From the NCBI RefSeq assembly GCF_014083985.1, contig NZ_CP046907.1, positions 814,501-878,500 on the forward strand: DNA of 64,000 bases, written 5' to 3'. Numbering within the stretch: the stretch's first letter is position 1; each line of letters opens with the position of its first letter. The notes under the pieces are model-generated. The model was not told the origin of the DNA. It made no database searches and worked only from the letters and a program-made list of their open reading frames with translations. Position numbers and translations under genes: made by a program. Shown piece after piece: positions 1 through 64,000 of the stretch. Source of the DNA: Streptomyces sp. SCUT-3 (GTDB taxonomy: Bacteria; Actinomycetota; Actinomycetes; Streptomycetales; Streptomycetaceae).

Positions 1-124
1 CGTCCTCGGCCGCCCGCCGGGCGGCGGGCCCGGTGGCCGCGGCGACGGTGCGCCAGTGTCCGGCCGCGGCGACGAGCCGGGCGGTCTCCGGCTCTCCTGC
101 GACCAGGTCGGGTGAAGTCGTCAT
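1..124 (-). CDS. N-terminus of a DUF6745-like protein (cut by window edge)
   Basis: A minus-strand reading frame opens with ATG at 124-122 and runs without a stop off the left edge. The 41 visible residues begin MTTSPDLVAGEPETA and continue with an Ala/Arg-rich helix containing GHWRTVAAATGP. This resembles the N-terminus of DUF6745 proteins found in Streptomyces next to leucine-rich-repeat genes of the STM4015 type. The family call rests on context and on the short start only, so it is tentative. The gene points the same way as the small protein at 285-611, about 160 bases downstream of that gene's stop. Confidence 0.4.
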   Translation of the reverse strand, partial: MTTSPDLVAGEPETARLVAAAGHWRTVAAATGPAARRAAED

Positions 125-284
125 GGGTTCTGGTGTCCTGCTTTCCTCGGGTGGGAGCGGTCGTGCCGCGGGGAGCGTCGGGGTGCGGCGGCAGAACGCG
201 GGACGAAGCGGGCGGAACGGTCGGGGTTCCTGGGATCTGCCACCGCGCTCCGTCCGCCTTCCGCCCGGTCCGCCCGCCGGCGGT

Positions 285-611
285 TCAGTCGGCGACCACG
301 CGCACCGCGCCGGGGGTGTACTCGCGCTGGCGGACCACCCGGTACCAGCCCTTGGGCAGCGGGATCGGGGCGTGCTCCTCGTGCACCACCCGGCCGCCGT
401 CGGGCAGGTGGAGCCAGGCGGCGCCGAAGGGGCCGGGCTCGCGCCGCAGCGCCCCCGGGCCGACGACCGCGTGGGCGTGGCCGGTGACCTCGCCCAGGGC
501 GAGGACCAGGCGGCCGCGCGGGTCGCGCGGCTGCTGCGGCAGGTCTCCCGCGCCCTCCGGGAGTTGTTCCCCCGTCACGGGCACGATCAGGACATCGCCC
601 TGCCGGTACAT
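285..611 (-). CDS. conserved small hypothetical protein (108 aa)
   Basis: The frame runs from ATG at 611 to TGA at 285-287. The protein starts MYRQGDVLIVPV and has the repeated feature of a compact beta-rich domain with a GEVTGHAHAV motif and a C-terminal KGWYRVVRQREY segment. It has no signal peptide or membrane segment. I recognise it only as the small partner often encoded with DUF6745 and STM4015-like leucine-rich-repeat proteins. It is divergent from the STM4015 gene, and the 140-base gap between them must hold both promoters. Function unknown. Confidence 0.7.
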   Translation of the reverse strand: MYRQGDVLIVPVTGEQLPEGAGDLPQQPRDPRGRLVLALGEVTGHAHAVVGPGALRREPGPFGAAWLHLPDGGRVVHEEHAPIPLPKGWYRVVRQREYTPGAVRVVAD

Positions 612-752
612 CGGCGGCTCCTCTTCGGTTCCTCTGCCGGTTCGCTCACCGGTCGGTTCGCTACGGCAGGAACGCTAGGACGGGGGTCTGACACCGCGTC
701 GCCCGCCGTGCCCCCCGCGCACTCTGTCACCGGGCATTGCTATGAATGGCGC

Positions 753-1713
753 ATGACGCAACAGCAGCACCTCACAGAGCTCCTCGGCCTCCCCGTGGTC
801 GATTTCGCGGACGTCTCGGCCAAGGGCGACCTGCCCGCGGCGGACTCGGTCGCCTGGCGGGTGGGCGTCGACCCCTACGACGACGAGGGCGGGGAGGACT
901 TCGAGGAGCGCTGGCGGCGTTTCCTGGGCACCGTCGACCCGGCCGGGGCGGGCGGTGGTGATCGGCCAGTGGGGCGAGCCGTACGACAACGACTCCGGCG
1001 AGGTCGTGTCGCTGCTGGTCGGCGCCCGGGACCGGCTGACCGGCCTGCGGGCGGTCTTCCTGGCCGACCTGGAGATGGAGGAGGCCGAGATCTCCTGGAT
1101 CGAGCAGAGCGACGTCACCCCGGTGCTGGAGGCCTACCCCGCTCTGGAGGAGTTCGGGGTGCGGGGCGGCTCGGGGCTGCGGTTCCCCGCCGTGCGCCAC
1201 GAGGCGCTGCGCCGGCTGTGGTTCGAGACCGGCGGCCTGCCCGGCGAGGTCGTGCGCGGGGTGGGCGCCTGCACCCTGCCCGCCCTGGAGTACCTGGAGA
1301 TGTGGCTGGGGGTGTCCGACTACGGCGGGGACGCCGGTGTGGCGGACCTGGCTCCGCTGCTGGAGGGCGGCAGGTTCCCGCGCCTGCGCCACCTGGGGCT
1401 GCAGGACAGCGAGATCCAGGACGAGATCGCCGCCGCCGTCGCCTCCGCCCCGGTCGTGGCCCAGCTGCGCTCGCTGTCGCTGTCCATGGGCGTGCTCACC
1501 GACGCCGGCGCCGAGGCGCTGCTCACCGGCCAGCCGCTGACCCACCTGGCCGAGCTCGACCTGCACCACCACTACCTGAGCGAGCCGATGATGCAGCGGC
1601 TGCGCGAGGCGCTGGAGCCCGCGGGCGTGCGGGTGGACCTGTCCGAGTGCGAGGAGCCGGAGAGCGACGGCGACGACGGCACCGTGTGGCGGTATGTCGC
1701 CGTCTCCGAGTGA
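753..1713 (+). CDS. STM4015 family leucine-rich-repeat protein (frame break near 950)
   Basis: The start is ATG at 753, giving MTQQQHLTELLGLPVVDF. The frame is open until about 945-957, then continues one frame over as VIGQWGEPYDNDSGEVV to the stop at 1713. Both parts fit one continuous STM4015-like protein of about 320 residues. The middle and C-terminal parts hold irregular leucine-rich repeats (for example LRHLGLQDSEIQ and LAELDLHHHYL). No signal peptide is visible. The gene overlaps the next gene by 20 bases and starts the five-gene STM4015-4011 run. LRR proteins usually bind other proteins; the partner here is unknown. The single frame break is more likely a sequence error than decay. 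Confidence 0.75.
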
Positions 1714-2857
1714 CGGCGCGCGGCCGGGGCCGCCGCGTTTCGCCGTCGTCGGCAACCCGGGGAACCGGCGCGTCTCGCTCTTCGCCGAGGCCGTGCGCGG
1801 CGCGGGGCTGCCCGCGCCCAGGGTCGTGCCGTGGCGGGAGGTCCTGGACGGGCGGTACGGCTTCGCCCCGGGCGAGGTGGTGCGGCTGGACTCGCCCGGC
1901 GAGGACGCGGAGGTGGACCGGCTGCTGCGCGGCGCGGACGATCCGGCGCGGGTGGAGGGCACGGCCGTGTGGTACCGGCGCTTCACCCGCGCGGCCGCGG
2001 GCGTGGCTGCGGCGGCGCGCGGGGCGGGGGCGCGGCTGCTGGACGACCCGGACGAGCTGGCGGTGCTGTTCGACAAGCGGCGCTGCCACGCCGTCCTGGA
2101 GGCGGCCGGCGTCCCCGTCCCGGGGGCGCTGGGCGGCGACCCCGTGTCCGGCTGGCAGGACCTGGCGGGGCGGCTGCGGGAGCGGCGGCTGCGCCGGGCC
2201 TTCGTCAAGCCCGCGCACGGCTCGTCCGCCTCGGGGGTGGTGGCGCTGGAGTACGCGGGGCCGGGCCGGGTGGTCGCCACGACCTCGGTGGAGACCGGTC
2301 CGGGCGGGGCCCTGTTCAACTCCCTGCGGGTGAGGCGCGTCGAGGGGGAGGGACGGGTGGGCGCGCTGGTGGACGCCCTGGCCCCCGACGGCCTGCACGT
2401 CGAGCGGTGGCTGCCCAAAGCCTCGCAGGACGGCCGGCGGGCGGACCTGCGGGTGGTGGTCGTCGCCGGGCGGGCCACGCACGCCGTGGTGCGCACCAGC
2501 CGCCACCCCATGACCAACCTCCACCTGGGCGGCGCCCGGGGCGACCTGGACGCGGCCCGCCGCGCGGTGGAGGCCGCGGGCGGCAGCTGGGCGGGGGCGC
2601 TGGCCGTGGCCGAGCGGGCCGCGGCCTGCTTCCCCGGCACGCTGTGCGTCGGCGTGGACCTGCTGCCGGCCACGGGCTGGCGGCGGTTCGCCGTCGGCGA
2701 GGTCAACGCCTTCGGCGACCTGCTGCCCCGGCTGACCGGCCTGCCCGGCAGCGGGGCGGAAGGACTGGACACCTACGCCGCGCAGGTCGCGGCGGTCATC
2801 GGCAAGGAGCACCACCTGTGCAGCACGCACCCGTCCCGGGCACGGTCCCGGGCGTGA
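1694..2857 (+). CDS. STM4014 family ATP-grasp-like protein
   Basis: This intact frame of 387 residues starts at ATG 1694 inside the end of the STM4015 gene. It opens with FAVVGNPGNRRVSLFAEA, a nucleotide-fold-like N-terminus, followed by an ATP-grasp body. Visible ATP-grasp features are the KRRCHAVLEAAGVPVPG stretch near residue 130, the lysine-bearing AFVKPAHGSSASGVVAL near 170, and the acidic metal-binding end VGEVNAFGDLLP near 335. Such enzymes join a carboxylate to an amine or thiol via an acyl phosphate; the substrate here is unknown. It lies between the LRR gene and the hydrolase and ends in a TGA that overlaps a possible GTG of the next gene at 2854. Confidence 0.8.
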   Translation: MSPSPSDGARPGPPRFAVVGNPGNRRVSLFAEAVRGAGLPAPRVVPWREVLDGRYGFAPGEVVRLDSPGEDAEVDRLLRGADDPARVEGTAVWYRRFTRAAAGVAAAARGAGARLLDDPDELAVLFDKRRCHAVLEAAGVPVPGALGGDPVSGWQDLAGRLRERRLRRAFVKPAHGSSASGVVALEYAGPGRVVATTSVETGPGGALFNSLRVRRVEGEGRVGALVDALAPDGLHVERWLPKASQDGRRADLRVVVVAGRATHAVVRTSRHPMTNLHLGGARGDLDAARRAVEAAGGSWAGALAVAERAAACFPGTLCVGVDLLPATGWRRFAVGEVNAFGDLLPRLTGLPGSGAEGLDTYAAQVAAVIGKEHHLCSTHPSRARSRA

Positions 2858-2913
2858 CCCCGGACGCGGCCCCGGGCGTGATCCCGGACGTGACGCCGCG
2901 TCCGGGGCCGGAC

Positions 2914-3784
2914 ATGAACGGGATCGTCGGAAGCCACGACATCCTGCTGGTCACCCTGGACACCCTGCGGTACGACGTGGCGGCCGAGCTGGCCGCCGAC
3001 GGCCGGATCCCGAACCTGGCGGCCCGCCTGCCGGGCGGGCAGTGGGAGCGGCGGCACACCCCGGGCAGTTTCACCTACGCCGCCCACCAGGCGATCCTGG
3101 CCGGCTTCCTGCCCACCGGCCTCCCCCGGGCCGCACCCGCGGCTGTTCGCGGCCCGGTTCGCGGGGAGCGAGACGACCGCGGACGGCACCTGGGTCTTCG
3201 ACACCCCGGACCTGGTCTCGGGCCTGTCCGCGGCCGGGTACCGGACGGTGTGCATCGGCGGGGTGGGGTTCTTCAACAAGCAGGGGCCGCTGGGGTCGGT
3301 CCTGCCGGGGATGTTCGACGAGAGCCACTGGGAGCCGGAGTTCGGGGTGCCCTCCCCCACCTCCTTCGAGGCGCAGGTGGCGCGCGCCGAGGAGGTGGTG
3401 GCCGGACTTCCCCCCGAGCAGCGGTTGTTCCTGTTCGTCAACGTCTCGGCGCTGCACCAGCCGAACTGGTTCCACCTGCCCGGTGCCACGGCCGGGGACG
3501 GGGACACGCGCGAGAGCCACGCGGCGGCGCTGGAGTACGTCGACCGGCACGTCGGCCGGCTGTTCGCCGCGACGGGCAGCCGGCGGCCGTGCTTCGCGGT
3601 CGTCTGCTCCGACCACGGCACGGCGTACGGGGAGGACGGCTACACCGGCCACCGGCTGGGCCACGAGGTGGTGTGGACGGTGCCGTACGCGCACTTCGTC
3701 CTGGACGGGCCCGGCACGCCCGGGGCCGCCGCCGGGAGCACCGGCACCGCCGACGCCGACGACACCGCCGGAGGAGCGTCGTGA
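2914..3784 (+). CDS. STM4013/SEN3800 family hydrolase (frame break near 3125)
   Basis: The protein belongs to the alkaline phosphatase/sulfatase superfamily. From ATG 2914 it reads MNGIVGSHDILLVTLDTLRYD, carrying the metal-binding Asp and likely nucleophile Thr of the superfamily. Near 3115-3135 the frame shifts and continues through FAARFAGSETTADGTWV and FFNKQGPLGSV. The C-terminal metal site SDHGTAYGEDG lies near 3610-3640. A GTG at 2854 that overlaps the STM4014 stop is an alternative start but would add a low-complexity Pro/Val stretch, so I prefer 2914. The stop overlaps the GTG of the STM4012 gene. Substrate unknown. Confidence 0.72.
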
Positions 3785-5229
3785 CCACCACCGCCACCAC
3801 CAACACCAACACCACCGCCGCCGGGGACCTCCGGCCGTACGAGAGCTACGTGTACGCCTACCCGCACAAGACGGCGTACCGGCCGCTGCGGCCGCGGCCG
3901 CGGCTGCGCGAGGTGTGGGCGGGCGAGCGGTCCGACGCGCTCTCCCTCTACCTGCACATACCGTTCTGCGAGGTGCGGTGCGGCTTCTGCAACCTGTTCA
4001 CCCGGGTCGGGGCGCCGGACGGGCTGGCCGGGGCGTACCTGGACGCGCTGGAGCGGCAGGCGCGGGCGGTCCGCGAGGAGCTGGACGCGGCGTCGGCCGG
4101 AGGGGTGCGGTTCGCCACCGCGGCGTTCGGCGGGGGGACGCCGACGTTCCTGGAGGCCGGCGAGTTGTCGCGGCTGTGCGACATCGCGGAGCGGGACGCG
4201 GGCGCGGACCTGCGGGCGGTTCCGCTGTCGGTGGAGGCCTCACCGGCCACGGCCACGGCCGACCGGCTGGCGGTCCTGGCCGAGCGGGGGGCCACGCGGC
4301 TGAGCCTGGGCGTGCAGAGCTTCGTGGAGGCCGAGGCGCGGGCGGCGGTGCGGCCGCAGCGCCGGGCGGACGTGGAGGCGGCCCTGGGCCGGATCCGCGA
4401 CGCGCGGTTCCCGGTGCTCAACATCGACCTGATCTACGGGATCGACGGGCAGACCGGGCGCAGCTGGCGGCAGTCGCTGGAGGCCGCGCTGGCCTGGGAG
4501 CCGGAGGAGCTGTACCTGTACCCGCTGTACGTGCGCCCGTTGACCGGCCTGGGCCGGCGGGGCCGGCCGAGTCGGAGGCCGCGTGGGACGCGCGGCGGCT
4601 GCGGCTGTACCGGGAGGGCCGGGAGCTGCTGCTGGAGCGGGGCTACGAGCAGGTGTCGATGCGGATGTTCCGCCTGCCCGGCCTCGGCGGCGCGAGCGGC
4701 GGCGGGGACGAAGCCGGGGCCGGGGCCGGGGCCGGGTCGGGGACGGGCGCGTCTCCTCCGGCGGCGGGGGCACGGAGTACTGCTGCCAGACCGACGGCAT
4801 GGTGGGCCTGGGCTGCGGCGCCGCTCCTACACCTCCCGGCTGCACTACTCATTCGACTACGCGGTGGGCACGGCCCGGGTGCGCGGGATCGTCGACGACT
4901 ACGTGGCCCGCCCTGCGGAGGACTTCGCCCGTGCCGAGGTGGGCTTCGCCGTCACCGGGGACGAGGCGCGCCGCAGGCACCTGGTGCAGTCGCTGCTGCA
5001 GGCGCGCGGCATGGACACGGCCGCCTACCGGGCCCGGTTCGGTTCGGACGCGTCGGACGACTTCGCCGCCGAGCTGGACGCCTTCGCCGGGCGCGGGTGG
5101 CTGGACGGCTCCTGCGGCCCGGGGCTGCTGCGGCTGTCGCCCGAGGGCCTGGCCCATCCGACGCCGTGGGCCCCGCCCTGTTCTCCCCCCGCCGTGCGTG
5201 CCGCGATGGCCGCCTACGACCCGGAGTGA
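3781..5229 (+). CDS. STM4012 family radical SAM protein (about three frame breaks)
   Basis: The start is GTG 3781, overlapping the upstream stop as GTGA. The radical SAM cluster motif is HIPFCEVRCGFCNLF near residue 60 (Cys-x3-Cys-x2-Cys). The following half barrel is clear: FGGGTPTFLE, SVEASPATA, LSLGVQSF and NIDLIYGIDGQT. This layout resembles HemW-like coproporphyrinogen III oxidase relatives. Frames change near 4555, 4740 and 4820, after which SYTSRLHYSFDYAVG and a winged-helix-like C-terminus lead to the stop at 5229. A cysteine-containing segment TEYCCQTDGMVGLGCGA sits between the last two breaks. A (GGGGCC)-type repeat at about 4715-4740 encodes an Ala-Gly run. It is a 4Fe-4S enzyme of unknown substrate. 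Confidence 0.72.
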   Translation: MTTTATTNTNTTAAGDLRPYESYVYAYPHKTAYRPLRPRPRLREVWAGERSDALSLYLHIPFCEVRCGFCNLFTRVGAPDGLAGAYLDALERQARAVREELDAASAGGVRFATAAFGGGTPTFLEAGELSRLCDIAERDAGADLRAVPLSVEASPATATADRLAVLAERGATRLSLGVQSFVEAEARAAVRPQRRADVEAALGRIRDARFPVLNIDLIYGIDGQTGRSWRQSLEAALAWEPEELYLYPLYVRPLTGLGRRGRPSRRPRGTRGGCGCTGRAGSCCWSGATSRCRCGCSACPASAARAAAGTKPGPGPGPGRGRARLLRRRGHGVLLPDRRHGGPGLRRRSYTSRLHYSFDYAVGTARVRGIVDDYVARPAEDFARAEVGFAVTGDEARRRHLVQSLLQARGMDTAAYRARFGSDASDDFAAELDAFAGRGWLDGSCGPGLLRLSPEGLAHPTPWAPPCSPPAVRAAMAAYDPE

Positions 5230-5240
5230 GCCGTACCGCG

Positions 5241-6081
5241 ATGGACCTGACGCTGCTGTACCGGGGCCCGCTGGCCTCGTGCGACTACGACTGCCCGTAC
5301 TGCCCGTTCGCCAAGCGGCGGGACAGCCGCGAGCAGCTGCGGGCCGACAGGGAGGCCCTGGAGCGCTTCGCCGGGTGGGCGGAGGGCAGCACCGGCGACC
5401 GGCTGTCGGTGCTGTTCACGCCCTGGGGCGAGGCGCTGACCCGTTCGTGGTACCGGCGCACTGGTGCGGTTGAGCCGGCTGCCGCACGTGCGGCGGGTGG
5501 CCGTCCAGACGAACCTGAGCTGCCGCACCGGCTGGCTGGCGGAGGCCGACACCGCCACCCTGGCGCTGTGGTGCACCTACCACCCCGGGCAGGTGCCGTA
5601 CGAGCGGTTCCTGGGCCGGTGCCGGGAGCTGGACGGGCTGGGGGTGCGGTACAGCGTGGGGATCGTCGGGCTCCGGAGCACCTGGAGCAGGCCCGCCGGC
5701 TGCGCGCCGACCTGCCCGAGGGCGTCTACCTGTGGGTGAACGCGGCCGAGGGGCACGTGTACACCGACGCCGAGGCGGCCCGGTGGACGGAGCTGGACCC
5801 GCTGTTCGGGTACAGCCGGCACCCGCACCGCAGCGGCGGGCTGCCGTGCCGGACGGGCGAGTCGGTGGTGTCGGTGGACGGCGACGGGCAGGGCGCCGCT
5901 GCCACTTCGTGCCGCAGGTGCTGGGCAACCTCTACGACGGCTCCTACCGGGCGGCACTGCGCCCCCGCGCCTGTCCGCTGGCGGTGTGCGACTGCCACAT
6001 CGGCTACGTCCACCTGGAGTCGCTGCCGCTGTACGACGTCTTCGCGGCGGGGTCCTGGAGCGCGTCCCGGCCGGGTTCTGA
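5241..6081 (+). CDS. STM4011 family radical SAM protein (about four frame breaks)
   Basis: The start is ATG 5241, 12 bases after the STM4012 stop. The N-terminus MDLTLLYRGPLASCDYDCPYC carries the Cys-x3-Cys-x2-Cys cluster motif within the first 21 residues. Frames change near 5458, 5665, 5890 and 6050. Reading across them gives RRVAVQTNLSCRTGWL, LWCTYHPGQVPYERF, EGVYLWVNAAEGHVY, a second cysteine region around HFVPQVLGNLYDGSY with CPLAVCDCHIGYVH, and an end at TGA 6079-6081. The extra C-terminal cysteines suggest a second, auxiliary metal site. It is the last gene of the STM4015-4011 run. The exact C-terminus depends on the reconstruction. Confidence 0.65.
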
Positions 6082-6153
6082 CGGCTCTTCCGCAGTCTCC
6101 CGGCGTTGGCCCGGGGCTCTCCTGACGGTGTCCCGGGCCACACCGACACCGTG

Positions 6154-6214
6154 TTGAACATGTTCAAAAACAGTCTACAGTCCTGCTCGAGCGAAGTTTT
6201 GAACACGTTCGAAA
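6154..6214. promoter_or_regulatory. paired GAAC-NN-GTTC operators
   Basis: A perfect 14-base palindrome TTGAACATGTTCAA occupies 6154-6167. A second, nearly symmetric site TTTGAACACGTTCGAA lies at about 6198-6213. Both share GAAC-NN-GTTC and their centres are 45 bases apart, just upstream of the gene at 6230. Such sites are typical for TetR-family repressors, and a TetR gene lies at 7260. Regulation by that TetR is inferred. Confidence 0.55.
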
Positions 6215-6229
6215 AAAGGGGTGGGTCCT

Positions 6230-6631
6230 GTGGACCTCACAGTGGTCAGTTATGCCGTCTACCTGCCGGTCAGCATCGGCCTGACGGTCTGGGTCGCGCG
6301 AACGCTCAGCAGGAACGGGCGGATCTTCCTGAACGACGTCTTCTCCGGGGACGAGAAGCTCGCCGACGCCGTCAACCACCTGCTGGTCGTCGGCTTCTAC
6401 CTGGTCAACCTCGGCTTCGTCGCCCTGTGGATGAAGACCGAGCAGGCGGTCGCCCACACCCGCGGGGTCTTCGACGCCCTGTCGACGAAGGTCGGCACCG
6501 TGCTGCTGGTGCTCGGCCTGCACCTGAACGTCTACGTGCTCAACAAGCTGCGCCGGCGGGGGCTGATGGACAGCGAGCAGCGCCCGGTGCCGCCCCAGGG
6601 CTGGGCGGCCCCCGCCGCCCCGCGGGCCTGA
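6230..6631 (+). CDS. small integral membrane protein
   Basis: I choose GTG 6230 (VDLTVVSYAVYLPVSIG) because the AAGGGG stretch at 6216-6221 lies at proper distance; GTG 6221 would add three residues. The 133-residue protein has three predicted membrane segments: residues about 5-22, a segment around LLVVGFYLVNLGFVALW, and one around VGTVLLVLGLHLNVYV. The tail is Pro/Ala-rich. It has no recognised family. The operator pair at 6154-6214 and the downstream thiol oxidoreductase suggest one regulated transcript. Function unknown. Confidence 0.75.
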   Translation: MDLTVVSYAVYLPVSIGLTVWVARTLSRNGRIFLNDVFSGDEKLADAVNHLLVVGFYLVNLGFVALWMKTEQAVAHTRGVFDALSTKVGTVLLVLGLHLNVYVLNKLRRRGLMDSEQRPVPPQGWAAPAAPRA

Positions 6632-6648
6632 CGGCGGGGCGGCCCGTC

Positions 6649-7120
6649 ATGGCCTCCTCCGCAACGGCCGGAGCCGCGCCCGCACCGGAGCCCGCGCGGA
6701 GCCCGCGCCGGCACCGGCGGGGACGCCCGGGCCCCCGCGGCTGCGGCGGCTCACCGTCCTGCACGACCCGCCTGCCCGCTGTGCCGGCACCTCGCCGGCT
6801 GGCTGCGCCGCCAACGGCAGCTCGTCCCGCTGGAGTTCGTCGCCGTGGCCTCCCCGAGGCCGCCCGGCGGTTCCCGGGGATCGACCAGCGGGCCGCCTAC
6901 GGGAGATCACCGTGGTCGGCGACACCGGCGAGTTCTGGACGGGCCACCACGCCTTCGTCACCTGCCTGTGGGCCCTGGCCGAGTACCGGCCGACGGCCCA
7001 CGGCTCAGCACCCCGGCCGGGCTGCCGATGGCCCGCGCCGCGACGCTCGCCGCCTCGAAGTACCGCAGCTCCGCGCAGGACCGCAGTGGCGGAGGGCGGC
7101 GGCGGGAGGGTGGCGCGCAC
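6649..7120 (+). CDS. DCC family (DUF393) thiol-disulfide oxidoreductase, frame-broken
   Basis: The start ATG 6649 follows the membrane protein by 17 bases. Reading across breaks near 6760, 6900 and 7005 gives LTVLHDPACPLCRHLAGWL, the CxxC signature of the DCC family. It continues with VPLEFVAVASPEAARRFPG, a second block EITVVGDTGEFWTGHHAFV, and ALAEYRPTAHRLSTPAGLP and AASKYRSS at the end of the usual domain. The start and the three blocks are clear; the true stop is not, because the tail after about 7080 is low-complexity and out of frame. The protein would carry out dithiol chemistry in the cytoplasm. The end at 7120 is an estimate. Confidence 0.5.
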
Positions 7121-7245
7121 CGGGGGCGCAGGGGAACCCCCGGTTCCGCGCCCTGCCGCCCCGCCCTGGCAGGGCTGGGGCGGCGACTCCTGGGACGGGG
7201 ACTCCTGGCCCAGGACGACTGCGACGGGGCCTGCCCGGCCTCCGT

Positions 7246-7251
7246 TAGGCT
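7246..7251 (+). promoter_or_regulatory. TAGGCT -10 box, probably leaderless
   Basis: TAGGCT lies eight bases before GTG 7260, with no ribosome binding site between them. This is the layout of leaderless Streptomyces transcripts. The same hexamer precedes galE at 38012 and the enoyl-CoA hydratase at 40997. Confidence 0.45.
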
Positions 7252-7259
7252 CGGGCACC

Positions 7260-8154
7260 GTGAACGGAGCCAAGCCGACCGACGGAACCGGGCCGACCGA
7301 CGGGGCCGGCCCAGCGGCGCGGGCGCCGGGGACCTTTCCGGAAAGGTCCCCGGCGCCCGCGCGCTGCCCAAGACCGCAAGAGCGAGCAGACCCGGGCGCT
7401 GATCCTGCACACCGCGATGCGGCTTTTCCAGGAGCGCGGCTACGACAGGACGACCATGCGCGCGGTCGCCAAGGAGGCCGGGGTCTCGGTCGGCAACGCC
7501 TACTACTACTTCGCGTCGAAGGAGTACCTGATCCAGGGCTTCTACGACCGCATGACGCACGAGCACACCGAGGCCGCCCGCAAGGCGCTGGCCGGGCACC
7601 GGGACTTCGGGGAGCGGCTGCGGATCGCGCTGGAGACCTGGCTGGACTGCGCGGAGCCGTACCACGAGTTCGCGGCCCAGTTCTTCCGCAACGCGGCCGA
7701 CCCGGACAGCCCGCTCAGCCCCTTCTCCGACGAGTCCCACCCGGCCCGGGCCACCTCGGTGGACCTGTACCGCGAGGTGCTGATGGGGTCCGACCTGGCG
7801 CCGAAGCTGGACGCGGAGCTGGCCGGGCTGCTCCCGGACATCCTGTGGCTGCACCAGATGGCCGTGGTGCTGTACTGGGTCTTCGACCGCACTCCCGGGT
7901 GCGTGCGCACCCGGGAGTTCACCGCCCGGTCAGGCCCTCTGGTCGCCCGCATCACCAACCTGTCCCGGTACCGGGTCTTCCGTCCGATCGTGCGGGACGC
8001 CAAGCGGTTCATCGAGGACTTCATCGTGCCCGGCTTCGGCCGGTGGCCGGACCCGGGAACGGGAACGGGAACGGGCCGCACGTCCGGCCCCGGGGCGGCG
8101 GACGCCGGGGGGCCGGACCCCGCGGCGGGGAGGGCCGCGCCCGGGCAGAAGTGA
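7260..8154 (+). CDS. TetR family transcriptional regulator
   Basis: The helix-turn-helix domain reads SEQTRALILHTAMRLFQERG, then TTMRAVAKEAGVSVGNAYYYF with FASKEYLIQGFY, in frame from 7378 to the stop at 8154. The ligand domain contains WLDCAEPYHEFAAQFFRNAA and LHQMAVVLYWVFDRT. The start is uncertain: GTG 7260 has a TAGGCT box in front, but a frame change between 7260 and 7378 is needed to join it to the domain, and this segment holds a 46-base palindrome. A (GGGAAC) repeat near 8056-8075 encodes Gly-Thr in the tail. It probably represses the membrane protein/DCC genes via the GAAC-NN-GTTC sites. It converges with the HAD gene. Confidence 0.8.
7317..7362. repeat. perfect 46-base palindrome without spacer
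   Basis: Bases 7317-7339 are the exact reverse complement of 7340-7362, centred on CTTTCC/GGAAAG. It could be a terminator of the upstream DCC gene or part of the TetR 5' region. It could also be an assembly fold-back. Confidence 0.8.
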
Positions 8155-8965
8155 CCGGACCGCCCCGGCCCGGCCCTCGGCCGCGGCGTGCGGCGGTCAC
8201 CCCCGGCCCGCTCCCGTTGCGGGCACGTCGCCCGGGCGGCGGGTCCCAGGGGCCGGCCGCGGTGTGCCGGGTGGCGCCGGGGGCCGTCGGGGGGTCCTGG
8301 GCGGCCGGGAGGCCGGCCAGCGGTGCCACCTCGGCGAGTCCGCCCAGGACGTGGTGCGCGGCACCGTAGTCCAGGTGCCGGGTGAGGGCGGTCGGTACGG
8401 CCGCGACCCGGGCTCCGGCGGCCCGGGCGGCGGCGACACCGGTGACCGAGTCCTCCACCGCCAGGCACCGCGCGGGTGCGACGCCGAGCCGGCGGGCCGC
8501 CTCCAGGTGGAGGTCGGGCGCGGGCTTGCGGCGGGCCACCTCGTCGCCGGGGACGACCGCCGTGAAGTGGCCGGCGAGGCCGTACTCGGCGAGCCAGGTC
8601 TCCACCCACGGCCGGTCCGAGGCGGAGACCAGGGCGAGCGGCATCCCGGCGCGGGTGAGGCGGTCCAGCAGTTCCGGGGCGCCGGGCAGCAGCACGACGT
8701 TTCCCGGGTTCATGTGCACCTCCCACAGTTCCCGCAGCCGCGCCAGGTGGCCCTCGACCGGGCCGGGCAGTTCGGCCAGCAGGTCCGGGTAGCCGGCCGG
8801 GCGCCCGCACACCTCGACCGCCCAGCGGTCCGCCGGCAGGGCGCGGCCGTGTTCGGAGAAGAGTGCGGAGCAGGCGAGGAAGTCGCCGCGCACCGAGTCG
8901 ACGAGGGTGCCGTCCAGGTCCAGGAGCACGGCGTGCGGCGGGCCTTCGGCGCCGGGTGCGGTCAC
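8021..8965 (-). CDS. HAD superfamily hydrolase (beta-phosphoglucomutase-like)
   Basis: The start is GTG 8965, sharing GTGA with the stop of the acetyltransferase upstream. The nucleophile motif LLDLDGTLVDS is near residue 15 and the cap follows. LALVSASDRPWVETWL is motif II, GDEVARRKPAPDLHLEAARR holds the motif III lysine, and AVEDSVTGVAAARAAG is motif IV. This order fits a sugar-phosphate or small-metabolite phosphatase or mutase. The recognisable domain ends near 8245; the last 80 residues down to 8021 are Pro/Arg-rich and overlap the convergent TetR gene, so a lost stop near 8230 is likely. As the last gene of the coupled minus-strand cluster it may remove a phosphate from the pathway product. 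Confidence 0.75.
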   Translation of the reverse strand: MTAPGAEGPPHAVLLDLDGTLVDSVRGDFLACSALFSEHGRALPADRWAVEVCGRPAGYPDLLAELPGPVEGHLARLRELWEVHMNPGNVVLLPGAPELLDRLTRAGMPLALVSASDRPWVETWLAEYGLAGHFTAVVPGDEVARRKPAPDLHLEAARRLGVAPARCLAVEDSVTGVAAARAAGARVAAVPTALTRHLDYGAAHHVLGGLAEVAPLAGLPAAQDPPTAPGATRHTAAGPWDPPPGRRARNGSGPGVTAARRGRGPGRGGPVTSARARPSPPRGPAPRRPPPRGRTCGPFPFPFPGPATGRSRAR

Positions 8966-9561
8966 GGTCGCCCTCCCCCCGCCTCGCGGTCGCCGTCCTC
9001 CACCTCGCGCAGCACCCGGGCCGGGTTCCCGACCGCCAGCACTCCGGCCGGGACGTCCCGGGTGACCACGCTGCCGGCGCCGATGATCGCGCCGTCGCCG
9101 ACGGTCACGCCGGGCAGCACGATCGCACCGCCGCCGAACCACACCGAGTTCCCGACGGTGATCGGCTGCGCGATCTCCCACATGTCCCGCCGCATTCCGG
9201 CGTCGAAGGGGTGGTCGGAGCTGTAGAACTGGCAGCGCGGCCCGATCAGCACGTCGTCGCCGAAGGTGATCGGGGCGCTGTCCAGCATCGTCACGTCCCA
9301 GTTGACGAGCGCCCGGTCGCCCAGTGCGATGTTGAGGCCGAATTCGCACAGGAAGCGCGGCATCACCCAGCACTGCTCCCCCATGCTGCCGAGGAGTTCC
9401 CCGAGCAGCGGTGCCCGGCCCTCGTGGTCCTCCAGGGCGGTCGTGTTCAGCCGGTCCAGCAGGCCGGCGCAGCGGCTGCGGTAGGGCTGCAGTTCCTTGC
9501 CGGCGGCGTTGTAGTACTGCCCGCTGGGCAGGAGCGAGGCCAGGTGGGCACGGGTCAACAC
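8962..9561 (-). CDS. hexapeptide-repeat O-acetyltransferase (maltose/galactoside type)
   Basis: The start GTG 9561 lies inside the end of the upstream gene (overlap of seven bases) and the stop overlaps the HAD start. The protein of 199 residues has an N-terminal mac-type domain (SLLPSGQYYNA, NTTALEDHEGR). Left-handed beta-helix repeats follow: NWDVTMLDSAPITFGDDVLI, SSDHPFDAGMRRD with the catalytic His, ITVGNSVWFGGGAIVLPGV and VTVGDGAIIGAGSVV. The family moves acetyl from acetyl-CoA to hydroxyls of sugars or related acceptors. Its position in the cluster suggests a tailoring or self-protecting acetylation of a polyol or sugar. No frame break is seen. Confidence 0.85.
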   Translation of the reverse strand: MLTRAHLASLLPSGQYYNAAGKELQPYRSRCAGLLDRLNTTALEDHEGRAPLLGELLGSMGEQCWVMPRFLCEFGLNIALGDRALVNWDVTMLDSAPITFGDDVLIGPRCQFYSSDHPFDAGMRRDMWEIAQPITVGNSVWFGGGAIVLPGVTVGDGAIIGAGSVVTRDVPAGVLAVGNPARVLREVEDGDREAGGGRP

Positions 9562-10493
9562 GGTTGCGGTTCCTTTCCGTCGGTCGTCCTGTCCGGGTCC
9601 GGGGCGCTGCGGCGGTCCGGGGGGCCGGGGCGGGGGACGAGGGTGAGAGCGACCGGGTGGTGGTCGGAGGCAGGCGGGGCGTCCGCCTCCTGCGGCAGGG
9701 CGCGGACCACCCGGTAGTCCGCCAGGTGCGGCAGCAGCGGCGGGGAGACCAGCAGCAGGTCGATCCGGCGCCGCGCGCCGTCCCGGCCCAGGTGCCCGTA
9801 GGTGGGGGAACGGTCGCCGCAGTGCGCGCCGGCGTCCACCAGCAGGGGCTCCTCCGGCGGTCCCAGCAGCCGTGCCACCGGTTCCCGGTCGGCGTCGGTG
9901 TCGCCGGGTGCGGTCTGGTGGGCGCGTTTGTGCGGCGGGGTGCGCGTCCAGTCCGGTTCGGGGTCGCCCGGGGGCACGGTGTTGGCGTCGATGCCGAGCA
10001 CCAGGGGCGGTGCCTGCGGGTCGGCCAGGTCGCGCAGGTGGTCGGCCTCGATCCGCCGGTGCAGCGTGCTGAAGGGGTCCAGGTGCGCGACTGCGAAGCG
10101 GAGCGGCCCCGGCCAGCCCGGCAGCCCGAGCAGCGTCTCTCCCCTGCCGTGCCACAGGGCCTGCGCGAAGGGCAGTTCCCTGGTCTCCAGGAGCTCCACC
10201 GACGGATCGCGGAAGACCGCCATGTCGCAGTCGGTGCGGGCCGGGAAGAGGCTGCCGGGCATCGCGAAGTCCGCGCAGGCGTCCTCGAAGAGCGCGCCGC
10301 CCCTCTCCCGCCAGTGCCACCCCTCGGTGGTGAGCAGCACCGTCGGGCGCAGTGCCCGTACCGCCGCCACCTGTGCCCGCCAGCGCCGGTCGTCGCCGCG
10401 CCGGCGCTCCAGCGCGGCCTCGTACAGGTTCCAGAAGACGATCCGGGCCGCGGGCGCAGGGGGGCCGGACGTCTTCGGTGCGCCGTCGGTCAT
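9555..10493 (-). CDS. endonuclease/exonuclease/phosphatase family protein
   Basis: The start ATG 10493 overlaps the methyltransferase stop as ATGA. The DNase I-like fold is shown by ARIVFWNLYEAALERR near the start, VLLTTEGWHWRERGG with the metal-binding Glu, FAVAHLDPFST, VLGIDANTVPPGDPEPDW and the terminal SDHHPVALTL. The family includes nucleases and phosphatases of inositol polyphosphates or lipids. In a small-molecule cluster a phosphodiesterase or phosphatase role seems likelier than DNA cleavage, but that is inference. It has 312 residues and no signal peptide. Confidence 0.75.
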   Translation of the reverse strand: MTDGAPKTSGPPAPAARIVFWNLYEAALERRRGDDRRWRAQVAAVRALRPTVLLTTEGWHWRERGGALFEDACADFAMPGSLFPARTDCDMAVFRDPSVELLETRELPFAQALWHGRGETLLGLPGWPGPLRFAVAHLDPFSTLHRRIEADHLRDLADPQAPPLVLGIDANTVPPGDPEPDWTRTPPHKRAHQTAPGDTDADREPVARLLGPPEEPLLVDAGAHCGDRSPTYGHLGRDGARRRIDLLLVSPPLLPHLADYRVVRALPQEADAPPASDHHPVALTLVPRPGPPDRRSAPDPDRTTDGKEPQPC

Positions 10494-11506
10494 TTGAAGC
10501 CGACCACCATCGACTCCGGCCCGGCCAGGTGGGTGGTGCGGGTGTCGCGGAACCCGGTGGCCGCCATCCACGCCCGGCAGTCGGCGCCGGTGTAGTCGTA
10601 GCCGCCGGGGACTTCCATGTGCATGATCAGGCTCAGGATCAGGCCGACGGCGTTGCGGCTGCGGGCGTCGTCGATCAGCGTCTCGTAGACGATCACCGCC
10701 CCGCCCTCGGGCAGGGCGTCGTGGGCGGCGCGCAGCAGGTGCAGTTTCCTGGGCTCGTCCCAGTTGTGCAGGATGTGGCCGAGGACCAGTACGTCGGCGC
10801 CGGGCAGCGGGTCGCGGAAGAAGTCGCCGCCGACGAAGGACACCCGGTCGGCCACGCCCAGGCGCGCGGTGTTCTCGCGGAAGCCCGCCTCGGCCGCGGG
10901 CAGGTCGAAGCCGGTGGCGTGCAGGTGGCCGTGGCGGCGCAGCAGGTGGGCGGGCAGGGTTCCCTCGGCGCAGCCGACGTCGGTCAGCGTGCGGTAGCGC
11001 TCCCAGGGGAACGCCTCGGCCATGGCCAGTGCCGAGCCGAGGCTGAGCACCGTCATGTCCCGTTGGAAGGCGCGGGTGGACTCCGCGGTGGCGTAGGTGG
11101 TGGCGTAGAAGTCGGTGCCGTCGCTCACGTCCGGACTCGGCCGCCCGGTGCGCAGCACCTCGGTGAGGTCGGCGGCGAGCTGCCCGCACTGGGCGCTGAT
11201 GGAGGCGCCCAGGTAGGTGGCGGGGGTGTCGGTGCTCAGGTAGGCGGCGGCCTCCGGGCTGTTGGCGTAGGCGCCGTCCTCCCCGCGGCGCAGCAGGCCG
11301 AGGGCGACCAGGGCGTCGAAGAAGTCCCGTGCGGTGCGCGGGTGCACCCCGGTGCGCGTGCGCAGCGCGGTCTCCTCCAGCGGTCCGGCCGACAGCGCGG
11401 TGAAGACGTCCAGTTCCAGGGCGGCGGCCAGGATCCGGGTCTTCCACTGGGCCCACATCAGGTCCGTGACGGGGTGGGGGGAGGGCAGTGCCGTGGGGGC
11501 GGTCAT
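10490..11506 (-). CDS. SAM-dependent O-methyltransferase (acetylserotonin OMT type)
   Basis: The intact frame of 338 residues starts at ATG 11506, 16 bases after the MFS stop. An N-terminal winged-helix dimerisation region (LELDVFTALSAGPLEETAL, GVHPRTARDFFDALVALG) precedes a Rossmann SAM domain. The SAM motif I is LTDVGCAEGTLPAHLL, and the catalytic His is likely in GHILHNWDEPRKLHLL. The family methylates hydroxyls of secondary metabolites. It suggests that the cluster product carries a methylated hydroxyl. Close neighbours on both sides overlap or nearly touch, so it is part of one transcript. Confidence 0.85.
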   Translation of the reverse strand: MTAPTALPSPHPVTDLMWAQWKTRILAAALELDVFTALSAGPLEETALRTRTGVHPRTARDFFDALVALGLLRRGEDGAYANSPEAAAYLSTDTPATYLGASISAQCGQLAADLTEVLRTGRPSPDVSDGTDFYATTYATAESTRAFQRDMTVLSLGSALAMAEAFPWERYRTLTDVGCAEGTLPAHLLRRHGHLHATGFDLPAAEAGFRENTARLGVADRVSFVGGDFFRDPLPGADVLVLGHILHNWDEPRKLHLLRAAHDALPEGGAVIVYETLIDDARSRNAVGLILSLIMHMEVPGGYDYTGADCRAWMAATGFRDTRTTHLAGPESMVVGFK

Positions 11507-11522
11507 CGCAGGGGTGTCTCCT

Positions 11523-12774
11523 TCACCGGGACGTGGTCGGGTGCCGGGCGCGGCGCGGCAGGGCGGGCGGGTGCGGCAGGTACGGCGGGTGCGGTGGTGC
11601 GGCGGTGCGGGGCGCGGCCAGGCGGTTGGCCGCGGCCAGCACTGCGGCGGTGAGCAGTGCCGACGCGGCGAGCGCCAGGGGGATCCCGGCGGCGCCGCCC
11701 GCGCCCGCGGCGGCGACGGCGCCGGGCAGGGCGGCGCTGCCGGCCAGGTTGAGCAGGAGCAGCACGGCGGCCACCCGCTGCCCGTCGCCCAGCGCGGTGA
11801 ACGCCTGGGCCAGTACGGTCGGGAAGACCACCGAGAGCGCGAGTCCGGCCAGGGCGTACCCGGCCGGGGCCCAGTCGCCGAGCACCGTGCTCAGCAGTGC
11901 CGCGGCGCCGGCGAGCAGCCCGGTCAACGCCGGCCGGGCCGGGCTCCAGGTGCGGGTGAGCCGGGGGACGACCAGCCGGCCCACCGTCAGCCCGGCCCAG
12001 AACAGGCCGGTCAGGCCGGTGGCGCGGGAGGCGGGGTGCCCCAGGCCGGTGAGGTGGGTGGAGGCGAGCGCCGCCACCGAGCTCTCCAGTCCCGCGTACA
12101 GCAGCGAGACCGCGGCGAACACGGCGAGCAGCAGCCGTGGTCGTCGTGCCGCCGGCCCGGACGGGTCGCCCGAGCCGGCGGGCGGGGGCGGCGTCGGGGC
12201 CAGGGGGGCGCGGCGCACCGGCAGGCAGAGCGCCGTCACCAGTGCGGCGGCCGCCAGGACCGGGACCGGTCCGGTGCCGGAGGCCATCAGCAGCGGGCCG
12301 GTCACCGCGCCGGCGCCGAAGCAGGCGTGCAGCAGGTTGAGCACGGTGAGTTGGCGGTGCCCGAAGTTCTCCCCGGCGTAGGAGTTGAGCAGCAGGATCA
12401 GTCCGCCGAAGCCGAACCCGGCGGCCGTCGCCAGGGACAGCAGCAGGCCCCATCCGGTCGTTTCCGCCGTCCGCACCGCCACTGCCATGCCGCCGGTGGC
12501 CGCTGCGAACAGGCAGGTCAGTGAGGCCAGCAGGGTCCGGGCGAGGGCGCGGGCCCGGGCGCCGCCCAGGGCGAGCAGCGCCAGGAGGGCGCCCAGGTTG
12601 TAGAGCATCACCAGTTCCACGCCGCTGCCGGGTGGCAGCCCGTAGGACTCGCGCAGCAGGGGGCGCCGCCCCGGCGGCGCCGGTCACCACGCCCAGCGGC
12701 ACCGACAGCACCAGCGCGGCCGCGGTCGCGGCCCGGTCGGTCCGCGGGGCGGGGCGGTGGTCAGCGGCGGTCAC
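11523..12774 (-). CDS. MFS transporter (frame break near 12660)
   Basis: The start GTG 12774 gives TAADHRPAPRTDRAATAAA, overlapping the DUF1349 gene by 14 bases. The first membrane helix is AALVLSVPLGVVTGAAGAA; near 12660 the frame changes and continues with GSGVELVMLYNLGALLALL to the stop at 11523. About eleven to twelve hydrophobic helices are visible, with the typical loop Arg/Gly pattern and a GFGFGGLILLLNSYAGENFG segment. It probably exports the cluster product or imports a sugar precursor. Total length is about 417 residues, normal for the family. Confidence 0.75.
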
Positions 12775-13476
12775 GCAGCGCCCTCCCTCCCAGGTGCGGG
12801 GACTCGAAGGCGGCCGTGCAGCCGTCGGAGAACGGTGCCTGCGCGAACAGGCCCAGCTCCAGCGTGTGCTGCGTCCAGCCGCTGAAGGTGCGGACGAATT
12901 CCCAGCCGCCGGCCTCCTGCGGCTGCCGTCCGCCGTGGGGCTCCTCCTCGGCCCGGACGAAGGCGGCGACGCGGCCGCCCTCGCGGGTGAGCAGCAGTCC
13001 TGCCCGTGGGCCGGCAGTGCCGGGCCGAGTGCTTCGTCGGAGTCCGGACGGGAGAGCACGCTGACCGCCGCCCAGCCGCCGGCGCGGGTGCGTTCCAGGC
13101 ACAGTTTGAACCAGCCGTCCGGCCCGTACAGGCACAGCCCGCCGGCGTCGGCGAACCGCCGGCCGGCGACCGAGACCGCGGCCCAGGCCGTGAAGTCCCC
13201 GTTCAGCGGGCGCCGCAGGGCCGGTACGCCGGTGCCGCGGTGCCCGGGAGAGTGGAACAGTCGGCGCCGGCCGGTGCGGTGACCCGGATCCCGTGCCGGG
13301 TCGTCGCGAACGCCGCCGGTACGCCGTCCCGCCGCCAGCCCTCCGTCAGGCGGACGGGGGCCCGCCGGCTCCGCGGTCGGCCCGGCGGCCTCCCGCACGG
13401 GACCGGGGGCGGGGGCGGGGGCGGGGCCGGGGGCGTGGGCGTGGGCCGGCGCGGCGGGCCGGTCGGGCCCGCTCAC
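12761..13476 (-). CDS. DUF1349-like beta-sandwich protein (frame-broken)
   Basis: The start GTG 13476 overlaps the SDR stop (GTGA). After a Pro/Ala-rich, out-of-frame stretch, the conserved body reads DLFHSPGHRGTG, NGDFTAWAAVSVAGRRFADA, GGLCLYGPDGWFKLCLE and GGWAAVSVLSRPDSDEA. After a break near 13010 it ends with LLLTREGGRVAAFVRAEEE and LELGLFAQAPFSDGCTAAF. This matches DUF1349, a concanavalin-like fold (regulation of enolase protein 1 type). The function of the domain is not established. Frame breaks lie near 13010 and 13290-13330. The G-rich stretch at about 13390-13430 encodes Pro-Ala repeats and could fold into a G-quadruplex. Confidence 0.6.
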
Positions 13477-14356
13477 GGGTTCGTCATCCCGCCGTTGACG
13501 CCGAGCGCCTGCCGGTGACCGCGCGGGCCGAGGCGAGGTAGGCCACCGCCCCGGCGACGTCCTCGCGGTCTGGAACTGCTGCTGCGGGATCATCGACCGC
13601 ATGCGCTCCCAGCACTCCTCCTCGGTCTCGCCGGGGCGGGTGAACTCCGCGATCAGGTAGCGCCACATGTTGGAGCGGACGATGCCGGGGCAGACCGCGT
13701 TGACCGCACTCGTGCCTGGCCTCCTCCAGCGCCAGCGCCGCGGTGAAGCCGACCACGCCGAATTTGCCCGCGCAGTAGTGCGCCACCTTGCCGAAGCCGG
13801 TGCGGCCTGAGACCGAGGAGAAGTTGACGATGGATCCGCCGGAGGCGCAGCAGCGGCAGGGCGTACTTGCACGAGAAGACCCCGTCCAGGTTGCCGGCCA
13901 CCACCTCGCGGAACTCCGCCAGCTCCATGTCCGCCACCGGGCACACGTGGGTGACCCCGAAGGCGTTCACCACGGTGTCCAGACGTCCGGGTTCCTCGGC
14001 GAGCCCGGTACAGCGCGCGGACCTGCGCCTCGTCGGAGGCGTTCACCCGGCGGCCCGCACGGCCAGGCCCTCCCCGGTCAGCCGCTCGGCCAGTTCCGCC
14101 GCCTCGCCGTAACCGGTGGTCTCGGTGGAGCGGTAGTGTTGTACCGGAGGGCAGCCGGTCGGTGTCCCCGACCACCACGTGTGCGCCGCGGCGGGCGAAC
14201 TCCTCGACCACCGCGGCCCCGATGCCGCGGGCGCCGCCGATCACCAGGCAGACGGTGTCCCGGAGGGGTCGCGGCCTCCGGGTCCCGGCGCGGGTGCGGT
14301 GGTGCGGGCGGCACCCGCCGCCGTCCCGGGCCGTCCCGGCGGGTGGACTCAGCCAT
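13473..14356 (-). CDS. short-chain dehydrogenase/reductase (several frame breaks)
   Basis: The start ATG 14356 (MAESTRRDGPG) follows an AGGAGAG site. Reading across the breaks gives TVCLVIGGARGIGAAVVEEF (the Gly-rich cofactor motif), GAHVVVGDTDRLP, VVNAFGVTHVCPVADMELAE, KVAHYCAGKFGVVGFTAALA with the catalytic Tyr-x3-Lys, and VNAVCPGIVRSNMWRYLIAE. It ends LGVNGGMTNP. At least six single-base breaks are needed between 13515 and 14290, more than in any neighbour. The enzyme would oxidise or reduce an alcohol/ketone with NAD(P). The proposed start overlaps the end of the glycosyltransferase by about eight bases. Confidence 0.65.
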
Positions 14357-15711
14357 GATGTGTCGCCTCTCCTGTGCGGTGCGGTGCCGCGGCGGCGCCC
14401 TCCAGGGGTAGGCCAGCTGCGGCATGACGGTCGCGTCGAGCAGCCGGGGCAGCGCCCGGTAGTCGGCCAGGTTGCGGTCAGGCTGCTCCACCACGGCGTG
14501 GAGTTCCGGGAGTTCGCGGTCCGCTGCGGCCTCGGCGGCCTTCACCCGCCGCCGCAGCTCGGCCCGGTCGGCGGCGAAGAAGGCGGTGAAGACCGCCTCC
14601 GCCGCCCCGGCCGCCGCCAGCGGATCGGTCCCGGCTCGCGGGGAGACCCGCAGCGCGGTGGCGATCCGCTCGTCGGCGGGGAAGCCGGATTCGTCCGGCC
14701 TCCCCTCCAGGGCGGCCAGGAAGGCCCCGGGGCCGTACGGGGCGGTGCGGGCGAACTCCGGCGGCGCCCAGTCGCGTGCGACCAGCCTGGCCACCGCGGT
14801 GTCCTCGTCGATCCGGCCCAGCGGCCCGACCCGGTCCATGCGGAACGCCGAGCCGGTGTCCAGCACGGTCGGCAGCAGTTGCGGGCGGGCAGCAGCTCCA
14901 CCGCCGGGCCCACGTCGGCGGCGAGCACCGGCACGCCGTGCTCCAGCGCCTCCAGCACCACCCGGCCGAGCGTCTCCCGGGACGCGGTGCTGGGAAGAGC
15001 ACGTCCACCTCGGCGAAGAACTCCCCCAGCCGCTCCGGGGGCAGCAGCCCCGCCGTCCGCACCAGGCCGGGGTCGGCTCCGGCGGCGGCCACCCGCTCGC
15101 GCACCGCCTGCCCCTGCCACCGCGGGTCGTTGGGCTTGCCGGCGCACAGCAGTTCCACCGCGCCGCCGTCTCCCGGTGGGCGCGGGCGGCCACGTCCAGC
15201 ACCTGGTCGAAGTTCTTCGCCAGCGACAGGGCTCCCAGGTAGCCCACCCGCAGCGTCCCCCGGCCGGTTTCGGCGCCGCCGCGCGCACCCCGTCGGGGCA
15301 TCGGGTAGGCGACCGCCGAGCCGCCGCGCTCCACGGAGGGGAAGTGCCCGCGGTAGAGCGCCCGGGTGTACTCGGTGGGGAAGAGGGCCAGGTCGCCGGG
15401 CGCACCAGCGGGGCGCACAGCTCCTCCTGGAGCCAGTAGCCCGACCACAGCGCGGTGTGCACCTCCCGCACGATCCGCACGTCGGCGCCGGTGCGCTCGC
15501 GCCACAGGTGGTACAGGAAGGCGTACGGGCCCGATCCGGCGTACACCACGTCGTCCCCGGTGCCTCCTGCGGCCCGCAGCCCGGCCTGGCAGCGGGGCCA
15601 GGCGGTGAGGTCGTGCAGGTGCAGCGCGGTGCGCTGCTGGAGCAGCCGGAGCACCTGGCGGTGCATCAGGACGGCGCCGTCGTAGATCCCGACAGGTCCG
15701 GCCCGCGGTAG

Positions 15712-15725
<14 letters not shown>
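14349..15725 (-). CDS. GT4-type glycosyltransferase (several frame breaks)
   Basis: The start is placed at GTG 15725, giving VHAHDYRGPDLSG-IYDGAVLMHRQV. Breaks lie near 15690, 15400, 15290, 15165, 14990, 14890 and about 14405. Recognisable blocks are VVYAGSGPYAFLYHLWRERT, REVHTALWSGYWLQEELCAP, LRVGYLGALSLAKNFDQVLD (acceptor/donor linker), ELLCAGKPNDPRW and ETLGRVVLEALEHGVPVLAA, the donor-binding end of GT-B retaining enzymes. The C-terminus VKAAEAAADRELPELHAVVE is helical. The stop at 14349-14351 is inferred from a frame that gives YPLEGAAAAPHRTGEATHHG. It would attach a sugar to the cluster product. Confidence 0.6.
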
Positions 15726-17519
<1,794 letters not shown>

Positions 17520-17523
<4 letters not shown>

Positions 17524-18829
17524 CGGGCGTCCCCGAGGACCTCGTCCACGGCCTCGCCCAGGACGGAGAGCAGTTCGTCGATGTCGGCGTCCTCGCTGGT
17601 GAAGGCGGGCGCCATCACCACCCAGTCGTCCTGGCCGCGGATGATCAGGCCGCGCCGGAGGCAGGCGGCCGCCACCTTGGCGCCCGCCTCCGGGTCCGGC
17701 CCGTCCGGCGGCAGCAGCGTCACGCCGAAGAGCAGCCCCGCCCCGCGGATCCGGCCGCGCCCGCCCAGCACCCGTCGCAGCCCGGCGTCCATCCGTGCGG
17801 AGAGCCGGGCGACGGCGCCCAGCGCGTCGATCTGCTCGAACATGTCCAGCGCGGCGACCCCGGCGGCGGCCGACACCGGGTTGGCGGCATAGGTGTGCGA
17901 CGGTGCGAACGCCCGGGAGCCCGCCTCCCCGTCCAGCACCGGGGCGATCCGGTCGCCGATCAGTACCCCGGCCAGCGGCGCGTAGCCGCCGGAGATGCCC
18001 TTGCCGACGCAGATCAGGTCCGGCGTCGTCCCGAAGGTGTCCGCCGCGAAGGGGGCGCCGGTGCGGCCGAAACCGGTCACGATCTCGTCGAAGACCAGTG
18101 TCACGTCGTACCGGTCGCAGACCTCCCGCAGGGCGGGCAGGTAGTCCGGCGGGGCACCGCCATCCCGCGGAGGTGGATCACCGGCTCGACCACCAGTGCG
18201 GCCACCGAGTCCGGCCCCTCGGCCTCGACGGTGCGGGCGATCAGCTCGGCCGCCGCCGCACCGGACCGCTCGTGGGGCACGCCGAGGAACGCCTCCACGC
18301 AGTCCGGCGGCCACACGTGCACCACCCCGGGCAGGCCCGGGCCGAAGCGGGCGACGTCCGGGCGGCCGGTGACCGACAGCGAGCCGAAGGTCGCCCCGTG
18401 GTAGCCGTGGTAGTGGCTGAGCACCTTCACCTTGCCCTGCCGGCCCTGCTCGTGGTGGTACAGCCGGGCGAGCCGGATGGCGGCCTCCACGCTCTCCGAG
18501 CCGCCGTTGACCAGCTTGGCCGCGACGATGCCGTCCGGCGCCAGGCGGACCAGGCGCTCGGCCAGTTCCAGGGCATGGGGGTTGGTGCCGTGCAGGGGCG
18601 GGTGGAAGGCCATCGTCTGCACCTGCTTGGCCACCGCGGAGGTGATCGGCTCGGCACCGTAGCCGAAGCAGGTCACGAAGACCCCGGAGAGCCCGTCCAG
18701 GTACGTGCGGCCCTCGGTGTCGGTCAACCGCACCCCGGAGGCGGAGGAGAACAGGACGGACTGGTCGGAATACGGCACCTCGAAACAGTAGGACGAGATG
18801 TCGGCCGGCCACGTGATGTTTTCGGGCAT
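17520..18829 (-). CDS. class III pyridoxal-phosphate aminotransferase (frame break near 18155)
   Basis: I choose ATG 18829 (MPENITWPADIS) rather than GTG 18838 because the GAGAAAGG site at 18842-18849 is then at proper distance. The fold shows GLSGVFVTCFGYGAEPI, NGGSESVEAAIRLAR, SHYHGYHGATFGSLSVTG and FDEIVTGFGRTG (pyridoxal-phosphate Asp). It also shows PDLICVGKGISGGYAPL with the Schiff-base Lys and FAPSHTYAANPVSAAAG. One break near 18155 separates two well-conserved halves. The stop overlaps the transketolase start. It resembles omega-aminotransferases and would aminate a ketone or aldehyde, plausibly the ketose made by the neighbouring transketolase. Confidence 0.8.
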
Positions 18830-19030
18830 GGCTTTCACGCCTTTCTCGAGCAGGTCGGACCGGCGCCGCGATGGTATTTCCGGACGGCGCCGAAGAAAGC
18901 GGAAAACAGCCGGTCGCCACTGCGGCGCACGCGCCGCAGCAGGACAATTAATTCCCGGACTTCTTTCCCGGGAAATTCCACCGGTTCCCCGGACGGCGCA
19001 CAGGGGCAGCCGTTCCGGGAGGACAGGTCC

Positions 19031-20071
19031 TCAGCCGCCGGTGAGCAGGGCGTGCGCCCCTGCGCGCCGCAGCGGCGAGAGGAGTTCGAAATAACGCGCC
19101 CAGGCGGGGCTGAGGATGTCGCGGACAAGGACGTCCTTGGCGATGTCCACGATCACCGGTGCCGCGGCCGCGTACAGCAGCGGCATCAGCAGCCGGTGCT
19201 CGCCCTCGGCGAGCAGGCCCTCGGCCCGGCATTCCGCGATGAACCCGGCCAGCAGTGCCGGCCCCGCCCGGTCACCCGGGGCCGGCACGCTCAGGCACAG
19301 TTCGGCCGCCCAGGCCAGGTCCAGCAGCCGGTCGCCGGCCCGGGCGTTGTCGAAGTCCAGCACGGCCGTGACGCCGTCCGGACCCAGCAGGAAATGGTGC
19401 CGGTGCAGGTCCGCGTGGACCACCGCGTCGGCGACCGGGGCCGGGGCGTCCGCCAGCAGGTGCGCGGCTCCCAGCAGTTCGCGCAGCGCCCCGGCGACCA
19501 GGCGCCCCCACGGGTCCGGGCGGGCCTCGGCGGCCGGCAGCAGCCCGGTCGCCTCCTCCAGCGCCAGGTGCGGATCCTCCTGGTCCACCAGCGGGTTCAC
19601 CGGCATCCGGGCCAGTTCCTCGACCGTCCTCGCGGGCAGGGCGTCCAGCGTCCGCCTCAACCGCAGCGCGGTGCCCAGCACCGCCCGTACGGCGTCGGGG
19701 CCGGAGTGGTGCGGGGAGGTGCCCGGACAGCGGGGCAGTACCTCGCACACCACCCCGTCGCGCCAAGCCGCGGCCTCGCCGCGGACGGTCGGCAGGACCT
19801 CCGCCGCCGGCACGCCCGCGGCACGGCAGCGCGCGACCAGGTCGCGTTTGAGCGGGTAGAAGCCGGCGGGTCTGGCCGCGTCCGGGTTGAGCTGCGCCTT
19901 GAGCACGAACGCGCGGCCGCCGGTCTCGTACTCCCACAGCCCCGCGGTGTGGGTCAGGGGCTGCTCGCCCCCGCTCGTCAGCGGGCGGAGTCCTCCGGGG
20001 TGCGCCACTCCCCATTCGGATGCCAGTAGGCCGGCCACCCAGGTGGCGCTGCCCGGTTCCAGGGCGGACAT
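19031..20071 (-). CDS. aminoglycoside/choline-kinase-like phosphotransferase (APH)
   Basis: ATG 20071 (MSALEPGSATWVAGLLA) is preferred because AGAGGGG lies just upstream; a longer frame to 20107 has no such site. The kinase-like fold is intact over 346 residues: RAFVLKAQLNP carries the ATP-binding Lys, VVHADLHRHHFLLGPDG the catalytic Asp region and TAVLDFDNAR the metal-binding Asp. In resistance enzymes this fold phosphorylates a hydroxyl of an aminoglycoside; in biosynthesis it phosphorylates sugars, choline or homoserine. It lies 200 bases upstream of the aminotransferase in the same direction. It could be self-resistance or a pathway kinase. Confidence 0.78.
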   Translation of the reverse strand: MSALEPGSATWVAGLLASEWGVAHPGGLRPLTSGGEQPLTHTAGLWEYETGGRAFVLKAQLNPDAARPAGFYPLKRDLVARCRAAGVPAAEVLPTVRGEAAAWRDGVVCEVLPRCPGTSPHHSGPDAVRAVLGTALRLRRTLDALPARTVEELARMPVNPLVDQEDPHLALEEATGLLPAAEARPDPWGRLVAGALRELLGAAHLLADAPAPVADAVVHADLHRHHFLLGPDGVTAVLDFDNARAGDRLLDLAWAAELCLSVPAPGDRAGPALLAGFIAECRAEGLLAEGEHRLLMPLLYAAAAPVIVDIAKDVLVRDILSPAWARYFELLSPLRRAGAHALLTGG

Positions 20072-20599
20072 TCCGGTTCCCCTCTCGTACCGCACGGTCG
20101 AAGGCATTCACGACGAAGACCGGAGCGCGAATGCGGCGATTCACAAAGAGGTGCACGTGGGAGAGAATTCCGCTCACCCGGTCGACGACGCTACCAGACG
20201 TCGCGGCCCCGCGGTGAACGAAAGTCCGCCGACTTCACCGGACCACCGGGGGCCGGGAGGAGACCGCCGGGTTTTCGGCCGGGGAATGGCCGAAAAGCAG
20301 ACCGATTGCATTTCGTGGCCGAAAGGCGTCGCACTGTGCGCCGAAATCGGCCGGCGGAAGCGTCCGCCGGGCCGCGCACGACGGACCTTCCGGGACGTTC
20401 GGGGAATACGCGGGGCCGGGGATCCGCCCGTTCCGCGACGGCCGAGGGAGCGCCTCCGCGTGCTTCGCCGGCCCCGCGGGGCTCGTTTCTGAGCGGTTTG
20501 CCGTCCCGGGGCCCGTGCGGCCGGTGCGACGGCCCGCGCGGCCGACGGGGCGTGCGGCCGACGGGGCACGGGACGCGGGGCGCGGGGAAGGGTGGCGCA
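20072..20599. other. gene-free stretch with small hairpins
   Basis: No convincing coding sequence is seen in these 528 bases. The part at 20265-20350 is less GC-rich and holds the inverted pair TTTTCGGCC/GGCCGAAAA with a seven-base loop, followed by two further GGCCGAAA/GCCGAAAT copies. It includes the promoter region of the phosphotransferase gene at its left end. The rest shows no structure I can name. Confidence 0.4.
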
Positions 20600-20647
20600 G
20601 CACAGCCGCGGCGGCCGTCCGGTGCCGGACGGCCGCCGCGGCTGTGC
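20600..20647. terminator. long-stem terminator hairpin
   Basis: A perfect 23-base stem (20600-20622 with 20625-20647) closes over a two-base TG loop, just after the stop of the SGNH hydrolase at 20658 (minus strand). There is no T-tract, as usual for Streptomyces terminators. It may serve both directions. Confidence 0.75.
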
Positions 20648-20657
20648 GGTACGGGCC

Positions 20658-21463
20658 CTACAGGGGCAGCAGGTCGGGGCGCTTGGCCACGACGTGGTCG
20701 CCGGAGGACTCCCCGCGCAGCCTGCGGCCGATCCACGGCACCAGGTGCTCGCGGCCCCAGCGCAGGTTCTCCCTGCGCACCTCGGAGGCCGGGCGGACGG
20801 CGGGCTCGGGCCACGCCTCGTCCGGGTCCGAGGGCACGTCGATGCCGAGGACCTGGGCGGCCCTGAGGGCGACCCGGGTGTGGCCCTCGGGCGAGAGGTG
20901 GAGGCGGTCGTTGCTCCAGGCCCGCCGGTCCTGGACCGAGCGCAGCGACCACAGGTCGAGGACCGGGCACTGGTGACGGTCGGCGATGGCCCGCACGTGG
21001 GCGGTGTAGGTCGCGATCTTGCCGCGCAGGTGACGCAGCACGGGGGTGCCGCGGGTGTCGAAGCCGGTGCACAGCAGGACGGTACCGACCTCGGGCGACA
21101 GCCGGGCCACCGCGGCCTCCAGCCGCTCGGCGACGTCGTCCGGGTCGCTGCCGGACGCAGGATGTCGTTGCCCCCCGCGCAGAAGGTCACCAAATCGGGG
21201 GCGAGATCCACCGCGCGCGGGAGCTGGTCCTCGACGATCTGGTCGAGCAGCTTGCCGCGCACCGCGAGGTTGGCGTAGCGGAACCCCCCGTCCGGCGACC
21301 GGCTGCCGAGCAGGGCCGCGAGCCGGTCGGCCCATCCGATGAACGTGCCGTCGGGCGGGGTCTCCGACACCTTCGGTGAAGCTGTCCCCAGTGCCGCGTA
21401 CGACCCGATGGCGCCCGGGGCGCCCTTGCGAAGTGTTGTCGAATCGTCTGCCACGGAAGACAT
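20658..21463 (-). CDS. SGNH/GDSL-family lipase or esterase (compensated frame breaks)
   Basis: The start ATG 21463 follows a GGAGTGA site. The first frame reads GSYAALG; a short shifted stretch supplies DSFTEGVGDP, the GDSL-type block I with the nucleophile Ser; the frame then returns to DGTFIGWADRLAALL. A third break near 21165 follows VTFCAGGNDILRP (block III Gly/Asn). The rest is DRLHLSPEGHTRVALRAAQV, with the catalytic Asp-x-x-His as DRLH. The protein has about 268 residues, lacks a signal peptide and hydrolyses esters; the substrate is unknown. Two breaks that cancel each other around the active-site block support sequence error rather than decay. Confidence 0.75.
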
Positions 21464-21549
21464 ACTTCACTCCGTCAAGTGACCTACGCCACCGTAAGTA
21501 GGGGTTGACGGGGGGTGATGTTCTTCACTCGCACCCGTGCGGGCGAACG

Positions 21550-21594
21550 GCCGTCACGAACTGGCGTCACGGACAGCCGTCACGAACGGGCGTC
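21550..21594. repeat. 19-base direct repeat, period 26
   Basis: GCCGTCACGAACNGGCGTC occurs at 21550-21568 and again at 21576-21594, in the gap between the SGNH gene start and the alpha-galactosidase stop. It may bind a regulator or be a slippage product. Confidence 0.6.
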
Positions 21595-21605
21595 CCGCCC
21601 GCCCG

Positions 21606-23719
21606 TCAGGCCTTTCTCAGGTGGACCACGGCGGCGTCCAGGGGGCCGTGCAGCGGGATGCGCAGGCCGCGGTGGGCCAGGAGGGCCCCGCTGTGCAGCT
21701 CCCCGGTGGCGGCGTCCCGGTAGAGCGCGTCCCGGTCCAGGCCGCGCAGGCGCAGCGGCGGGACGGGGGTGCCGAACCGCTGGGCGTGCCGCCAGGCCAG
21801 GACGGCCGTCTCGCCGCCGTCGCCCCTGCGGTACTGCACGGCGCTGAAGCCGTCCCCGCCCGGGCCGTCGGCGCCCGCGCAGCCCGCTCCGGTGCCGTCC
21901 GCGGGCGCGCGCAGCCGGTGCAGCTCACCGTGCTGGACCAGGTGCCGGATGCGCTTGTAGAGGGCCACCAGGTCGCGGGCCTCGGCCAGTTCCTGGCCGC
22001 TCCAGGAGGTCAGGTCCCCGCCGACGCCCAGCACTCCGGCCATGGCGCTGACGAACCGGAAGCGCAGGTTGGACGGGCGCCGGTTGAGCGTGGTGTCGGT
22101 GCTGTCGGCGGCCAGGGACGTCATGACGCGGGCCGGGTGGAGCTGGCTGAGGCCGTGCTGGATCGCCAGCCGGTCCAGCGGGTCGGTGCTCTCGGAGACC
22201 TGCACGCGGTCGGCGCGGGCCAGGATGCCCAGGTCGGTGCGGCCGCCCCCGCCGGAGCAGGACTCGAACGTCACCCCGGGTGGGCCTCGCGCAGCCGGTC
22301 GAGCAGTTCGTACAGCCCCTCGACGTGTTCGGCGTCCAGCCGTTCGGGCCAGGGGTCGCCGGGGCGGCCGGGGTCGGTGGAGCAGCGGCCGAGGTCCCAC
22401 CGGACGTGGTCGACCGGTGCGTCGCGCAGCAGGGCGTCCAGTCGCTCCCACAGGTGGCGGCGGACCTCGGGGCGGCCCAGGTCGAGCAGGAGCCGGCCGC
22501 GGTGCGCCGTGGGGCGGCGCCCCGCGCGCTGCTGCACCCAGTCGGGGTGCTCCCGGTGCAGCCGGCCGCCGGGGGCGACCGCCTCCGGCTCCAGGCGGAG
22601 GCCGAACCGCATGCCCAGGTCGTGCACCTCCCCGGCCAGCGGCTCCAGCCCCTCGGGCAGGCGGGCCCGGCCGGGCGTCAGGTCGCGGGCAGGCAGCCGT
22701 CGACGACGAACAGCTCCACGCCGATGTCGGCCGCCCGGCGGACGAGTCCGCCCGGGCCGGCCGCTCCGCTGCCGCCCGGCCCCCGCGCGTCGTACAGGAC
22801 CGGGCTCAGCCGGTCGGCGCCGGGGACGACGTGGGCGAGCTGCCAGGCGTGCCAGGCGCGGCTGGCCGCCCCGAAGCCGCCGCCGGTGCGCAGGCCGGCG
22901 AAGACCGGGGTGGTCCAGGACCGTCCGGGGTCCAGGCGCACGACGCCGGCGTCGTCGTGCCCGGCGCCGCCGGTGGCCTGGACGGTGCCGTCGGGCAGCC
23001 GGTCCACGCAGATCCGCCAGGAGCCGGACCAGGCCAGGGCCGCGCTGAACACCCCCGTGCTCCTCCCCCGCCGCGCCGTCGTCCAGGGCGATCCAGGGCA
23101 GAAACTGGTGTCCGGTGTGGCCGCGTCGGCTGCCGATCCGCTTCTCGCCCGGCGTCAGCGGGGTGCGCACCAGGCGGCTCTCGGCGGCCCAGCGGCCGTG
23201 CAGGTGGGACAGGCGCCAGCGGTCCCGTGGGCAGGGTCCAGGTCGCGGAGTCGGCGCGCAGCACCTCGACGGGGACGGCGCCGGGGCCGCCGAGGTGCCG
23301 CAGGCGCACCCAGCGCTCCAGGACGTCGGAGCCGGTGCGCATCCGGTAGTGCAGGGTGAGGCGGACGCGGTGCACGCGGTCGCGGAAGTGCAGGCGCAGC
23401 AGGCCGCCGGCGGCGTCGGCGCCCTCGTGGGCCCACTCCACGCCCGGGCGGCGGCGCTGCGCAGGGCGAGCGCGGGGCGGGCGAACCGGGGGCCGCCCTC
23501 GACGGGGTACTCCTCGCGCCCGTCGAGGGCGGACTCGAACGGCCAGTCCCCGGGCAGCGGTTCGGCGGCCAGCCGCTCGGCGTCGTCCAGGGTGATCGGC
23601 GGACCCCAGTACAGGTGGAGCAGTTCGTCGCGGTCGGTGAGCCGCAGCGCGTAGGAGCTCGAGGGGCCCGAGAGGACCCACAGCCGCCCGTCCCCTCCCG
23701 TCCTGACCACACCGCCCAT
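21606..23719 (-). CDS. GH36 alpha-galactosidase (frame breaks)
   Basis: The start ATG 23719 gives MGGVVRTGGDGRLWVLSG. The N-terminal beta-sandwich (LLHLYWGPPITLDD, TLHYRMRTGSDVLERWVRLR) is followed by the barrel: GIGVELFVVDGCLPA, HDLGMRFGLRLEPEAV, and DHVRWDLGR with the nucleophile Asp codon at 22394-22396. It continues FESCSGGGGRTDLGILARAD and VSESTDPLDRLAIQHG. Breaks lie near 23455, 23230, 23065, 22690 and 22270. About 704 residues matches GH36. The usual Ser-Asp of the acid/base block is Ser-Glu here (codon 22191-22193). It lacks a signal peptide, so it would cleave alpha-galactosides in the cytoplasm. Confidence 0.78.
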
Positions 23720-23761
23720 GGTGCTGGCGGGAGGAGGCGCGCGGCAAGGGCGCACCCCGCA

Positions 23762-23777
23762 CATACCGCGCGGTATG
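23762..23777. promoter_or_regulatory. perfect 16-base palindromic operator
   Basis: CATACCGCGCGGTATG is perfectly symmetric and sits between the divergent alpha-galactosidase (start 23719) and phosphatase (start 23867) genes. TACCG-CGGTA palindromes are common TetR-family sites. No TetR gene is adjacent, so the regulator is unknown. Confidence 0.55.
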
Positions 23778-23866
23778 AATGGGCGGGCGGCTGTCGTATG
23801 GTCGGATCCGGCCGGTACGGCGGTGACGAGCACCGCCGGCCGCCCCGAGAGAGGCAAGGAGCGCCG

Positions 23867-24694
23867 GTGACCCAGCAGACGCCCGAGACCGCCCCGAGCG
23901 GGACCTTGACGACCGAGACCCTGCTGACCGGAGTGCGCAACTTCCGTGACGTGGGCGGCCTCCCGGCCGCCGACGGGCGCAGGGTCCGGCACGGACGGCT
24001 CTACCGCAGCGGCCACCTGGCCCACGCGACGGATGAGGACGCGGCGTTCCTGGCCTCGCTGAACCTGCACACCGTCTTCGACTTCCGCAACGCCGCCGAC
24101 ATCCGGCTCGAGGGGCCGGACGTCCTCCCCGAGGGCGTGGGCTACGTCAACATGCCGCTGTCCGACCCGGCGCAGGGGGCGGAGTTCTGGCGCGTCGTGC
24201 GCAACGGGGACATCGGGGCGCTGCGCGAGCAGCTCGCCGACGGCAGGGCGGTGCGGCGGATGGTCACCTCCTACCGCCACACGATCCTGCACCGCACCGC
24301 CGAGCACAGCAGGCTGCTGCACGCCCTGGCCGAGAACACCCTGCCCGCGCTGCTGCACTGCGCGGCGGGCAAGGACCGGGCGGGCCTGTCGGTGGCGGTC
24401 ACCCTGATGGCGGTCGGCGTGGACCGCGAGGCGGTGGAGCACGACTACCTCGAGAGCAACGCCGTGCACCGCCGCTACGCGGTGCGGCGCGACGACGACG
24501 CCGAGCCGGCCACCACCCCGGAGGTCATGGAGCTGCTCAGCCCCCTGTTCGAGGCCCGCTCCGAGTACCTGGCCGAGGCGTTCCGCACCATCGACGAGAC
24601 CTGGGGGACGGTGGACCGCTACCTCGGAGAGGGCCTCGGGGTCGCCCCCGCCACCCGGGAGCTGCTGCGCGAGCGGCTGCTCACCGAGGACTGA
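23867..24694 (+). CDS. tyrosine-protein phosphatase
   Basis: The start GTG 23867 follows AAGGAG at 23856-23861. The intact protein of 275 residues opens with LLTGVRNFRDVGGLPAADG, the typical entry of the bacterial tyrosine/serine phosphatase family (PF13350 type). It has the phosphate-binding loop LLHCAAGKDRAGLSVAVTLM (Cys-x5-Arg) near residue 165. LYRSGHLAHATDEDA and HTVFDFRNAADIRLEG complete the fold. It removes phosphate from tyrosine residues or possibly from phosphoinositides. It is monocistronic, ending at the hairpin 24719-24746. Confidence 0.88.
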   Translation: MTQQTPETAPSGTLTTETLLTGVRNFRDVGGLPAADGRRVRHGRLYRSGHLAHATDEDAAFLASLNLHTVFDFRNAADIRLEGPDVLPEGVGYVNMPLSDPAQGAEFWRVVRNGDIGALREQLADGRAVRRMVTSYRHTILHRTAEHSRLLHALAENTLPALLHCAAGKDRAGLSVAVTLMAVGVDREAVEHDYLESNAVHRRYAVRRDDDAEPATTPEVMELLSPLFEARSEYLAEAFRTIDETWGTVDRYLGEGLGVAPATRELLRERLLTED

Positions 24695-24718
24695 CGGCCG
24701 CCCCGGGGGAACCGGCGC

Positions 24719-24746
24719 GGGGCCCGTCCGGCGGCGGACGGGCCCC
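24719..24746. terminator. hairpin terminator
   Basis: A perfect 12-base stem GGGGCCCGTCCG/CGGACGGGCCCC closes over GCGG, between the convergent phosphatase (ends 24694) and DUF6126 gene (ends 24755). It can terminate both. Confidence 0.8.
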
Positions 24747-24754
24747 GGCCAGGG

Positions 24755-24985
24755 CTACTGGGCGCCGAGCAGGTAGAAGATCGCGAAGAAGAAGAACACG
24801 ATGAAGTGCACGGCCACCAGGTAGATGAAGACCCGCACGGTCATGCCCATGGGGGCCTTGTACTGCTCGTCCGACGCCGGGACCGGGCGGCCGGGCCGGG
24901 CGTCGGGGGCGGGGCGGGGGGCGGGCTGCCCGTCTGCGGGTTGCTGGTCTGCGGGGCGTTCGGCGCGGGCCGGTTCGACGGACAC
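24755..24985 (-). CDS. DUF6126 family small membrane protein
   Basis: The 76-residue protein starts at GTG 24985 behind GGAGGG. The first half is Pro/Ala-rich and charged (PADQQPADGQPAPRPAP); the second half MTVRVFIYLVAVHFIVFF with FAIFYLLGAQ is a single membrane helix reaching the C-terminus. This is the usual form of DUF6126, found downstream of XRE-cupin regulators in Streptomyces. Here it follows that regulator by 120 bases in the same direction. It is probably co-transcribed; function unknown. Confidence 0.8.
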   Translation of the reverse strand: MSVEPARAERPADQQPADGQPAPRPAPDARPGRPVPASDEQYKAPMGMTVRVFIYLVAVHFIVFFFFAIFYLLGAQ

Positions 24986-25105
24986 GGTGAGGGTTCCCTC
25001 CGGGTGGGCCGGCCTGGGCCGGGGTGCGGGCGGCAGGACCGTCCGGGCCGCCCCGGCCGGCGGGTGCGGGCGGGGCGGCGGACGCGGTCGGTGCGGGCGG
25101 GGTGG

Positions 25106-25729
25106 TCAGTGCGGGCGGCGGGGCGGGGTGCCGGCGCCCAGGCACAGCTCCGCCGTCCCGCTCTGCAGCAGGGTGTGGACGAACATGAAGTCGACGCCGT
25201 CGTGCGAGGCGGCGGTGAGGCGGTGCGGGGTCAGCGAGTCGTAGTGGGCCGCGTCCCCCGGTGCGAGTTCGTGGACCGCCTCGCCCAGCACCAGCCGCAG
25301 CCTGCCGCGGGTGACGCACAGCCACTCCTCGCCCGGGTGCACGCGCACGATGTCGCGCTGCGGGCCGGACGGGACGTGGACCCGCAGGGCCTGCATGGCG
25401 CGGCCGGGCCCGCCCGCGCGCCAGTAGGTCCAGCCGCCCGCGTCGGCGGCCTCCATCCGGTCGGCGCGGAGGACCGGTTCGGCCTCGGGGGCGGTCTCCC
25501 CCAGCAGGTCCGAGACGGTGGTGCCGTAGACCCGGGCGAGGGAGAGCAGGACGGGCAGGGAGGGCTGGCGCTGCCCGGTCTCCAGCCTGGACAGGTGGGC
25601 GGGCGAGAGGCCCACCCGCCGGGCGGCCGCTTCCAGGGTGACGCCGCCGCGCCGCCGCAGTTCGCGCAGCCGGGGCGCGACGGCGGGCAGCGGGTCGTGG
25701 GTCCCGGCGTCCTCCATGTGTGAGGTCAT
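25106..25729 (-). CDS. XRE family regulator with C-terminal cupin
   Basis: The 207-residue protein starts at ATG 25729 (an internal ATG at 25717 is an alternative). The helix-turn-helix occupies about residues 18-75: RLRELRRRGGVTLEAAARRV, then GLSPAHLSRLETGQRQPSLP and LLSLARVYGTTVSDLLG. The cupin domain covers about residues 110-195: RDIVRVHPGEEWLCVTRGRL and LAPGDAAHYDSLTPHRLTA. Such proteins bind DNA as dimers and sense a small ligand in the cupin. The doubled inverted repeat just upstream is the likely site for autoregulation. DUF6126 follows downstream. Confidence 0.88.
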   Translation of the reverse strand: MTSHMEDAGTHDPLPAVAPRLRELRRRGGVTLEAAARRVGLSPAHLSRLETGQRQPSLPVLLSLARVYGTTVSDLLGETAPEAEPVLRADRMEAADAGGWTYWRAGGPGRAMQALRVHVPSGPQRDIVRVHPGEEWLCVTRGRLRLVLGEAVHELAPGDAAHYDSLTPHRLTAASHDGVDFMFVHTLLQSGTAELCLGAGTPPRRPH

Positions 25730-25746
25730 GCCTCCGGTATAGAGAT

Positions 25747-25787
25747 TTTTTGCCCGAGAGGCAAGGTTCTTGCCTCTCGGGCAAAAA
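25747..25787. promoter_or_regulatory. doubled TTGCC-N5-GGCAA operator
   Basis: The region is a perfect 19-base inverted repeat (25747-25765 and 25769-25787) around GTT. It is built of two TTGCC-N5-GGCAA sites, at 25750-25764 and 25770-25784, spaced exactly 20 bases. It ends 18 bases before the XRE start. There is no T-tract on the 3' side for either direction, so an operator fits better than a terminator. Confidence 0.7.
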
Positions 25788-25858
25788 CAGGAGGGACGCC
25801 CGGGCCCCGTCCGGGACCCGGGCCCCTGGGCCCCCGGTCCCCGGACGGGCGCCGTTCC

Positions 25859-26928
25859 CTACTTCTCCCGGACGACCACGAAGTCGGCCAGGGCCACCAG
25901 GTTGCGGCGCACCTGCTCGGGCATGTCGACCCGGTGCAGGGCCTCGATGGCCGTGGCGTGCTGGCGGCGGGCCTCCTCGGAGGTCCACTCCCGTCCGCCG
26001 GCCTTCTCGATCAGCGCGGCGCGGTGGGCGAACTCGGCCTCGTCCAGGTCGCCGTTCTCCGTCTCCTCGGCGTCGGCGGCCAGCAGCCGCGCCAGCTCCT
26101 CCGACGCCTCGCCGCCGGCTGCCAGCGCGGCGACGACGGGCAGGGACTTCTTGCGCTGCCGCAGGTCGGACCAGGTCTGCTTGCCGGTGGTGGCCGGCTC
26201 CCCCAGATGCCCAGCAGGTCGTCGACCGCCTGGAACGCCAGCCCCAGGTGGTGCCCGTAGTCCTCCAGGGCGTCGGCGACGGTGTCGTCGGCGCCGCCGA
26301 GGACCGCCCCGACCGAGACCGCGCAGGCCAGCAGCGCGCCGGTCTTGTTGCCCTCCATCTCCAGGCACTCCTCGACCGTGACCCGGTCGCGGTGCTCGTA
26401 GGAGATGTCCTGGGCCTGCCCGTCGATGAGCTTGCGGGCGGCGACGGTCAGGCGGCGCAGCGCGCGGGCTCCCTCGACGGTCCCCAGCTCCAGCAGCACC
26501 TCGTTGGCCAGGGCGAACAGGGCGTCGCCGACCAGGATGGCCTGGGCCGGGCCGTGCACCTTCCACACCGTGTCGCGGTGGCGGCGCTGCTCGTCGCCGT
26601 CCATCAGGTCGTCGTGCAGCAGGGAGAAGTTGTGCACCAGCTCCACGGCGACGGCGCCGGGGACGCCGACCTCGGGGGCGGCCCCGGCCGCCTCGGCGGA
26701 CAGCAGGGCGAGCGCCGGGCGCACCGCCTTGCCGCCGTCGCCGTGCGCGGGGCGCCCGTCTGCGTCGATCCAGCCGAAGTGGTAGGCCGCCACCGCGTCC
26801 ATGGGGGCCGCCAGCCGGGCCACGGCCTGCTTGAGCAGGGGCGTGGACAGGGTGCGTCCGCGTTCGAGGAGGGAAGCGACGCTTCTGTCCTCGAGGACCT
26901 CGGTCGCCTCGTCGTTGGCCGGACTCAC
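25859..26928 (-). CDS. polyprenyl (farnesyl-type) diphosphate synthase, frame break near 26205
   Basis: The start GTG 26928 overlaps the hpnE stop (GTGA). The fold of trans-prenyltransferases is clear: GGKAVRPALALLSAEAAG, the first Asp-rich motif LLHDDLMDGDEQRRHRD, MEGNKTGALLACAVS, and the second motif FQAVDDLLGIWG. The frame changes right after this motif, and the rest (TTGKQTWSDLRQRKKSLPVV to FVVVREK) ends with TAG at 25859-25861. It adds isopentenyl units to make the allylic diphosphate that feeds squalene formation. Length about 356 residues is normal. This gene sits with hpnCDE in Streptomyces hopanoid clusters. Confidence 0.85.
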
Positions 26929-28391
26929 GTTCTCTCCTCCTGCTGTGGGCACTGTGGTCGGGTCCGCGGGACGGCGTGCGCCTCCGCGGGCACCGGGCGG
27001 CCGGCGTCGGCCAGGGCGGCGCGGGCCGCCGCTGTTCCGCTGCGCACCGCCCCCTCCATGGTCGCGGGCCATCCGGTGTCGGTCCACGCGCCGGCCAGGT
27101 ACAGGCCGGGCACGCGGGTACGGGCGGACGGGCGCAGCCGTCCCACGCCCGGCGCGGGGGCGAACGTGGCCGTCCGCTCCCGGGTGACGAAGAAGTCCCG
27201 CACGCCGGCGCTCCGGGCGGCGGGAAGGATGCGCTCCAGCTCGGGCAGGAACCGCTTCCGCAGCGCGGCGACGGGCAGGTCGACCAGGTCGTGGGCGGCG
27301 GACTGCGAGAGCACCAGGTACTGTCCCCCGCCGGCCAGGCCGGAGGAGGCGGTGCGGTCGAAGACCCACTGGACCGGGCTGCCCAGCACGGCGAGGAAGG
27401 GACTGCGCATCACCCGGCGACCGTAGACCACGTGCAGGTCCACGATGGGCGAAACACCGATCCCGGAGAGCCGCGCGGGGTCGTCGAGGGCGCCGGGCGG
27501 CAGCAGGGCGCGGGCCTGTTCCTGCGCCACGGCGAGCACCGCCGCGGTGCACGGCAGCCGGGCGCCGTCGGCCAGGACGACCTGCCGGGCGCCGTCCGGC
27601 CCCGGCTCGACCCCGGTCGCCCGGGTCCCGGTCAGCACCCGCACCCCCGCCCGCCGCAGGGCGGCGGCGGCCCGCTCGTCGTGCAGGTCGCCCAGCGGGG
27701 CGGTGGCCCAGCCGATGTCGGCGGCGCCGGGGTCGGACAGCAGACCGGTGCGGAAGACCATCGCGGCCAGGCCGAGCGAGACGTCCCGGGCGCGGGCGTT
27801 GAGCGTGGCCACGCCCACCAGGTCCCACAGCGCCTCGACCGCGCGCGGCGACTGCCCCTGCTCGCGCAGCCAGCTCGCGAAGTCCCGCCCGTCCAGTGCG
27901 GGGTCGGCCGGGTCCAGGCCCTTGAGGGCCCAGGCGGCGCGGGCGGCCCGCAGCCGCTCGACCGGCGACAGGTGGGGGTAGGAGGCGAGGCTGCCGGCCA
28001 GGTGCAGGGGCACCGGGAGGGCGGCGCGCCGCAGCCGCGCCGCTCGCGGCCCGCCGGGGGCCGCGACGTCCAGCACGGGCACGTCCAGGCGGTCCTGGAG
28101 GGTCACCAGGCCGGTGGCGCCGATGCGGTCCAGGAAGCCCAGGTAGGCGGTGCAGCAGCGCAGGAAGACGTGCTGGCCGTTGTCGACGGCCAGGTCGCCG
28201 CGGCGGAAGGAGAAGGCGAGGCCGCCCAGGCGGGGCCTGCCCTCGACCAGGGTCACCGCGAGTCCGGCGTCGGCGAGCTCCAGGGCGGCGGTGACGCCGG
28301 CCAGGCCGCCGCCGACCACCACCGCCGTGCGGTCCGCGGCGGCGGGGCGGGACGGGACGCCGCCGCCCGGGCGGGGCACGGGGGCGCTCAT
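26925..28391 (-). CDS. hpnE: hydroxysqualene dehydroxylase HpnE
   Basis: The intact FAD-dependent enzyme has 488 residues and starts at ATG 28391, overlapping the hpnD stop as ATGA. The FAD motif AVVVGGGLAGVTAALELAD is near residue 25, followed by GRPRLGGLAFSFRRGDLAV and NGQHVFLRCCTAYLGFLD. The C-terminal flavin-binding block is GLYLAGAWTDTGWPATMEGA. HpnE reduces hydroxysqualene to squalene, the third step of the HpnCDE route. Ala/Pro-rich ends flank the fold. Confidence 0.9.
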   Translation of the reverse strand: MSAPVPRPGGGVPSRPAAADRTAVVVGGGLAGVTAALELADAGLAVTLVEGRPRLGGLAFSFRRGDLAVDNGQHVFLRCCTAYLGFLDRIGATGLVTLQDRLDVPVLDVAAPGGPRAARLRRAALPVPLHLAGSLASYPHLSPVERLRAARAAWALKGLDPADPALDGRDFASWLREQGQSPRAVEALWDLVGVATLNARARDVSLGLAAMVFRTGLLSDPGAADIGWATAPLGDLHDERAAAALRRAGVRVLTGTRATGVEPGPDGARQVVLADGARLPCTAAVLAVAQEQARALLPPGALDDPARLSGIGVSPIVDLHVVYGRRVMRSPFLAVLGSPVQWVFDRTASSGLAGGGQYLVLSQSAAHDLVDLPVAALRKRFLPELERILPAARSAGVRDFFVTRERTATFAPAPGVGRLRPSARTRVPGLYLAGAWTDTGWPATMEGAVRSGTAAARAALADAGRPVPAEAHAVPRTRPQCPQQEERT

Positions 28392-29332
28392 GCGCCTCCC
28401 CCGGCGGCCCCGGCGACCCGGCGGGCGTGCAGGCCGGTCAGGCCGCGCACGGCCACCAGCGCCTTCTCCCCCCCGGGGAGGGAGACGCGGCCGTGCAGCA
28501 CCGCCTCGGGGTCGCGGGCGATGCGCACCAGCAGCCGGTGGTAGATGCCGGCCATCGCGGACACGCAGGCGCCGCTGCGCCGGTCCAGCATCGGCAGCAG
28601 CCGGAAGCCCTCCTCGAACAGCGCGTGGGCGCGCCGGGCCTGGAAGCGGACCAGCCCGGCGAAGTCGGCGCCCGGGGCGGGCAGCCCGCGGGCGAAGCCT
28701 TCGGCGCAGCCGAACCGGTCCAGTTCCTCGGACGGCAGGTAGGTGCGGCCGTTGGCGGCGTCCTCGCGCACGTCGCGCAGGATGTTGGTGAGCTGCAGGG
28801 CGAGGCCCAGGGTGTCGGCGTAGTGGTCGGCACGGTCCGCGTCGCGGGCGCCGGGCACGGTGCCGAAGACGCCGAGGGAGAGCCGGCCGATCGCCCCGGC
28901 CACGCAGCGGCAGTACTGCCGCAGCTCCTCCCAGGTGCGGTAGGTGGCGCCGCGCACGTCCATCAGCACGCCGTCGATGAGCTCGTCGAGGGCGCCCAGC
29001 GGCAGCGGGAAGGCGCCGGCCGCGTGGGCCAGGGCCACCGCGACCGGGTCGGTGTCGTCCTCGGCGACGGCCCCGGTGCGCACCCGCTCCAGCAGGTCGC
29101 GGCACCCCTGCAGCCGGGAGGCCTTCTCCTGCGCCTCCAGCGTCCCGTCGCCGATGTCGTCGACCCGACGGGAGAAGGCGTACAGCGCGGACATCGCCCG
29201 CCGCCGGGCGGTGGGCAGCAGCCGGATGCCGTAGGCGAAGTTGCGGGCCTGGCCGCCGGTGACCGCCTCGCAGTACCGGTAGGCCGCGAGGACCGGCAAG
29301 GAGACCGGCACCCCGGTCGCTGGAGCCTGCAT
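28388..29332 (-). CDS. hpnD: presqualene diphosphate synthase HpnD
   Basis: The 314-residue protein starts at ATG 29332, 63 bases after hpnC. Squalene/phytoene synthase motifs are visible: ARNFAYGIRLLPTARR, the first Asp-rich motif SRRVDDIGDGTLEAQEKA, and the second LTNILRDVREDAANGRTYLP with the PSEELDRFG follow-up. HpnD condenses two farnesyl diphosphates to presqualene diphosphate. The stop overlaps hpnE. No frame break. Confidence 0.9.
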   Translation of the reverse strand: MQAPATGVPVSLPVLAAYRYCEAVTGGQARNFAYGIRLLPTARRRAMSALYAFSRRVDDIGDGTLEAQEKASRLQGCRDLLERVRTGAVAEDDTDPVAVALAHAAGAFPLPLGALDELIDGVLMDVRGATYRTWEELRQYCRCVAGAIGRLSLGVFGTVPGARDADRADHYADTLGLALQLTNILRDVREDAANGRTYLPSEELDRFGCAEGFARGLPAPGADFAGLVRFQARRAHALFEEGFRLLPMLDRRSGACVSAMAGIYHRLLVRIARDPEAVLHGRVSLPGGEKALVAVRGLTGLHARRVAGAAGGGA

Positions 29333-29394
29333 CGGTGCGGCTCACCTCACTCTTTCGTGTCTGTGCGTCCGGCCCCGGTGCGCGGCCGGGGGTC

Positions 29395-30306
29395 TCAGCG
29401 TCGCGGTCCGCGCAGCGCGGCGGCCGCCTCCCGCACCAGGCGGGCCCTGGAGGCCCTGGGCGGCCCGGGCAGGGGGTCGTGGTCGGCGTCCTCCAGTGCG
29501 GCGAGCGCCGCGCGCCCCCCGGCGACGAAGCCGGCGAGCAGCAGCCGCAGGCGGCCGCGCACGCTGCCGACCAGGGGTGCGCCCGCGTCCAGCAGGGCAC
29601 GGGCGCGGTCGGCCTCGAACCGCACCAGGTCGCGCACGGCGCGGCTGCCGGTGGGGCGGGCCAGGTCCGCCTCGGTGACGCCGAAGCGCTCCATGTCCTC
29701 GGCCGGCAGGTAGATCCGGCCGCGGGCGAGGTCCTCGGCCACGTCCTGGAGGTGCTCGGCGATCTGCAGGGCCGTGCAGATCTCGTCGGAGCGGCGCAGG
29801 CGTTCGGGGCTGGTGGTGCCGGTGATCGCCAGGACCAGCCGGCCGACCGGGTTGGCCGACAGGTCGCAGTAGGCGAGCAGGTCGTCCCAGGTGGCGTACC
29901 GGGTGGTGCGCTGGTCCTGCCGGTTCGCCTCGATCAGGGCGAGGAACGGCCCCGGGTCGAGGCGGTGGCGGAGCACGGTGGGCCGCAGGGCCCGCACCAG
30001 CGGGTGGCGGGGGCCACCGTCGGTACCGCCCGCGCCGTCGAAGGCACGGAGCAGGTCGCGCTCGATGGCGTCGAGGAGGGCGAGGCGGTCGTCCGCGGCG
30101 TCCCCGGGCACGCTCAGGAGGGCGGCGTCGCCGCGGCCGGGCGGCAGGTCGCCGTCGCCGGCGTCGTCGACGAGGCGGGCGCAGCCGTAGACGGCCATCA
30201 GGTCGTTGCGCCAGGCGGCCGGCAGGAAGAAGGGGGCCACGGGGAAGTTCTCCCGGGCGGCCTTGTCGAGCACGGCGCGCGAGGACGCGTCCGTCCGCGC
30301 GGTCAC
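29395..30306 (-). CDS. hpnC: hydroxysqualene synthase HpnC
   Basis: The frame from GTG 30306 codes for 303 residues: NFPVAPFFLPAAWRNDLMAV, the Asp-rich YGCARLVDDAGDGDLPP, and the second motif QIAEHLQDVAEDLARGRIYL. HpnC converts presqualene diphosphate to hydroxysqualene. The GTG overlaps the TGA of a short upstream frame (30303-30380) that begins ATGTCCACCGCC; either this is a coupled leader or one base is missing and the true start is ATG 30380. hpnC is the first gene of the coupled hpnC-D-E-synthase unit. Confidence 0.88.
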   Translation of the reverse strand: MTARTDASSRAVLDKAARENFPVAPFFLPAAWRNDLMAVYGCARLVDDAGDGDLPPGRGDAALLSVPGDAADDRLALLDAIERDLLRAFDGAGGTDGGPRHPLVRALRPTVLRHRLDPGPFLALIEANRQDQRTTRYATWDDLLAYCDLSANPVGRLVLAITGTTSPERLRRSDEICTALQIAEHLQDVAEDLARGRIYLPAEDMERFGVTEADLARPTGSRAVRDLVRFEADRARALLDAGAPLVGSVRGRLRLLLAGFVAGGRAALAALEDADHDPLPGPPRASRARLVREAAAALRGPRR

Positions 30307-30380
30307 CGCGTGCGTCCGGGGGTCGGGGCCGTGGGCGGCCGGGCGGGCGGTTCGGGGGCCCGGCGGGAGGCGGTGGACAT
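30303..30380 (-). other. 25-codon frame overlapping the hpnC start
   Basis: ATG 30380 opens a frame (STASRRAPEPPARPPTAPTP) ending in TGA at 30303-30305, overlapping hpnC GTG 30306. It may be a leader for translational coupling, or the true N-terminus of HpnC if one base was lost in the run of C near 30320. Confidence 0.35.
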
Positions 30381-30614
30381 GGCCGTCACCTCACCCGTTC
30401 TACACCGATAGCCGCACGTTCACCGCCGCGGGCACGCCGCCGCCGCGTCCTTGCGCCCCCGCCCTGGACCGGGATCCCCGCGCTCGGCGGTGGTGCGCCG
30501 GGCGTACGCCGGACGGGTGCCGGTACAGCTTACGTCGGCCGCGGACGGCCCCGTGCACGGGGGCGTTCCGGCGGCGGGAGCGGAGGGGCGCCCGGCGGCG
30601 GGTGGCGGGGAACG

Positions 30615-30655
30615 CGGCGGCGGCCGCGCCCGGGGTCCGGGTGCGGCCGCCGCCG
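30615..30655. terminator. GC-rich hairpin terminator
   Basis: A 19-base stem with a single G-T pair (30615-30633 with 30637-30655) and a GGT loop follows the stop of the ABC ATPase gene at 30681 (minus strand). The 230 bases between it and the hpnC leader hold no gene. Confidence 0.7.
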
Positions 30656-30680
30656 GTGCGTACGGGCGGGGAGGGCCGGG

Positions 30681-31493
30681 CTACTTGCCGGTCTCCTTCT
30701 CGTACGCCTTGAGGACCTCGTCGGTGGGGCCGTCCATGACCAGGGTGCCCTTCTCCAGCCACAGCACCCGCTCGCAGGTGTCCCTGATCGACTTGTTGTT
30801 GTGGCTGACGAGGAAGACCGTGCCGGCCTCCTTGCGCAGCTCCCGGATGCGGGCCTCGGAGCGCTTCTGGAACTTGCGGTCGCCGGTGGCCAGCGCCTCG
30901 TCGATCATCAGCACGTCGTGGCTCTTGGCCGCCGCGATGGAGAACCGCAGGCGGGCCGCCATGCCGGAGGAGTAGGTGCGCATGGGGAGGGAGATGAAGT
31001 CGCCCTTCTCGTTGATCCCGGAGAAGTCGACGATGTCCTGGTACTTGGCCCGGATCTCCTCCTGGGACATGCCCATGGCCAGGCCGCCGAGGATGACGTT
31101 GCGCTCGCCGGTCAGGTCGTTCATCAGGGCGGCGTTGACGCCCAGCAGCGAGGGCTGGCCGTCGGTGTAGACCTTGCCGCTCTCGGCGGGGAGCAGGCCT
31201 GCGACGGCCTTGAGCAGGGTGGACTTGCCCGAGCCGTTGGTGCCGATCAGGCCGATGGCCTCGCCCCGGTAGGCGACGAAGCTGACGTCCTTGACCGCGT
31301 GCACCTCGCGCACGTTCGGCGACTTCTGGCGGCGCACGATGCGGCGGAGCGCGGCGACCGCGTTGCCCTTGCCGCCGCCGCCGTGCACCCGGTAGACCAC
31401 GTTGAGCCGGTCGGCGACGACCGTGGGCACCCGGGCCCCGACGGCCGTGCCCGCGGCCGTCGAGGCCTCGGTGACAGCGCTCTGCTCAGCCAC
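30681..31493 (-). CDS. ABC exporter ATPase of TagH/Wzt type
   Basis: The intact 270-residue protein has an N-terminal Ala-rich extension and the ATPase core: GEAIGLIGTNGSGKSTLLKA (Walker A), RTYSSGMAARLRFSIAAA (signature), and HDVLMIDEALATGDRKFQKR (Walker B). The switch His is in VFLVSHNNKSIRDTCERVL. The class exports teichoic acids or O-antigen-like polymers. It overlaps the permease stop by eight bases. It lacks the C-terminal carbohydrate-binding domain of long Wzt proteins. Confidence 0.88.
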   Translation of the reverse strand: MAEQSAVTEASTAAGTAVGARVPTVVADRLNVVYRVHGGGGKGNAVAALRRIVRRQKSPNVREVHAVKDVSFVAYRGEAIGLIGTNGSGKSTLLKAVAGLLPAESGKVYTDGQPSLLGVNAALMNDLTGERNVILGGLAMGMSQEEIRAKYQDIVDFSGINEKGDFISLPMRTYSSGMAARLRFSIAAAKSHDVLMIDEALATGDRKFQKRSEARIRELRKEAGTVFLVSHNNKSIRDTCERVLWLEKGTLVMDGPTDEVLKAYEKETGK

Positions 31494-32430
31494 GACCGTA
31501 ACTCTCCTCAGCCTTCCAGAAGAACAAGAAGCCTCCGATGCCCGCGACCAGCGCCCAGCCCACGGCGACCGCCCACACGTGCGGGGGCAGCTCGTTGCGG
31601 CCGAAGCTGTCGATGAGTGCGAAGCGCACCAGGTCTATGTAAACGGCTGCCGGGTTCAGCTCGAGCAGCAGGTGAACGATCCACGGCAGGTCGTGCTTCT
31701 CCAGGACCGCCCGGATGCTGTAGAAGACGCCGGACGCGTACAGCCAGGTGCGCAGGATGAACGGCATCAGCTGGGTCAGGTCGGTCATCTTGCTGCCCAG
31801 GCGGGCCATGCCGAGCGCCAGGCCGACGTTGAAGACCGACTGCAGCAGCAGCGCCGGGACGATCAGCAGCCACGACCAGGCGGGCACCTCGCCGGTGAAC
31901 AGCACGATCACCAGCATCACGGCCATCGAGATCAGCAGCTGCTGGAGCTGCATGAGGGTGAAGGCGACCGGCAGCGAGGCCCGCGGGAAGTGCAGTGCCC
32001 TGATCAGCCCGAGGTTCCCCGAGATCGCCTTCACCCCGGCGAGCACCGAGGACTGGGTGAAGGTGAAGATGAAGATGCCGATGATCAGGTACGCGACGTA
32101 GTTCTCGATACCGCGTTTGCTCCCCAGCAGCACGCCGAAGATCAGGAAGTAGACGGCCGCGTTGAGCAGCGGCGTCATGACCTGCCACAGCTGGCCCAGG
32201 CGCGCGTTGGTGTACTGCGCGGTGACCCGGGCGCTGGCGTAGGCCCTGATGAAGTGCCTGCGCCCCCACAGCTGGCGGACGTACTCCGCCAGCCCCGGGC
32301 GGGCGCCGCTCACGGAGAGGCCGTACTTCTCCGCCAGGGCGGCCGGGCTCAGACCGTCGTCGGGCGACGTCACCGGCGACGCGGCCGCCGTGGCCGCGTC
32401 GCCGTGCGTTGTATCGCTCACAGTTGACAC
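31486..32430 (-). CDS. ABC-2 type polysaccharide exporter permease (TagG type)
   Basis: The 314-residue protein starts at ATG 32430. After a cytoplasmic N-terminus and GRRHFIRAYASARVTAQYTN (an amphipathic, conserved entry), six membrane segments follow, such as AAVYFLIFGVLLGSKRGIE, VAYLIIGIFIFTFTQSSVL and VFNVGLALGMARLGSKMTDL. The class forms the channel for undecaprenyl- or lipid-linked polymers together with the ATPase at 30681. A 21-base tandem repeat lies directly upstream. Confidence 0.88.
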   Translation of the reverse strand: MSTVSDTTHGDAATAAASPVTSPDDGLSPAALAEKYGLSVSGARPGLAEYVRQLWGRRHFIRAYASARVTAQYTNARLGQLWQVMTPLLNAAVYFLIFGVLLGSKRGIENYVAYLIIGIFIFTFTQSSVLAGVKAISGNLGLIRALHFPRASLPVAFTLMQLQQLLISMAVMLVIVLFTGEVPAWSWLLIVPALLLQSVFNVGLALGMARLGSKMTDLTQLMPFILRTWLYASGVFYSIRAVLEKHDLPWIVHLLLELNPAAVYIDLVRFALIDSFGRNELPPHVWAVAVGWALVAGIGGFLFFWKAEESYGRG

Positions 32431-32467
32431 TTTCGTCCTCGTGGGGGCGCTGCCGGGGTCGGCCCCT

Positions 32468-32510
32468 CGGTGCGCCGATGCTCTCAGATCGGTGCGCCGA
32501 TGCTCTCAGA
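32468..32510. repeat. perfect 21-base tandem repeat
   Basis: CGGTGCGCCGATGCTCTCAGA occurs at 32468-32488 and 32490-32510 (period 22). It lies in the 90-base gap between the GT2 stop and the permease start, so it may carry a regulatory site for tagGH. Confidence 0.8.
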
Positions 32511-32520
32511 CCCGCGGTTG

Positions 32521-33413
32521 TCAGATGACGGGAGGGCGGCCGAGGCGGGTGAGCCGCCAGACCGTGCGCCACCTCATGGGCCTGCGCGGCCCGCAGGGGG
32601 TGGTCCACCCCTCCCGGAACCCGCCCAGCCAGGCCCGCAGTGCGGCCCCGGAGGGCCTGCGCAGCAGGGTGAGCAGGATCCAGGTACCAAGGTACGCGGG
32701 CACGAGGAGGGCGGGGAGGTTCCTGCGGGCGAGCCAGACCCGGTTGCGGGCCACCATGCGGTGGTAGACCGCGTGCCGGGACGGCGCCGTGGTGGGGTGG
32801 TGCAGCACCATGTCCGCGCGGTAGTCGATGGCCCAGCCGGCGTCGAGGGCCCGCCAGGCCAGGTCGGTCTCCTCGTGCGCGTAGAAGAAGTCGTCGGGCA
32901 GCCCGCCGACCTCGGCGAACACCTTGGTGCGCACGGCGTTGGCGCCGCCGAGGAAGGTGGTCACCCGCGAGGAGCGCATCGGGTCCGAGGCGCGCAGCCG
33001 CGGCACGTGGCGGCGCTGGGTGACCCCGGTGTCGGGGTCGGCGATGCGGAAGCTGATGATGCCGAGCTCCGGGTCGGCGGCGAAGGCCTGCCGGCACAGT
33101 TCGGCGGTGTCGGTGCGGGGCAGCAGGCCGTCGTCGTCGAGGAACAGCAGGATGTCCACCTCGCTGCCGCCCGGGCCGAACGCCTCGATGCCCACGTTGC
33201 GCCCGCCGGGGATCCCGAGGTTCTCGGGCAGCTCCACGATCCGCACCCCGGGGGGACGTCGGGCACGGGCGCCCCGTTGCCGACGACGACCACCTCGACC
33301 CGGTCGCCCTCCTGCGCGGCGACCGAGTCGAGCAGCGCCCGCAGCTCGTCGGGGCGGTTGCCCATGGTGATGACGACCGCCCCGACCTTCAGCGGGGTCT
33401 CCCGGCCGCTCAC
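32521..33413 (-). CDS. GT2 family glycosyltransferase (frame break near 33250)
   Basis: The start GTG 33413 overlaps the upstream stop. The GT-A fold begins KVGAVVITMGNRPDELRALL and VEVVVVGNGAPVPDVP; then, after a break near 33250, VRIVELPENLGIPGGRN, ILLFLDDDGLLPRTD (metal-binding DDD) and FFYAHEETDLAWRALDAG follow. Other conserved points are TFLGGANAVRTKVFAEVGG. A C-terminal hydrophobic segment LVPAYLGTWILLTLLRRP suggests membrane contact. It is a rhamnosyl/galactofuranosyl-like GT2 that may add sugars to the exported envelope polymer. Confidence 0.82.
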
Positions 33414-34189
33414 TTGAGCCTGCTCGAGGCGAGGACGGACACCAGGTGCAGCAGCGTCTGCAGGAGTGCGATGCCGGCCAGCACGGCGACGCCGAGCCGG
33501 GAGAAGAACAGGTCCCCCCGGACCGCGTCCGCGACCGCCAGGACCAGGATGAGCAGGGACGCCTCGATCCCGAGGACCAGCCGGTGGAACTTCAGCGCCG
33601 CCGCGGCCCTGCGGGCCAGCGCCAGGCCGGACGAGCGCGGCTCGGACGCCGCCTCCTGCACCGGCGGCAGTCCGCCCTGGTGGCGGGCCACGCCGACGAG
33701 GTCGGTCTCGGCCTTGATCAGGACCGCCCCGAGGGCGGCGAGGGTGCCGAGGAAGGCCCACAGCCAGTCGATCCGGCCGGAGCCCCACAGGTCGGCGGCG
33801 CGCAGGCCGAAGCCGACCAGCACCGCGGCGTCGGTCAGGTAGGCGCCGACGCGGTCCAGGTACACCCCGCCCAGGGAGAACTGCTTCTTCCAGCGGGCGA
33901 CCTCGCCGTCGACGCAGTCCAGCAGCAGGTACAGCTGGACCGCCAGCACGCCGAGCACGGCGCCCGCGATCCCCGGCACCAGAAGGGCCGGGGCCGCGAG
34001 GACGCCGCAGACGGTCATCAGGTAGGTCAGCTGGTTGGGCGTGACCCGGGTGTTCACCAGGTGCCGGTCCACGCGCAGCGAGAGTTCGCGCATGTAGAGC
34101 CGGCCGGCCCAGTGCTCACCGCTCCGCCGGTCCTTCACGCCCGGGGGGTGAACGACCGGCCGGAGTTCAGCTACCGATGGCTTTGGCAT
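33410..34189 (-). CDS. CDP-alcohol phosphatidyltransferase family membrane protein
   Basis: ATG 34189 gives MPKPSVAELRPVVHPPGVKD and overlaps the dehydrogenase gene by 23 bases. The family motif (DGxxAR...GxxxD...D) is LLDCVDGEVARWKKQ followed by LGGVYLDRVGAYLTD. About five or six membrane helices are visible, for example VCGVLAAPALLVPGIAG and IEASLLILVLAVADAV. The class joins a CDP-linked alcohol to another alcohol, releasing CMP. With a nucleotidyltransferase and a dehydrogenase next door it may build a phospho-polyol lipid or polymer. Confidence 0.85.
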   Translation of the reverse strand: MPKPSVAELRPVVHPPGVKDRRSGEHWAGRLYMRELSLRVDRHLVNTRVTPNQLTYLMTVCGVLAAPALLVPGIAGAVLGVLAVQLYLLLDCVDGEVARWKKQFSLGGVYLDRVGAYLTDAAVLVGFGLRAADLWGSGRIDWLWAFLGTLAALGAVLIKAETDLVGVARHQGGLPPVQEAASEPRSSGLALARRAAAALKFHRLVLGIEASLLILVLAVADAVRGDLFFSRLGVAVLAGIALLQTLLHLVSVLASSRLK

Positions 34190-35228
34190 AGTCGGCGTAA
34201 GCGTCCCTGATCTGGTCGGTGGAGAGGTTGAGGTGCTCGAGGATGGTGTAGCGGCCGGGCCGGGTCTTCGGAGCGAACTCCACGACCTGCACGAACTCCT
34301 CCGCGGTGAACCCGATCTCCTCCGGCAGCACCGGCAGCCCGTGGCGGTGCAGCACCTCGGCCATGAACGCCGCCTCCTCGTGCGCACCGCGCAGGTGCAT
34401 CGCGAAGGCCGCGCCCAGGCCGCACTGCTCGCCGTGGCTGGCCGCGCGCTTGGGGAAGAGCAGGTCGAAGGCGTGGTTGATCTCGTGGCAGGCACCGGAG
34501 GCCGGGCGGCTGTCGCCGGCCACCGACATCGAGATGCCGGTGAGGACGAGGCCCTCGGCCAGCACCTGGAGGAACCCGTCGTCGCCGACGCCGCCCGGGT
34601 GCCGCAGCACCGCCTCGCCGGCCTGGCGCGCCATGGCGGCGGCCAGTCCGTCGATCTGCTCGCCGTTGACCTTGTGCGACAGCTCCCAGTCCGCGACGGC
34701 GGAGATGTTGGAGAGCGCGTCCCCGATGCCGGAGCGCACGAACCGCACCGGGGCCTCGCGGATCACGTCGAGGTCGATGACGACGGCGATCGGGTTGGGC
34801 ACGCCGTACGAGCCGCGGCCGGCGTCGTTGTCGAGGGTGGCGACGGGCGAGCACAGGCCGTCGTGCGAGAGGTTGGTCGCCACGGCGACCAGCGGCAGGC
34901 CGATGCGGGCCGCCGCGAACTTCGCGCAGTCGATGATCTTGCCGCCGCCCAGGCCGACGACGGCGTCGAAGTGGCCGGACTTCATCGCGTCGGCCAGCTT
35001 GATCGCGTCGTCGAGGGTGCCGCCGCCCACCTCGTACCACTGGGCGCCGGGCAGGGCCGGGGCGAGCCGCTCGCGCAGCACCGCCCCGGAGCCGCCGCTG
35101 ATCGCGACGGCGAGTTTGCCCGAGGCGGAGATGCGCTGGTCGGCCAGGACGGCCCCGAGGTCCTCCAGCGCACCGGCCCGGATGTCGACGACGACCGGCG
35201 AGGGAATGAGCCGGGTCAGTACTGGCAC
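34167..35228 (-). CDS. iron-containing alcohol dehydrogenase, glycerol-1-phosphate dehydrogenase-like
   Basis: The start GTG 35228 (PVLTRLIPSPVVVDIRAG) overlaps the nucleotidyltransferase stop by 13 bases. The 353-residue protein shows the NAD-binding block DAVVGLGGGKIIDCAKFAA, LVAVATNLSHDGLCSPVA, and metal-binding histidines in SGACHEINHAFDLLF and AASHGEQCGLGAAFAMHL. This fits the AraM/glycerol-1-phosphate dehydrogenase group, which reduces dihydroxyacetone phosphate. The product could be the polyol phosphate activated by the neighbouring nucleotidyltransferase. The substrate assignment is inferred. Confidence 0.8.
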   Translation of the reverse strand: MPVLTRLIPSPVVVDIRAGALEDLGAVLADQRISASGKLAVAISGGSGAVLRERLAPALPGAQWYEVGGGTLDDAIKLADAMKSGHFDAVVGLGGGKIIDCAKFAAARIGLPLVAVATNLSHDGLCSPVATLDNDAGRGSYGVPNPIAVVIDLDVIREAPVRFVRSGIGDALSNISAVADWELSHKVNGEQIDGLAAAMARQAGEAVLRHPGGVGDDGFLQVLAEGLVLTGISMSVAGDSRPASGACHEINHAFDLLFPKRAASHGEQCGLGAAFAMHLRGAHEEAAFMAEVLHRHGLPVLPEEIGFTAEEFVQVVEFAPKTRPGRYTILEHLNLSTDQIRDAYADYAKAIGS

Positions 35229-35953
35229 GCGATCTCCCGGCCCTTGGCGAGGTCGTCGTGGTTGTCGATCTCGACCCACTTGACGTCGCCGATCGGCGCG
35301 GTGTCGATGGTGAAGCCGCGGTCGACCAGCTCCTGGTAGCCGTCCTCGTAGTAGAGGTCGGGGTCCCGCTCGAAGGTGGTCTTCAGCGCGTCGGCGAGCG
35401 CCTCGGCGGCCTCCGGCTCGATGAGGGTGACGCCGATGTACTCGCCGGTGGCCTCGGACGGCTCCATCAGCTTGGTGATGCGCCGCACGCCCTTGTCCGG
35501 GTCGGCGACGACCTTCATCTCCTCGTCGGCGAGCTTCTTGACCGTGTCCAGGGCCAGGATGATCTTCTGCCCCTTGCCGCGGGCGGCCAGCAGGGTCTTC
35601 TCGACCGAGACCGGGTGCACGGTGTCGCCGTTGGCGAGGATCACGCCGCGGGAGAGGACGTCGCGGGCGCACCACAGGGAGTAGGCGTTGTTCCACTCCT
35701 CGGCCTTGTCGTTGTCGATCAGGGTGATCGACAGGCCGTACTTGGCCTCCAGGGCCTCCTTGCGGGCGTACACCGCCTCCTTGCGGTAGCCGACGACGAT
35801 CGCGACCTCGGTGAGGCCGACCTCGGCGAAGTTGGCCAGGGTGAGGTCGAGCACGGTGGTCTCGCCGTCGACCGGCACCAGGGCCTTGGGCAGGGTGTCG
35901 GTGTAGGGGCGCAGACGCCGTCCGGCGCCGGCCGCCAGCACGAGGCCGATCAT
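35216..35953 (-). CDS. sugar- or polyol-phosphate nucleotidyltransferase
   Basis: ATG 35953 overlaps the DUF5941 stop as ATGA. The 245-residue protein starts with MIGLVLAAGAGRRLRPYTD and TLPKALVPVDGETTVLDLTL, the nucleotide-binding signature, then VGYRKEAVYARKEALE, GVILANGDTVHPVSVEKTL with the metal-binding Asp, and WVEIDNHDDLAKGREI. It resembles inositol-phosphate or phosphocholine cytidylyltransferases more than glucose-1-phosphate enzymes. It probably makes a CDP-activated alcohol for the two phosphatidyltransferases. Confidence 0.8.
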   Translation of the reverse strand: MIGLVLAAGAGRRLRPYTDTLPKALVPVDGETTVLDLTLANFAEVGLTEVAIVVGYRKEAVYARKEALEAKYGLSITLIDNDKAEEWNNAYSLWCARDVLSRGVILANGDTVHPVSVEKTLLAARGKGQKIILALDTVKKLADEEMKVVADPDKGVRRITKLMEPSEATGEYIGVTLIEPEAAEALADALKTTFERDPDLYYEDGYQELVDRGFTIDTAPIGDVKWVEIDNHDDLAKGREIACQY

Positions 35954-37764
35954 TGGGGTTCTCCTGATTCGTCGTGTACCGCGGGTGCAGCTGAGGACAC
36001 CCAGAAGCGGATGCTCTCGGTGAGCACCGCGAGAGCCAGCGCCCCGGCGAGGACCGCAAGGGCGAGGGTGAGGACGGTTCCGTGCCCGAGGGTCAGCGCG
36101 ACCACCGCGGTGACCAGCAGCGCACGTCCCTCGTGGCCGCCGATCGCCCGCACCAGCCACACCGGGGGCGCGCCGGTACCACCGCGGATGCGGTAGACCG
36201 TGTCGTAGTGATGGTAGGCGACGGCCGCAACCAGTCCGAAAGCAGCCGGTAGCGCTCCGTTCACCTCCGAGCGGGCCGCGAGCACCAGGACGGTGGTGTA
36301 CTCGGCGGTCCGGAAGAGCGGGGGCGCCAGCCAGTCCAGCCGCCCGTCGAGCGGCCGGGAGACCGCCGCGCCCGACAGGAGGGCATAGCCGCCCGCGGCC
36401 GCCACCGCCCACCACGAGCCGGTTCCGGTGAGGAGGACGGTCAGCAGCAGCGCCGCGGTTCCCGCCGCCGCCCACACCGGGGCGGGGACGGCCCGGGGGG
36501 CCGGCACGCGGGCGACCGCCGCGGCGACCGGGCCGGTGTCGGCCAGGTCCGCCAGGGCGCGGGCCGCCTCGGGGGTACGGGGGGTCCTGCGGTTCACCGA
36601 GCGCAGCACCCGGCCGGCGGTGGTGTAGCAGGCGGCCAGCGCGCCGGCGGCGAGCAGCACGGTGAAGGTGGTGCGCGGGGTGGTCAGGGCGGCCAGCACG
36701 GCGATCATCAGCCAGCGCTCGCCGATCGGCAGGACGACCATGCGGCGCAGCCACACGGTCCAGCCGACCTTGTCCAGGCGGGCGGACAGCGCAGCGGCCG
36801 GGCTCGCCCCGGGGCCCTGCGGCCCGGCGGGCCCGGGGCCGGCCCCGCCGGCGGCCGCGGCGGGGCGGTCCGCCTCGTTGAAGGAGAAGTCGACCACGTG
36901 CCGGCAGGTCTGCAGGACCATGGCGCCCAGCGCCAGCGCCCACACGTCGTCCCCGCCGCGGGCGGCGCCCAGCGCCAGGCCCGCGTAGTAGGCGTACTCC
37001 TTGGCCCGGTCGAAGGTGGCGTCCAGCCAGGCGCCCAGCTTGGAGTACTTCAGCGCGTAGCGGGCCAGCTGGCCGTCGGTGCAGTCCAGCACGAAGGAGG
37101 CCATCAGCAGCACGCCGGAGACGGCGAAGCCGGTGCGGGTGCCGGTGGCCGCGAAGCCCGCGGCGACGAGGGCGACCAGCAGGGAGGCCGTGGTGACCTG
37201 GTTGGGGGTGAAGCCCCGGCGGGCGCACCAGCGCGCCAGGTACTTCGAGTAGGGGCTGACCAGGAAGGTGGTGGTGAATCCGTCGCGGGCCTTGACCGCG
37301 CTGCGCAGCCGCACCTTCTCCCCGTCGACCGCGGCGACGGCCCCCTCCGCCTCGGCCCGGGACGGGCCGTCGGCGGGGACGCCGGCGACCAGCACGCCCA
37401 GCTCGGGGCGGCGCGGGACGACGCCCTCGGCCTCGACGAAGTCCACCAGCACGTCGGGCAGCACGGCCCCGGCGCGGACGACGGCCGCCTCCAGGGCCGG
37501 GCGGGCGACCGGGTCCACGACCAGCACGCCGGGTGCGGCGGAGGCGGTGAACCGGGGGTCGGCCAGGGTGAGCCGCAGGGCGTGCAGGTGGCCGACGAAG
37601 CGGCGGTCCACCACGGCGACGCGCCCGCGCGCGGGTGCCGCGGCGATCCGCTCGCGCAGCTCGTCGGGTCCGGCGGCCCCGACGACGTCGTAGCCCAGTG
37701 AGCGCAGGTCGTCCTCGAGCGGGGACTCCGCGACCGGGGGGCCGGTGAGGATTGCGGTCGACAG
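35950..37764 (-). CDS. DUF5941/CDP-alcohol phosphatidyltransferase fusion, CTG start
   Basis: The conserved N-terminus STAILTGPPVAESPLEDDLR and LGYDVVGAAGPDELRERIAA is in frame back to CTG 37764, which has GGGAG at proper distance; a TGA lies three codons upstream and no ATG or GTG is available before 37614. So CTG is the likely start (604 residues). The N-terminal third is a nucleotidyltransferase-like domain. The centre holds LDCTDGQLARYALKYSKLG and WLDATFDRAKEYAYY, the phosphatidyltransferase motif, and many helices. The C-terminus is the DUF5941 membrane region ending VHDESGEPQ. It begins the coupled envelope polymer operon. Confidence 0.82.
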   Translation of the reverse strand: MSTAILTGPPVAESPLEDDLRSLGYDVVGAAGPDELRERIAAAPARGRVAVVDRRFVGHLHALRLTLADPRFTASAAPGVLVVDPVARPALEAAVVRAGAVLPDVLVDFVEAEGVVPRRPELGVLVAGVPADGPSRAEAEGAVAAVDGEKVRLRSAVKARDGFTTTFLVSPYSKYLARWCARRGFTPNQVTTASLLVALVAAGFAATGTRTGFAVSGVLLMASFVLDCTDGQLARYALKYSKLGAWLDATFDRAKEYAYYAGLALGAARGGDDVWALALGAMVLQTCRHVVDFSFNEADRPAAAAGGAGPGPAGPQGPGASPAAALSARLDKVGWTVWLRRMVVLPIGERWLMIAVLAALTTPRTTFTVLLAAGALAACYTTAGRVLRSVNRRTPRTPEAARALADLADTGPVAAAVARVPAPRAVPAPVWAAAGTAALLLTVLLTGTGSWWAVAAAGGYALLSGAAVSRPLDGRLDWLAPPLFRTAEYTTVLVLAARSEVNGALPAAFGLVAAVAYHHYDTVYRIRGGTGAPPVWLVRAIGGHEGRALLVTAVVALTLGHGTVLTLALAVLAGALALAVLTESIRFWVSSAAPAVHDESGEPQ

Positions 37765-38011
37765 ACGAACTCACTCCCAAGGAATGTTCCGGGCTCCACT
37801 GCGGGCACCGGGGTTCTTCCTCGAACCACGGCGGCGCACCGCCGCCCGCGCAGCTCCCCCGATCAGGCCCGCGGGCATGTCGGGAGAGGTTATCGGATGC
37901 CCGCAGACGTGTTCACCGCCCGTTCACCGGGGCGGGCCCTGCGGCATGATCATCATGGCCGACCCCGGGCGCGGCGACAAACGGCCCCGGAGGGCCGGGA
38001 GGGGGCGGGGA

Positions 38012-38017
38012 TAGGCT
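38012..38017 (+). promoter_or_regulatory. TAGGCT -10 box of leaderless galE
   Basis: TAGGCT ends seven bases before the galE ATG at 38025, so transcription likely starts at or next to the start codon. No ribosome binding site precedes the ATG. Confidence 0.6.
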
Positions 38018-38024
38018 GCCGGGC

Positions 38025-38996
38025 ATGACATGGATGGTTACTGGGGGAGCCGGCTACATCGGGGCGCACGTGGTGCGCGAGATGACCGCCGCCGGGGAGT
38101 CCGTGGTCGTCTACGACGACCTGTCGTCGGGGTCGGCGGACCGGCTGCCCGGGGACGTCCCGCTGGTCGTCGGCTCGGTGCTGGACCGCGGGCGCCTCGA
38201 CGCCGCGATCTCGGACCACCGGGTGAGCGGCGTGGTGCACGTCGCGGCGAAGAAGCAGGTCGCCGAGTCCGTCGAGAAGCCGCTGCTGTACTACCGGGAG
38301 AACGTGCAGGGCCTGCAGACCCTGCTGGAGGCGTGCGCGGCGGCCGGGGTGGCCCGGTTCGTCTTCTCCTCCTCCGCCGCCGTCTACGGCATGCCGGACG
38401 TGGACCTGGTCACGGAGGACACCCCGTGCGCCCCGGTCAACCCCTACGGGGAGACGAAGCTGGCCGGCGAGTGGCTGGTCCGGGCTGCCGGGCGGGCCCA
38501 CGGCATCGGCACGGTCTGCCTGCGGTACTTCAACGTGGCCGGCACCGCGGCCCCCGAGCTCGCCGACACCGGGACGACCAACCTGGTGCCCGCGGTGCTG
38601 CGGCGGCTGGCCGCCGGCGAGGCCCCGGTGATCTTCGGCGACGACTACCCGACGCCGGACGGCACCTGCGTGCGCGACTACATTCACGTCTCCGACATCG
38701 CATCCGCACATCTCGCGGCGGCCGGGCGCCTCGTCCGCACCGGTGCGCAGACCGACCTGGTCCTCAACATCGGGCGCGGGGAGGGCGTCTCCGTGCGGGA
38801 GATGACCGAGCTGATCTCCGAGGTCACCGGGGGCACCGGGCCCGCGGCGGTGGTGGCCCCGCGCCGCGCGGGGGACCCGGCCCGGGTGGTCGCCTCGGCC
38901 GCGCTGATCGGCCGCGAGCTGGGCTGGTCCGCCCGCCACGGGGTGAAGGAGATGGCGGAGTCCGCCTGGGAGGCCATGAGCCGGCGCCGGGCGTGA
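38025..38996 (+). CDS. galE: UDP-glucose 4-epimerase
   Basis: The 323-residue protein starts at ATG 38025. MTWMVTGGAGYIGAHVVREM is the NAD-binding Gly motif, SGVVHVAAKKQVAESVEKPL follows, FVFSSSAAVYGMPD carries the catalytic Ser, NPYGETKLAGEWLVRAAG the Tyr-x3-Lys, and CVRDYIHVSDIASAH is typical of GalE. It interconverts UDP-glucose and UDP-galactose and may supply UDP-galactose for the envelope polymer on the opposite strand. The galE/DUF5941 gap of 260 bases holds both promoters and no other gene. Confidence 0.9.
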   Translation: MTWMVTGGAGYIGAHVVREMTAAGESVVVYDDLSSGSADRLPGDVPLVVGSVLDRGRLDAAISDHRVSGVVHVAAKKQVAESVEKPLLYYRENVQGLQTLLEACAAAGVARFVFSSSAAVYGMPDVDLVTEDTPCAPVNPYGETKLAGEWLVRAAGRAHGIGTVCLRYFNVAGTAAPELADTGTTNLVPAVLRRLAAGEAPVIFGDDYPTPDGTCVRDYIHVSDIASAHLAAAGRLVRTGAQTDLVLNIGRGEGVSVREMTELISEVTGGTGPAAVVAPRRAGDPARVVASAALIGRELGWSARHGVKEMAESAWEAMSRRRA

Positions 38997-39056
38997 TCCG
39001 CCGGGCGTGACCCGCCGCCCGGTGCACGCGGCCGGGCGCACCCGGCGGAGTGCATA

Positions 39057-39071
39057 TGACAACGGTCACCA
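39057..39071. promoter_or_regulatory. possible Fur-family (Zur-like) 7-1-7 site
   Basis: TGACAACGGTCACCA has the outline of a Fur-family 7-1-7 site with half-matching arms (TG...AC-G-GT...CA), 105 bases before the zinc exporter start. In S. coelicolor the zinc exporter zitB is known to be activated by Zur. The symmetry here is weak, so this is only a suggestion. Confidence 0.3.
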
Positions 39072-39175
39072 GTGCTGAGTTGCCCTCTTTCCTCCCCCGT
39101 TGTTCACTGGGCCGCGTCAACGGCCGCCGCCGCCCGGCTGCGGCACGTCCGGGCCCTTCGGAGAGGACGGCGGCG

Positions 39176-40120
39176 ATGGGGGCAGGTCACGCGCACGGGC
39201 ACGGCCACACGCACGGCCGGGGCCCGGGCGGCACCGCCGCGGCCGCCTACCGGGGGCGACTGGTCGCCACGCTGTGCATCACGGTCGGCATCCTCGCGGT
39301 GGAACTGGTCGGCAGCATGCTGACCGGTTCCCTGGCGCTGCTCGCCGACGCCGGCCACATGGCCACCGACGCGGCCGGCGTGGGCATGGCGCTCGTCGCG
39401 ATCCACTTCGCCTCCCGCCCCGCCGACGACCGCCGCACCTTCGGCCTCGCCCGGGCCGAGATCCTGGCCGCCGTGCTCAACGCCCTGATCCTGTTCGGCA
39501 TGGGCGGCTACATCCTGGTCGAGGGGGTGCGGCGGCTGATCGCCCCGACCGCGATCGACGCCGGCCCGACGGTCGTGGTCGCCCTGGTCGGCATGGCGGC
39601 GAACATCGTCTCGCTGGCGCTGCTGATGCGCGGGCAGCGCGAGAGCCTGAACGTGCGGGGCGCGTTCCTGGAGGTGGCGGCGGACGCGCTGGGCTCGGCC
39701 GCGGTGGTGGTCGCGGCCGTGGTGGTGATGCTGACCGGCTGGCAGCGGGCCGACCCGCTCGCCTCCCTCGCCATCGGGCTGCTGATCGTCCCGCGCACCT
39801 GGAAGCTGCTGACCGAGGCGGTGAACGTCCTGCTGGAGGCCGCCCCGAAGGACGTCGACCTGGCGCTGGTGCGCAAGCACATCCTCGGCATCGACGGGGT
39901 GGAGGACCTGCACGACCTCCACGTGTGGACCATCACCTCCGGGCGCCCGGTGCTGTCGGTGCACGTGGTGGTGAGCCCGGACGTCCTCCACGAGACCGGG
40001 TACGCCAAGCTGCTGCACGAACTGCAGGACTGCCTGGGCGGGCACTTCGACGTGGAGCACTGCACCTTCCAGCTGGAGCCGGGCGGCCACGCGGAGCACG
40101 AGGCCGGCCTCTGCCACTGA
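39176..40120 (+). CDS. cation diffusion facilitator zinc exporter (ZitB-like)
   Basis: ATG 39176 follows GGAGAGG; a longer frame from 39050 lacks such a site. The 314-residue protein opens with a His-rich metal-handling stretch (MGAGHAHGHGHTHGRG), then six helices. The metal site is LLADAGHMATDAAGVGMALV (His-x3-Asp) in helix 2 and LEVAADALGSAAVVVAAV (Asp-x3) in helix 5. The C-terminal cytoplasmic domain shows VEDLHDLHVWTITSGRPVLS and HCTFQLEPGGHAEHEAGLCH. It moves Zn2+ out in exchange for protons. The S. coelicolor equivalent (zitB) also neighbours idi. Confidence 0.88.
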   Translation: MGAGHAHGHGHTHGRGPGGTAAAAYRGRLVATLCITVGILAVELVGSMLTGSLALLADAGHMATDAAGVGMALVAIHFASRPADDRRTFGLARAEILAAVLNALILFGMGGYILVEGVRRLIAPTAIDAGPTVVVALVGMAANIVSLALLMRGQRESLNVRGAFLEVAADALGSAAVVVAAVVVMLTGWQRADPLASLAIGLLIVPRTWKLLTEAVNVLLEAAPKDVDLALVRKHILGIDGVEDLHDLHVWTITSGRPVLSVHVVVSPDVLHETGYAKLLHELQDCLGGHFDVEHCTFQLEPGGHAEHEAGLCH

Positions 40121-40147
40121 CCGCGCCGCCCACCTGCACCTGCACCT

Positions 40148-40178
40148 GGGCCGGGGCCGGGGCCGGGGCCGGGGCCGG
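40148..40178. repeat. (GGGGCC) hexanucleotide tract
   Basis: About five GGGGCC/CCGGGG units in a row lie just after the zinc exporter stop (40120). The tract could form G-quadruplex or hairpin structures and act in termination. Confidence 0.8.
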
Positions 40179-40298
40179 TCACACGATCGGACCGCGCCCT
40201 GCCCCGGTTCGATCACGCGGGCGAGGGCGGGTGAGGCACACTGGGGGCGTTTGCCGCCGAAAACGAACAGCTGCACACCGACCTCCCCAAGGATGCCC

Positions 40299-40907
40299 AT
40301 GCCGACCAGTCCTGCCCGCGGCCCCGCAGGTTCCTCGCTCACCGTCCCCTCCGACGGGGCCCCCGACGAGATCCTGCTGGAGCTGGTCGACGAGTCCGGT
40401 CGCACCGTCGGCACGGCCGAGAAGCTCTCCGCCCACCTGGCGCCGGGCATGCTGCACCGGGCGTTCTCGGTGTTCCTGTTCGACGACCGGGGCCGGTTGC
40501 TGCTGCAGCGCCGCGCGCTGGGCAAGTACCACTCCCCCGGCGTGTGGTCCAACACCTGCTGCGGGCACCCCTACCCCGGGGAGGCCCCGTTCGTCGCGGC
40601 CGCGCGCCGCACGGCCGAGGAGCTGGGCGCGGCACCCGCGGCGCTGGCCGAGGCCGGCACCGTGCGCTACAACCACCCCGACCCCGCCTCCGGCCTGGTG
40701 GAGCAGGAGTACAACCACCTGTTCGTCGGCCGGGCGCCCGCGCGGCTGCTCCCCGACCCGGAGGAGATCGAGGAGACGGCGTTCGTCACCCCCGGGGAGC
40801 TGGCCGCGCTGCGCGGGCGGGCCGTCTTCTCCGCCTGGTTCGCCACCGTGCTGGACGCGGCGCGCCCGGCCGTGCGCGAGCTGACCGGAGCCGGATCCGG
40901 CTGGTGA
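40299..40907 (+). CDS. idi: isopentenyl-diphosphate delta-isomerase, type I
   Basis: ATG 40299 is preferred over ATG 40293 because AAGGA at 40289-40293 then has proper spacing. The Nudix-like enzyme shows HRAFSVFLFDDRGRLLLQRR, KYHSPGVWSNTCCGHPYPGE (catalytic Cys), RRTAEELGAAPAAL and VEQEYNHLFVGRAPARL (catalytic Glu). It interconverts isopentenyl and dimethylallyl diphosphate. With the prenyl synthase and hpnCDE 10 kb away, it belongs to the same isoprenoid supply. Confidence 0.92.
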   Translation: MPTSPARGPAGSSLTVPSDGAPDEILLELVDESGRTVGTAEKLSAHLAPGMLHRAFSVFLFDDRGRLLLQRRALGKYHSPGVWSNTCCGHPYPGEAPFVAAARRTAEELGAAPAALAEAGTVRYNHPDPASGLVEQEYNHLFVGRAPARLLPDPEEIEETAFVTPGELAALRGRAVFSAWFATVLDAARPAVRELTGAGSGW

Positions 40908-40908
40908 G

Positions 40909-40956
40909 CCCGCGGGAACCCGGGATCCGGGGGCCCGGGTCCCGGGTTCCCGCGGG
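40909..40956. terminator. 20-base-stem terminator
   Basis: The arms 40909-40928 and 40937-40956 pair over 20 bases with one wobble (CCCGCGGGAACCCGGG...) and an eight-base GC loop, directly after the idi stop. Confidence 0.8.
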
Positions 40957-40996
40957 GACGGCCGGGGCGGCCGCCGGGCGGTGCGCGGCCCCCGGA

Positions 40997-41002
40997 TAGG
41001 CT
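40997..41002 (+). promoter_or_regulatory. TAGGCT -10 box
   Basis: TAGGCT after GGCCCCCGGA lies 75 bases before the enoyl-CoA hydratase start, which has GGAAGGAG in front. It follows the idi terminator, so the hydratase gene has its own promoter. Confidence 0.5.
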
Positions 41003-41077
41003 CCCCGCGCACGTCCGACGACCCCGGCCGCACCGCGGCCCGCACCGCGCCGCCCCCGGGCGGAAGGAGACCCCACG

Positions 41078-41860
41078 ATGCCCTCCGAGCCCGGCCTCCT
41101 GCTGGAGACCTCCGGCCGCACCGCCACGGTGACCATCAGCAACCCCGCCAAGCGCAACGCGATGACCACGGCCATGTGGCGCGCCCTGCCGCCCCTGCTG
41201 GAGCGGCTCGCCGCCGACCCGCAGGTGCGGTCCGTGGTCCTGACCGGAGCCGGGGGCACGTTCTGCGCCGGGGCGGACATCGGCTCGCTGCGGGCCTTCG
41301 CCGAGGGCTCCGCGGACGACGACCCGCAGGCCGCCGCCGTGGAGGCCGAGGAGGCCCTGGCCGCGTTCCCCAAGCCCACGCTCGCGAGCATCCGCGGTTT
41401 CTGCGTGGGCGGGGGGTGCCAGCTGGCCGCGGCGTGCGACCTGAGGTTCGCCGCGCCGGGGGCCCGCTTCGGGGTGACCCCCGCCCGGCTGGGCATCGTC
41501 TACCCGGCCTCCTCCACCCGCAGGCTCGCCTCCCTGGTCGGCCCCTCGGCCGCGAAGTACCTGCTGTACTCGGCCGAACTGGTCGACGCGGAGCGGGCCC
41601 TGCGCACCGGTCTGGTCGACGAGGTGCTGGCCGACGACGAACTGGACCGCCGTGTCGAGGAGTTCACCGGCATCCTGGCCGGACGCTCGCTGCTGACGCA
41701 GGCTGCGGCGAAGGAGTTCACCGCGCTGGCCGCGGACGGCGCGGACGACCCGGAGCGGGTCGGGGAGTGGTCCCGCACGGCCCGTGCGGCCGGCGACGCC
41801 GAGGAGGGCGTCGCCGCCTTCCTCGAACGCCGCACACCCCGCTTCACCTGGAGCGGCTGA
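41078..41860 (+). CDS. enoyl-CoA hydratase/isomerase family protein
   Basis: ATG 41078 follows CGGAAGGAG. The 260-residue crotonase-fold protein shows TVTISNPAKRNAMTTAMWRA, the oxyanion-hole GAGGTFCAGADIGSLRAF, and IRGFCVGGGCQLAAACDLRF, then FGVTPARLGIVYPASSTRRL. The usual catalytic Glu positions of true hydratases are not evident (the second is replaced within GIVYPASS), so another crotonase reaction such as isomerisation or acyl-CoA hydrolysis is possible. Monocistronic. Confidence 0.87.
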   Translation: MPSEPGLLLETSGRTATVTISNPAKRNAMTTAMWRALPPLLERLAADPQVRSVVLTGAGGTFCAGADIGSLRAFAEGSADDDPQAAAVEAEEALAAFPKPTLASIRGFCVGGGCQLAAACDLRFAAPGARFGVTPARLGIVYPASSTRRLASLVGPSAAKYLLYSAELVDAERALRTGLVDEVLADDELDRRVEEFTGILAGRSLLTQAAAKEFTALAADGADDPERVGEWSRTARAAGDAEEGVAAFLERRTPRFTWSG

Positions 41861-41926
41861 CCGGCCGGGCGGCCCCGGCGGGCGCGACTGGACAAGCGGC
41901 GCCCGGGGGCGGAATGATCCCTTGCC

Positions 41927-42571
41927 ATGGCCGACCGCTTCCCCGACATACGCCCGGAAAGCCCTGTGGCAGGGAGCGTCCTGAATCCCACACAGGTGGT
42001 CCCGGGCCCCAGGCCCGTCGAGCCCGCCGAGGCCTCGGCGGCCACTCTGATCACCGGTGAGGTCGTGGGTCCCCGCCACGCCCGCCCCTCCGGGTCCCGG
42101 CACGCCGCGGCCGGTGCCGCCGGGCTGCTCGCCGCGGGCGCCATGGCGGGACTGTCCCTGCTCAACACCTCCCAGCCGTCCGACGTCACCACCGCCCGCG
42201 AGGCCGGGGCCGCGGAAGTGGTCCCGGGCGAGGGGAGCGCCGGGGCGCCCGCCGCGCCGGCCCAGGTCCTCGCGGCCCCGGGCGACGAGCCGCTGCAGGT
42301 CGCGCAGATCCCGGCGCCCGCCGCGCCGGCGCAGGCCGCCGCAGCCCCCGCCGCCCCCGCGGCCGCACCCGCCCAGGAGGGCAACCGCGGCAGGCACGCC
42401 CGGCCGGACGGCCCCTGGGACTCCGGCGACTGGCAGGAGGCCGTGCACCGGGCGGTCAGCGCCGGCCAGCAGTACCGCGAGGAGACCGGCCGGCACCGCG
42501 GCGGCGGCCGGCACGGCGGGGGCTTCGGGCACGGGGGCTTCGGGCACGGGGGCTTCGGCGACGGTTTCTGA
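41927..42571 (+). CDS. membrane-anchored protein with His/Gly repeat tail
   Basis: The intact 214-residue protein starts at ATG 41927. A charged N-terminal part is followed by one membrane segment (AAAGAAGLLAAGAMAGLSLL). An Ala/Pro-rich linker (APAAPAQVLAAPGDEPLQ) comes next, and a C-terminus of repeating GFGHGG units (three copies) ends in GDGF. I know no domain for it. The tail resembles metal-binding or prion-like repeat tails, and the direct DNA repeat GGCTTCGGGCACGGG encodes it. It probably faces the outside. Confidence 0.7.
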   Translation: MADRFPDIRPESPVAGSVLNPTQVVPGPRPVEPAEASAATLITGEVVGPRHARPSGSRHAAAGAAGLLAAGAMAGLSLLNTSQPSDVTTAREAGAAEVVPGEGSAGAPAAPAQVLAAPGDEPLQVAQIPAPAAPAQAAAAPAAPAAAPAQEGNRGRHARPDGPWDSGDWQEAVHRAVSAGQQYREETGRHRGGGRHGGGFGHGGFGHGGFGDGF

Positions 42572-42673
42572 CCGGCTCCGGCCGGGGCCGCCGATCTCCT
42601 CTCCCCCTCCCCTTCCTTTCCGATCCCCCTCCCGCGCCGTTGCCGCCCACGGGGGCGGCGCCCGGCGCGGCCG

Positions 42674-43963
42674 TCAGCGGACGCCGCGGATCCTGCCGAC
42701 CAGGAGCCCGCCCGCAACGGTCACCGCGGCCGCCGCCACGTACAGACCCGGGTAGCCGCCGGCGTGGGCGACGACGGGCGCCGCGAGGGCCGGTGCGAGC
42801 ACCTGGGGGCCGGAGTTGGCGATGTTGATGACGCCGAGGTCCTTGGCCCGGTCGGCGGCGGCCGGGAGCACCTGGGTGACCAGGGCCTGGTCGACGGCGA
42901 GGTAGACGCCGAACCCCGCGCCGAGGACGGCGGCCGCCGCCATGACCGCGGGCCAGTCGCTGGCGAGGGCGAGCATCAGGGCCGCGGCGGCCATGACGGC
43001 GCAGCACCCCGCGACGAAGACCTTGCGGCGGCCCAGGCGGTCGGAGGCGGCACCGGCCGGGACCGCCGTGCACACCGCCGCACCGGTGTACAGCAGGGTG
43101 AGCACCAGTACACCGGTGTCCGGGTCGGCCAGGCGCACCTCGTCGGCCAGGTAGTACAGCAGGTACAGCGTCCCGAGGGCGTTGCCGAGGTTGACCAGGA
43201 AGCGGCTGAGCCACGCCCACGCGAAGTCGGGGTGGCGGCGCGGGCTCACCCACAGGACGGCCGCCGGGGCGCGCAGGCGCGGCGGCGGGCGGAGCCCGCG
43301 GGGCGGGGGCGGCTCGGGGAGGCCGAGGACGTACGGGGCGGCGAGGGCCACCGTCAGCCCGGCGACCAGCAGGTAGCCGGCCCGCACCCCGTCCACGGCC
43401 GTGGTGACGAGCAGCGCGCCGAGCACCAGGCCGAGCGGCTGCATGACGCCGGTCCAGCCGGACACCGCGGCGCGCTGCCCGAGGGGCACCCGGTCGGCGA
43501 CCGGGGCGGTCACCCCGGCGAGCATGGCGTTGAGTCCGGCCTGGGCCAGGCACCACCCGGCGGTGATCCCGGGCACGGTCTGCTGGAACGAGGTGAGGAC
43601 GAGGCCGGCGGCCCCGGCGAGCGCGCCTCCGGCGATCCACGGCCGGCGGCGTCCGAAGCGGCTCGTCGTGCGGTCGGACAGGGCGCCCGCCAGCGGGTTG
43701 GCCACCAGGGCCACCAGGGCGCCGAATCCGGTGACCCACGCCAGGGCGGACTCCTTGGACCCGGCGTCGAGGGCCGCGAGCTGCCGGGGCAGCAGGATCT
43801 GGATGGGGGTGAAGAACGCCGTGAAGACGCCCAGGTTCGCCAGCGCGAGTCCCGCGGTCCAGCGGCCGCCCACCCGTTCCCGCGGCGCGTCGGGCGCGTC
43901 GGGCGCGCCGTCGGCGGCGGGCGGCCGCGACCCTCCGCCGGGCGGGACGCGGGTGCTGCTCAC
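42674..43963 (-). CDS. MFS sugar transporter
   Basis: The start GTG 43963 overlaps the GH1 stop (GTGA). The 429-residue protein has twelve helices, with the signature ALSDRTTSRFGRRRPWIAGG in the loop after helix 2 and AASDRLGRRKVFVAGCCAV in the second half. This is the sucrose/glycoside-type branch (SLC45/GPH-like). Together with the beta-glucosidase it forms a take-up-and-cleave unit for a beta-glucoside, controlled by the divergent TetR. Confidence 0.85.
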   Translation of the reverse strand: MSSTRVPPGGGSRPPAADGAPDAPDAPRERVGGRWTAGLALANLGVFTAFFTPIQILLPRQLAALDAGSKESALAWVTGFGALVALVANPLAGALSDRTTSRFGRRRPWIAGGALAGAAGLVLTSFQQTVPGITAGWCLAQAGLNAMLAGVTAPVADRVPLGQRAAVSGWTGVMQPLGLVLGALLVTTAVDGVRAGYLLVAGLTVALAAPYVLGLPEPPPPRGLRPPPRLRAPAAVLWVSPRRHPDFAWAWLSRFLVNLGNALGTLYLLYYLADEVRLADPDTGVLVLTLLYTGAAVCTAVPAGAASDRLGRRKVFVAGCCAVMAAAALMLALASDWPAVMAAAAVLGAGFGVYLAVDQALVTQVLPAAADRAKDLGVINIANSGPQVLAPALAAPVVAHAGGYPGLYVAAAAVTVAGGLLVGRIRGVR

Positions 43964-45354
43964 CGGGGCGCCGGGGCGTCCGCGCGGGCCGTGCGGGTCG
44001 CGCGGTGGGCGGCGACGAGGTCGCGGTACCAGGCAAAGGATTCCTTGGGCGTGCGGGCCTGGGTGGCGTGGTCCACGTGCACCAGGCCGAACCGCTGGTG
44101 GTAGCCCTCGGCCCACTCGAAGTTGTCGGTCAGCGTCCACACGAAGTAGCCGCGCACGTCCACGCCGGCCCGGACCGCCTCGGCCACCGCGCGCACGTGC
44201 CCGTCCAGGTAGGCGATGCGGCGGGGGTCGGCGACCCTGCCGTCCGCCGCGGTGTCCGGCAGGGAGCAGCCGTTCTCGGTGACGAACACCGGCGGCAGGG
44301 CGTCCCCGTAGCGGTCCTTCAGGCCGGTGAGCAGCTCGGTGAGGCCCTCGGGGACGACGGGCCAGCCGAAGGCGGTGCGTTCGTACTCCTCGGCGCCGGG
44401 GGCCGCGGCGGCCTCGGCGAAGGGCAGCCCGGGAGTGTCGGGGGCCGTGATCCAGGTGGGGTTGTAGTAGTTGACGCCCAGTCCGTCGAGCGGGGCGGAG
44501 ACGGTCTCGAGGTCGCCGTCGCGCACCGCGCCCCGCAGGTCCTCCCCGGCCCCGAAGGCCGACAGGTCGGGGTAGCGGCCCAGCAGGACGGGGTCGTTGA
44601 AGAGGCGGTTGTGCAGCGCGTCGTACGCCTGCGCCGCCGCGCGGTCCTGCGGCGAGGGGCCCGCCGGCCGCACCGGGGTGCAGTTGTTGACCAGCATCAC
44701 CTCTCCCGCCCCCGCCCCGCGCAGCGCGGCCGCGGCCCGGCCGTGGGCGAGCAGCTGGTGGTGGGCCGCGGGCAGGGCGTCGAGCATCAGCGCGCGGCCG
44801 GGCGCGTGCACCCCGAGTGCGTATCCGAAGGCCATGTGGACGAAGGGCTCGTTGAGGGTGATCCACCGCCCGACGCGGTCCTTCAGCCGGGCCGCCACCA
44901 GCTCCGCGTAGTCGGCGAACCGGGCGGCGGTGTCCCGGTTCAGCCAGCCGCCCGCGTCCTCCAGCTCCTGCGGCAGGTCCCAGTGGAAGAGGGTGGGCAC
45001 CGGGGTGATGCCGTGCTCCAGCAGCGCGTCGGTGAGCCGGTCGTAGAAGCCGAGGCCCCGGGGGTCGGCCGGGCCGGAGCCGGACGGCTGGACGCGCGGC
45101 CAGGCGATCGAGAAGCGGTACGCGTCCACGCCCAGGTCCGCCAGGAGCGCCACGTCCTCGGGCCAGCGGTGGTAGTGGTCGCACGCGACCGCGGCGGTGT
45201 GGCCGTCGCGGACCGCGCCGGGCCGTGCGGCGAAGGTGTCCCACACCGAGGGGCCCCGGCCGTCCTCGCCGACCGCTCCCTCGACCTGGTAGGCGGAGGA
45301 GGCGACGCCCCACAGGAAGTCGCCGGGCAGGCGGTGGCGGACCGGACGGGTCAT
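43960..45354 (-). CDS. GH1 beta-glucosidase
   Basis: The start ATG 45354 gives MTRPVRHRLPGDFLWGVASS with AYQVEGAVGEDGRGPSVWDT, typical of GH1. The acid/base Glu lies in VGRWITLNEPFVHMAFGYAL and the nucleophile in LPPVFVTENGCSLPD. The end VWTLTDNFEWAEGYHQRFGL is the aglycone-site block. It is 464 residues and intact, without signal peptide, so it cleaves imported beta-glucosides in the cytoplasm. It is coupled to the MFS gene. Confidence 0.93.
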   Translation of the reverse strand: MTRPVRHRLPGDFLWGVASSAYQVEGAVGEDGRGPSVWDTFAARPGAVRDGHTAAVACDHYHRWPEDVALLADLGVDAYRFSIAWPRVQPSGSGPADPRGLGFYDRLTDALLEHGITPVPTLFHWDLPQELEDAGGWLNRDTAARFADYAELVAARLKDRVGRWITLNEPFVHMAFGYALGVHAPGRALMLDALPAAHHQLLAHGRAAAALRGAGAGEVMLVNNCTPVRPAGPSPQDRAAAQAYDALHNRLFNDPVLLGRYPDLSAFGAGEDLRGAVRDGDLETVSAPLDGLGVNYYNPTWITAPDTPGLPFAEAAAAPGAEEYERTAFGWPVVPEGLTELLTGLKDRYGDALPPVFVTENGCSLPDTAADGRVADPRRIAYLDGHVRAVAEAVRAGVDVRGYFVWTLTDNFEWAEGYHQRFGLVHVDHATQARTPKESFAWYRDLVAAHRATRTARADAPAPR

Positions 45355-45401
45355 GGCGTACTCCTCACCGGACGGGCGAACATGAGCAGGGCTCACACTT
45401 G

Positions 45402-45417
45402 ACGGTTCGCCAACCGT
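45402..45417. promoter_or_regulatory. ACGGTT-N4-AACCGT operator
   Basis: The perfect six-base inverted repeat ACGGTT-CGCC-AACCGT overlaps a TTGACG -35-like hexamer (45399-45404). A further perfect palindrome CCCGATCGGG is at 45421-45430. They lie between the divergent GH1/MFS and TetR genes and are the likely TetR sites. Confidence 0.55.
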
Positions 45418-45442
45418 ACGCCCGATCGGGCACAGTTGCACC

Positions 45443-46087
45443 GTGCGGAACCAGAACGATGCGGCGGAGTCCGGTCCCCCGCGGGGCGGCCCCCTGCGGC
45501 GCGAGCCCGTGCAGCGGCGCAGCGCCGAGCGGGTGGAGCGGATCGTCGACGCCTGCGCGGCCCTGCTGGACGAGACGGGGTACGCGGCGCTGACCACGAA
45601 GGAGGTGGCGCGCCGGGCCGGTGTGCCGATCGGCACCCTCTACCAGTTCTTCTCCGGCAAGGACGCGCTCCTCGGCGCGCTGGCCCGGCGCAACCTGGAC
45701 CGCTACCTCGACCGCCTCGCCCGGCGGGCGGAGGCCGAGGCCCCGAAGGACACCGCGGCGGTCGTGGACCTGGCCGTCGAGGAGTTCGTCGCCATGCGGC
45801 GCTCCGTGCCGGGCTTCGCCGTCGTGGACTTCGGCGCGGTAGGCCTGCAGGACGCCGCCCGGCTGCTCGACGCGGCCGCGGACGACAACTCCACCGTCGC
45901 CGGGCGGCTGTGGGTGCTCGCCCGGGACCTGGGCGGCCCGCACGTCACGCCGCTGGCCGTCCGCGTGGCACTGGAGGCCGGCGAGGCCGTGCTCAGGCTC
46001 GCCTTCGCGGCCGACGAGGACGGCGACCCCGCGCTGATCGCGGAGTGCAAACGCCTGCTGCGCGCCTACCTGGGCGCGGGGACCTAG
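45443..46087 (+). CDS. TetR family regulator of the GH1/MFS unit
   Basis: GTG 45443 opens a 214-residue protein. The helix-turn-helix reads RIVDACAALLDETGYAALTT then KEVARRAGVPIGTLYQFF and SGKDALLGALARR. The ligand domain is Ala/Leu-rich (DLAVEEFVAMRRSVPGFAVV). It is divergent from the GH1 gene by 88 bases. The operator pair between them suggests it represses both directions and is released by the glycoside or its product. Confidence 0.87.
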   Translation: MRNQNDAAESGPPRGGPLRREPVQRRSAERVERIVDACAALLDETGYAALTTKEVARRAGVPIGTLYQFFSGKDALLGALARRNLDRYLDRLARRAEAEAPKDTAAVVDLAVEEFVAMRRSVPGFAVVDFGAVGLQDAARLLDAAADDNSTVAGRLWVLARDLGGPHVTPLAVRVALEAGEAVLRLAFAADEDGDPALIAECKRLLRAYLGAGT

Positions 46088-46129
46088 TCGGGCGGGGGCC
46101 CGGCCGGGCGCGGGGGCTTGACCGGGCGA

Positions 46130-46194
46130 GGGGCCCGGCCGGGCGCGGGGCCCGGCCGGGCGCGGGGCCCGGCCGGGCGCGGGGCCCGGCCGGG
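46130..46194. repeat. 17-base GC minisatellite (3.8 copies)
   Basis: GGGGCCCGGCCGGGCGC repeats in tandem at 46130, 46147, 46164 and 46181 (last copy cut), with one more copy at 46096-46112. Each unit is itself close to palindromic. It follows the TetR stop and may act as a terminator array. The 320-base gap from 46088 to 46407 has no gene. Confidence 0.85.
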
Positions 46195-46258
46195 TCGTGC
46201 GTCCCGGGCCCTTGACGCGGAAGGCGGCGGTGGCGATCCTCGGGGGACTCGGCACGAA

Positions 46259-46279
46259 AACATGAATGACCGTCATGTT
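46259..46279. promoter_or_regulatory. AACATGA-N7-TCATGTT inverted repeat
   Basis: Perfect seven-base arms AACATGA and TCATGTT lie about 130 bases before the dipeptidase gene. A regulator site is possible; no regulator is known for it. Confidence 0.35.
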
Positions 46280-46407
46280 CCAGATCCACGAAAGCCGTCC
46301 GGGGCACCCGGCCGGAAGGCGGCCGCCGCGCGCGGGCGGACCGCCCGGCGGCCGCAGCCCGCACCGCACCCCCACCGGATCCGAGCCCAGCGCACCGAAG
46401 GTGTGAC

Positions 46408-48471
46408 ATGACCAGACACGCACTGCGCCCCCGCGTCACGACCGCCGTCGTGACGCTGGTCCTCGCCCTGGCCGCGGCCCTCCTGGGCGCGGGCACCGGC
46501 TCCCCCGCCCGCGCCGACGGCGGCTGGTGGGACCCCGCCGACCGGCCCGGGCCCGACTCGCAGATCAACGTCGCCGGCGAACCCTTCCGGGGAACCGGGC
46601 CCGACGGCACGGTGCGCGGGTTCGTCGACGCGCACAACCACCTGATGTCCAACGAGGGGTTCGGCGGGCGCATCATCTGCGGGAGGACGTTCTCCGAGAA
46701 GGGCGCCCCCGAAGCCCTGAAGGACTGCCCCGAGCACTACCCGGACGGCTCGCTCGCCCTGTTCGAGAACGTCACCGGCGGCGCGGACGGACACCACGAC
46801 CCCGTCGGCTGGCCCACCTTCCGCGACTGGCCCGCCCACGACTCCCTCAGCCACCAGCAGAACTACTACGCCTGGGTGGAGCGGGCCTGGCGCGGCGGCC
46901 AGCGGATCCTCGTCAACGACCTCGTCACCAACGGCCAGTTGTGCGCCCTCTACCCGTACAAGGACCGCGGCTGCGACGAGATGGAGTCCGTCCGGCTCCA
47001 GGCGCGGGAGACGTACCGTCTCCAGGACCACATCGACCGGATGTACGGCGGCGCGGGCAAGGGCTGGTTCAGGATCGTCACCGACGCCGGACAGGCCCGC
47101 GAGGTCGTCGCCCGGGGCAAGCTGGCCGTCGTCCTCGGGGTCGAGACCTCCGAGCCGTTCGGCTGCAAGCAGGTCCTCGACGTCGCGCAGTGCGACAGGG
47201 ACGACATCGACCGCGGCCTGGACGAGCTGTACGACCTCGGCGTGCGCAGCATGTTCCTGTGCCACAAGTTCGACAACGCGCTGTGCGGCGTCCGCTTCGA
47301 CGAAGGCACCACCGGCACGGCGGTCAACATCGGCCAGTTCCTGTCGACCGGCACCTTCTGGACCACGCAGAAGTGCACCGGCCCGCAGCACGACAACCCC
47401 GTCGGCGCGGCGGCGCCCGCCGAGGCCGCGGCCCTGCTGCCCGAAGGGGTGCAGGTCCCCTCGTACGACGCGGACGCCCGGTGCAACGTGCGCGGGCTGA
47501 CCGGGCTCGGCGAGTACGCGCTCCGGGGCATGATGAAGCGCAACATGATGCTGGAGATCGACCACATGAGCGTCAAGGCCGCGGGCCGGGCCCTCGACAT
47601 CCTGGAGTCCGAGGCGTACCCGGGCGTGATCTCCAGCCACAGCTGGATGGACGAGCAGTGGACCGGGCGGCTCTACCGCCTCGGCGGCTTCGTCGCCCAG
47701 TACGCCCACTCCGCCGAGGACTTCGTCGAGGCGGGCCGCCGCGACGCGGCGCTGCGCGACGCCCACGGCGCCGGCTACGCCTACGGCACCGACATGAACG
47801 GCGTCGGCGGGTGGCCGGCCCCCGTGGGCGAGGACGCCCCCAACGCGGTGCGGTACCCGTTCCGCAGCGCCGACGGCGGCGCGGTCCTGGACCGCCAGGT
47901 CACCGGCGAGCGCACCTGGGACCTCAACACCGACGGCCTGGCGCACAACGGCCTCGTCCCGGACTGGATCGAGCAGATGCGCCTGAGCGGCGGGCAGGAC
48001 GTCGTGGACGACCTCTCCCGGGGCGCCGAGTCCTACCTCGGCACCTGGAGGGCGACCGAACGCCACCGGCCCGCCGCGGACCTGGCCGCCGGCGTCCCGG
48101 CCACCGCCAGCTCCTCGGAGTCCAACCCCTTCACCGACTACGGGCCCGCCCGGGCCGTCGACCGCGACCGGAACACCCGCTGGGCGAGCGACTGGAGCGA
48201 CGACCAGTGGCTGCGGCTGGACCTGGGGGCCGTGCGCACCGTCGACCGGGTCACCCTGGACTGGGAGCGCGCCTACGCCAGGGGGTACCGCGTCGAGGTG
48301 TCGGCCGACGGCGCCGACTGGCGGACCGTGTGGTCCACGACCGCGGGCGACGGCGGGCTCGACACCGCCTCGTTCGCCGCCGTGCCCGCCCGCTACGTGC
48401 GGGTGCACGGCACCGAACGGGGCACGAAGTACGGCTACTCGCTCCACGAGGTCGGCGTCTTCGGGAGGTGA
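46408..48471 (+). CDS. secreted amidohydrolase/dipeptidase with F5/8 type C domain
   Basis: ATG 46408 follows GAAGGTG. Residues 1-37 form a Sec signal peptide (TTAVVTLVLALAAALLGAG, cleavage after ARA). The mature enzyme has the metal-binding VRGFVDAHNHLMSNEGFGG near residue 72, GKLAVVLGVETSEPFGCKQV, VRSMFLCHKFDNALCGVRFD, MMLEIDHMSVKAAGR and VISSHSWMDEQWT. The late Asp is in YGTDMNGVGGW. This fits the renal-dipeptidase-like amidohydrolases. From about residue 555 a discoidin (F5/8 C) domain follows: ASSSESNPFTDYGPARAVD and NTRWASDWSDDQWLRLDLGA. It likely cleaves a peptide or amide outside the cell while bound to a carbohydrate surface. 687 residues, intact. Confidence 0.82.
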   Translation: MTRHALRPRVTTAVVTLVLALAAALLGAGTGSPARADGGWWDPADRPGPDSQINVAGEPFRGTGPDGTVRGFVDAHNHLMSNEGFGGRIICGRTFSEKGAPEALKDCPEHYPDGSLALFENVTGGADGHHDPVGWPTFRDWPAHDSLSHQQNYYAWVERAWRGGQRILVNDLVTNGQLCALYPYKDRGCDEMESVRLQARETYRLQDHIDRMYGGAGKGWFRIVTDAGQAREVVARGKLAVVLGVETSEPFGCKQVLDVAQCDRDDIDRGLDELYDLGVRSMFLCHKFDNALCGVRFDEGTTGTAVNIGQFLSTGTFWTTQKCTGPQHDNPVGAAAPAEAAALLPEGVQVPSYDADARCNVRGLTGLGEYALRGMMKRNMMLEIDHMSVKAAGRALDILESEAYPGVISSHSWMDEQWTGRLYRLGGFVAQYAHSAEDFVEAGRRDAALRDAHGAGYAYGTDMNGVGGWPAPVGEDAPNAVRYPFRSADGGAVLDRQVTGERTWDLNTDGLAHNGLVPDWIEQMRLSGGQDVVDDLSRGAESYLGTWRATERHRPAADLAAGVPATASSSESNPFTDYGPARAVDRDRNTRWASDWSDDQWLRLDLGAVRTVDRVTLDWERAYARGYRVEVSADGADWRTVWSTTAGDGGLDTASFAAVPARYVRVHGTERGTKYGYSLHEVGVFGR

Positions 48472-48563
48472 CCGCCCGGGAAGCCCTTTCGGGGCCTCCC
48501 GGAGGGCCCTTCCGGGTCCCGACGACAGCCCCGTCCCAAGACCCCGTCCCACGGCCCCGTCCC

Positions 48564-48600
48564 ACGGCCCCGTCCCGCCCTCCCGGCGGGACGGGGCCGT
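48564..48600. terminator. bidirectional hairpin terminator
   Basis: A perfect 16-base stem ACGGCCCCGTCCCGCC (48564-48579) pairs with 48585-48600, between the convergent dipeptidase and amidase genes. Confidence 0.82.
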
Positions 48601-48629
48601 CCGGGTGCCCGGACGCGGCGGCGCCGCCG

Positions 48630-49526
48630 TCACCGGACGTTCGGCACGCGCAGCCTCTTCCAGCTGGCCGGTCCGGGGATGCCGTCGGCGGCCCTCCCCG
48701 AGTACCCCAGCCTGCGCTGCCAGGCGGCGTACGACCTGCGGTCGGCCTCGGTCCACTCCGGCCCCGGACCGACCGCGTACCGGCCGCACCCCTCGGCGAC
48801 CAGCCGCCTGCCCATCGCGGTGACGACCGCGCTGCGCCGCCCGGCACGGAAGAACGCGGCCCCGGGGAACGGTTCGTACGCGGGCTCGGCCGGCTCCTTC
48901 GGCGGCTCCCCGGCCGGCGGGCCGTCCGCCTCCCCGCCCAGCCTCTCCTTCACCCGGGCGCGCACGGACGACATGGTGAAGCCCTTGGGGTCGACCTTGC
49001 CGGGCTGCCACTCCAGGTGGCCGATCACCGACCGCTCGGACCAGCCGTGGGCTCGGCAGACCGCGGCGGAGGCCTTCTCGATCGCCTCCAGCTGCGCGGC
49101 GGGCCACGGGTCCTTGCCGTCCCCGAGGTTGACGCACTCGAAGCCGTAGAACCGGGCGTTGCCGTCGGTGTCGGCCTCGTTGTCCCCGGGCAGGGCGGCG
49201 GCCTCGGCGACGACGGCTCGCAGCACGTCGCCGTCGCCCAGGCCGGCGTGGTTGGCCCGCCCGTTGCCGACCAGGTACACCGTGCCGTCCTTGGCGATCA
49301 CGCCGTGGCACAGCGGGCCGGGCAGCGAGCTGTGCCCCTCGTAGCACAGGCGCACGGAGGCGTCGGTGCCCTCGGTGACGGTGTGGTGGATCATCACCCC
49401 GTGCACCGGGCCCCACGCGCCCTTGGCGTTGCGGTTGTGCGTCCTCCACGACCGGTACTCGACGACCTTCAGGCCCTCGGCGCGCAGCGCCGCGACCAGC
49501 CGGTCGGCCGACAGCGGAGTGGCCAT
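48630..49526 (-). CDS. N-acetylmuramoyl-L-alanine amidase (endolysin-like)
   Basis: The 298-residue protein starts at ATG 49526. The amidase-2 (T7 lysozyme-like) domain shows WGPVHGVMIHHTVTEGTDA with the first zinc His, GVIAKDGTVYLVGNGRANHA with the second, FYGFECVNLGDGKDPW and SVIGHLEWQPGKVDPKGF with the last ligand/acid positions. After a Pro/Glu linker a C-terminal binding domain follows (GRYAVGPGPEWTEADRRSYA, GYSGRAADGIPGPASWKRL), as in Streptomyces phage endolysins. No signal peptide. It follows the injection-system genes in the same direction by 118 bases and may be its lytic helper or cargo. That link is inference. Confidence 0.85.
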   Translation of the reverse strand: MATPLSADRLVAALRAEGLKVVEYRSWRTHNRNAKGAWGPVHGVMIHHTVTEGTDASVRLCYEGHSSLPGPLCHGVIAKDGTVYLVGNGRANHAGLGDGDVLRAVVAEAAALPGDNEADTDGNARFYGFECVNLGDGKDPWPAAQLEAIEKASAAVCRAHGWSERSVIGHLEWQPGKVDPKGFTMSSVRARVKERLGGEADGPPAGEPPKEPAEPAYEPFPGAAFFRAGRRSAVVTAMGRRLVAEGCGRYAVGPGPEWTEADRRSYAAWQRRLGYSGRAADGIPGPASWKRLRVPNVR

Positions 49527-49644
49527 CAGCGGTCCTCCTTCCTTCTCCGCACCGTCTGTCCGTTCGGCATTTCCGCACGGGCGCCGGGGGAACCCGGCCC
49601 CCGTGCGGGAACGGTTGTTCCCCGGCTCACCGGCCTCGCCGCCC

Positions 49645-51162
49645 TCACCGGCCGGAGCCGCCGGAGCGGCCGGACCGGGCGCCGCGTGCCCGCCGCAGCG
49701 GCGCGGCCAGCGGTGCGAAGACCCGCCGCAGGTCCTCGGCCACCCCCTCGCCGGTGACCCAGGCCAGCGGCGCGCAGTGCCGGACGGTCCCGGCGGGCGG
49801 CCGCAGCAGGGGCTCCCCGGCAGCGTCCGCCGGCCACTCGACGGCTCCGGTGGCGGTGCGGGCGGGGATCACCCAGTGGTCGCCGGGGCGGTAGTCGCCG
49901 CCGGGCTCGAACCACACCTGCACACCGTCCTCCAGGCCGGTCCACACGCCCTCCTCCAGGAGGACCGCGCCGTGCCGGAGCCCGGCGGAACCGCGGCCCC
50001 TCCCGGCCCGCTGGTCCCAGCGGCGCAGGAAGGGGTGGTGCTCGGGACGGCGGCCGGTGCCGGGGCCGGGCTCGCCGGAGAGCCGGACCCGCCGCCCGGG
50101 CAGGTCGACCTCCTCGACCTGCAGCAGCGGGGCGGGCTCGCCGCGGCCGGTGCGGACGTCGTCGGCGAACTCCACCCAGTCGCCCGCCTCCAGTTCGAGC
50201 CTGCCGTCGCCGCCGGCGGGGAGCAGCTCGGCCCAGGTCCCGTCGAGCCGGGCGACCGGCCGGACCACGGAACCGTTCTCCCTCGACCACTTGAAGGTGG
50301 GCCCCCCGTCGTCGTCCCCCACCGTCCCGCCCCGGTGCACCTCGACCCGGTACAGCTGGTTCTCCGGGCCCCGGTAGCGGGCGTCCGGGTCGACCGGGCA
50401 GGGGTGCTCGTCGGCCCCGTCCGGGCGTTCGCTGCGCGCGGCCAGCAGGGCGGAGGTGGTGGTGTAGCGCCGCGCCCAGGCGGCGAACGCCTCCTCGGCG
50501 GCCTGCGCGTCGGCGTCGTCGGGCAGGTCCAGTTCGCCGGTGGTCAGCGCCCGCACCTGCCAGACGGTCTTCAGCCGGGCCGCGGTGTCGGCGACCGCCG
50601 CGCCGAGGGCGGACTCGCGGATCTCGGGGTCCTCGGCCGCGGTGACGGACCGCTCCCACGCCGTCAGGGCCACCAGGTAGGGGAAGGTGCCGGGGAGCCG
50701 GTCGCCGGGGCGCTCGGGGTCGCGGTGGGCGTCGGGCTGGTCCCAGTAGGTCCACCCGGTGTGCCGCGGCCCGTCCCCCGAGCCGCCGTCCCCGGAGCCG
50801 CCGCCGCCGTCCCCGGAGCCGCCGCCGCCGTCCCCGTCGCCGGGCCGGCCGGACCCGGCGGGGAGGCCGGGGGCGGGGCGGGTGGCGTCGAGCAGGATCC
50901 CGTCGACGTAGTAGCGGCCCGCGCCGATCGTCAGGTCGTCCGGCCCCCGGTTGCCGGGGACGTGGCCGACGGCGAAGCCGGCGTCCCCCGAGGGACCGCC
51001 GTGGGGGCCGACCAGGTCGGCGGCGGTGGTGCGGGCGGTGTGCAGCCAGATGGCGGCCTGCTCGTTGGCGTCGGCGTCGAGCTGCACCCGCCCCTGCTGG
51101 GCGAGGACGGCCGAGTAGTGCTTCTCGGGCCGGAAGGTGACACGGGAGAAGTCCCCGTACAT
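49645..51162 (-). CDS. DUF6519 protein of the contractile injection system
   Basis: The 505-residue protein starts at ATG 51162 (MYGDFSRVTFRPEKHYSAVL, QQGRVQLDADANEQAAIWLH), which is the typical start of DUF6519. A Gly/Ser/Asp linker of (GGGGSGD) type repeats lies near residues 105-130. The later part is beta-rich with WSRENGSVVRPVARLDGTWA and ILLDATRPAPGLPAG. DUF6519 is found only with actinobacterial phage-tail-like gene sets. The exact place in the particle is unknown; an outer baseplate or fibre part is plausible. No signal peptide. Confidence 0.85.
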   Translation of the reverse strand: MYGDFSRVTFRPEKHYSAVLAQQGRVQLDADANEQAAIWLHTARTTAADLVGPHGGPSGDAGFAVGHVPGNRGPDDLTIGAGRYYVDGILLDATRPAPGLPAGSGRPGDGDGGGGSGDGGGGSGDGGSGDGPRHTGWTYWDQPDAHRDPERPGDRLPGTFPYLVALTAWERSVTAAEDPEIRESALGAAVADTAARLKTVWQVRALTTGELDLPDDADAQAAEEAFAAWARRYTTTSALLAARSERPDGADEHPCPVDPDARYRGPENQLYRVEVHRGGTVGDDDGGPTFKWSRENGSVVRPVARLDGTWAELLPAGGDGRLELEAGDWVEFADDVRTGRGEPAPLLQVEEVDLPGRRVRLSGEPGPGTGRRPEHHPFLRRWDQRAGRGRGSAGLRHGAVLLEEGVWTGLEDGVQVWFEPGGDYRPGDHWVIPARTATGAVEWPADAAGEPLLRPPAGTVRHCAPLAWVTGEGVAEDLRRVFAPLAAPLRRARGARSGRSGGSGR

Positions 51163-51223
51163 GCATCCCCCTCGGGAGTGGTGGTGACGGTGTTCGGTGG
51201 TCGGACGGGGTCGGACGGGGCCC

Positions 51224-53483
51224 TCAGGTGACGTGGACGATCCCGGCGTCGGTGCCGGCCGGCACGAACTCCTCGATCCGGGCGCTCAGGTTGTCCTGGC
51301 GCTGCGGCTGGAACAGCTCGTGGAAGGCGCCGAGCTCCGAGCCGTCCTCGGCGCCGCGGACGATCTCCGCCGCGCAGTCGGCGGCGAGCTGGACGTAGGC
51401 GGGGGTGCCGTAGCGGGTGGAGGTGAACCGGGGCCGGACCCTGGCCGACTCCAGTTCCTCGTCCTCGGCCGTCCCCCCGGCCTCGCGCACCGCCTCGCGC
51501 ACCAGGTCGGGCTGGCAGTGGTGGCGGCGCGGGGTCCGCGAGCCGGGCGGGACGTAGCTGAAGCGCAGGCAGCCGGTTCCGCGCCGGGCGACGTGCACGC
51601 GGCCGTCGAAGACGCAGTTCTCGCCGACCGCCACCGCGTGCGTGTGCACCTCGCCGACGACGGTGGTGCGGCGGGCGTGCAGGACCGCGTGGGCGTGCCG
51701 GCAGTCGGGGGCGGACAGCGCCTCGCGGTCCGGTCCGGTGGCGTCCAGGACGCTGTCGGTGATGTGGATCTCCAGCGGGTCGGTGCCCACCTCGTCGCCG
51801 ACGACGCGGATCGTGCCCAGGATGCTGCGTTCGATCCGCACGCAGGCCGAGGTGCGGTCCAGGACGAGGCTGGGCTCGTCCGGGGAGAGCGGCTCGCACT
51901 CCGGCTCCAGCGACCAGCCGGGCACCAGGGTGCAGTGCCGCACCGTCACCGAGCCCACGGGGCCGGTGACGTTGACCCCGCGCCCGCACACGAGCAGGCC
52001 GTCCAGGACGAAGCGGGGCGCGCCGCCCCGCCCGGCGCGGTCGGCGTGCTCTCCCCGCCCGGCGCGCCCGGCTCGGTCGGCGTGCTCCTCGTGGGCGGCG
52101 CGGACGTTGAGCGCGTCGGGGCGGTTGCTGTACCAGTCCAGCAGGCGCAGCACGGGCCGGGTCCCCTCCGCGGCGCGCAGCCGCAGGTGGTCGCCGGGTT
52201 CGAGGTCGAAGTCCAGCTGCTCCTGGTGGGCGCCGCTGTGGGTGAGTTCGATGACCGCCTCGCCGCCGGCCCGCCCCTCGGCCTTGTCGCGGCGCCACTG
52301 CTCGTAGGCGTCGGTGATCCGCTCGTGGCGGCGGCCGGGGCCGACCCGGTAGAGGGCGGCGCCGGGCGCGGGGGCGGGCTCGCGCGGGTACTCGCCGCCG
52401 CCGGTGTCGTCGCTGAAGGCGTGGTGGTAGGTGACCCACACGCCGCGGCGGGGGGCCGAGCGGGCGCCGAAGGCGATCCGGCCCAGGACGGGGTCGACGG
52501 CGACCTGCCCGCGCCGGGGCCGGTAGGTCCAGCCGGACAGGTCGGCGACGACGACGTCGGCGGGCGGGACCGGCTCGCCGTCCCCGTCCCGCCAGATCGC
52601 CAGGGACCTGCCGGGCCCGTAGTAGTCGGCCAGGCGGTCGGCGAGCAGGCGCCGGCCCACGTACCCGGGGACGTTGTCCACGGTGGCGGTGTGGGCGGCC
52701 GACGGCTCCGGCTCGGGCCTGGTGACCAGCGGGGTGTCGTTGCCCAGGATGGAGAAGGTGTACAGGTTGCGGGCCCGGTCGACGCAGTAGGCGGGGCCGC
52801 GGGTGACCGAGTACGGCTTGAGCCGCCACACGAACACCCCGACCCCCGCGGGGGTGCGGCCGCCCGGGCGGCGCCGGGAGGCCGCCCGGCGCACGTCCGC
52901 GCTGCGGGCGGTGGTCTCGAACGGGCCGCCGAGCAGGGCCAGCGCGGAACCGTCGCGCAGGTCGGCGGTGCGGCCGCGGGAGCCGGACGGCGTCCGCCGC
53001 GTCCTGGCCGGTGCCGGTGGGCCGGACCGGCTGCGCGGCGGCCAGCAGCCGGGAGAACTCCACGGCGCGGGCGGGCCACTCGGCGACCTTGGCGGACAGC
53101 TCCTCCAGCAGGGCCGAGGTGCCCTTGCGGCGGCGGTCGGCGACGGTGTCGGCGACGTCGCGGCGCGGGGCGAGGCGGGCGGCCAGCCGGCGGCGGGAGG
53201 CCGCCCGGTCCCCGCCGCCCGCGCCGGCCAGGCCGTCGGAGAGCACCTGCTCGTAGCCGGGCAGGATCCGGTAGCCGACCAGGTCGCCCAGGTGGGGCAG
53301 GACCCAGTCGCCGCAGGTCTCGACGAAGGCGTCCTCGTAGCCCTCCTCGATCGCGGTGCGCACCAGGTCGGCCTGTTCGGCGATCACGGCGAGGAGGGCG
53401 CGCAGCGGCTCGCCCTCCTCCGCGTCGCGCAGCCGGTGCCACTGGGGCAGCAGGTCGGCGAGGCCGTCGGGGTCGCGGCTCAT
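51224..53483 (-). CDS. phage tail-like protein with beta-helix region (frame break near 52990)
   Basis: ATG 53483 overlaps the upstream stop as ATGA. The N-terminus MSRDPDGLADLLPQWHRLRD and DWVLPHLGDLVGYRILPGYE is the tail-protein I-like (P2 gpI type) entry. The frame changes near 52990. The C-terminal half is a repeating beta structure (VSVRHCTLVPGW, RIERSILGTIRVVGDEVG, HITDSVLDATGPDREAL) suggesting a right-handed beta-helix. The end reads LSARIEEFVPAGTDAGIVHV. About 750 residues. It likely links baseplate and fibres. Confidence 0.75.
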
Positions 53484-56400
53484 GCGGTGGCCTCCTCGAG
53501 GATGAGCGTGTCGGGCAGGTCAGGGGAGAGCAGGACGAACTGCGCGGGCCGGATCCCGCGGAAGACGGTGACCGTGCGGCCCCGCGGCAGCGGCCGGGTG
53601 CCGGTGATGCCGGGGTTGAGCCGCAACAGTTCGCCCACGGTGATGCCGTGCCGGGCGGCGACCGCGGTGAGGGTCTCGCCCTCCGGGTCCTGGATCCGGT
53701 AGCGCTCCTGCGCCCACCGCGCGGGGCGGGCCGGGACGGTGCCCCGCGGCTCCTCCAGCTGCCGGGCGAGCCGTTCCAGGCCGGCCGGGGTCAGGCTGCC
53801 GGGGATCCCGGTGAAGGCGTCGACGTCGACGTGGTCGACTCCGGGCACCGTGTGGCCGCGGCCAGCACCTCCGACAGGTGGGCGGGCTGCCCGAGCTCCC
53901 GGGCGGCGTGCCCCAGTCGTTCCAGCAGGGCGCGGCGCAGGGCCGGTTCCACGACGTCCCAGGAGTGGTCCGGGCGGACGGCGACGCGGGCCGCCACGAC
54001 GAGCAGGACGAGCTCGCGGACCGCGACGTGCACCGGCACGGCGGGGTCGCCGTGGGCGGCCAGCGCGGCGCGCAGGGTGCGCACGGTGTCGGAGTCGTCG
54101 GCGAGCGGGGCGTCGTCGACGCCGGCGACGGTGACGTGCACGGACTCCCGGGCCCCGTCGAACAGCCGGACGGCGGCGGCCCGCCCGATGCCGGCCCGGG
54201 CGCGGGCGAAGTCGGCGTGGTCGGATACCGAGACCAGCCGGTCCAGGGCGCCGACGGCCAGCGGATGTTGCGGCGGGCCGCGCCCGGACCGTCCGGGTCG
54301 GCCGCGCCGGTGGCGGGCAGCGGGTTGGTGACGCCGGACACGCCCAGCGGCCGGGTGACGGCCTGGGTGATCCGGCCCGGCGGCAGGTCGCCCTGCCGTC
54401 CGACGCCCACCCGGTAGCGGGCGCGGACGTTCTCGTGCCCGGTCGGCAGCCGGGCGCCGTTGACGCCGTCGCCGAAGGTCACGGTGGTGCGGCCGTCCGC
54501 GGTGGTGCCGGTGGCGTACACGCGCTCGCGCGGGCCGCGGCCGGCCAGGCTGTCCACCTCGTGCCACAGCACCCCGTCCACCCGGACCTCCAGGGTGGAC
54601 GCCGCGCCGGACGGGGTGTCGGCGGCCAGCCAGGTCAGCGGGGCCTGCCACAGGGCGAAGCTCTGGTGGGCGCGGGCGGCGTCGCCGCTGCCGATCGCCT
54701 CGTCCCGGGTGGCGCCCTGGGTGGCGCGCACGACGTTGCCGAGGACCTTCACGGTGTCGCGGCGGTAGCTGAACGCCAGGTCGGCGGCGAGGACGAGGGT
54801 GGTGTGCACGGTGTCGCCGGGCAGGGCGGGGTCCACGCCCTGCCGGACGGCGGCGACCATGGCGAGTTCGGTACCGGGGACGCCGGAGGTGCCGGGCACG
54901 TCGGTGCGCTCGCCGGTGACCACGACCCACCGGCCGGGGGTCAGGCCCGTGGAGCGCGGCGAGCTCGATCTCGTTGCCGTGGACGTCCTCGTCCACCGGC
55001 TCCTCGGCCAGGGCCAGCGTCTCGCCCCGGGCGTGGACGGTGGTGTCGCGGATGTGCGAGAGCAGGGTGTCGTGCTCGTCCATCCACGGCTCCTCCAGGG
55101 TCAGCTCGGTGACCTTCCCGGTGATGCCGAAGTCGGCCCGGGAGACCACCCGCACGTCGTCGACCCGGGTGATCAGCAGGGCCAGCGCCGGGTCGCCGGG
55201 GACCTCGCCGGACACGCCCTTGCGGGGCCTGCGCACGGCGACCCAGCTGCCGGGGCGATGCCGTCGTGGACCGCGTCCAGGGCGATGACGTTGCGGGAGG
55301 TGGGCTGGAGCCGCGCGGTCAGGACCACCTCGACGGCGGGCTCCTCGCCCTCGCCGGCGCGGCGGACGGCGACCTGCAGCCCGCCGTGGCCGGCGGGGTG
55401 CTCGTCCCCGGGGCGAGACGGAACTCCAGCGGCTCGCCCCGCCCGTCCCCGACCGTCACCCGGACGGTGCCGTCCGGAGCGGGCTCGGAGAAGAACAGGA
55501 CGCGTTCGGGCAGGTCGGGCAGGAGGCGGACGGTGACGCCGGCCTCCTGGCCGGGGCCGGGGGCCGCCTCAGGCCCTGGGGCCGCCGCGGAGCCGGGGGC
55601 TCGTCCTCGCCGCCCCCGATCAGCTCCCCCAGCCACTCCAGCGGGCCCTGCCCCTGCCCCTGCCCCTCCCCCTCCTGCTTCTCCTGCTCCCCTCCGGGCC
55701 GTCCCGCACGGCCCGGCTCCTGCGGGCCCTGCGGGTCCTGGGGTGCGTCCTGCTCCCCGGGATCTTCCTGCGGGGCGTGGGTGGTCAGCTCGACCCGCCG
55801 GGACCGAGCGCGAAGTCGGCGGAGGTCCCGGGCGGCGGGAGCTGGCGGCGGTACGGGACCGAGCTGCCGGCCTCGGTGTAGGAGAGGTCCGCGCGGCGCG
55901 GCTTCTCCCCGTCGCGGCCGTAGCCGATCCGCACAGCGATCCGCTTGCTGCCGGTCAGCGGCCAGTCGTCGTGGCGCACGACGCGTCCGGCGTCGTCGTG
56001 CACCGGTTTCAGGGGCGCGGTGGCGCCGAAGGGGGTGGCGGTGACCCGCATCGCCTGCATCTCGTGCAGGGCCAGTGGCGCGGTGAGCCCGATCCTGCTC
56101 CAGGCGCGGTACAGGCCGTCGCGCAGCCGGGGGTCGAGGGCCGTCAGCAGGCCGGGGCCCAGGTCGGACCCGGGGGCGTAGAGGCGCTGCGGGTCCCGGT
56201 CCAGGTGGCGGGGGCCGGCAGGCTGCCGTGCGGGGGCCGTGCGCAGCGCGGCGATCAGCGGGCCGAGTCCGCGCACGGCGGGTCGAAGGGCACCGGCGGT
56301 TCCTGTCCGCCGCCCCCCGTCCCGGCTCCGTCCCCCGCCCCGGCTCCGTGCGCGGGGGCGCCGGCCGTGGCGGGGGCGCCGGCCACGAGCCGGTCGATGC

Positions 56401-57544
56401 CCAGGGCGAAGTGCAGGCCGGCCCCGCCCGCGGGCTGCGGACCCTCCTCCGCGGGCTCCTCCGGCGGCTGCGGGGTTCCAGCTGCCGCGCCTGTCCGGCG
56501 ATCCCGAGGAGCACCGCCTCCAGTTGCGCGAACCACCGCGCCACCGGCTCGTGGTCACGGGCGATTTCCCGTGCCTCACGGTCCGCTCGACCGTCTCGGC
56601 GAGCCGGGCGGCGAGTTCGGAGGCCGTGTCCAGCAGGTCCAGGTCGGCGCGCAGCGGCCCCAGGACGTCCTCGTCGACGCGCTGACGACCGGGCTGTCCT
56701 GCGGACGCGGGTTCGGCGCGTCCCCGCCCGGCGTGATCCACCTCTGCAGTTCCTCCAGGAGGGCCGCCAGGGAGGGGAGTTCGGGACCGGGCAGCCCGAC
56801 CGCCGTGGTGCCCAGGGCGCGGTCGACCCGCACGTGCGGGACGGTCAGCAGCACCCGCTGCCCGGGGTCCGCCGACTTCTCCGCGCTGAAGACGAACAGC
56901 AGCCGGTCCCCCGGGCGGACGTTGTTGGCGGTGCCCACAGGAACAGTTCCCGGCGTGCGTGCAGCCGGTCCGCGGTGAGCTGGTGGGGGCGGCGGGTGCG
57001 CACCGCCATCTCGTTCCACGACCAGCGGGCCCGCAGGTCCTCGGCGGTCTCGAAGGACTGCGGCTCCTCCCCCGGCCCGGGCACGCTGGTCGACCGCGCG
57101 CCGGCGGGGACCGTCACGACCGGGTCCTCGCCGAGCGCGGGTCGTGGTCGAGGGAGTAGGCGAGGAAGGTGGAGGCGGCGATCCCGGGGCGGGGGCGGTG
57201 TCCCACCAGGCGGCCGAGGAGTTCCAGGGAGCGGGGTCGGTGGCGGTGCGCAGGTACCGCTCGGCGGCGATCCGCTCGGAGTGGAAGTCCGTCAGGTCCG
57301 CCAGGACCGCCCAGGCGTCGAGCAGGGCGACCGCCGGGTCGCCCGGGTCGCGCACGGTCAGGCCGCGCAGCGCCGGGTGGGCGGGCCCGGACAGGCGGGC
57401 GAGCATCGTGGACAGGAAGTCCGCGTGGGTGCCCACCCGGTGGGCGAGGACGTCGCGGCCGGGCGGGTTGTGCACCTCGAGCGGCGTCACGGTCCGGACG
57501 CCGTCGCATCCGCAACCGCAACCGCGGGACGGGCCGGTGGTCAT
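53480..57544 (-). CDS. giant baseplate protein with C-terminal LysM (many frame breaks)
   Basis: ATG 57544 overlaps the upstream stop as ATGA; the N-terminus contains a Cys-rich GCGCGCDGVRTVTPLEVHN. Blocks that join across breaks are HPALRGLTVRDPGDPAVALL, TANNVRPGDRLLFVFSA, GIDRLVAGAP, AMRVTATPFGATAPLKPVHD, ITGKVTELTLEEPWMDEHDT, TTVTFGDGVNGARLPTGHEN and RPLGVSGVTNPLPATGAADP. The late part (RAAAVRLFDGARESVHVTV) is the usual baseplate J-like end. It finishes with a LysM domain (RYRIQDPEGETLTAVAARHG, ITVGELLRLNPGI). Breaks occur about every 300-500 bases (for example 57140, 56690, 56480, 55800, 55590, 55240, 54930, 54260, 53850). About 1350 residues, typical for the actinobacterial Afp12/baseplate assembly class. 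Confidence 0.7.
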
Positions 57545-60500
57545 CGGCCACCTCCGATCACGAGCTTCAGGCGGCCGTTCTCCGGCCGGTCGGGGTCGTT
57601 GTCGCACTGGGCGACCTCCAGCGGGCCCGTGCGCAGCAGTCCCGCGTCGAGTTCTCCGTCGTCGCCGCGGAAGAGCCGCCGCAGCCGCGTCACCCGGGCG
57701 TCGGCCACGCCGGCACCGCGGCGGCGGCCGCCACCAGGCGGCTGGCGCGTACCGGTTCGCCGAAGGTGAGTGCGTCGGGGTGGAAGAAGCCGGGCCGCCC
57801 GTCGGGCAGCACACCGGTGCCCAGGGCGCGGCGCAGCGCGGCCAGGACCTGCCCGCGCTGGTGCCCGGGGCGGCGCACACGGTCAGCTCGATGTCGAGCG
57901 GCACCAGCGGCGCGGTGCGCACCACCAGGTCGTGGCCGATCCTGCGGTACGCCTCCAGGGCGCGGGCGACCTCCGCGAGGAGGCCGGGCGGCGCGGTGGC
58001 GGCGTCGAGCGGGTCGACGGCCACGTGCACCTCCTGGACGCTGCCGGTCCAGCGCAGTTGCGCGGCGGCGCGCTGCACCCCGGGCAGGGCGGCGGCCAGT
58101 GCCGCGTAGTCCTCGGCGGTGACGGCGCGCAGCCCGGTGCGGCGCAGGGCCGGGGCGCCAGGCGGCGCACGTCGTCCAGCGGCTCGGGCTCGGTGCCGCC
58201 GACGGCGGGCAGCGGGTTGCGCACCCGCAGGACGGCCGCGTGCGGCACCGGGAGCCTGCGGCCCGCCTTCGCGCGGCGGGTCCCGGTCCCGGCCGGGGCG
58301 CGGTCGGCCCCGCCGCGGCACAGCACGAGGTGGTTGACGGCCTCGGCCCCGACGTTGCCCGCGGCCCCGTTGCCGATCCGGTAGAAGACCTCCAGGCGTG
58401 CCCCGGGCGGGGGCGCGGCGCCGTGCCTGCCGTCGCCGAAGCGCAGGGTGAGGCGGCCGTCGTTGCCGGTCTCGCCGACGAAGTGGGCGTCGCGCGCGGC
58501 CCGGAGGCCAGCAGGTCGCGGCGCGGCGTCCAGGTCCGGCCGCCGGCCGAGACCGCACGGCGGGCAGCGCGGCGCGCGGATCGGTGGCGAGGGCGGCGGC
58601 AGGGCCCGCGAGCACCGGGTCGTCGGGGTCGAGCGGCCGCGTACGGCTCGCCCCAGGTGTGAGCGACCTCCCAGACGACGGAGCGGTCCAGCACGCCCCC
58701 GGCGCGGGCCCGTGCGGTCAGGATCTCCACCGGGTCAGCCGGGGCCGCAGCAGGCGGCGGCGCCGGGCGAGCAGTTCCCGCAGGGCGTGGGCGGGACGCT
58801 CGCGCAGGCGGACCTCCTCCAGCACGCGGGCGCCGAACAGCACGGTCAGCTCCGCGACCTCGGCGCGGCCGGGCGGCCGGCCGTCCTCGGCCGCCCGCCA
58901 CAGCTCCTCCAGCCGTTCGCGCACCCGCTCCGGTACCGCCGCGAGGTGCTCGGCCTGGGCGGCGGAGACGCGGCGCGGGTCGGGGTGGGGGGCGGCCCGG
59001 GTGACGGGCGCGTGGCGCAGCACGGGGCGGAAGCGGACCGGCACCGGCGGGTAGGAGGACCGGGCGAGCAGGGTCTCCAGGCGCTCCGCCTGCTCGGAGG
59101 CGGTGGGCGGCTCGACCTTCTCGGTGTCCTTGCCCGCGCCGGGCACGAGGCGGATCTCCAGGCCGGCGCGGGTGACCTCGGCCTCGCCGAGGAGGGCGTG
59201 CAGGGAGCGCACCCGGGCGGGGGTGAGCCGCCGGCCGGACCGGGTGAGGTCCAGCAGCCCGTGGAGGGCGAGGGCCGCCTCGCTGCTCCCCCCGCCCTCC
59301 CCGCACCCGCAGCCGTCGCCGCAGTCGCAGGGGGCGACGACCACCGGGGCCGGGGGCACGGTTGAAGCGCTCGGGGGCACCGCCGCAGAAGGTGAGGGAG
59401 CGGCCGTGCTCGACGGCGACGACATTGGCCCGGGCGACGCTGACGTCCGGGAGCGGCCTGCAGTCGGTCCCGCCGCGCGAGGACAGGCACAGCGGGAAGG
59501 CCAGTGCGTCGGCCCGGTCCCAGGAGACCTCCAGGACCGGCTGGTCGCAGAGCCTGTCGACCAGCGGGTGACGGAGGTCAGCCGCACCGCCTGGCGGTGG
59601 GCGGGGTCGGCGTCGGCCGGACTGCCGGTGCGGGGGCCGAGCACCTCCTCGAGGACGAGGAGTCGCCGGGCCGCAGTCTCAGCACGCTCGCGGGGACGGG
59701 GCGGCCCGCGGGGTGGCCTCCGCCCGGACGGCCGGTGGCTTCGGCTTCGGTTCCGGTTCCGGTCCCGGTCCCGGTGTCCGCGTCGGTGCGGGCACCTGCG
59801 GCGGCTTCGGCGGTCCCGGGGCCGGGGCCGTCGGCCCGGGGGCCGGGCCCGTCGCAGCGGTCCGCCCACTCGTCGCGCAGGGTGGCCGAGACCGCGCCCC
59901 GGGGCAGGACGCACTCCTCGTCGCCCCAGGTCCAGAAGCGGACCGCGTTGTGCGCGGGTACAGCGCCGGCTCGGCGTCGCCGAGCGGTTCGAACACCTCC
60001 TGGGAGGCACCGGGGGGCAGCGCGTCCAGGTCCTCGTCGGCCAGTACCGTGCCGAGTTCGGGCCGGTCCCGCGGGTCGAGGCGGCCGGTGTCGACCGCCG
60101 CGAAGCGGAAGGCCCCGCGGGGCAGGACCACGGGGCGGTCCGTCTCCAGCGCGACGAACGCGCGGGCCGCCGCGCCGTCGTGCATGGCGTAGTCCACCAG
60201 CCGGGCGTGCCGGCGCACCGACTCGCGGCGGCGGGCGGTGTCCAGGTACGCCTCGGTGGCCACCGCGTCCTGGTGGTGGGCCAGCCGGTCCGCGGTGTAC
60301 GCCAGCAGTTCGGCGACGGTCACGCCCAGGTCGGGCACGTGCCGTTCCGCCCATTCCGGCGCGGTCAGGGCCATGCGGTCCAGCACCGTCCGGAGCCGCT
60401 CGTAGTCGCGGGCCGTGCGGTCGATCAGCGGCGCGGGCCGCAGCGGTGCCGGGCACGGCTCCTCGGCCGCGCAGTCGAACGGGGTGGGGCGGCCGGGCCG

Positions 60501-60964
60501 GAAGGAGAAGCCGGCCGAGTGGTAGCGCTGGTCGAAGCCCCGGTAGGGGGTGGTGCCGGGGCGGCCGTGGGCGTCGGTCTCCACGATCGACAGCCGGTAG
60601 GCGGAGGTGTCGCCGGTACGGTCGAGGACGACGTGCATCCGGTCGTCGAGTTCGGGGTCCTCCTCGGTCTCGACGTGCACCTCGACGGCCCGGAGGCCGG
60701 TGACGCGGCGGCCCCCGTCGATGCGCACGTTCCGCGGCCCGACGCCGCCGGGCGCCTTGCCCAGGAAGGTGACGGTGAGGGTGCGGCCGTCGGCGGCCTC
60801 CACCCGTCCCCGTTCAGCCGGGCGGCCCGGACCGCGTGCCGCCGCCGGTCGGTGCGGCACCGGGCGCCGGGCGTGCCGGGCGTGCCGCCCGCGTCGGCCG
60901 CGCCGCTCGCACCGCTCGTGCCGCTCGTGCCGCTCGTGCCGCTCGTGCCGATGTCCGTGCTCAT
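57541..60964 (-). CDS. giant baseplate assembly protein, Afp11/gp6-like (many frame breaks)
   Basis: ATG 60964 opens with repeated Gly-Thr-Ser units (STDIGTSGTSGTSGTSG), coded by a DNA repeat. Conserved blocks are ADGRTLTVTFLGKAPGGVGP, NVRIDGGRRVTGLRAVEVHV, LIDRTARDYERLRTVLDRMA, DLGVTVAELLAYTADRLAHH and EAYLDTARRRESVRRHARLV. Further on come RFWTWGDEECVLPRGA, APVVVAPCDCGDGCGCGEGG, GVLDRSVVWEVAHTWGEPYA, TGLRAVTAEDYAALAAALPG and VDPLDAATAPPGLLAEVARA, a baseplate J signature. The end VIGGGR overlaps the next start. At least seven breaks. About 1140 residues; it should form the wedge of the baseplate. Confidence 0.72.
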
Positions 60965-61399
60965 GCGCCCCCCGTCCCCTCGAACACCTCGTCGCGGTGC
61001 GTCCCGGTGCGCCGGACCGTGTACGCAGGTGCACGCGCACCGTGTTGTCCTCGGCGGTCACGTCGAGGTCCCCGACGTCGATCACGTCGCCAGCCACTGC
61101 TGCAGCGCGGCGTGGACGGTGAGCTGCAGCGCCGAGGCCAGCTCGGGGCTGTTGGGTGCGAAGACCAGGTCGAGCAGCCCGCAGCCGAAGTCCGGGCGCA
61201 TCACGCGCTCGCCGGGGCTGGTGAACAGCAGCTGCTCGATCATGTCGCGCACGTGCTCGTCGTACGGCGCGTGCGCGGTGCGGCCCCGGCTGTCGGTGCG
61301 GAAGGGGAAGGCGATGTCGGTGCGGCGGGGCCCCGCGTCGTACGCCTTCGGCTCGACCACCCGCTCGCCGTGCGCGGTACTCCTCGTCGGCGGGCTCAC
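60961..61399 (-). CDS. GPW/gp25 baseplate wedge protein (frame breaks near 61090 and 61025)
   Basis: GTG 61399 overlaps the PAAR-like stop. The body shows DAGPRRTDIAFPFRTDSRGR, DEHVRDMIEQLLFTSPGERV, MRPDFGCGLLDLVFAPNSPE and LASALQLTVHAALQQWLAGD, the gp25 core (LLFTSPGERxMxPxFGxGL). Beyond two breaks it reads VIDVGDLDVTAEDNTVRVHL and RRTGTHRDEVFEGTGGA, ending as ATGA with the next gene. gp25 homologues hold the inner baseplate and start sheath assembly. Confidence 0.85.
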
Positions 61400-61721
61400 G
61401 CGCCCACCACCCTCTGCTGCACGACGGAGACGACCGCAGGCCCCTGCGGGACTGCCCCGCGGAGTGGCAGGCCCCGGCGAGGACTGCAGGACGCCGGTGA
61501 GCCGTCGATCCGCACCGGGCGGAGGGCCGGTCCAGCGGACCGAGGTGCACGGGCCCGGGCCGCCGGCCGCGGTGGCGGGGCAGCCGGTGACGGTGAACAG
61601 GTCGGCGGTGGTCACCGCCGGGCTGCCCTGGGCCAGCACCCGGTGCCGGCCCGGTGACGGACGGGCCTGCGCCCGTGCGGGCAGGTCACCGTCGAGGCGG
61701 TGTTCAACAGGTTCCGGACAA
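61396..61721 (-). CDS. PAAR-like spike tip protein (frame breaks)
   Basis: The reconstructed frame starts at TTG 61721 behind GGGGGAAGG and ends at TGA 61396-61398. Readable blocks are LLNTASTVTCPHG, RVLAQGSPAVTTADLFTVTG, CPATAAGGPGPCTSVRWTGP, QSSPGLCHSAAG and GPAVVSVVQQRVVGA. This is the Cys/Ser-Pro pattern of the small protein that sits between gpV and gp25 genes in Streptomyces injection-system loci, similar to PAAR/DUF4280 tips. It would sharpen the spike. The start codon is uncertain. Confidence 0.6.
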
Positions 61722-61740
61722 CAGCTTTCGCCTTCCCCCG

Positions 61741-62252
61741 TCAGGTCACGCTCAGAGCGTCCTGGTTGATGGTCACGGTCGGGCCGACGAGCGAGATCGT
61801 CGCGCCTGGCCGTTGCTGATGTGCACCCGGTGTCGTCGATGACGATCGACGCCCCGCCCGGTGCGCCGAGTGTGATGCCCTTGCCGCCCGGTTCGTCGGA
61901 GAGCACGACCACCCGTCCTCCGGGCGTCTGCAGCACGACGTTGGGGGTGTCGGGCAGGCTCTCCGAGGCCAGGGCCGGTACCTCCTCCCCCGTCCCGTAC
62001 CAGCAGCCGGACCAGATCGGGTAGCTGGGGTCGCCCTGTTCGAACTCCACCCACACGCCCGCCCGCCGCGGCGGCAGCACGTACTGGCCCATCCCCGGGC
62101 CGGCCACGGGGAAGCAGGGCATGGCCAGGTCGACGGCTCGTCGCCGAGCACGTCCGGGGCCTTCACCCGCAGGCGCCCGATCTTCATCGGGTCGTTGTTG
62201 TCGACCACGGTTCCCGGTACTTGCCGAGGAAGCGCGCCGGTTCAGCGGCCAT
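61741..62252 (-). CDS. phage baseplate assembly protein V (spike), frame-broken
   Basis: ATG 62252 gives MAAEPARFLGKYR-VVDNNDPMKIGRLRVKAP. The OB-fold part of gpV/gp5 reads VDNNDPMKIGRLRVKAPDVL, PCFPVAGPGMGQYVLPPRRA and GVWVEFEQGDPSYPIWSGCW. The later part is the beta-helix spike with VVVLSDEPGGKGITLGAPGG and ISLVGPTVTINQDALSVT. Breaks are near 62215, 62130 and 61810-61830. It forms the trimeric spike below the hub. Confidence 0.8.
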
Positions 62253-62302
62253 CGGTGCGTGCTCCTGTTCGCAGGGGGGGCGGTTGTCGGGAAGGCCGGC
62301 CC

Positions 62303-63426
62303 TCAGGGGACGACGGTGGACGAACGGGCGGTCAGGCCCTCGCGGGCGAGGGTGAAGTTCTGCGTGAAAGAGCCCCGTTGGAGGTTGTGGGTGACGCTCT
62401 TGACGTAGTAGAGGCCGTCGTAGGTCAGGCCGGCGCCGCGCACCCCGACCAGTTCGCGCGGGCGCAGCAGGTAGCCGTAGCGGACCACGTCCAGTTGGCC
62501 CGAGCCGGAGACGGCGTCCGCGGACTCCATCGCCTTGGCCACGACCTCGGCGTAGGCCTGCGGGCCGTCCTTCTTGGCCGTGCCGCCGAGCACCTTCTTC
62601 TTCAGCGCGGGCGCGGGCCTGCGGGCCAGCGGCGGGCGGAACGTGCTCACCTCGGGCACGTCCAGGACCTGCGAGACGCGGGTGGCCTGGGACTGCACCC
62701 GGGCCTCGGGCTGCTCGCGGGCGGTGCCGTCGAAGGCGAAGGTGAGCTGGTCGACGTTGGACAGCGCGTCCATGTTGACGCTCAGCGCGTGCTGAGGGAC
62801 GCCCAGGCGCACCTCCGGGCCCCAGTAGGCGCGGCTGGTACCGGGCGCCGGGCCGGGGTCGAGGTAGAAGACGAAGCCGTTGGCCCTCGCCAGTTCGGTG
62901 ACGTAGGACAGGTCGGTGCCGGTCTGGAAGTCGATCCGCTTCGTCGGCATCGGCGTCTGCGGGACCAGTTCGGGGATCACCTGCGGGGTGATGCCGTAGT
63001 GGGCGTACTTCGAGACGATCGAGGAGACGCGGGCGGCCGGCGACATCGCCGGGAACGGCACTCCCGCCCTCTCCTCCAGGTCCATCAGGCGGTCAGGTCC
63101 TCGCCGGTGACGGTGAGCGTCGACTGGCCGGGCCGGTTGCTGACCCCCACCTCCTGGCGGACGATCACGCCGTCCATCAGCACGGTCGTGGCGCCCCCAC
63201 CGTGACGGCCAGGACGACCCTGACCTTCGGGTCGAAGAACCCGGCGGGCAGGAGGGTGGAGTTGATCGGCCCGCGCTTGGACAGGTCGAAGGCGAGCTGG
63301 AACCGCTGCGCTGGCCGAGGCGACGGTGACCTGCGCGGACAGCAGGGCGTCGACGACCTGCCGCGGCGCGGGCACCGGTATCTGCGGGCCCATGAGCAGC
63401 GTCAGGTGCACCGGGCCGCGGCGCAT
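62303..63426 (-). CDS. phage late control gene D (hub) protein
   Basis: ATG 63426 gives MRRGPVHLTLLMGPQIPVPA. Breaks near 63310 and 63195 join AQRFQLAFDLSKRGPINSTL, VLMDGVIVRQEVGVSNRPGQ and STLTVTGEDLTALMDLEERA. A final break near 63085 may be unnecessary if the frame simply reads through. The C-terminus GSFTQNFTLAREGLTARSST is the conserved end (KSVTHNLQRGSFTQNF). gpD forms the hub around the tube base, linking to gpV, which here is a separate gene instead of the fused VgrG-like Afp8. Confidence 0.82.
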
Positions 63427-63433
63427 CGGGTGG

Positions 63434-63813
63434 TCAGCCACGCGCCACCCCGGGACGGTTCCGCCGGGCAGGGGCACGAGGATCCTGCGGCCGGGCTCCG
63501 CGGTCAGCTCCCTCGGGTCCAGGACGTCGTTGGCGTCGGCGATCCGCCACCACTGGCCGGCGTCGCCGAGGTAGCGGTGCGCCAGCACGTCCAGCCGGTC
63601 GCCCGCCTCGACGACGTGCTCGACGGCGGCGCCGACCGGCGCCGCCTCCTCGGTGCGCGGCAGCAGCCGGTGCCTGACGTACGGCGTCGCGCCGCCGTCC
63701 GGCCCGACGTGCACCGCGATCGGGCAGTCGTGGTAGCGGCTGGAGGGCGGATAGGGGGAGGCGGCCGGTAACGCGTCCGCCGGCCCTGCCGCCGCTGCCC
63801 TGTCCATCGTCAT
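63434..63813 (-). CDS. LysM-containing baseplate/tube protein (Afp7/gp53-like)
   Basis: ATG 63813 follows GGGAGGG. The N-terminal part YHDCPIAVHVGPDGGATPYV and RHRLLPRTEEAAPVGAAVEH precedes a LysM domain HVVEAGDRLDVLAHRYLGDA and WRIADANDVLDPRELTAEPG. One missing base near 63455 moves the frame to the end GTVPGVARG with TGA 63434-63436. The gp53/Afp7 class binds the tube base in contractile systems. It precedes gpD by eight bases. Confidence 0.82.
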
Positions 63814-64000
63814 CGGACCCTCCCGTGTTGGTCGTCCCCGCGCCGGCCGGCCCCGCGCCGCCAAAGCCCGTCCTGCCGAGGCCCGCGCCGCCGAAGCCGG
63901 TGCCGCCGGATCCGGTGCCGCCCAGTCCGAGCGTGCCGAGCCGGCCGCGCGTCGACGACGCCCCGCCGGCCAGCGCCTCCTTCTGCGCCAGGTGCGCCAT
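63810..64000 (-). CDS. C-terminal Gly-rich tail of an injection-system protein (cut by window edge)
   Basis: The frame entering from the right edge reads MAHLAQKEALAGGASSTRGR then a repeating GFGGAGLGRTGFGGAG-type tail encoded by a DNA repeat at 63850-63930. A single frame change near 63835 would end it at TGA 63810-63812, overlapping the LysM start as ATGA. It probably is the end of the upstream tube, sheath or small baseplate gene. Identity is not clear; the ATG at the very edge need not be a start. Confidence 0.45.
   Translation of the reverse strand, partial: GAPGAEGGAGRRGVVDARPARHARTGRHRIRRHRLRRRGPRQDGLWRRGAGRRGDDQHGRVR

Follow-up and report, generated by a model that had tools for sequence, protein, structure and literature searches.

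A conserved, probably autoregulatory double operator upstream of an XRE-cupin/DUF6126 operon in Streptomyces and relatives

The palindromic pair and its regulator in Streptomyces sp. SCUT-3

Upstream of a gene for an XRE-cupin regulator in Streptomyces sp. SCUT-3, two copies of the palindrome TTGCC-N5-GGCAA lie close together, and the locus raises the question of whether they form an operator, which protein would bind it, and which genes it would control. In the stretch of DNA analyzed here (64,000 nucleotides; hereafter the window), the exact motif is found at 25750-25764 (TTGCCCGAGAGGCAA, forward strand) and 25770-25784 (TTGCCTCTCGGGCAA, forward strand), where a preliminary description had placed it, and these are the only exact matches in the 64 kb, against an expectation of 0.05; two matches were obtained in 0 of 100 shuffles. 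A repeat search recovered the 19-base inverted repeat that had also been claimed, with arms of 19 nt at 25747-25765 and 25769-25787 that are 100% complementary and separated by a 3-nt gap. The N5 center is not random, the fuller motif being TTGCCT-N3-AGGCAA, best seen in the distal copy. Read along the gene strand, the distal site (25784-25770) is followed after 5 bp by the proximal site (25764-25750), TATACC (25741-25736), and the ATG at 25729. The two copies had been described as lying exactly two helical turns apart, which is nearly right, since 20 bp corresponds to 1.9 turns at the helical repeat of 10.5 bp per turn; the further suggestion that two dimers would occupy the same face of the DNA is plausible, in that a fixed spacing of 20 or 21 bp is compatible with nearly one face. 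The features of the unit are as follows.

25770 to 25784, minus strand: distal operator, an exact motif reading TTGCCCGAGAGGCAA on the gene strand, spanning roughly -55 to -41 for a transcript that begins at the ATG.
25750 to 25764, minus strand: proximal operator, an exact motif reading TTGCCTCTCGGGCAA on the gene strand, at about -35 to -21 if transcription starts at the ATG.
25747 to 25787, no strand: 19-base perfect inverted repeat of the two mirror-image operators, from the repeat search.
25759 to 25764, minus strand: probable -35 hexamer (TTGCCT) contained in the proximal operator, whose TTGCC half is intact in 106 of 109 loci.
25736 to 25741, minus strand: probable -10 hexamer TATACC, assigned from sequence, 17 bp from the -35 hexamer.
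25106 to 25729, minus strand: XRE-cupin regulator of 207 aa, probably leaderless (PF13560, PF01381, PF07883).
24755 to 24985, minus strand: second operon gene, encoding a small DUF6126 protein whose C-terminal stretch is hydrophobic (PF19621, 51.3 bits, cut-off 25).

The regulator has an N-terminal XRE/helix-turn-helix (HTH) domain (PF13560/HTH_31 and PF01381/HTH_3 within residues 18-75), a C-terminal cupin domain (PF07883/Cupin_2 at 117-184), all scoring over their cut-offs, and palindromic sites at its own gene, which are the marks of an XRE-cupin regulator. Among 110 aligned regulator proteins, many HTH residues are conserved at 100%, as are H131, E134, E135, H169, H185, and C196 of the cupin domain. 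The H-x3-E...H spacing resembles that of metal-binding cupins, HppE using a metal triad of this type, and H131, E135, and H169 perhaps form a metal site. Structural matches spanning HTH and cupin included HppE entries, some with Fe(II), and the regulator 1y9q, obtained with a predicted model that is weak (mean pLDDT 65.3, pTM 0.45) and too poor for detail. An identity as PuuR was rejected: the XRE-cupin layout is common to both proteins, and the regulator scores 33.4 bits with NF007408, far under the PuuR cut-off of 211. A plasmid search returned 11 records, two of them at ortholog level.

Conservation and genomic distribution of the pair

Ortholog loci were collected from SCUT-3 and 29 relatives (30 loci) and from named genomes (the best 80, nearly all Streptomyces or Actinacidiphila). 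Because L007 and L051 come from one contig and show no difference across 700 nt, these 110 loci comprise 109 distinct ones, including the window's own. The motif had been proposed to recur upstream of homologous genes, and it does: the pair is present in 109/109 distinct loci, refuting nonconservation, 104 having a spacing of 20 bp and 5 a spacing of 21 bp, in loci that share descent and so are not independent. Common descent may be a partial cause of the fixed spacing. The distal copy has no mismatch in 97 loci, one in 11, and two in 1, and the proximal copy has none in 38, one in 40, two in 25, and three to five in 6, its TTGCC half being intact in 106/109 and its GGCAA half in 40/109. As read from the alignments, the distal site hardly varies and the proximal site is the weaker of the two. 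When 300 bp upstream were scanned in the 110 loci, the best site had no mismatches in 99 and one in 10; in L072 the pair lies outside the scan, 395 bp upstream of the homologous stretch, and the protein carries a long N-terminal extension, as it also does in L270 (G063). Elsewhere in 109 of the loci (L072 not counted), 0 of 887,442 positions came within four mismatches of the 20. Bases just 5′ of the pair carry only 0.08-0.25 bits at most positions, and conservation of the pair therefore reflects constraint. The conserved double operator is real, ordinary in kind and unusually clean, and the autoregulation of the XRE/DUF6126 unit that the preliminary description had suggested is strongly implied by the conservation of the motif at ortholog loci.

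The 6.08-Mb SCUT-3 genome contains five exact single motifs, namely the window pair, a second pair, and a lone site (C1:3547807) that by eye lies in repetitive coding sequence and was set aside; the reversed motif, used as a control, gave two matches. A 25-base pattern comprising the full distal site and the proximal half was detected in 122/150 family genomes (one with the reversed control), and the pair with at most three mismatches over 20 positions was detected in 50/50 and 46/50 genomes. The regulator was located in 80 of those 100 genomes with an ortholog threshold of E ≤ 1e-40, and an ortholog is present in 77/80 sampled family genomes, in 76 of which the pair lies 12-361 bp upstream of the homologous stretch; the 77th (G113) has both sites at a 21-bp spacing. 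These genome sets partly overlap the named loci (G020 holds the contig of L051) and so extend the locus survey rather than replicate it. Across the 80 genomes there are 85 pairs, 76 at the ortholog and 9 elsewhere. Seven of the nine have three mismatches, and the reversed control gives 21 matches in the same genomes; of the remaining two, one is in G097, where the XRE gene at the locus scored below the threshold, and the other precedes DUF6126 in G099. A pair with at most two mismatches is thus found away from the XRE locus in 1/80 genomes. Three genomes have a pair within three mismatches and no ortholog at the threshold (G090, G097, and G126), and the three-mismatch matches in G090 and G126 look like chance. 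With 76/85 pairs at the ortholog, the motif points to local control and a regulon of apparently one operon.

Presence of the pair was also compared with presence of the ortholog in 28 family genomes: the pair (at most three mismatches) is found in 20/23 with the ortholog versus 0/5 without (Fisher P 0.0006, only indicative because the genomes are related). One of the 20 (G002) has a three-mismatch match away from the gene, leaving 19 at the gene. Three genomes (G001, G002, and G018) have the distal site and a TTGCC half-site instead of the full pair, and G024 has the pair at a 21-bp spacing. Both the pair and DUF6126 are absent from 5/5 family genomes lacking the ortholog. For a regulator kept in 77/80 sampled family genomes, the analysis provides a candidate 35-bp operator, a likely promoter, and an apparent one-operon regulon.

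The centers of the two sites are exact reverse complements of each other in 21/109 loci (20/109 distinct), compared with a mean of 4.7 and a maximum of 13 in 2000 random re-pairings, and are identical in direct orientation in 0 loci, compared with 4.0 in re-pairings; the re-pairing test ignores descent, and nine different center-sequence pairs are involved. We infer that mirror-image centers arise by hairpin-templated correction of a near-palindrome. The perfect 19-base repeat of the window is one such case, incidental and not a separate signal.

The probable promoter, DUF6126, and other genes behind the pair

Start codons and -10 spacers were counted in 109 of the 110 loci (L072 not counted). 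Distances were measured from the base that opens the proximal site, and start codons were sought at 30 nt and beyond: they lie at 35 nt in 71 loci, 36 nt in 33, and 37 nt in 4 (108/109 loci, the remaining one being unassigned); nearer in-frame ATG or GTG codons (<30 nt), present in 29/108 loci, were passed over because they lie inside the promoter. The start-codon distance in the window is 35 nt (ATG at 25729-25727). The best -10 spacer from the TTGCC hexamer is 17 bp in 86 loci, 18 bp in 22, and 16 bp in 1, with ties assigned to 17 bp, and the commonest -10 hexamer is TATACC (41/109). The -10 region matches three or four of the six consensus bases in 106/109 loci versus about 26 expected, and it is off consensus, TAnnnT being present in 7/109 versus 13.4 in shuffles. 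According to the excerpted text of a Streptomyces lividans study, the -10 precedes the transcription start by 6.3 nt on average, 17% of transcripts are leaderless, and 93.4% of leaderless promoters have a TAnnnT motif (PMC8079986). On these figures, the simplest reading is that transcription starts at the ATG; the promoter is probably leaderless, as the near-constant distance of the start codon also suggests, and TTGCC of the proximal site probably also serves as the -35 box. The off-consensus -10 is as compatible with activation as with repression, a weak promoter leaving room for activation. A sigma-70 scan of 24600-27000 returned no promoter, TTGCCT/TATACC falling short of the consensus rule of the scan.

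DUF6126 lies downstream of the regulator in 107/110 loci by lenient tblastn, 99 of them at E ≤ 1e-3; in L025 and L026 it is present by profile, and L055 ends at a contig edge. In the outgroup loci L032 and L035, a 40-residue hydrophobic protein of similar pattern directly follows the regulator and is missed by the profile in both. Among ortholog genomes, DUF6126 is encoded within 2.5 kb downstream in 74/77, and G061 and G121 have no DUF6126 by profile. PF19621 was detected in 27/37 family genomes versus 0/24 others, the match in G001 scoring only under the curated cut-off. Extra DUF6126 copies (L210-L227, from several genera) stand beside genes that by eye are ArsR-like or SulP/STAS-like. In G099, 5.6 Mb separate the regulator gene from the DUF6126 gene, and a pair precedes each of them: the single XRE ortholog (C1:982616-983200) has a two-mismatch pair at 983329, and the sole DUF6126 match (C1:6606164-6606271) has a one-mismatch pair at 6606377 (locus L267, C1:6606164-6606411), with no XRE gene in between. 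The first ATG is 35 nt from that pair and by eye opens a short frame overlapping the DUF6126 start. This split operon is a natural experiment linking the operator to DUF6126 itself: each of the separated genes has the element, and no other observation speaks as strongly for DUF6126 being a genuine target.

The second perfect pair of SCUT-3 (C1:5790956-5790990; L116 6957-6991) lies 270 bp before a paralog of COX1/ctaD (PF00115) and is followed by the same TATACC and then an ATG opening a 26-codon frame. Further COX1 copies are present in SCUT-3, one of them split over two frames. As a general target, ctaD was rejected: the pair is confined to one SCUT-3 copy among 30 fetched COX1 loci (of 49 places listed), the other 29 having at least six mismatches. 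Pairs with one and two mismatches precede a rhodanese gene (PF00581) in G007 and G019, respectively (L148 2051-2085 and L176 1099-1133); the pair-bearing copies are 81% identical, and each genome has a close copy without the pair. Rhodanese was likewise rejected as a general target, 28/30 fetched loci (of 56 places listed) being without the pair. A three-mismatch pair in G020 precedes a truncated XRE copy; a truncated second XRE copy behind a degenerate pair was noted at L175 1219-1614, and the next gene resembles OsmC by eye. An HPP-family site in G036 has four mismatches and was set aside. These scattered extra pairs are too few to define a common regulon.

Models of control and the neighboring genes

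We consider it probable that the two palindromes form a double operator through which the XRE-cupin autoregulates an XRE-cupin/DUF6126 operon that is itself probably leaderless, with a cupin ligand relieving repression. Each palindrome would receive one XRE-cupin dimer, the two dimers sitting on nearly one face of the helix; the distal site would be the stronger binding site, and a dimer on the proximal site would exclude RNA polymerase. The regulator would thereby keep both itself and DUF6126 at a limited level, and a ligand of its cupin domain, perhaps bound at a candidate metal site H131/E135/H169, would release it. In this model the dimers would bind directly and may do so cooperatively, and the XRE-cupin probably acts as a repressor rather than as an activator or in both ways. 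In the available part of a Pseudomonas aeruginosa study, most XRE-cupins repress locally, acting through palindromic sites on one or two neighboring targets, PauR being an outlier with many targets (PMC7901475). As far as that part goes, the SCUT-3 regulator is like ErfA, PsdR, and PauR in its HTH and cupin domains, its palindromes, and its few predicted targets at or beside its own gene, a likeness of layout; it is unlike them in that its promoter, probably leaderless, carries two sites in a stereotyped 20/21-bp arrangement, and in its partner gene, which encodes a small hydrophobic protein rather than forming a metabolic operon.

The geometry recalls the controller (C) proteins of restriction-modification (R-M) systems. 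C.Esp1396I is described in the source excerpt as acting at a 35-bp OL+OR element in which a high-affinity distal site recruits sigma and a low-affinity proximal site represses (PMC4041747), and the sites of C.Csp231I are given as 5 bp-N5-5 bp, 15 bp in all (PMC4321490, in part). Within those accounts, the SCUT-3 unit shares with C.Esp1396I its HTH dimers (putative here), two operators of 35 bp together, and probable autogenous control, and with C.Csp231I its 15-bp sites. As in C-protein promoters, the proximal site overlaps the -35 box and the distal site is the better one, a correspondence of geometry and conservation; the strong distal and weak proximal sites of C.Esp1396I are ranked by affinity, whereas ours are ranked by conservation only. 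Unlike these C proteins, the regulator has a cupin sensor domain and a different recognition sequence. An R-M controller would be an HTH-only protein, and no R-M gene was recognized by eye among the 25 largest neighbor clusters. Judged on sequence, the unit is an XRE-cupin regulator by membership and C-protein-promoter-like by geometry.

By analogy with these systems, the pair could be an activate-then-repress switch in which a dimer on the strong distal site aids RNA polymerase at a weak promoter and, once more regulator has built up, a second dimer on the weak proximal site blocks it, a reading that we hold to be rather unlikely. The same geometry as C.Esp1396I and C.Csp231I, a distal copy that is better conserved and ends just upstream of the -35, and a weak promoter with an off-consensus -10 all speak for it, but the Pseudomonas XRE-cupins described in the cited excerpt are repressors (PMC7901475), and conservation need not equal affinity. 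It counts against the repressor model that the distal site, which is not expected to block the -35 directly, is the better conserved. It is improbable, in our estimate, that the XRE-cupin is a metal/thiol sensor (H131/E135/H169 plus C196) working as a C-protein-like switch outside R-M, with DUF6126 output tuning membrane respiratory or sulfur chemistry; if true, this would explain why operators that have escaped the home operon precede a gene for cytochrome c oxidase subunit I, accessory rhodanese genes of two genera, and the orphan DUF6126.

The few pairs at other genes (ctaD in SCUT-3, accessory rhodaneses in G007 and G019) might instead suggest that another regulator binds the pair and that the XRE-cupin is merely its target; this is highly improbable, for the pair tracks the ortholog and is missing from all five family genomes that lack it, and its near confinement to the XRE locus at two mismatches or fewer is as for a local autoregulator. 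A two-gene operon that pairs an XRE protein with a small hydrophobic one also invites a toxin-antitoxin-like reading, with DUF6126 as a membrane toxin and the XRE-cupin as antitoxin and autorepressor. That reading has very little to recommend it given the separated genes of G099, the profile-negative genomes G121 and G061, DUF6126 paralogs elsewhere without this XRE, and a family-wide conservation that looks like core regulation. Finally, the arms in the window fold at -33.8 kcal/mol (z -9.5), as would an RNA hairpin acting as terminator or attenuator rather than as operator, a reading that is scarcely credible: the element lies upstream of the putative transcription start, there is no T-run after the stem on either strand, and both palindromes and their spacing persist even though only 20/109 distinct loci have mirror-image centers. 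An intrinsic terminator was rejected, the arms ending in their own paired T5/A5 with no T-run after the stem, and no RNA family was detected at gathering score in 25000-27000.

None of the papers searched mentions DUF6126 or the operator motif strings. In Streptomyces coelicolor, SCO6770/SCO6771 are probably this regulator/DUF6126 pair, judging by their position at the end of the hopanoid cluster. In partial source texts, that cluster is given as SCO6759-SCO6771 (PMC13033682), a 0.28-fold level is given for SCO6771, termed a small hydrophobic protein, when hbpS-senS-senR is mutated (PMC4991794), and SCO6770 is listed at 3.1-fold in a copper study (PMC6414726). In the window, squalene/hopanoid-type genes (26925-30306, minus strand; two SQS_PSY, an amine oxidoreductase, and a polyprenyl synthetase) adjoin the operon, and hopanoid/MEP markers lie beside it in 43/80 named loci. 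Control of hopanoid genes is unsupported, 37/80 named loci being without a marker within 5 kb on each side (some contigs being shorter). The polyprenyl synthetase just upstream (25859-27828, minus strand) is in two frames split near 26200 (ORFs 26011-27828 and 25859-26566), which is a frameshift or sequencing error. Just after its stop, GC-rich imperfect inverted repeats occupy 25793-25854, and a terminator scan, in place of the operator arms, picked out only a shorter terminator-like hairpin at 25793-25808 (minus strand), whose T-rich tail reaches into the T-run of the distal operator and which possibly insulates the XRE promoter.
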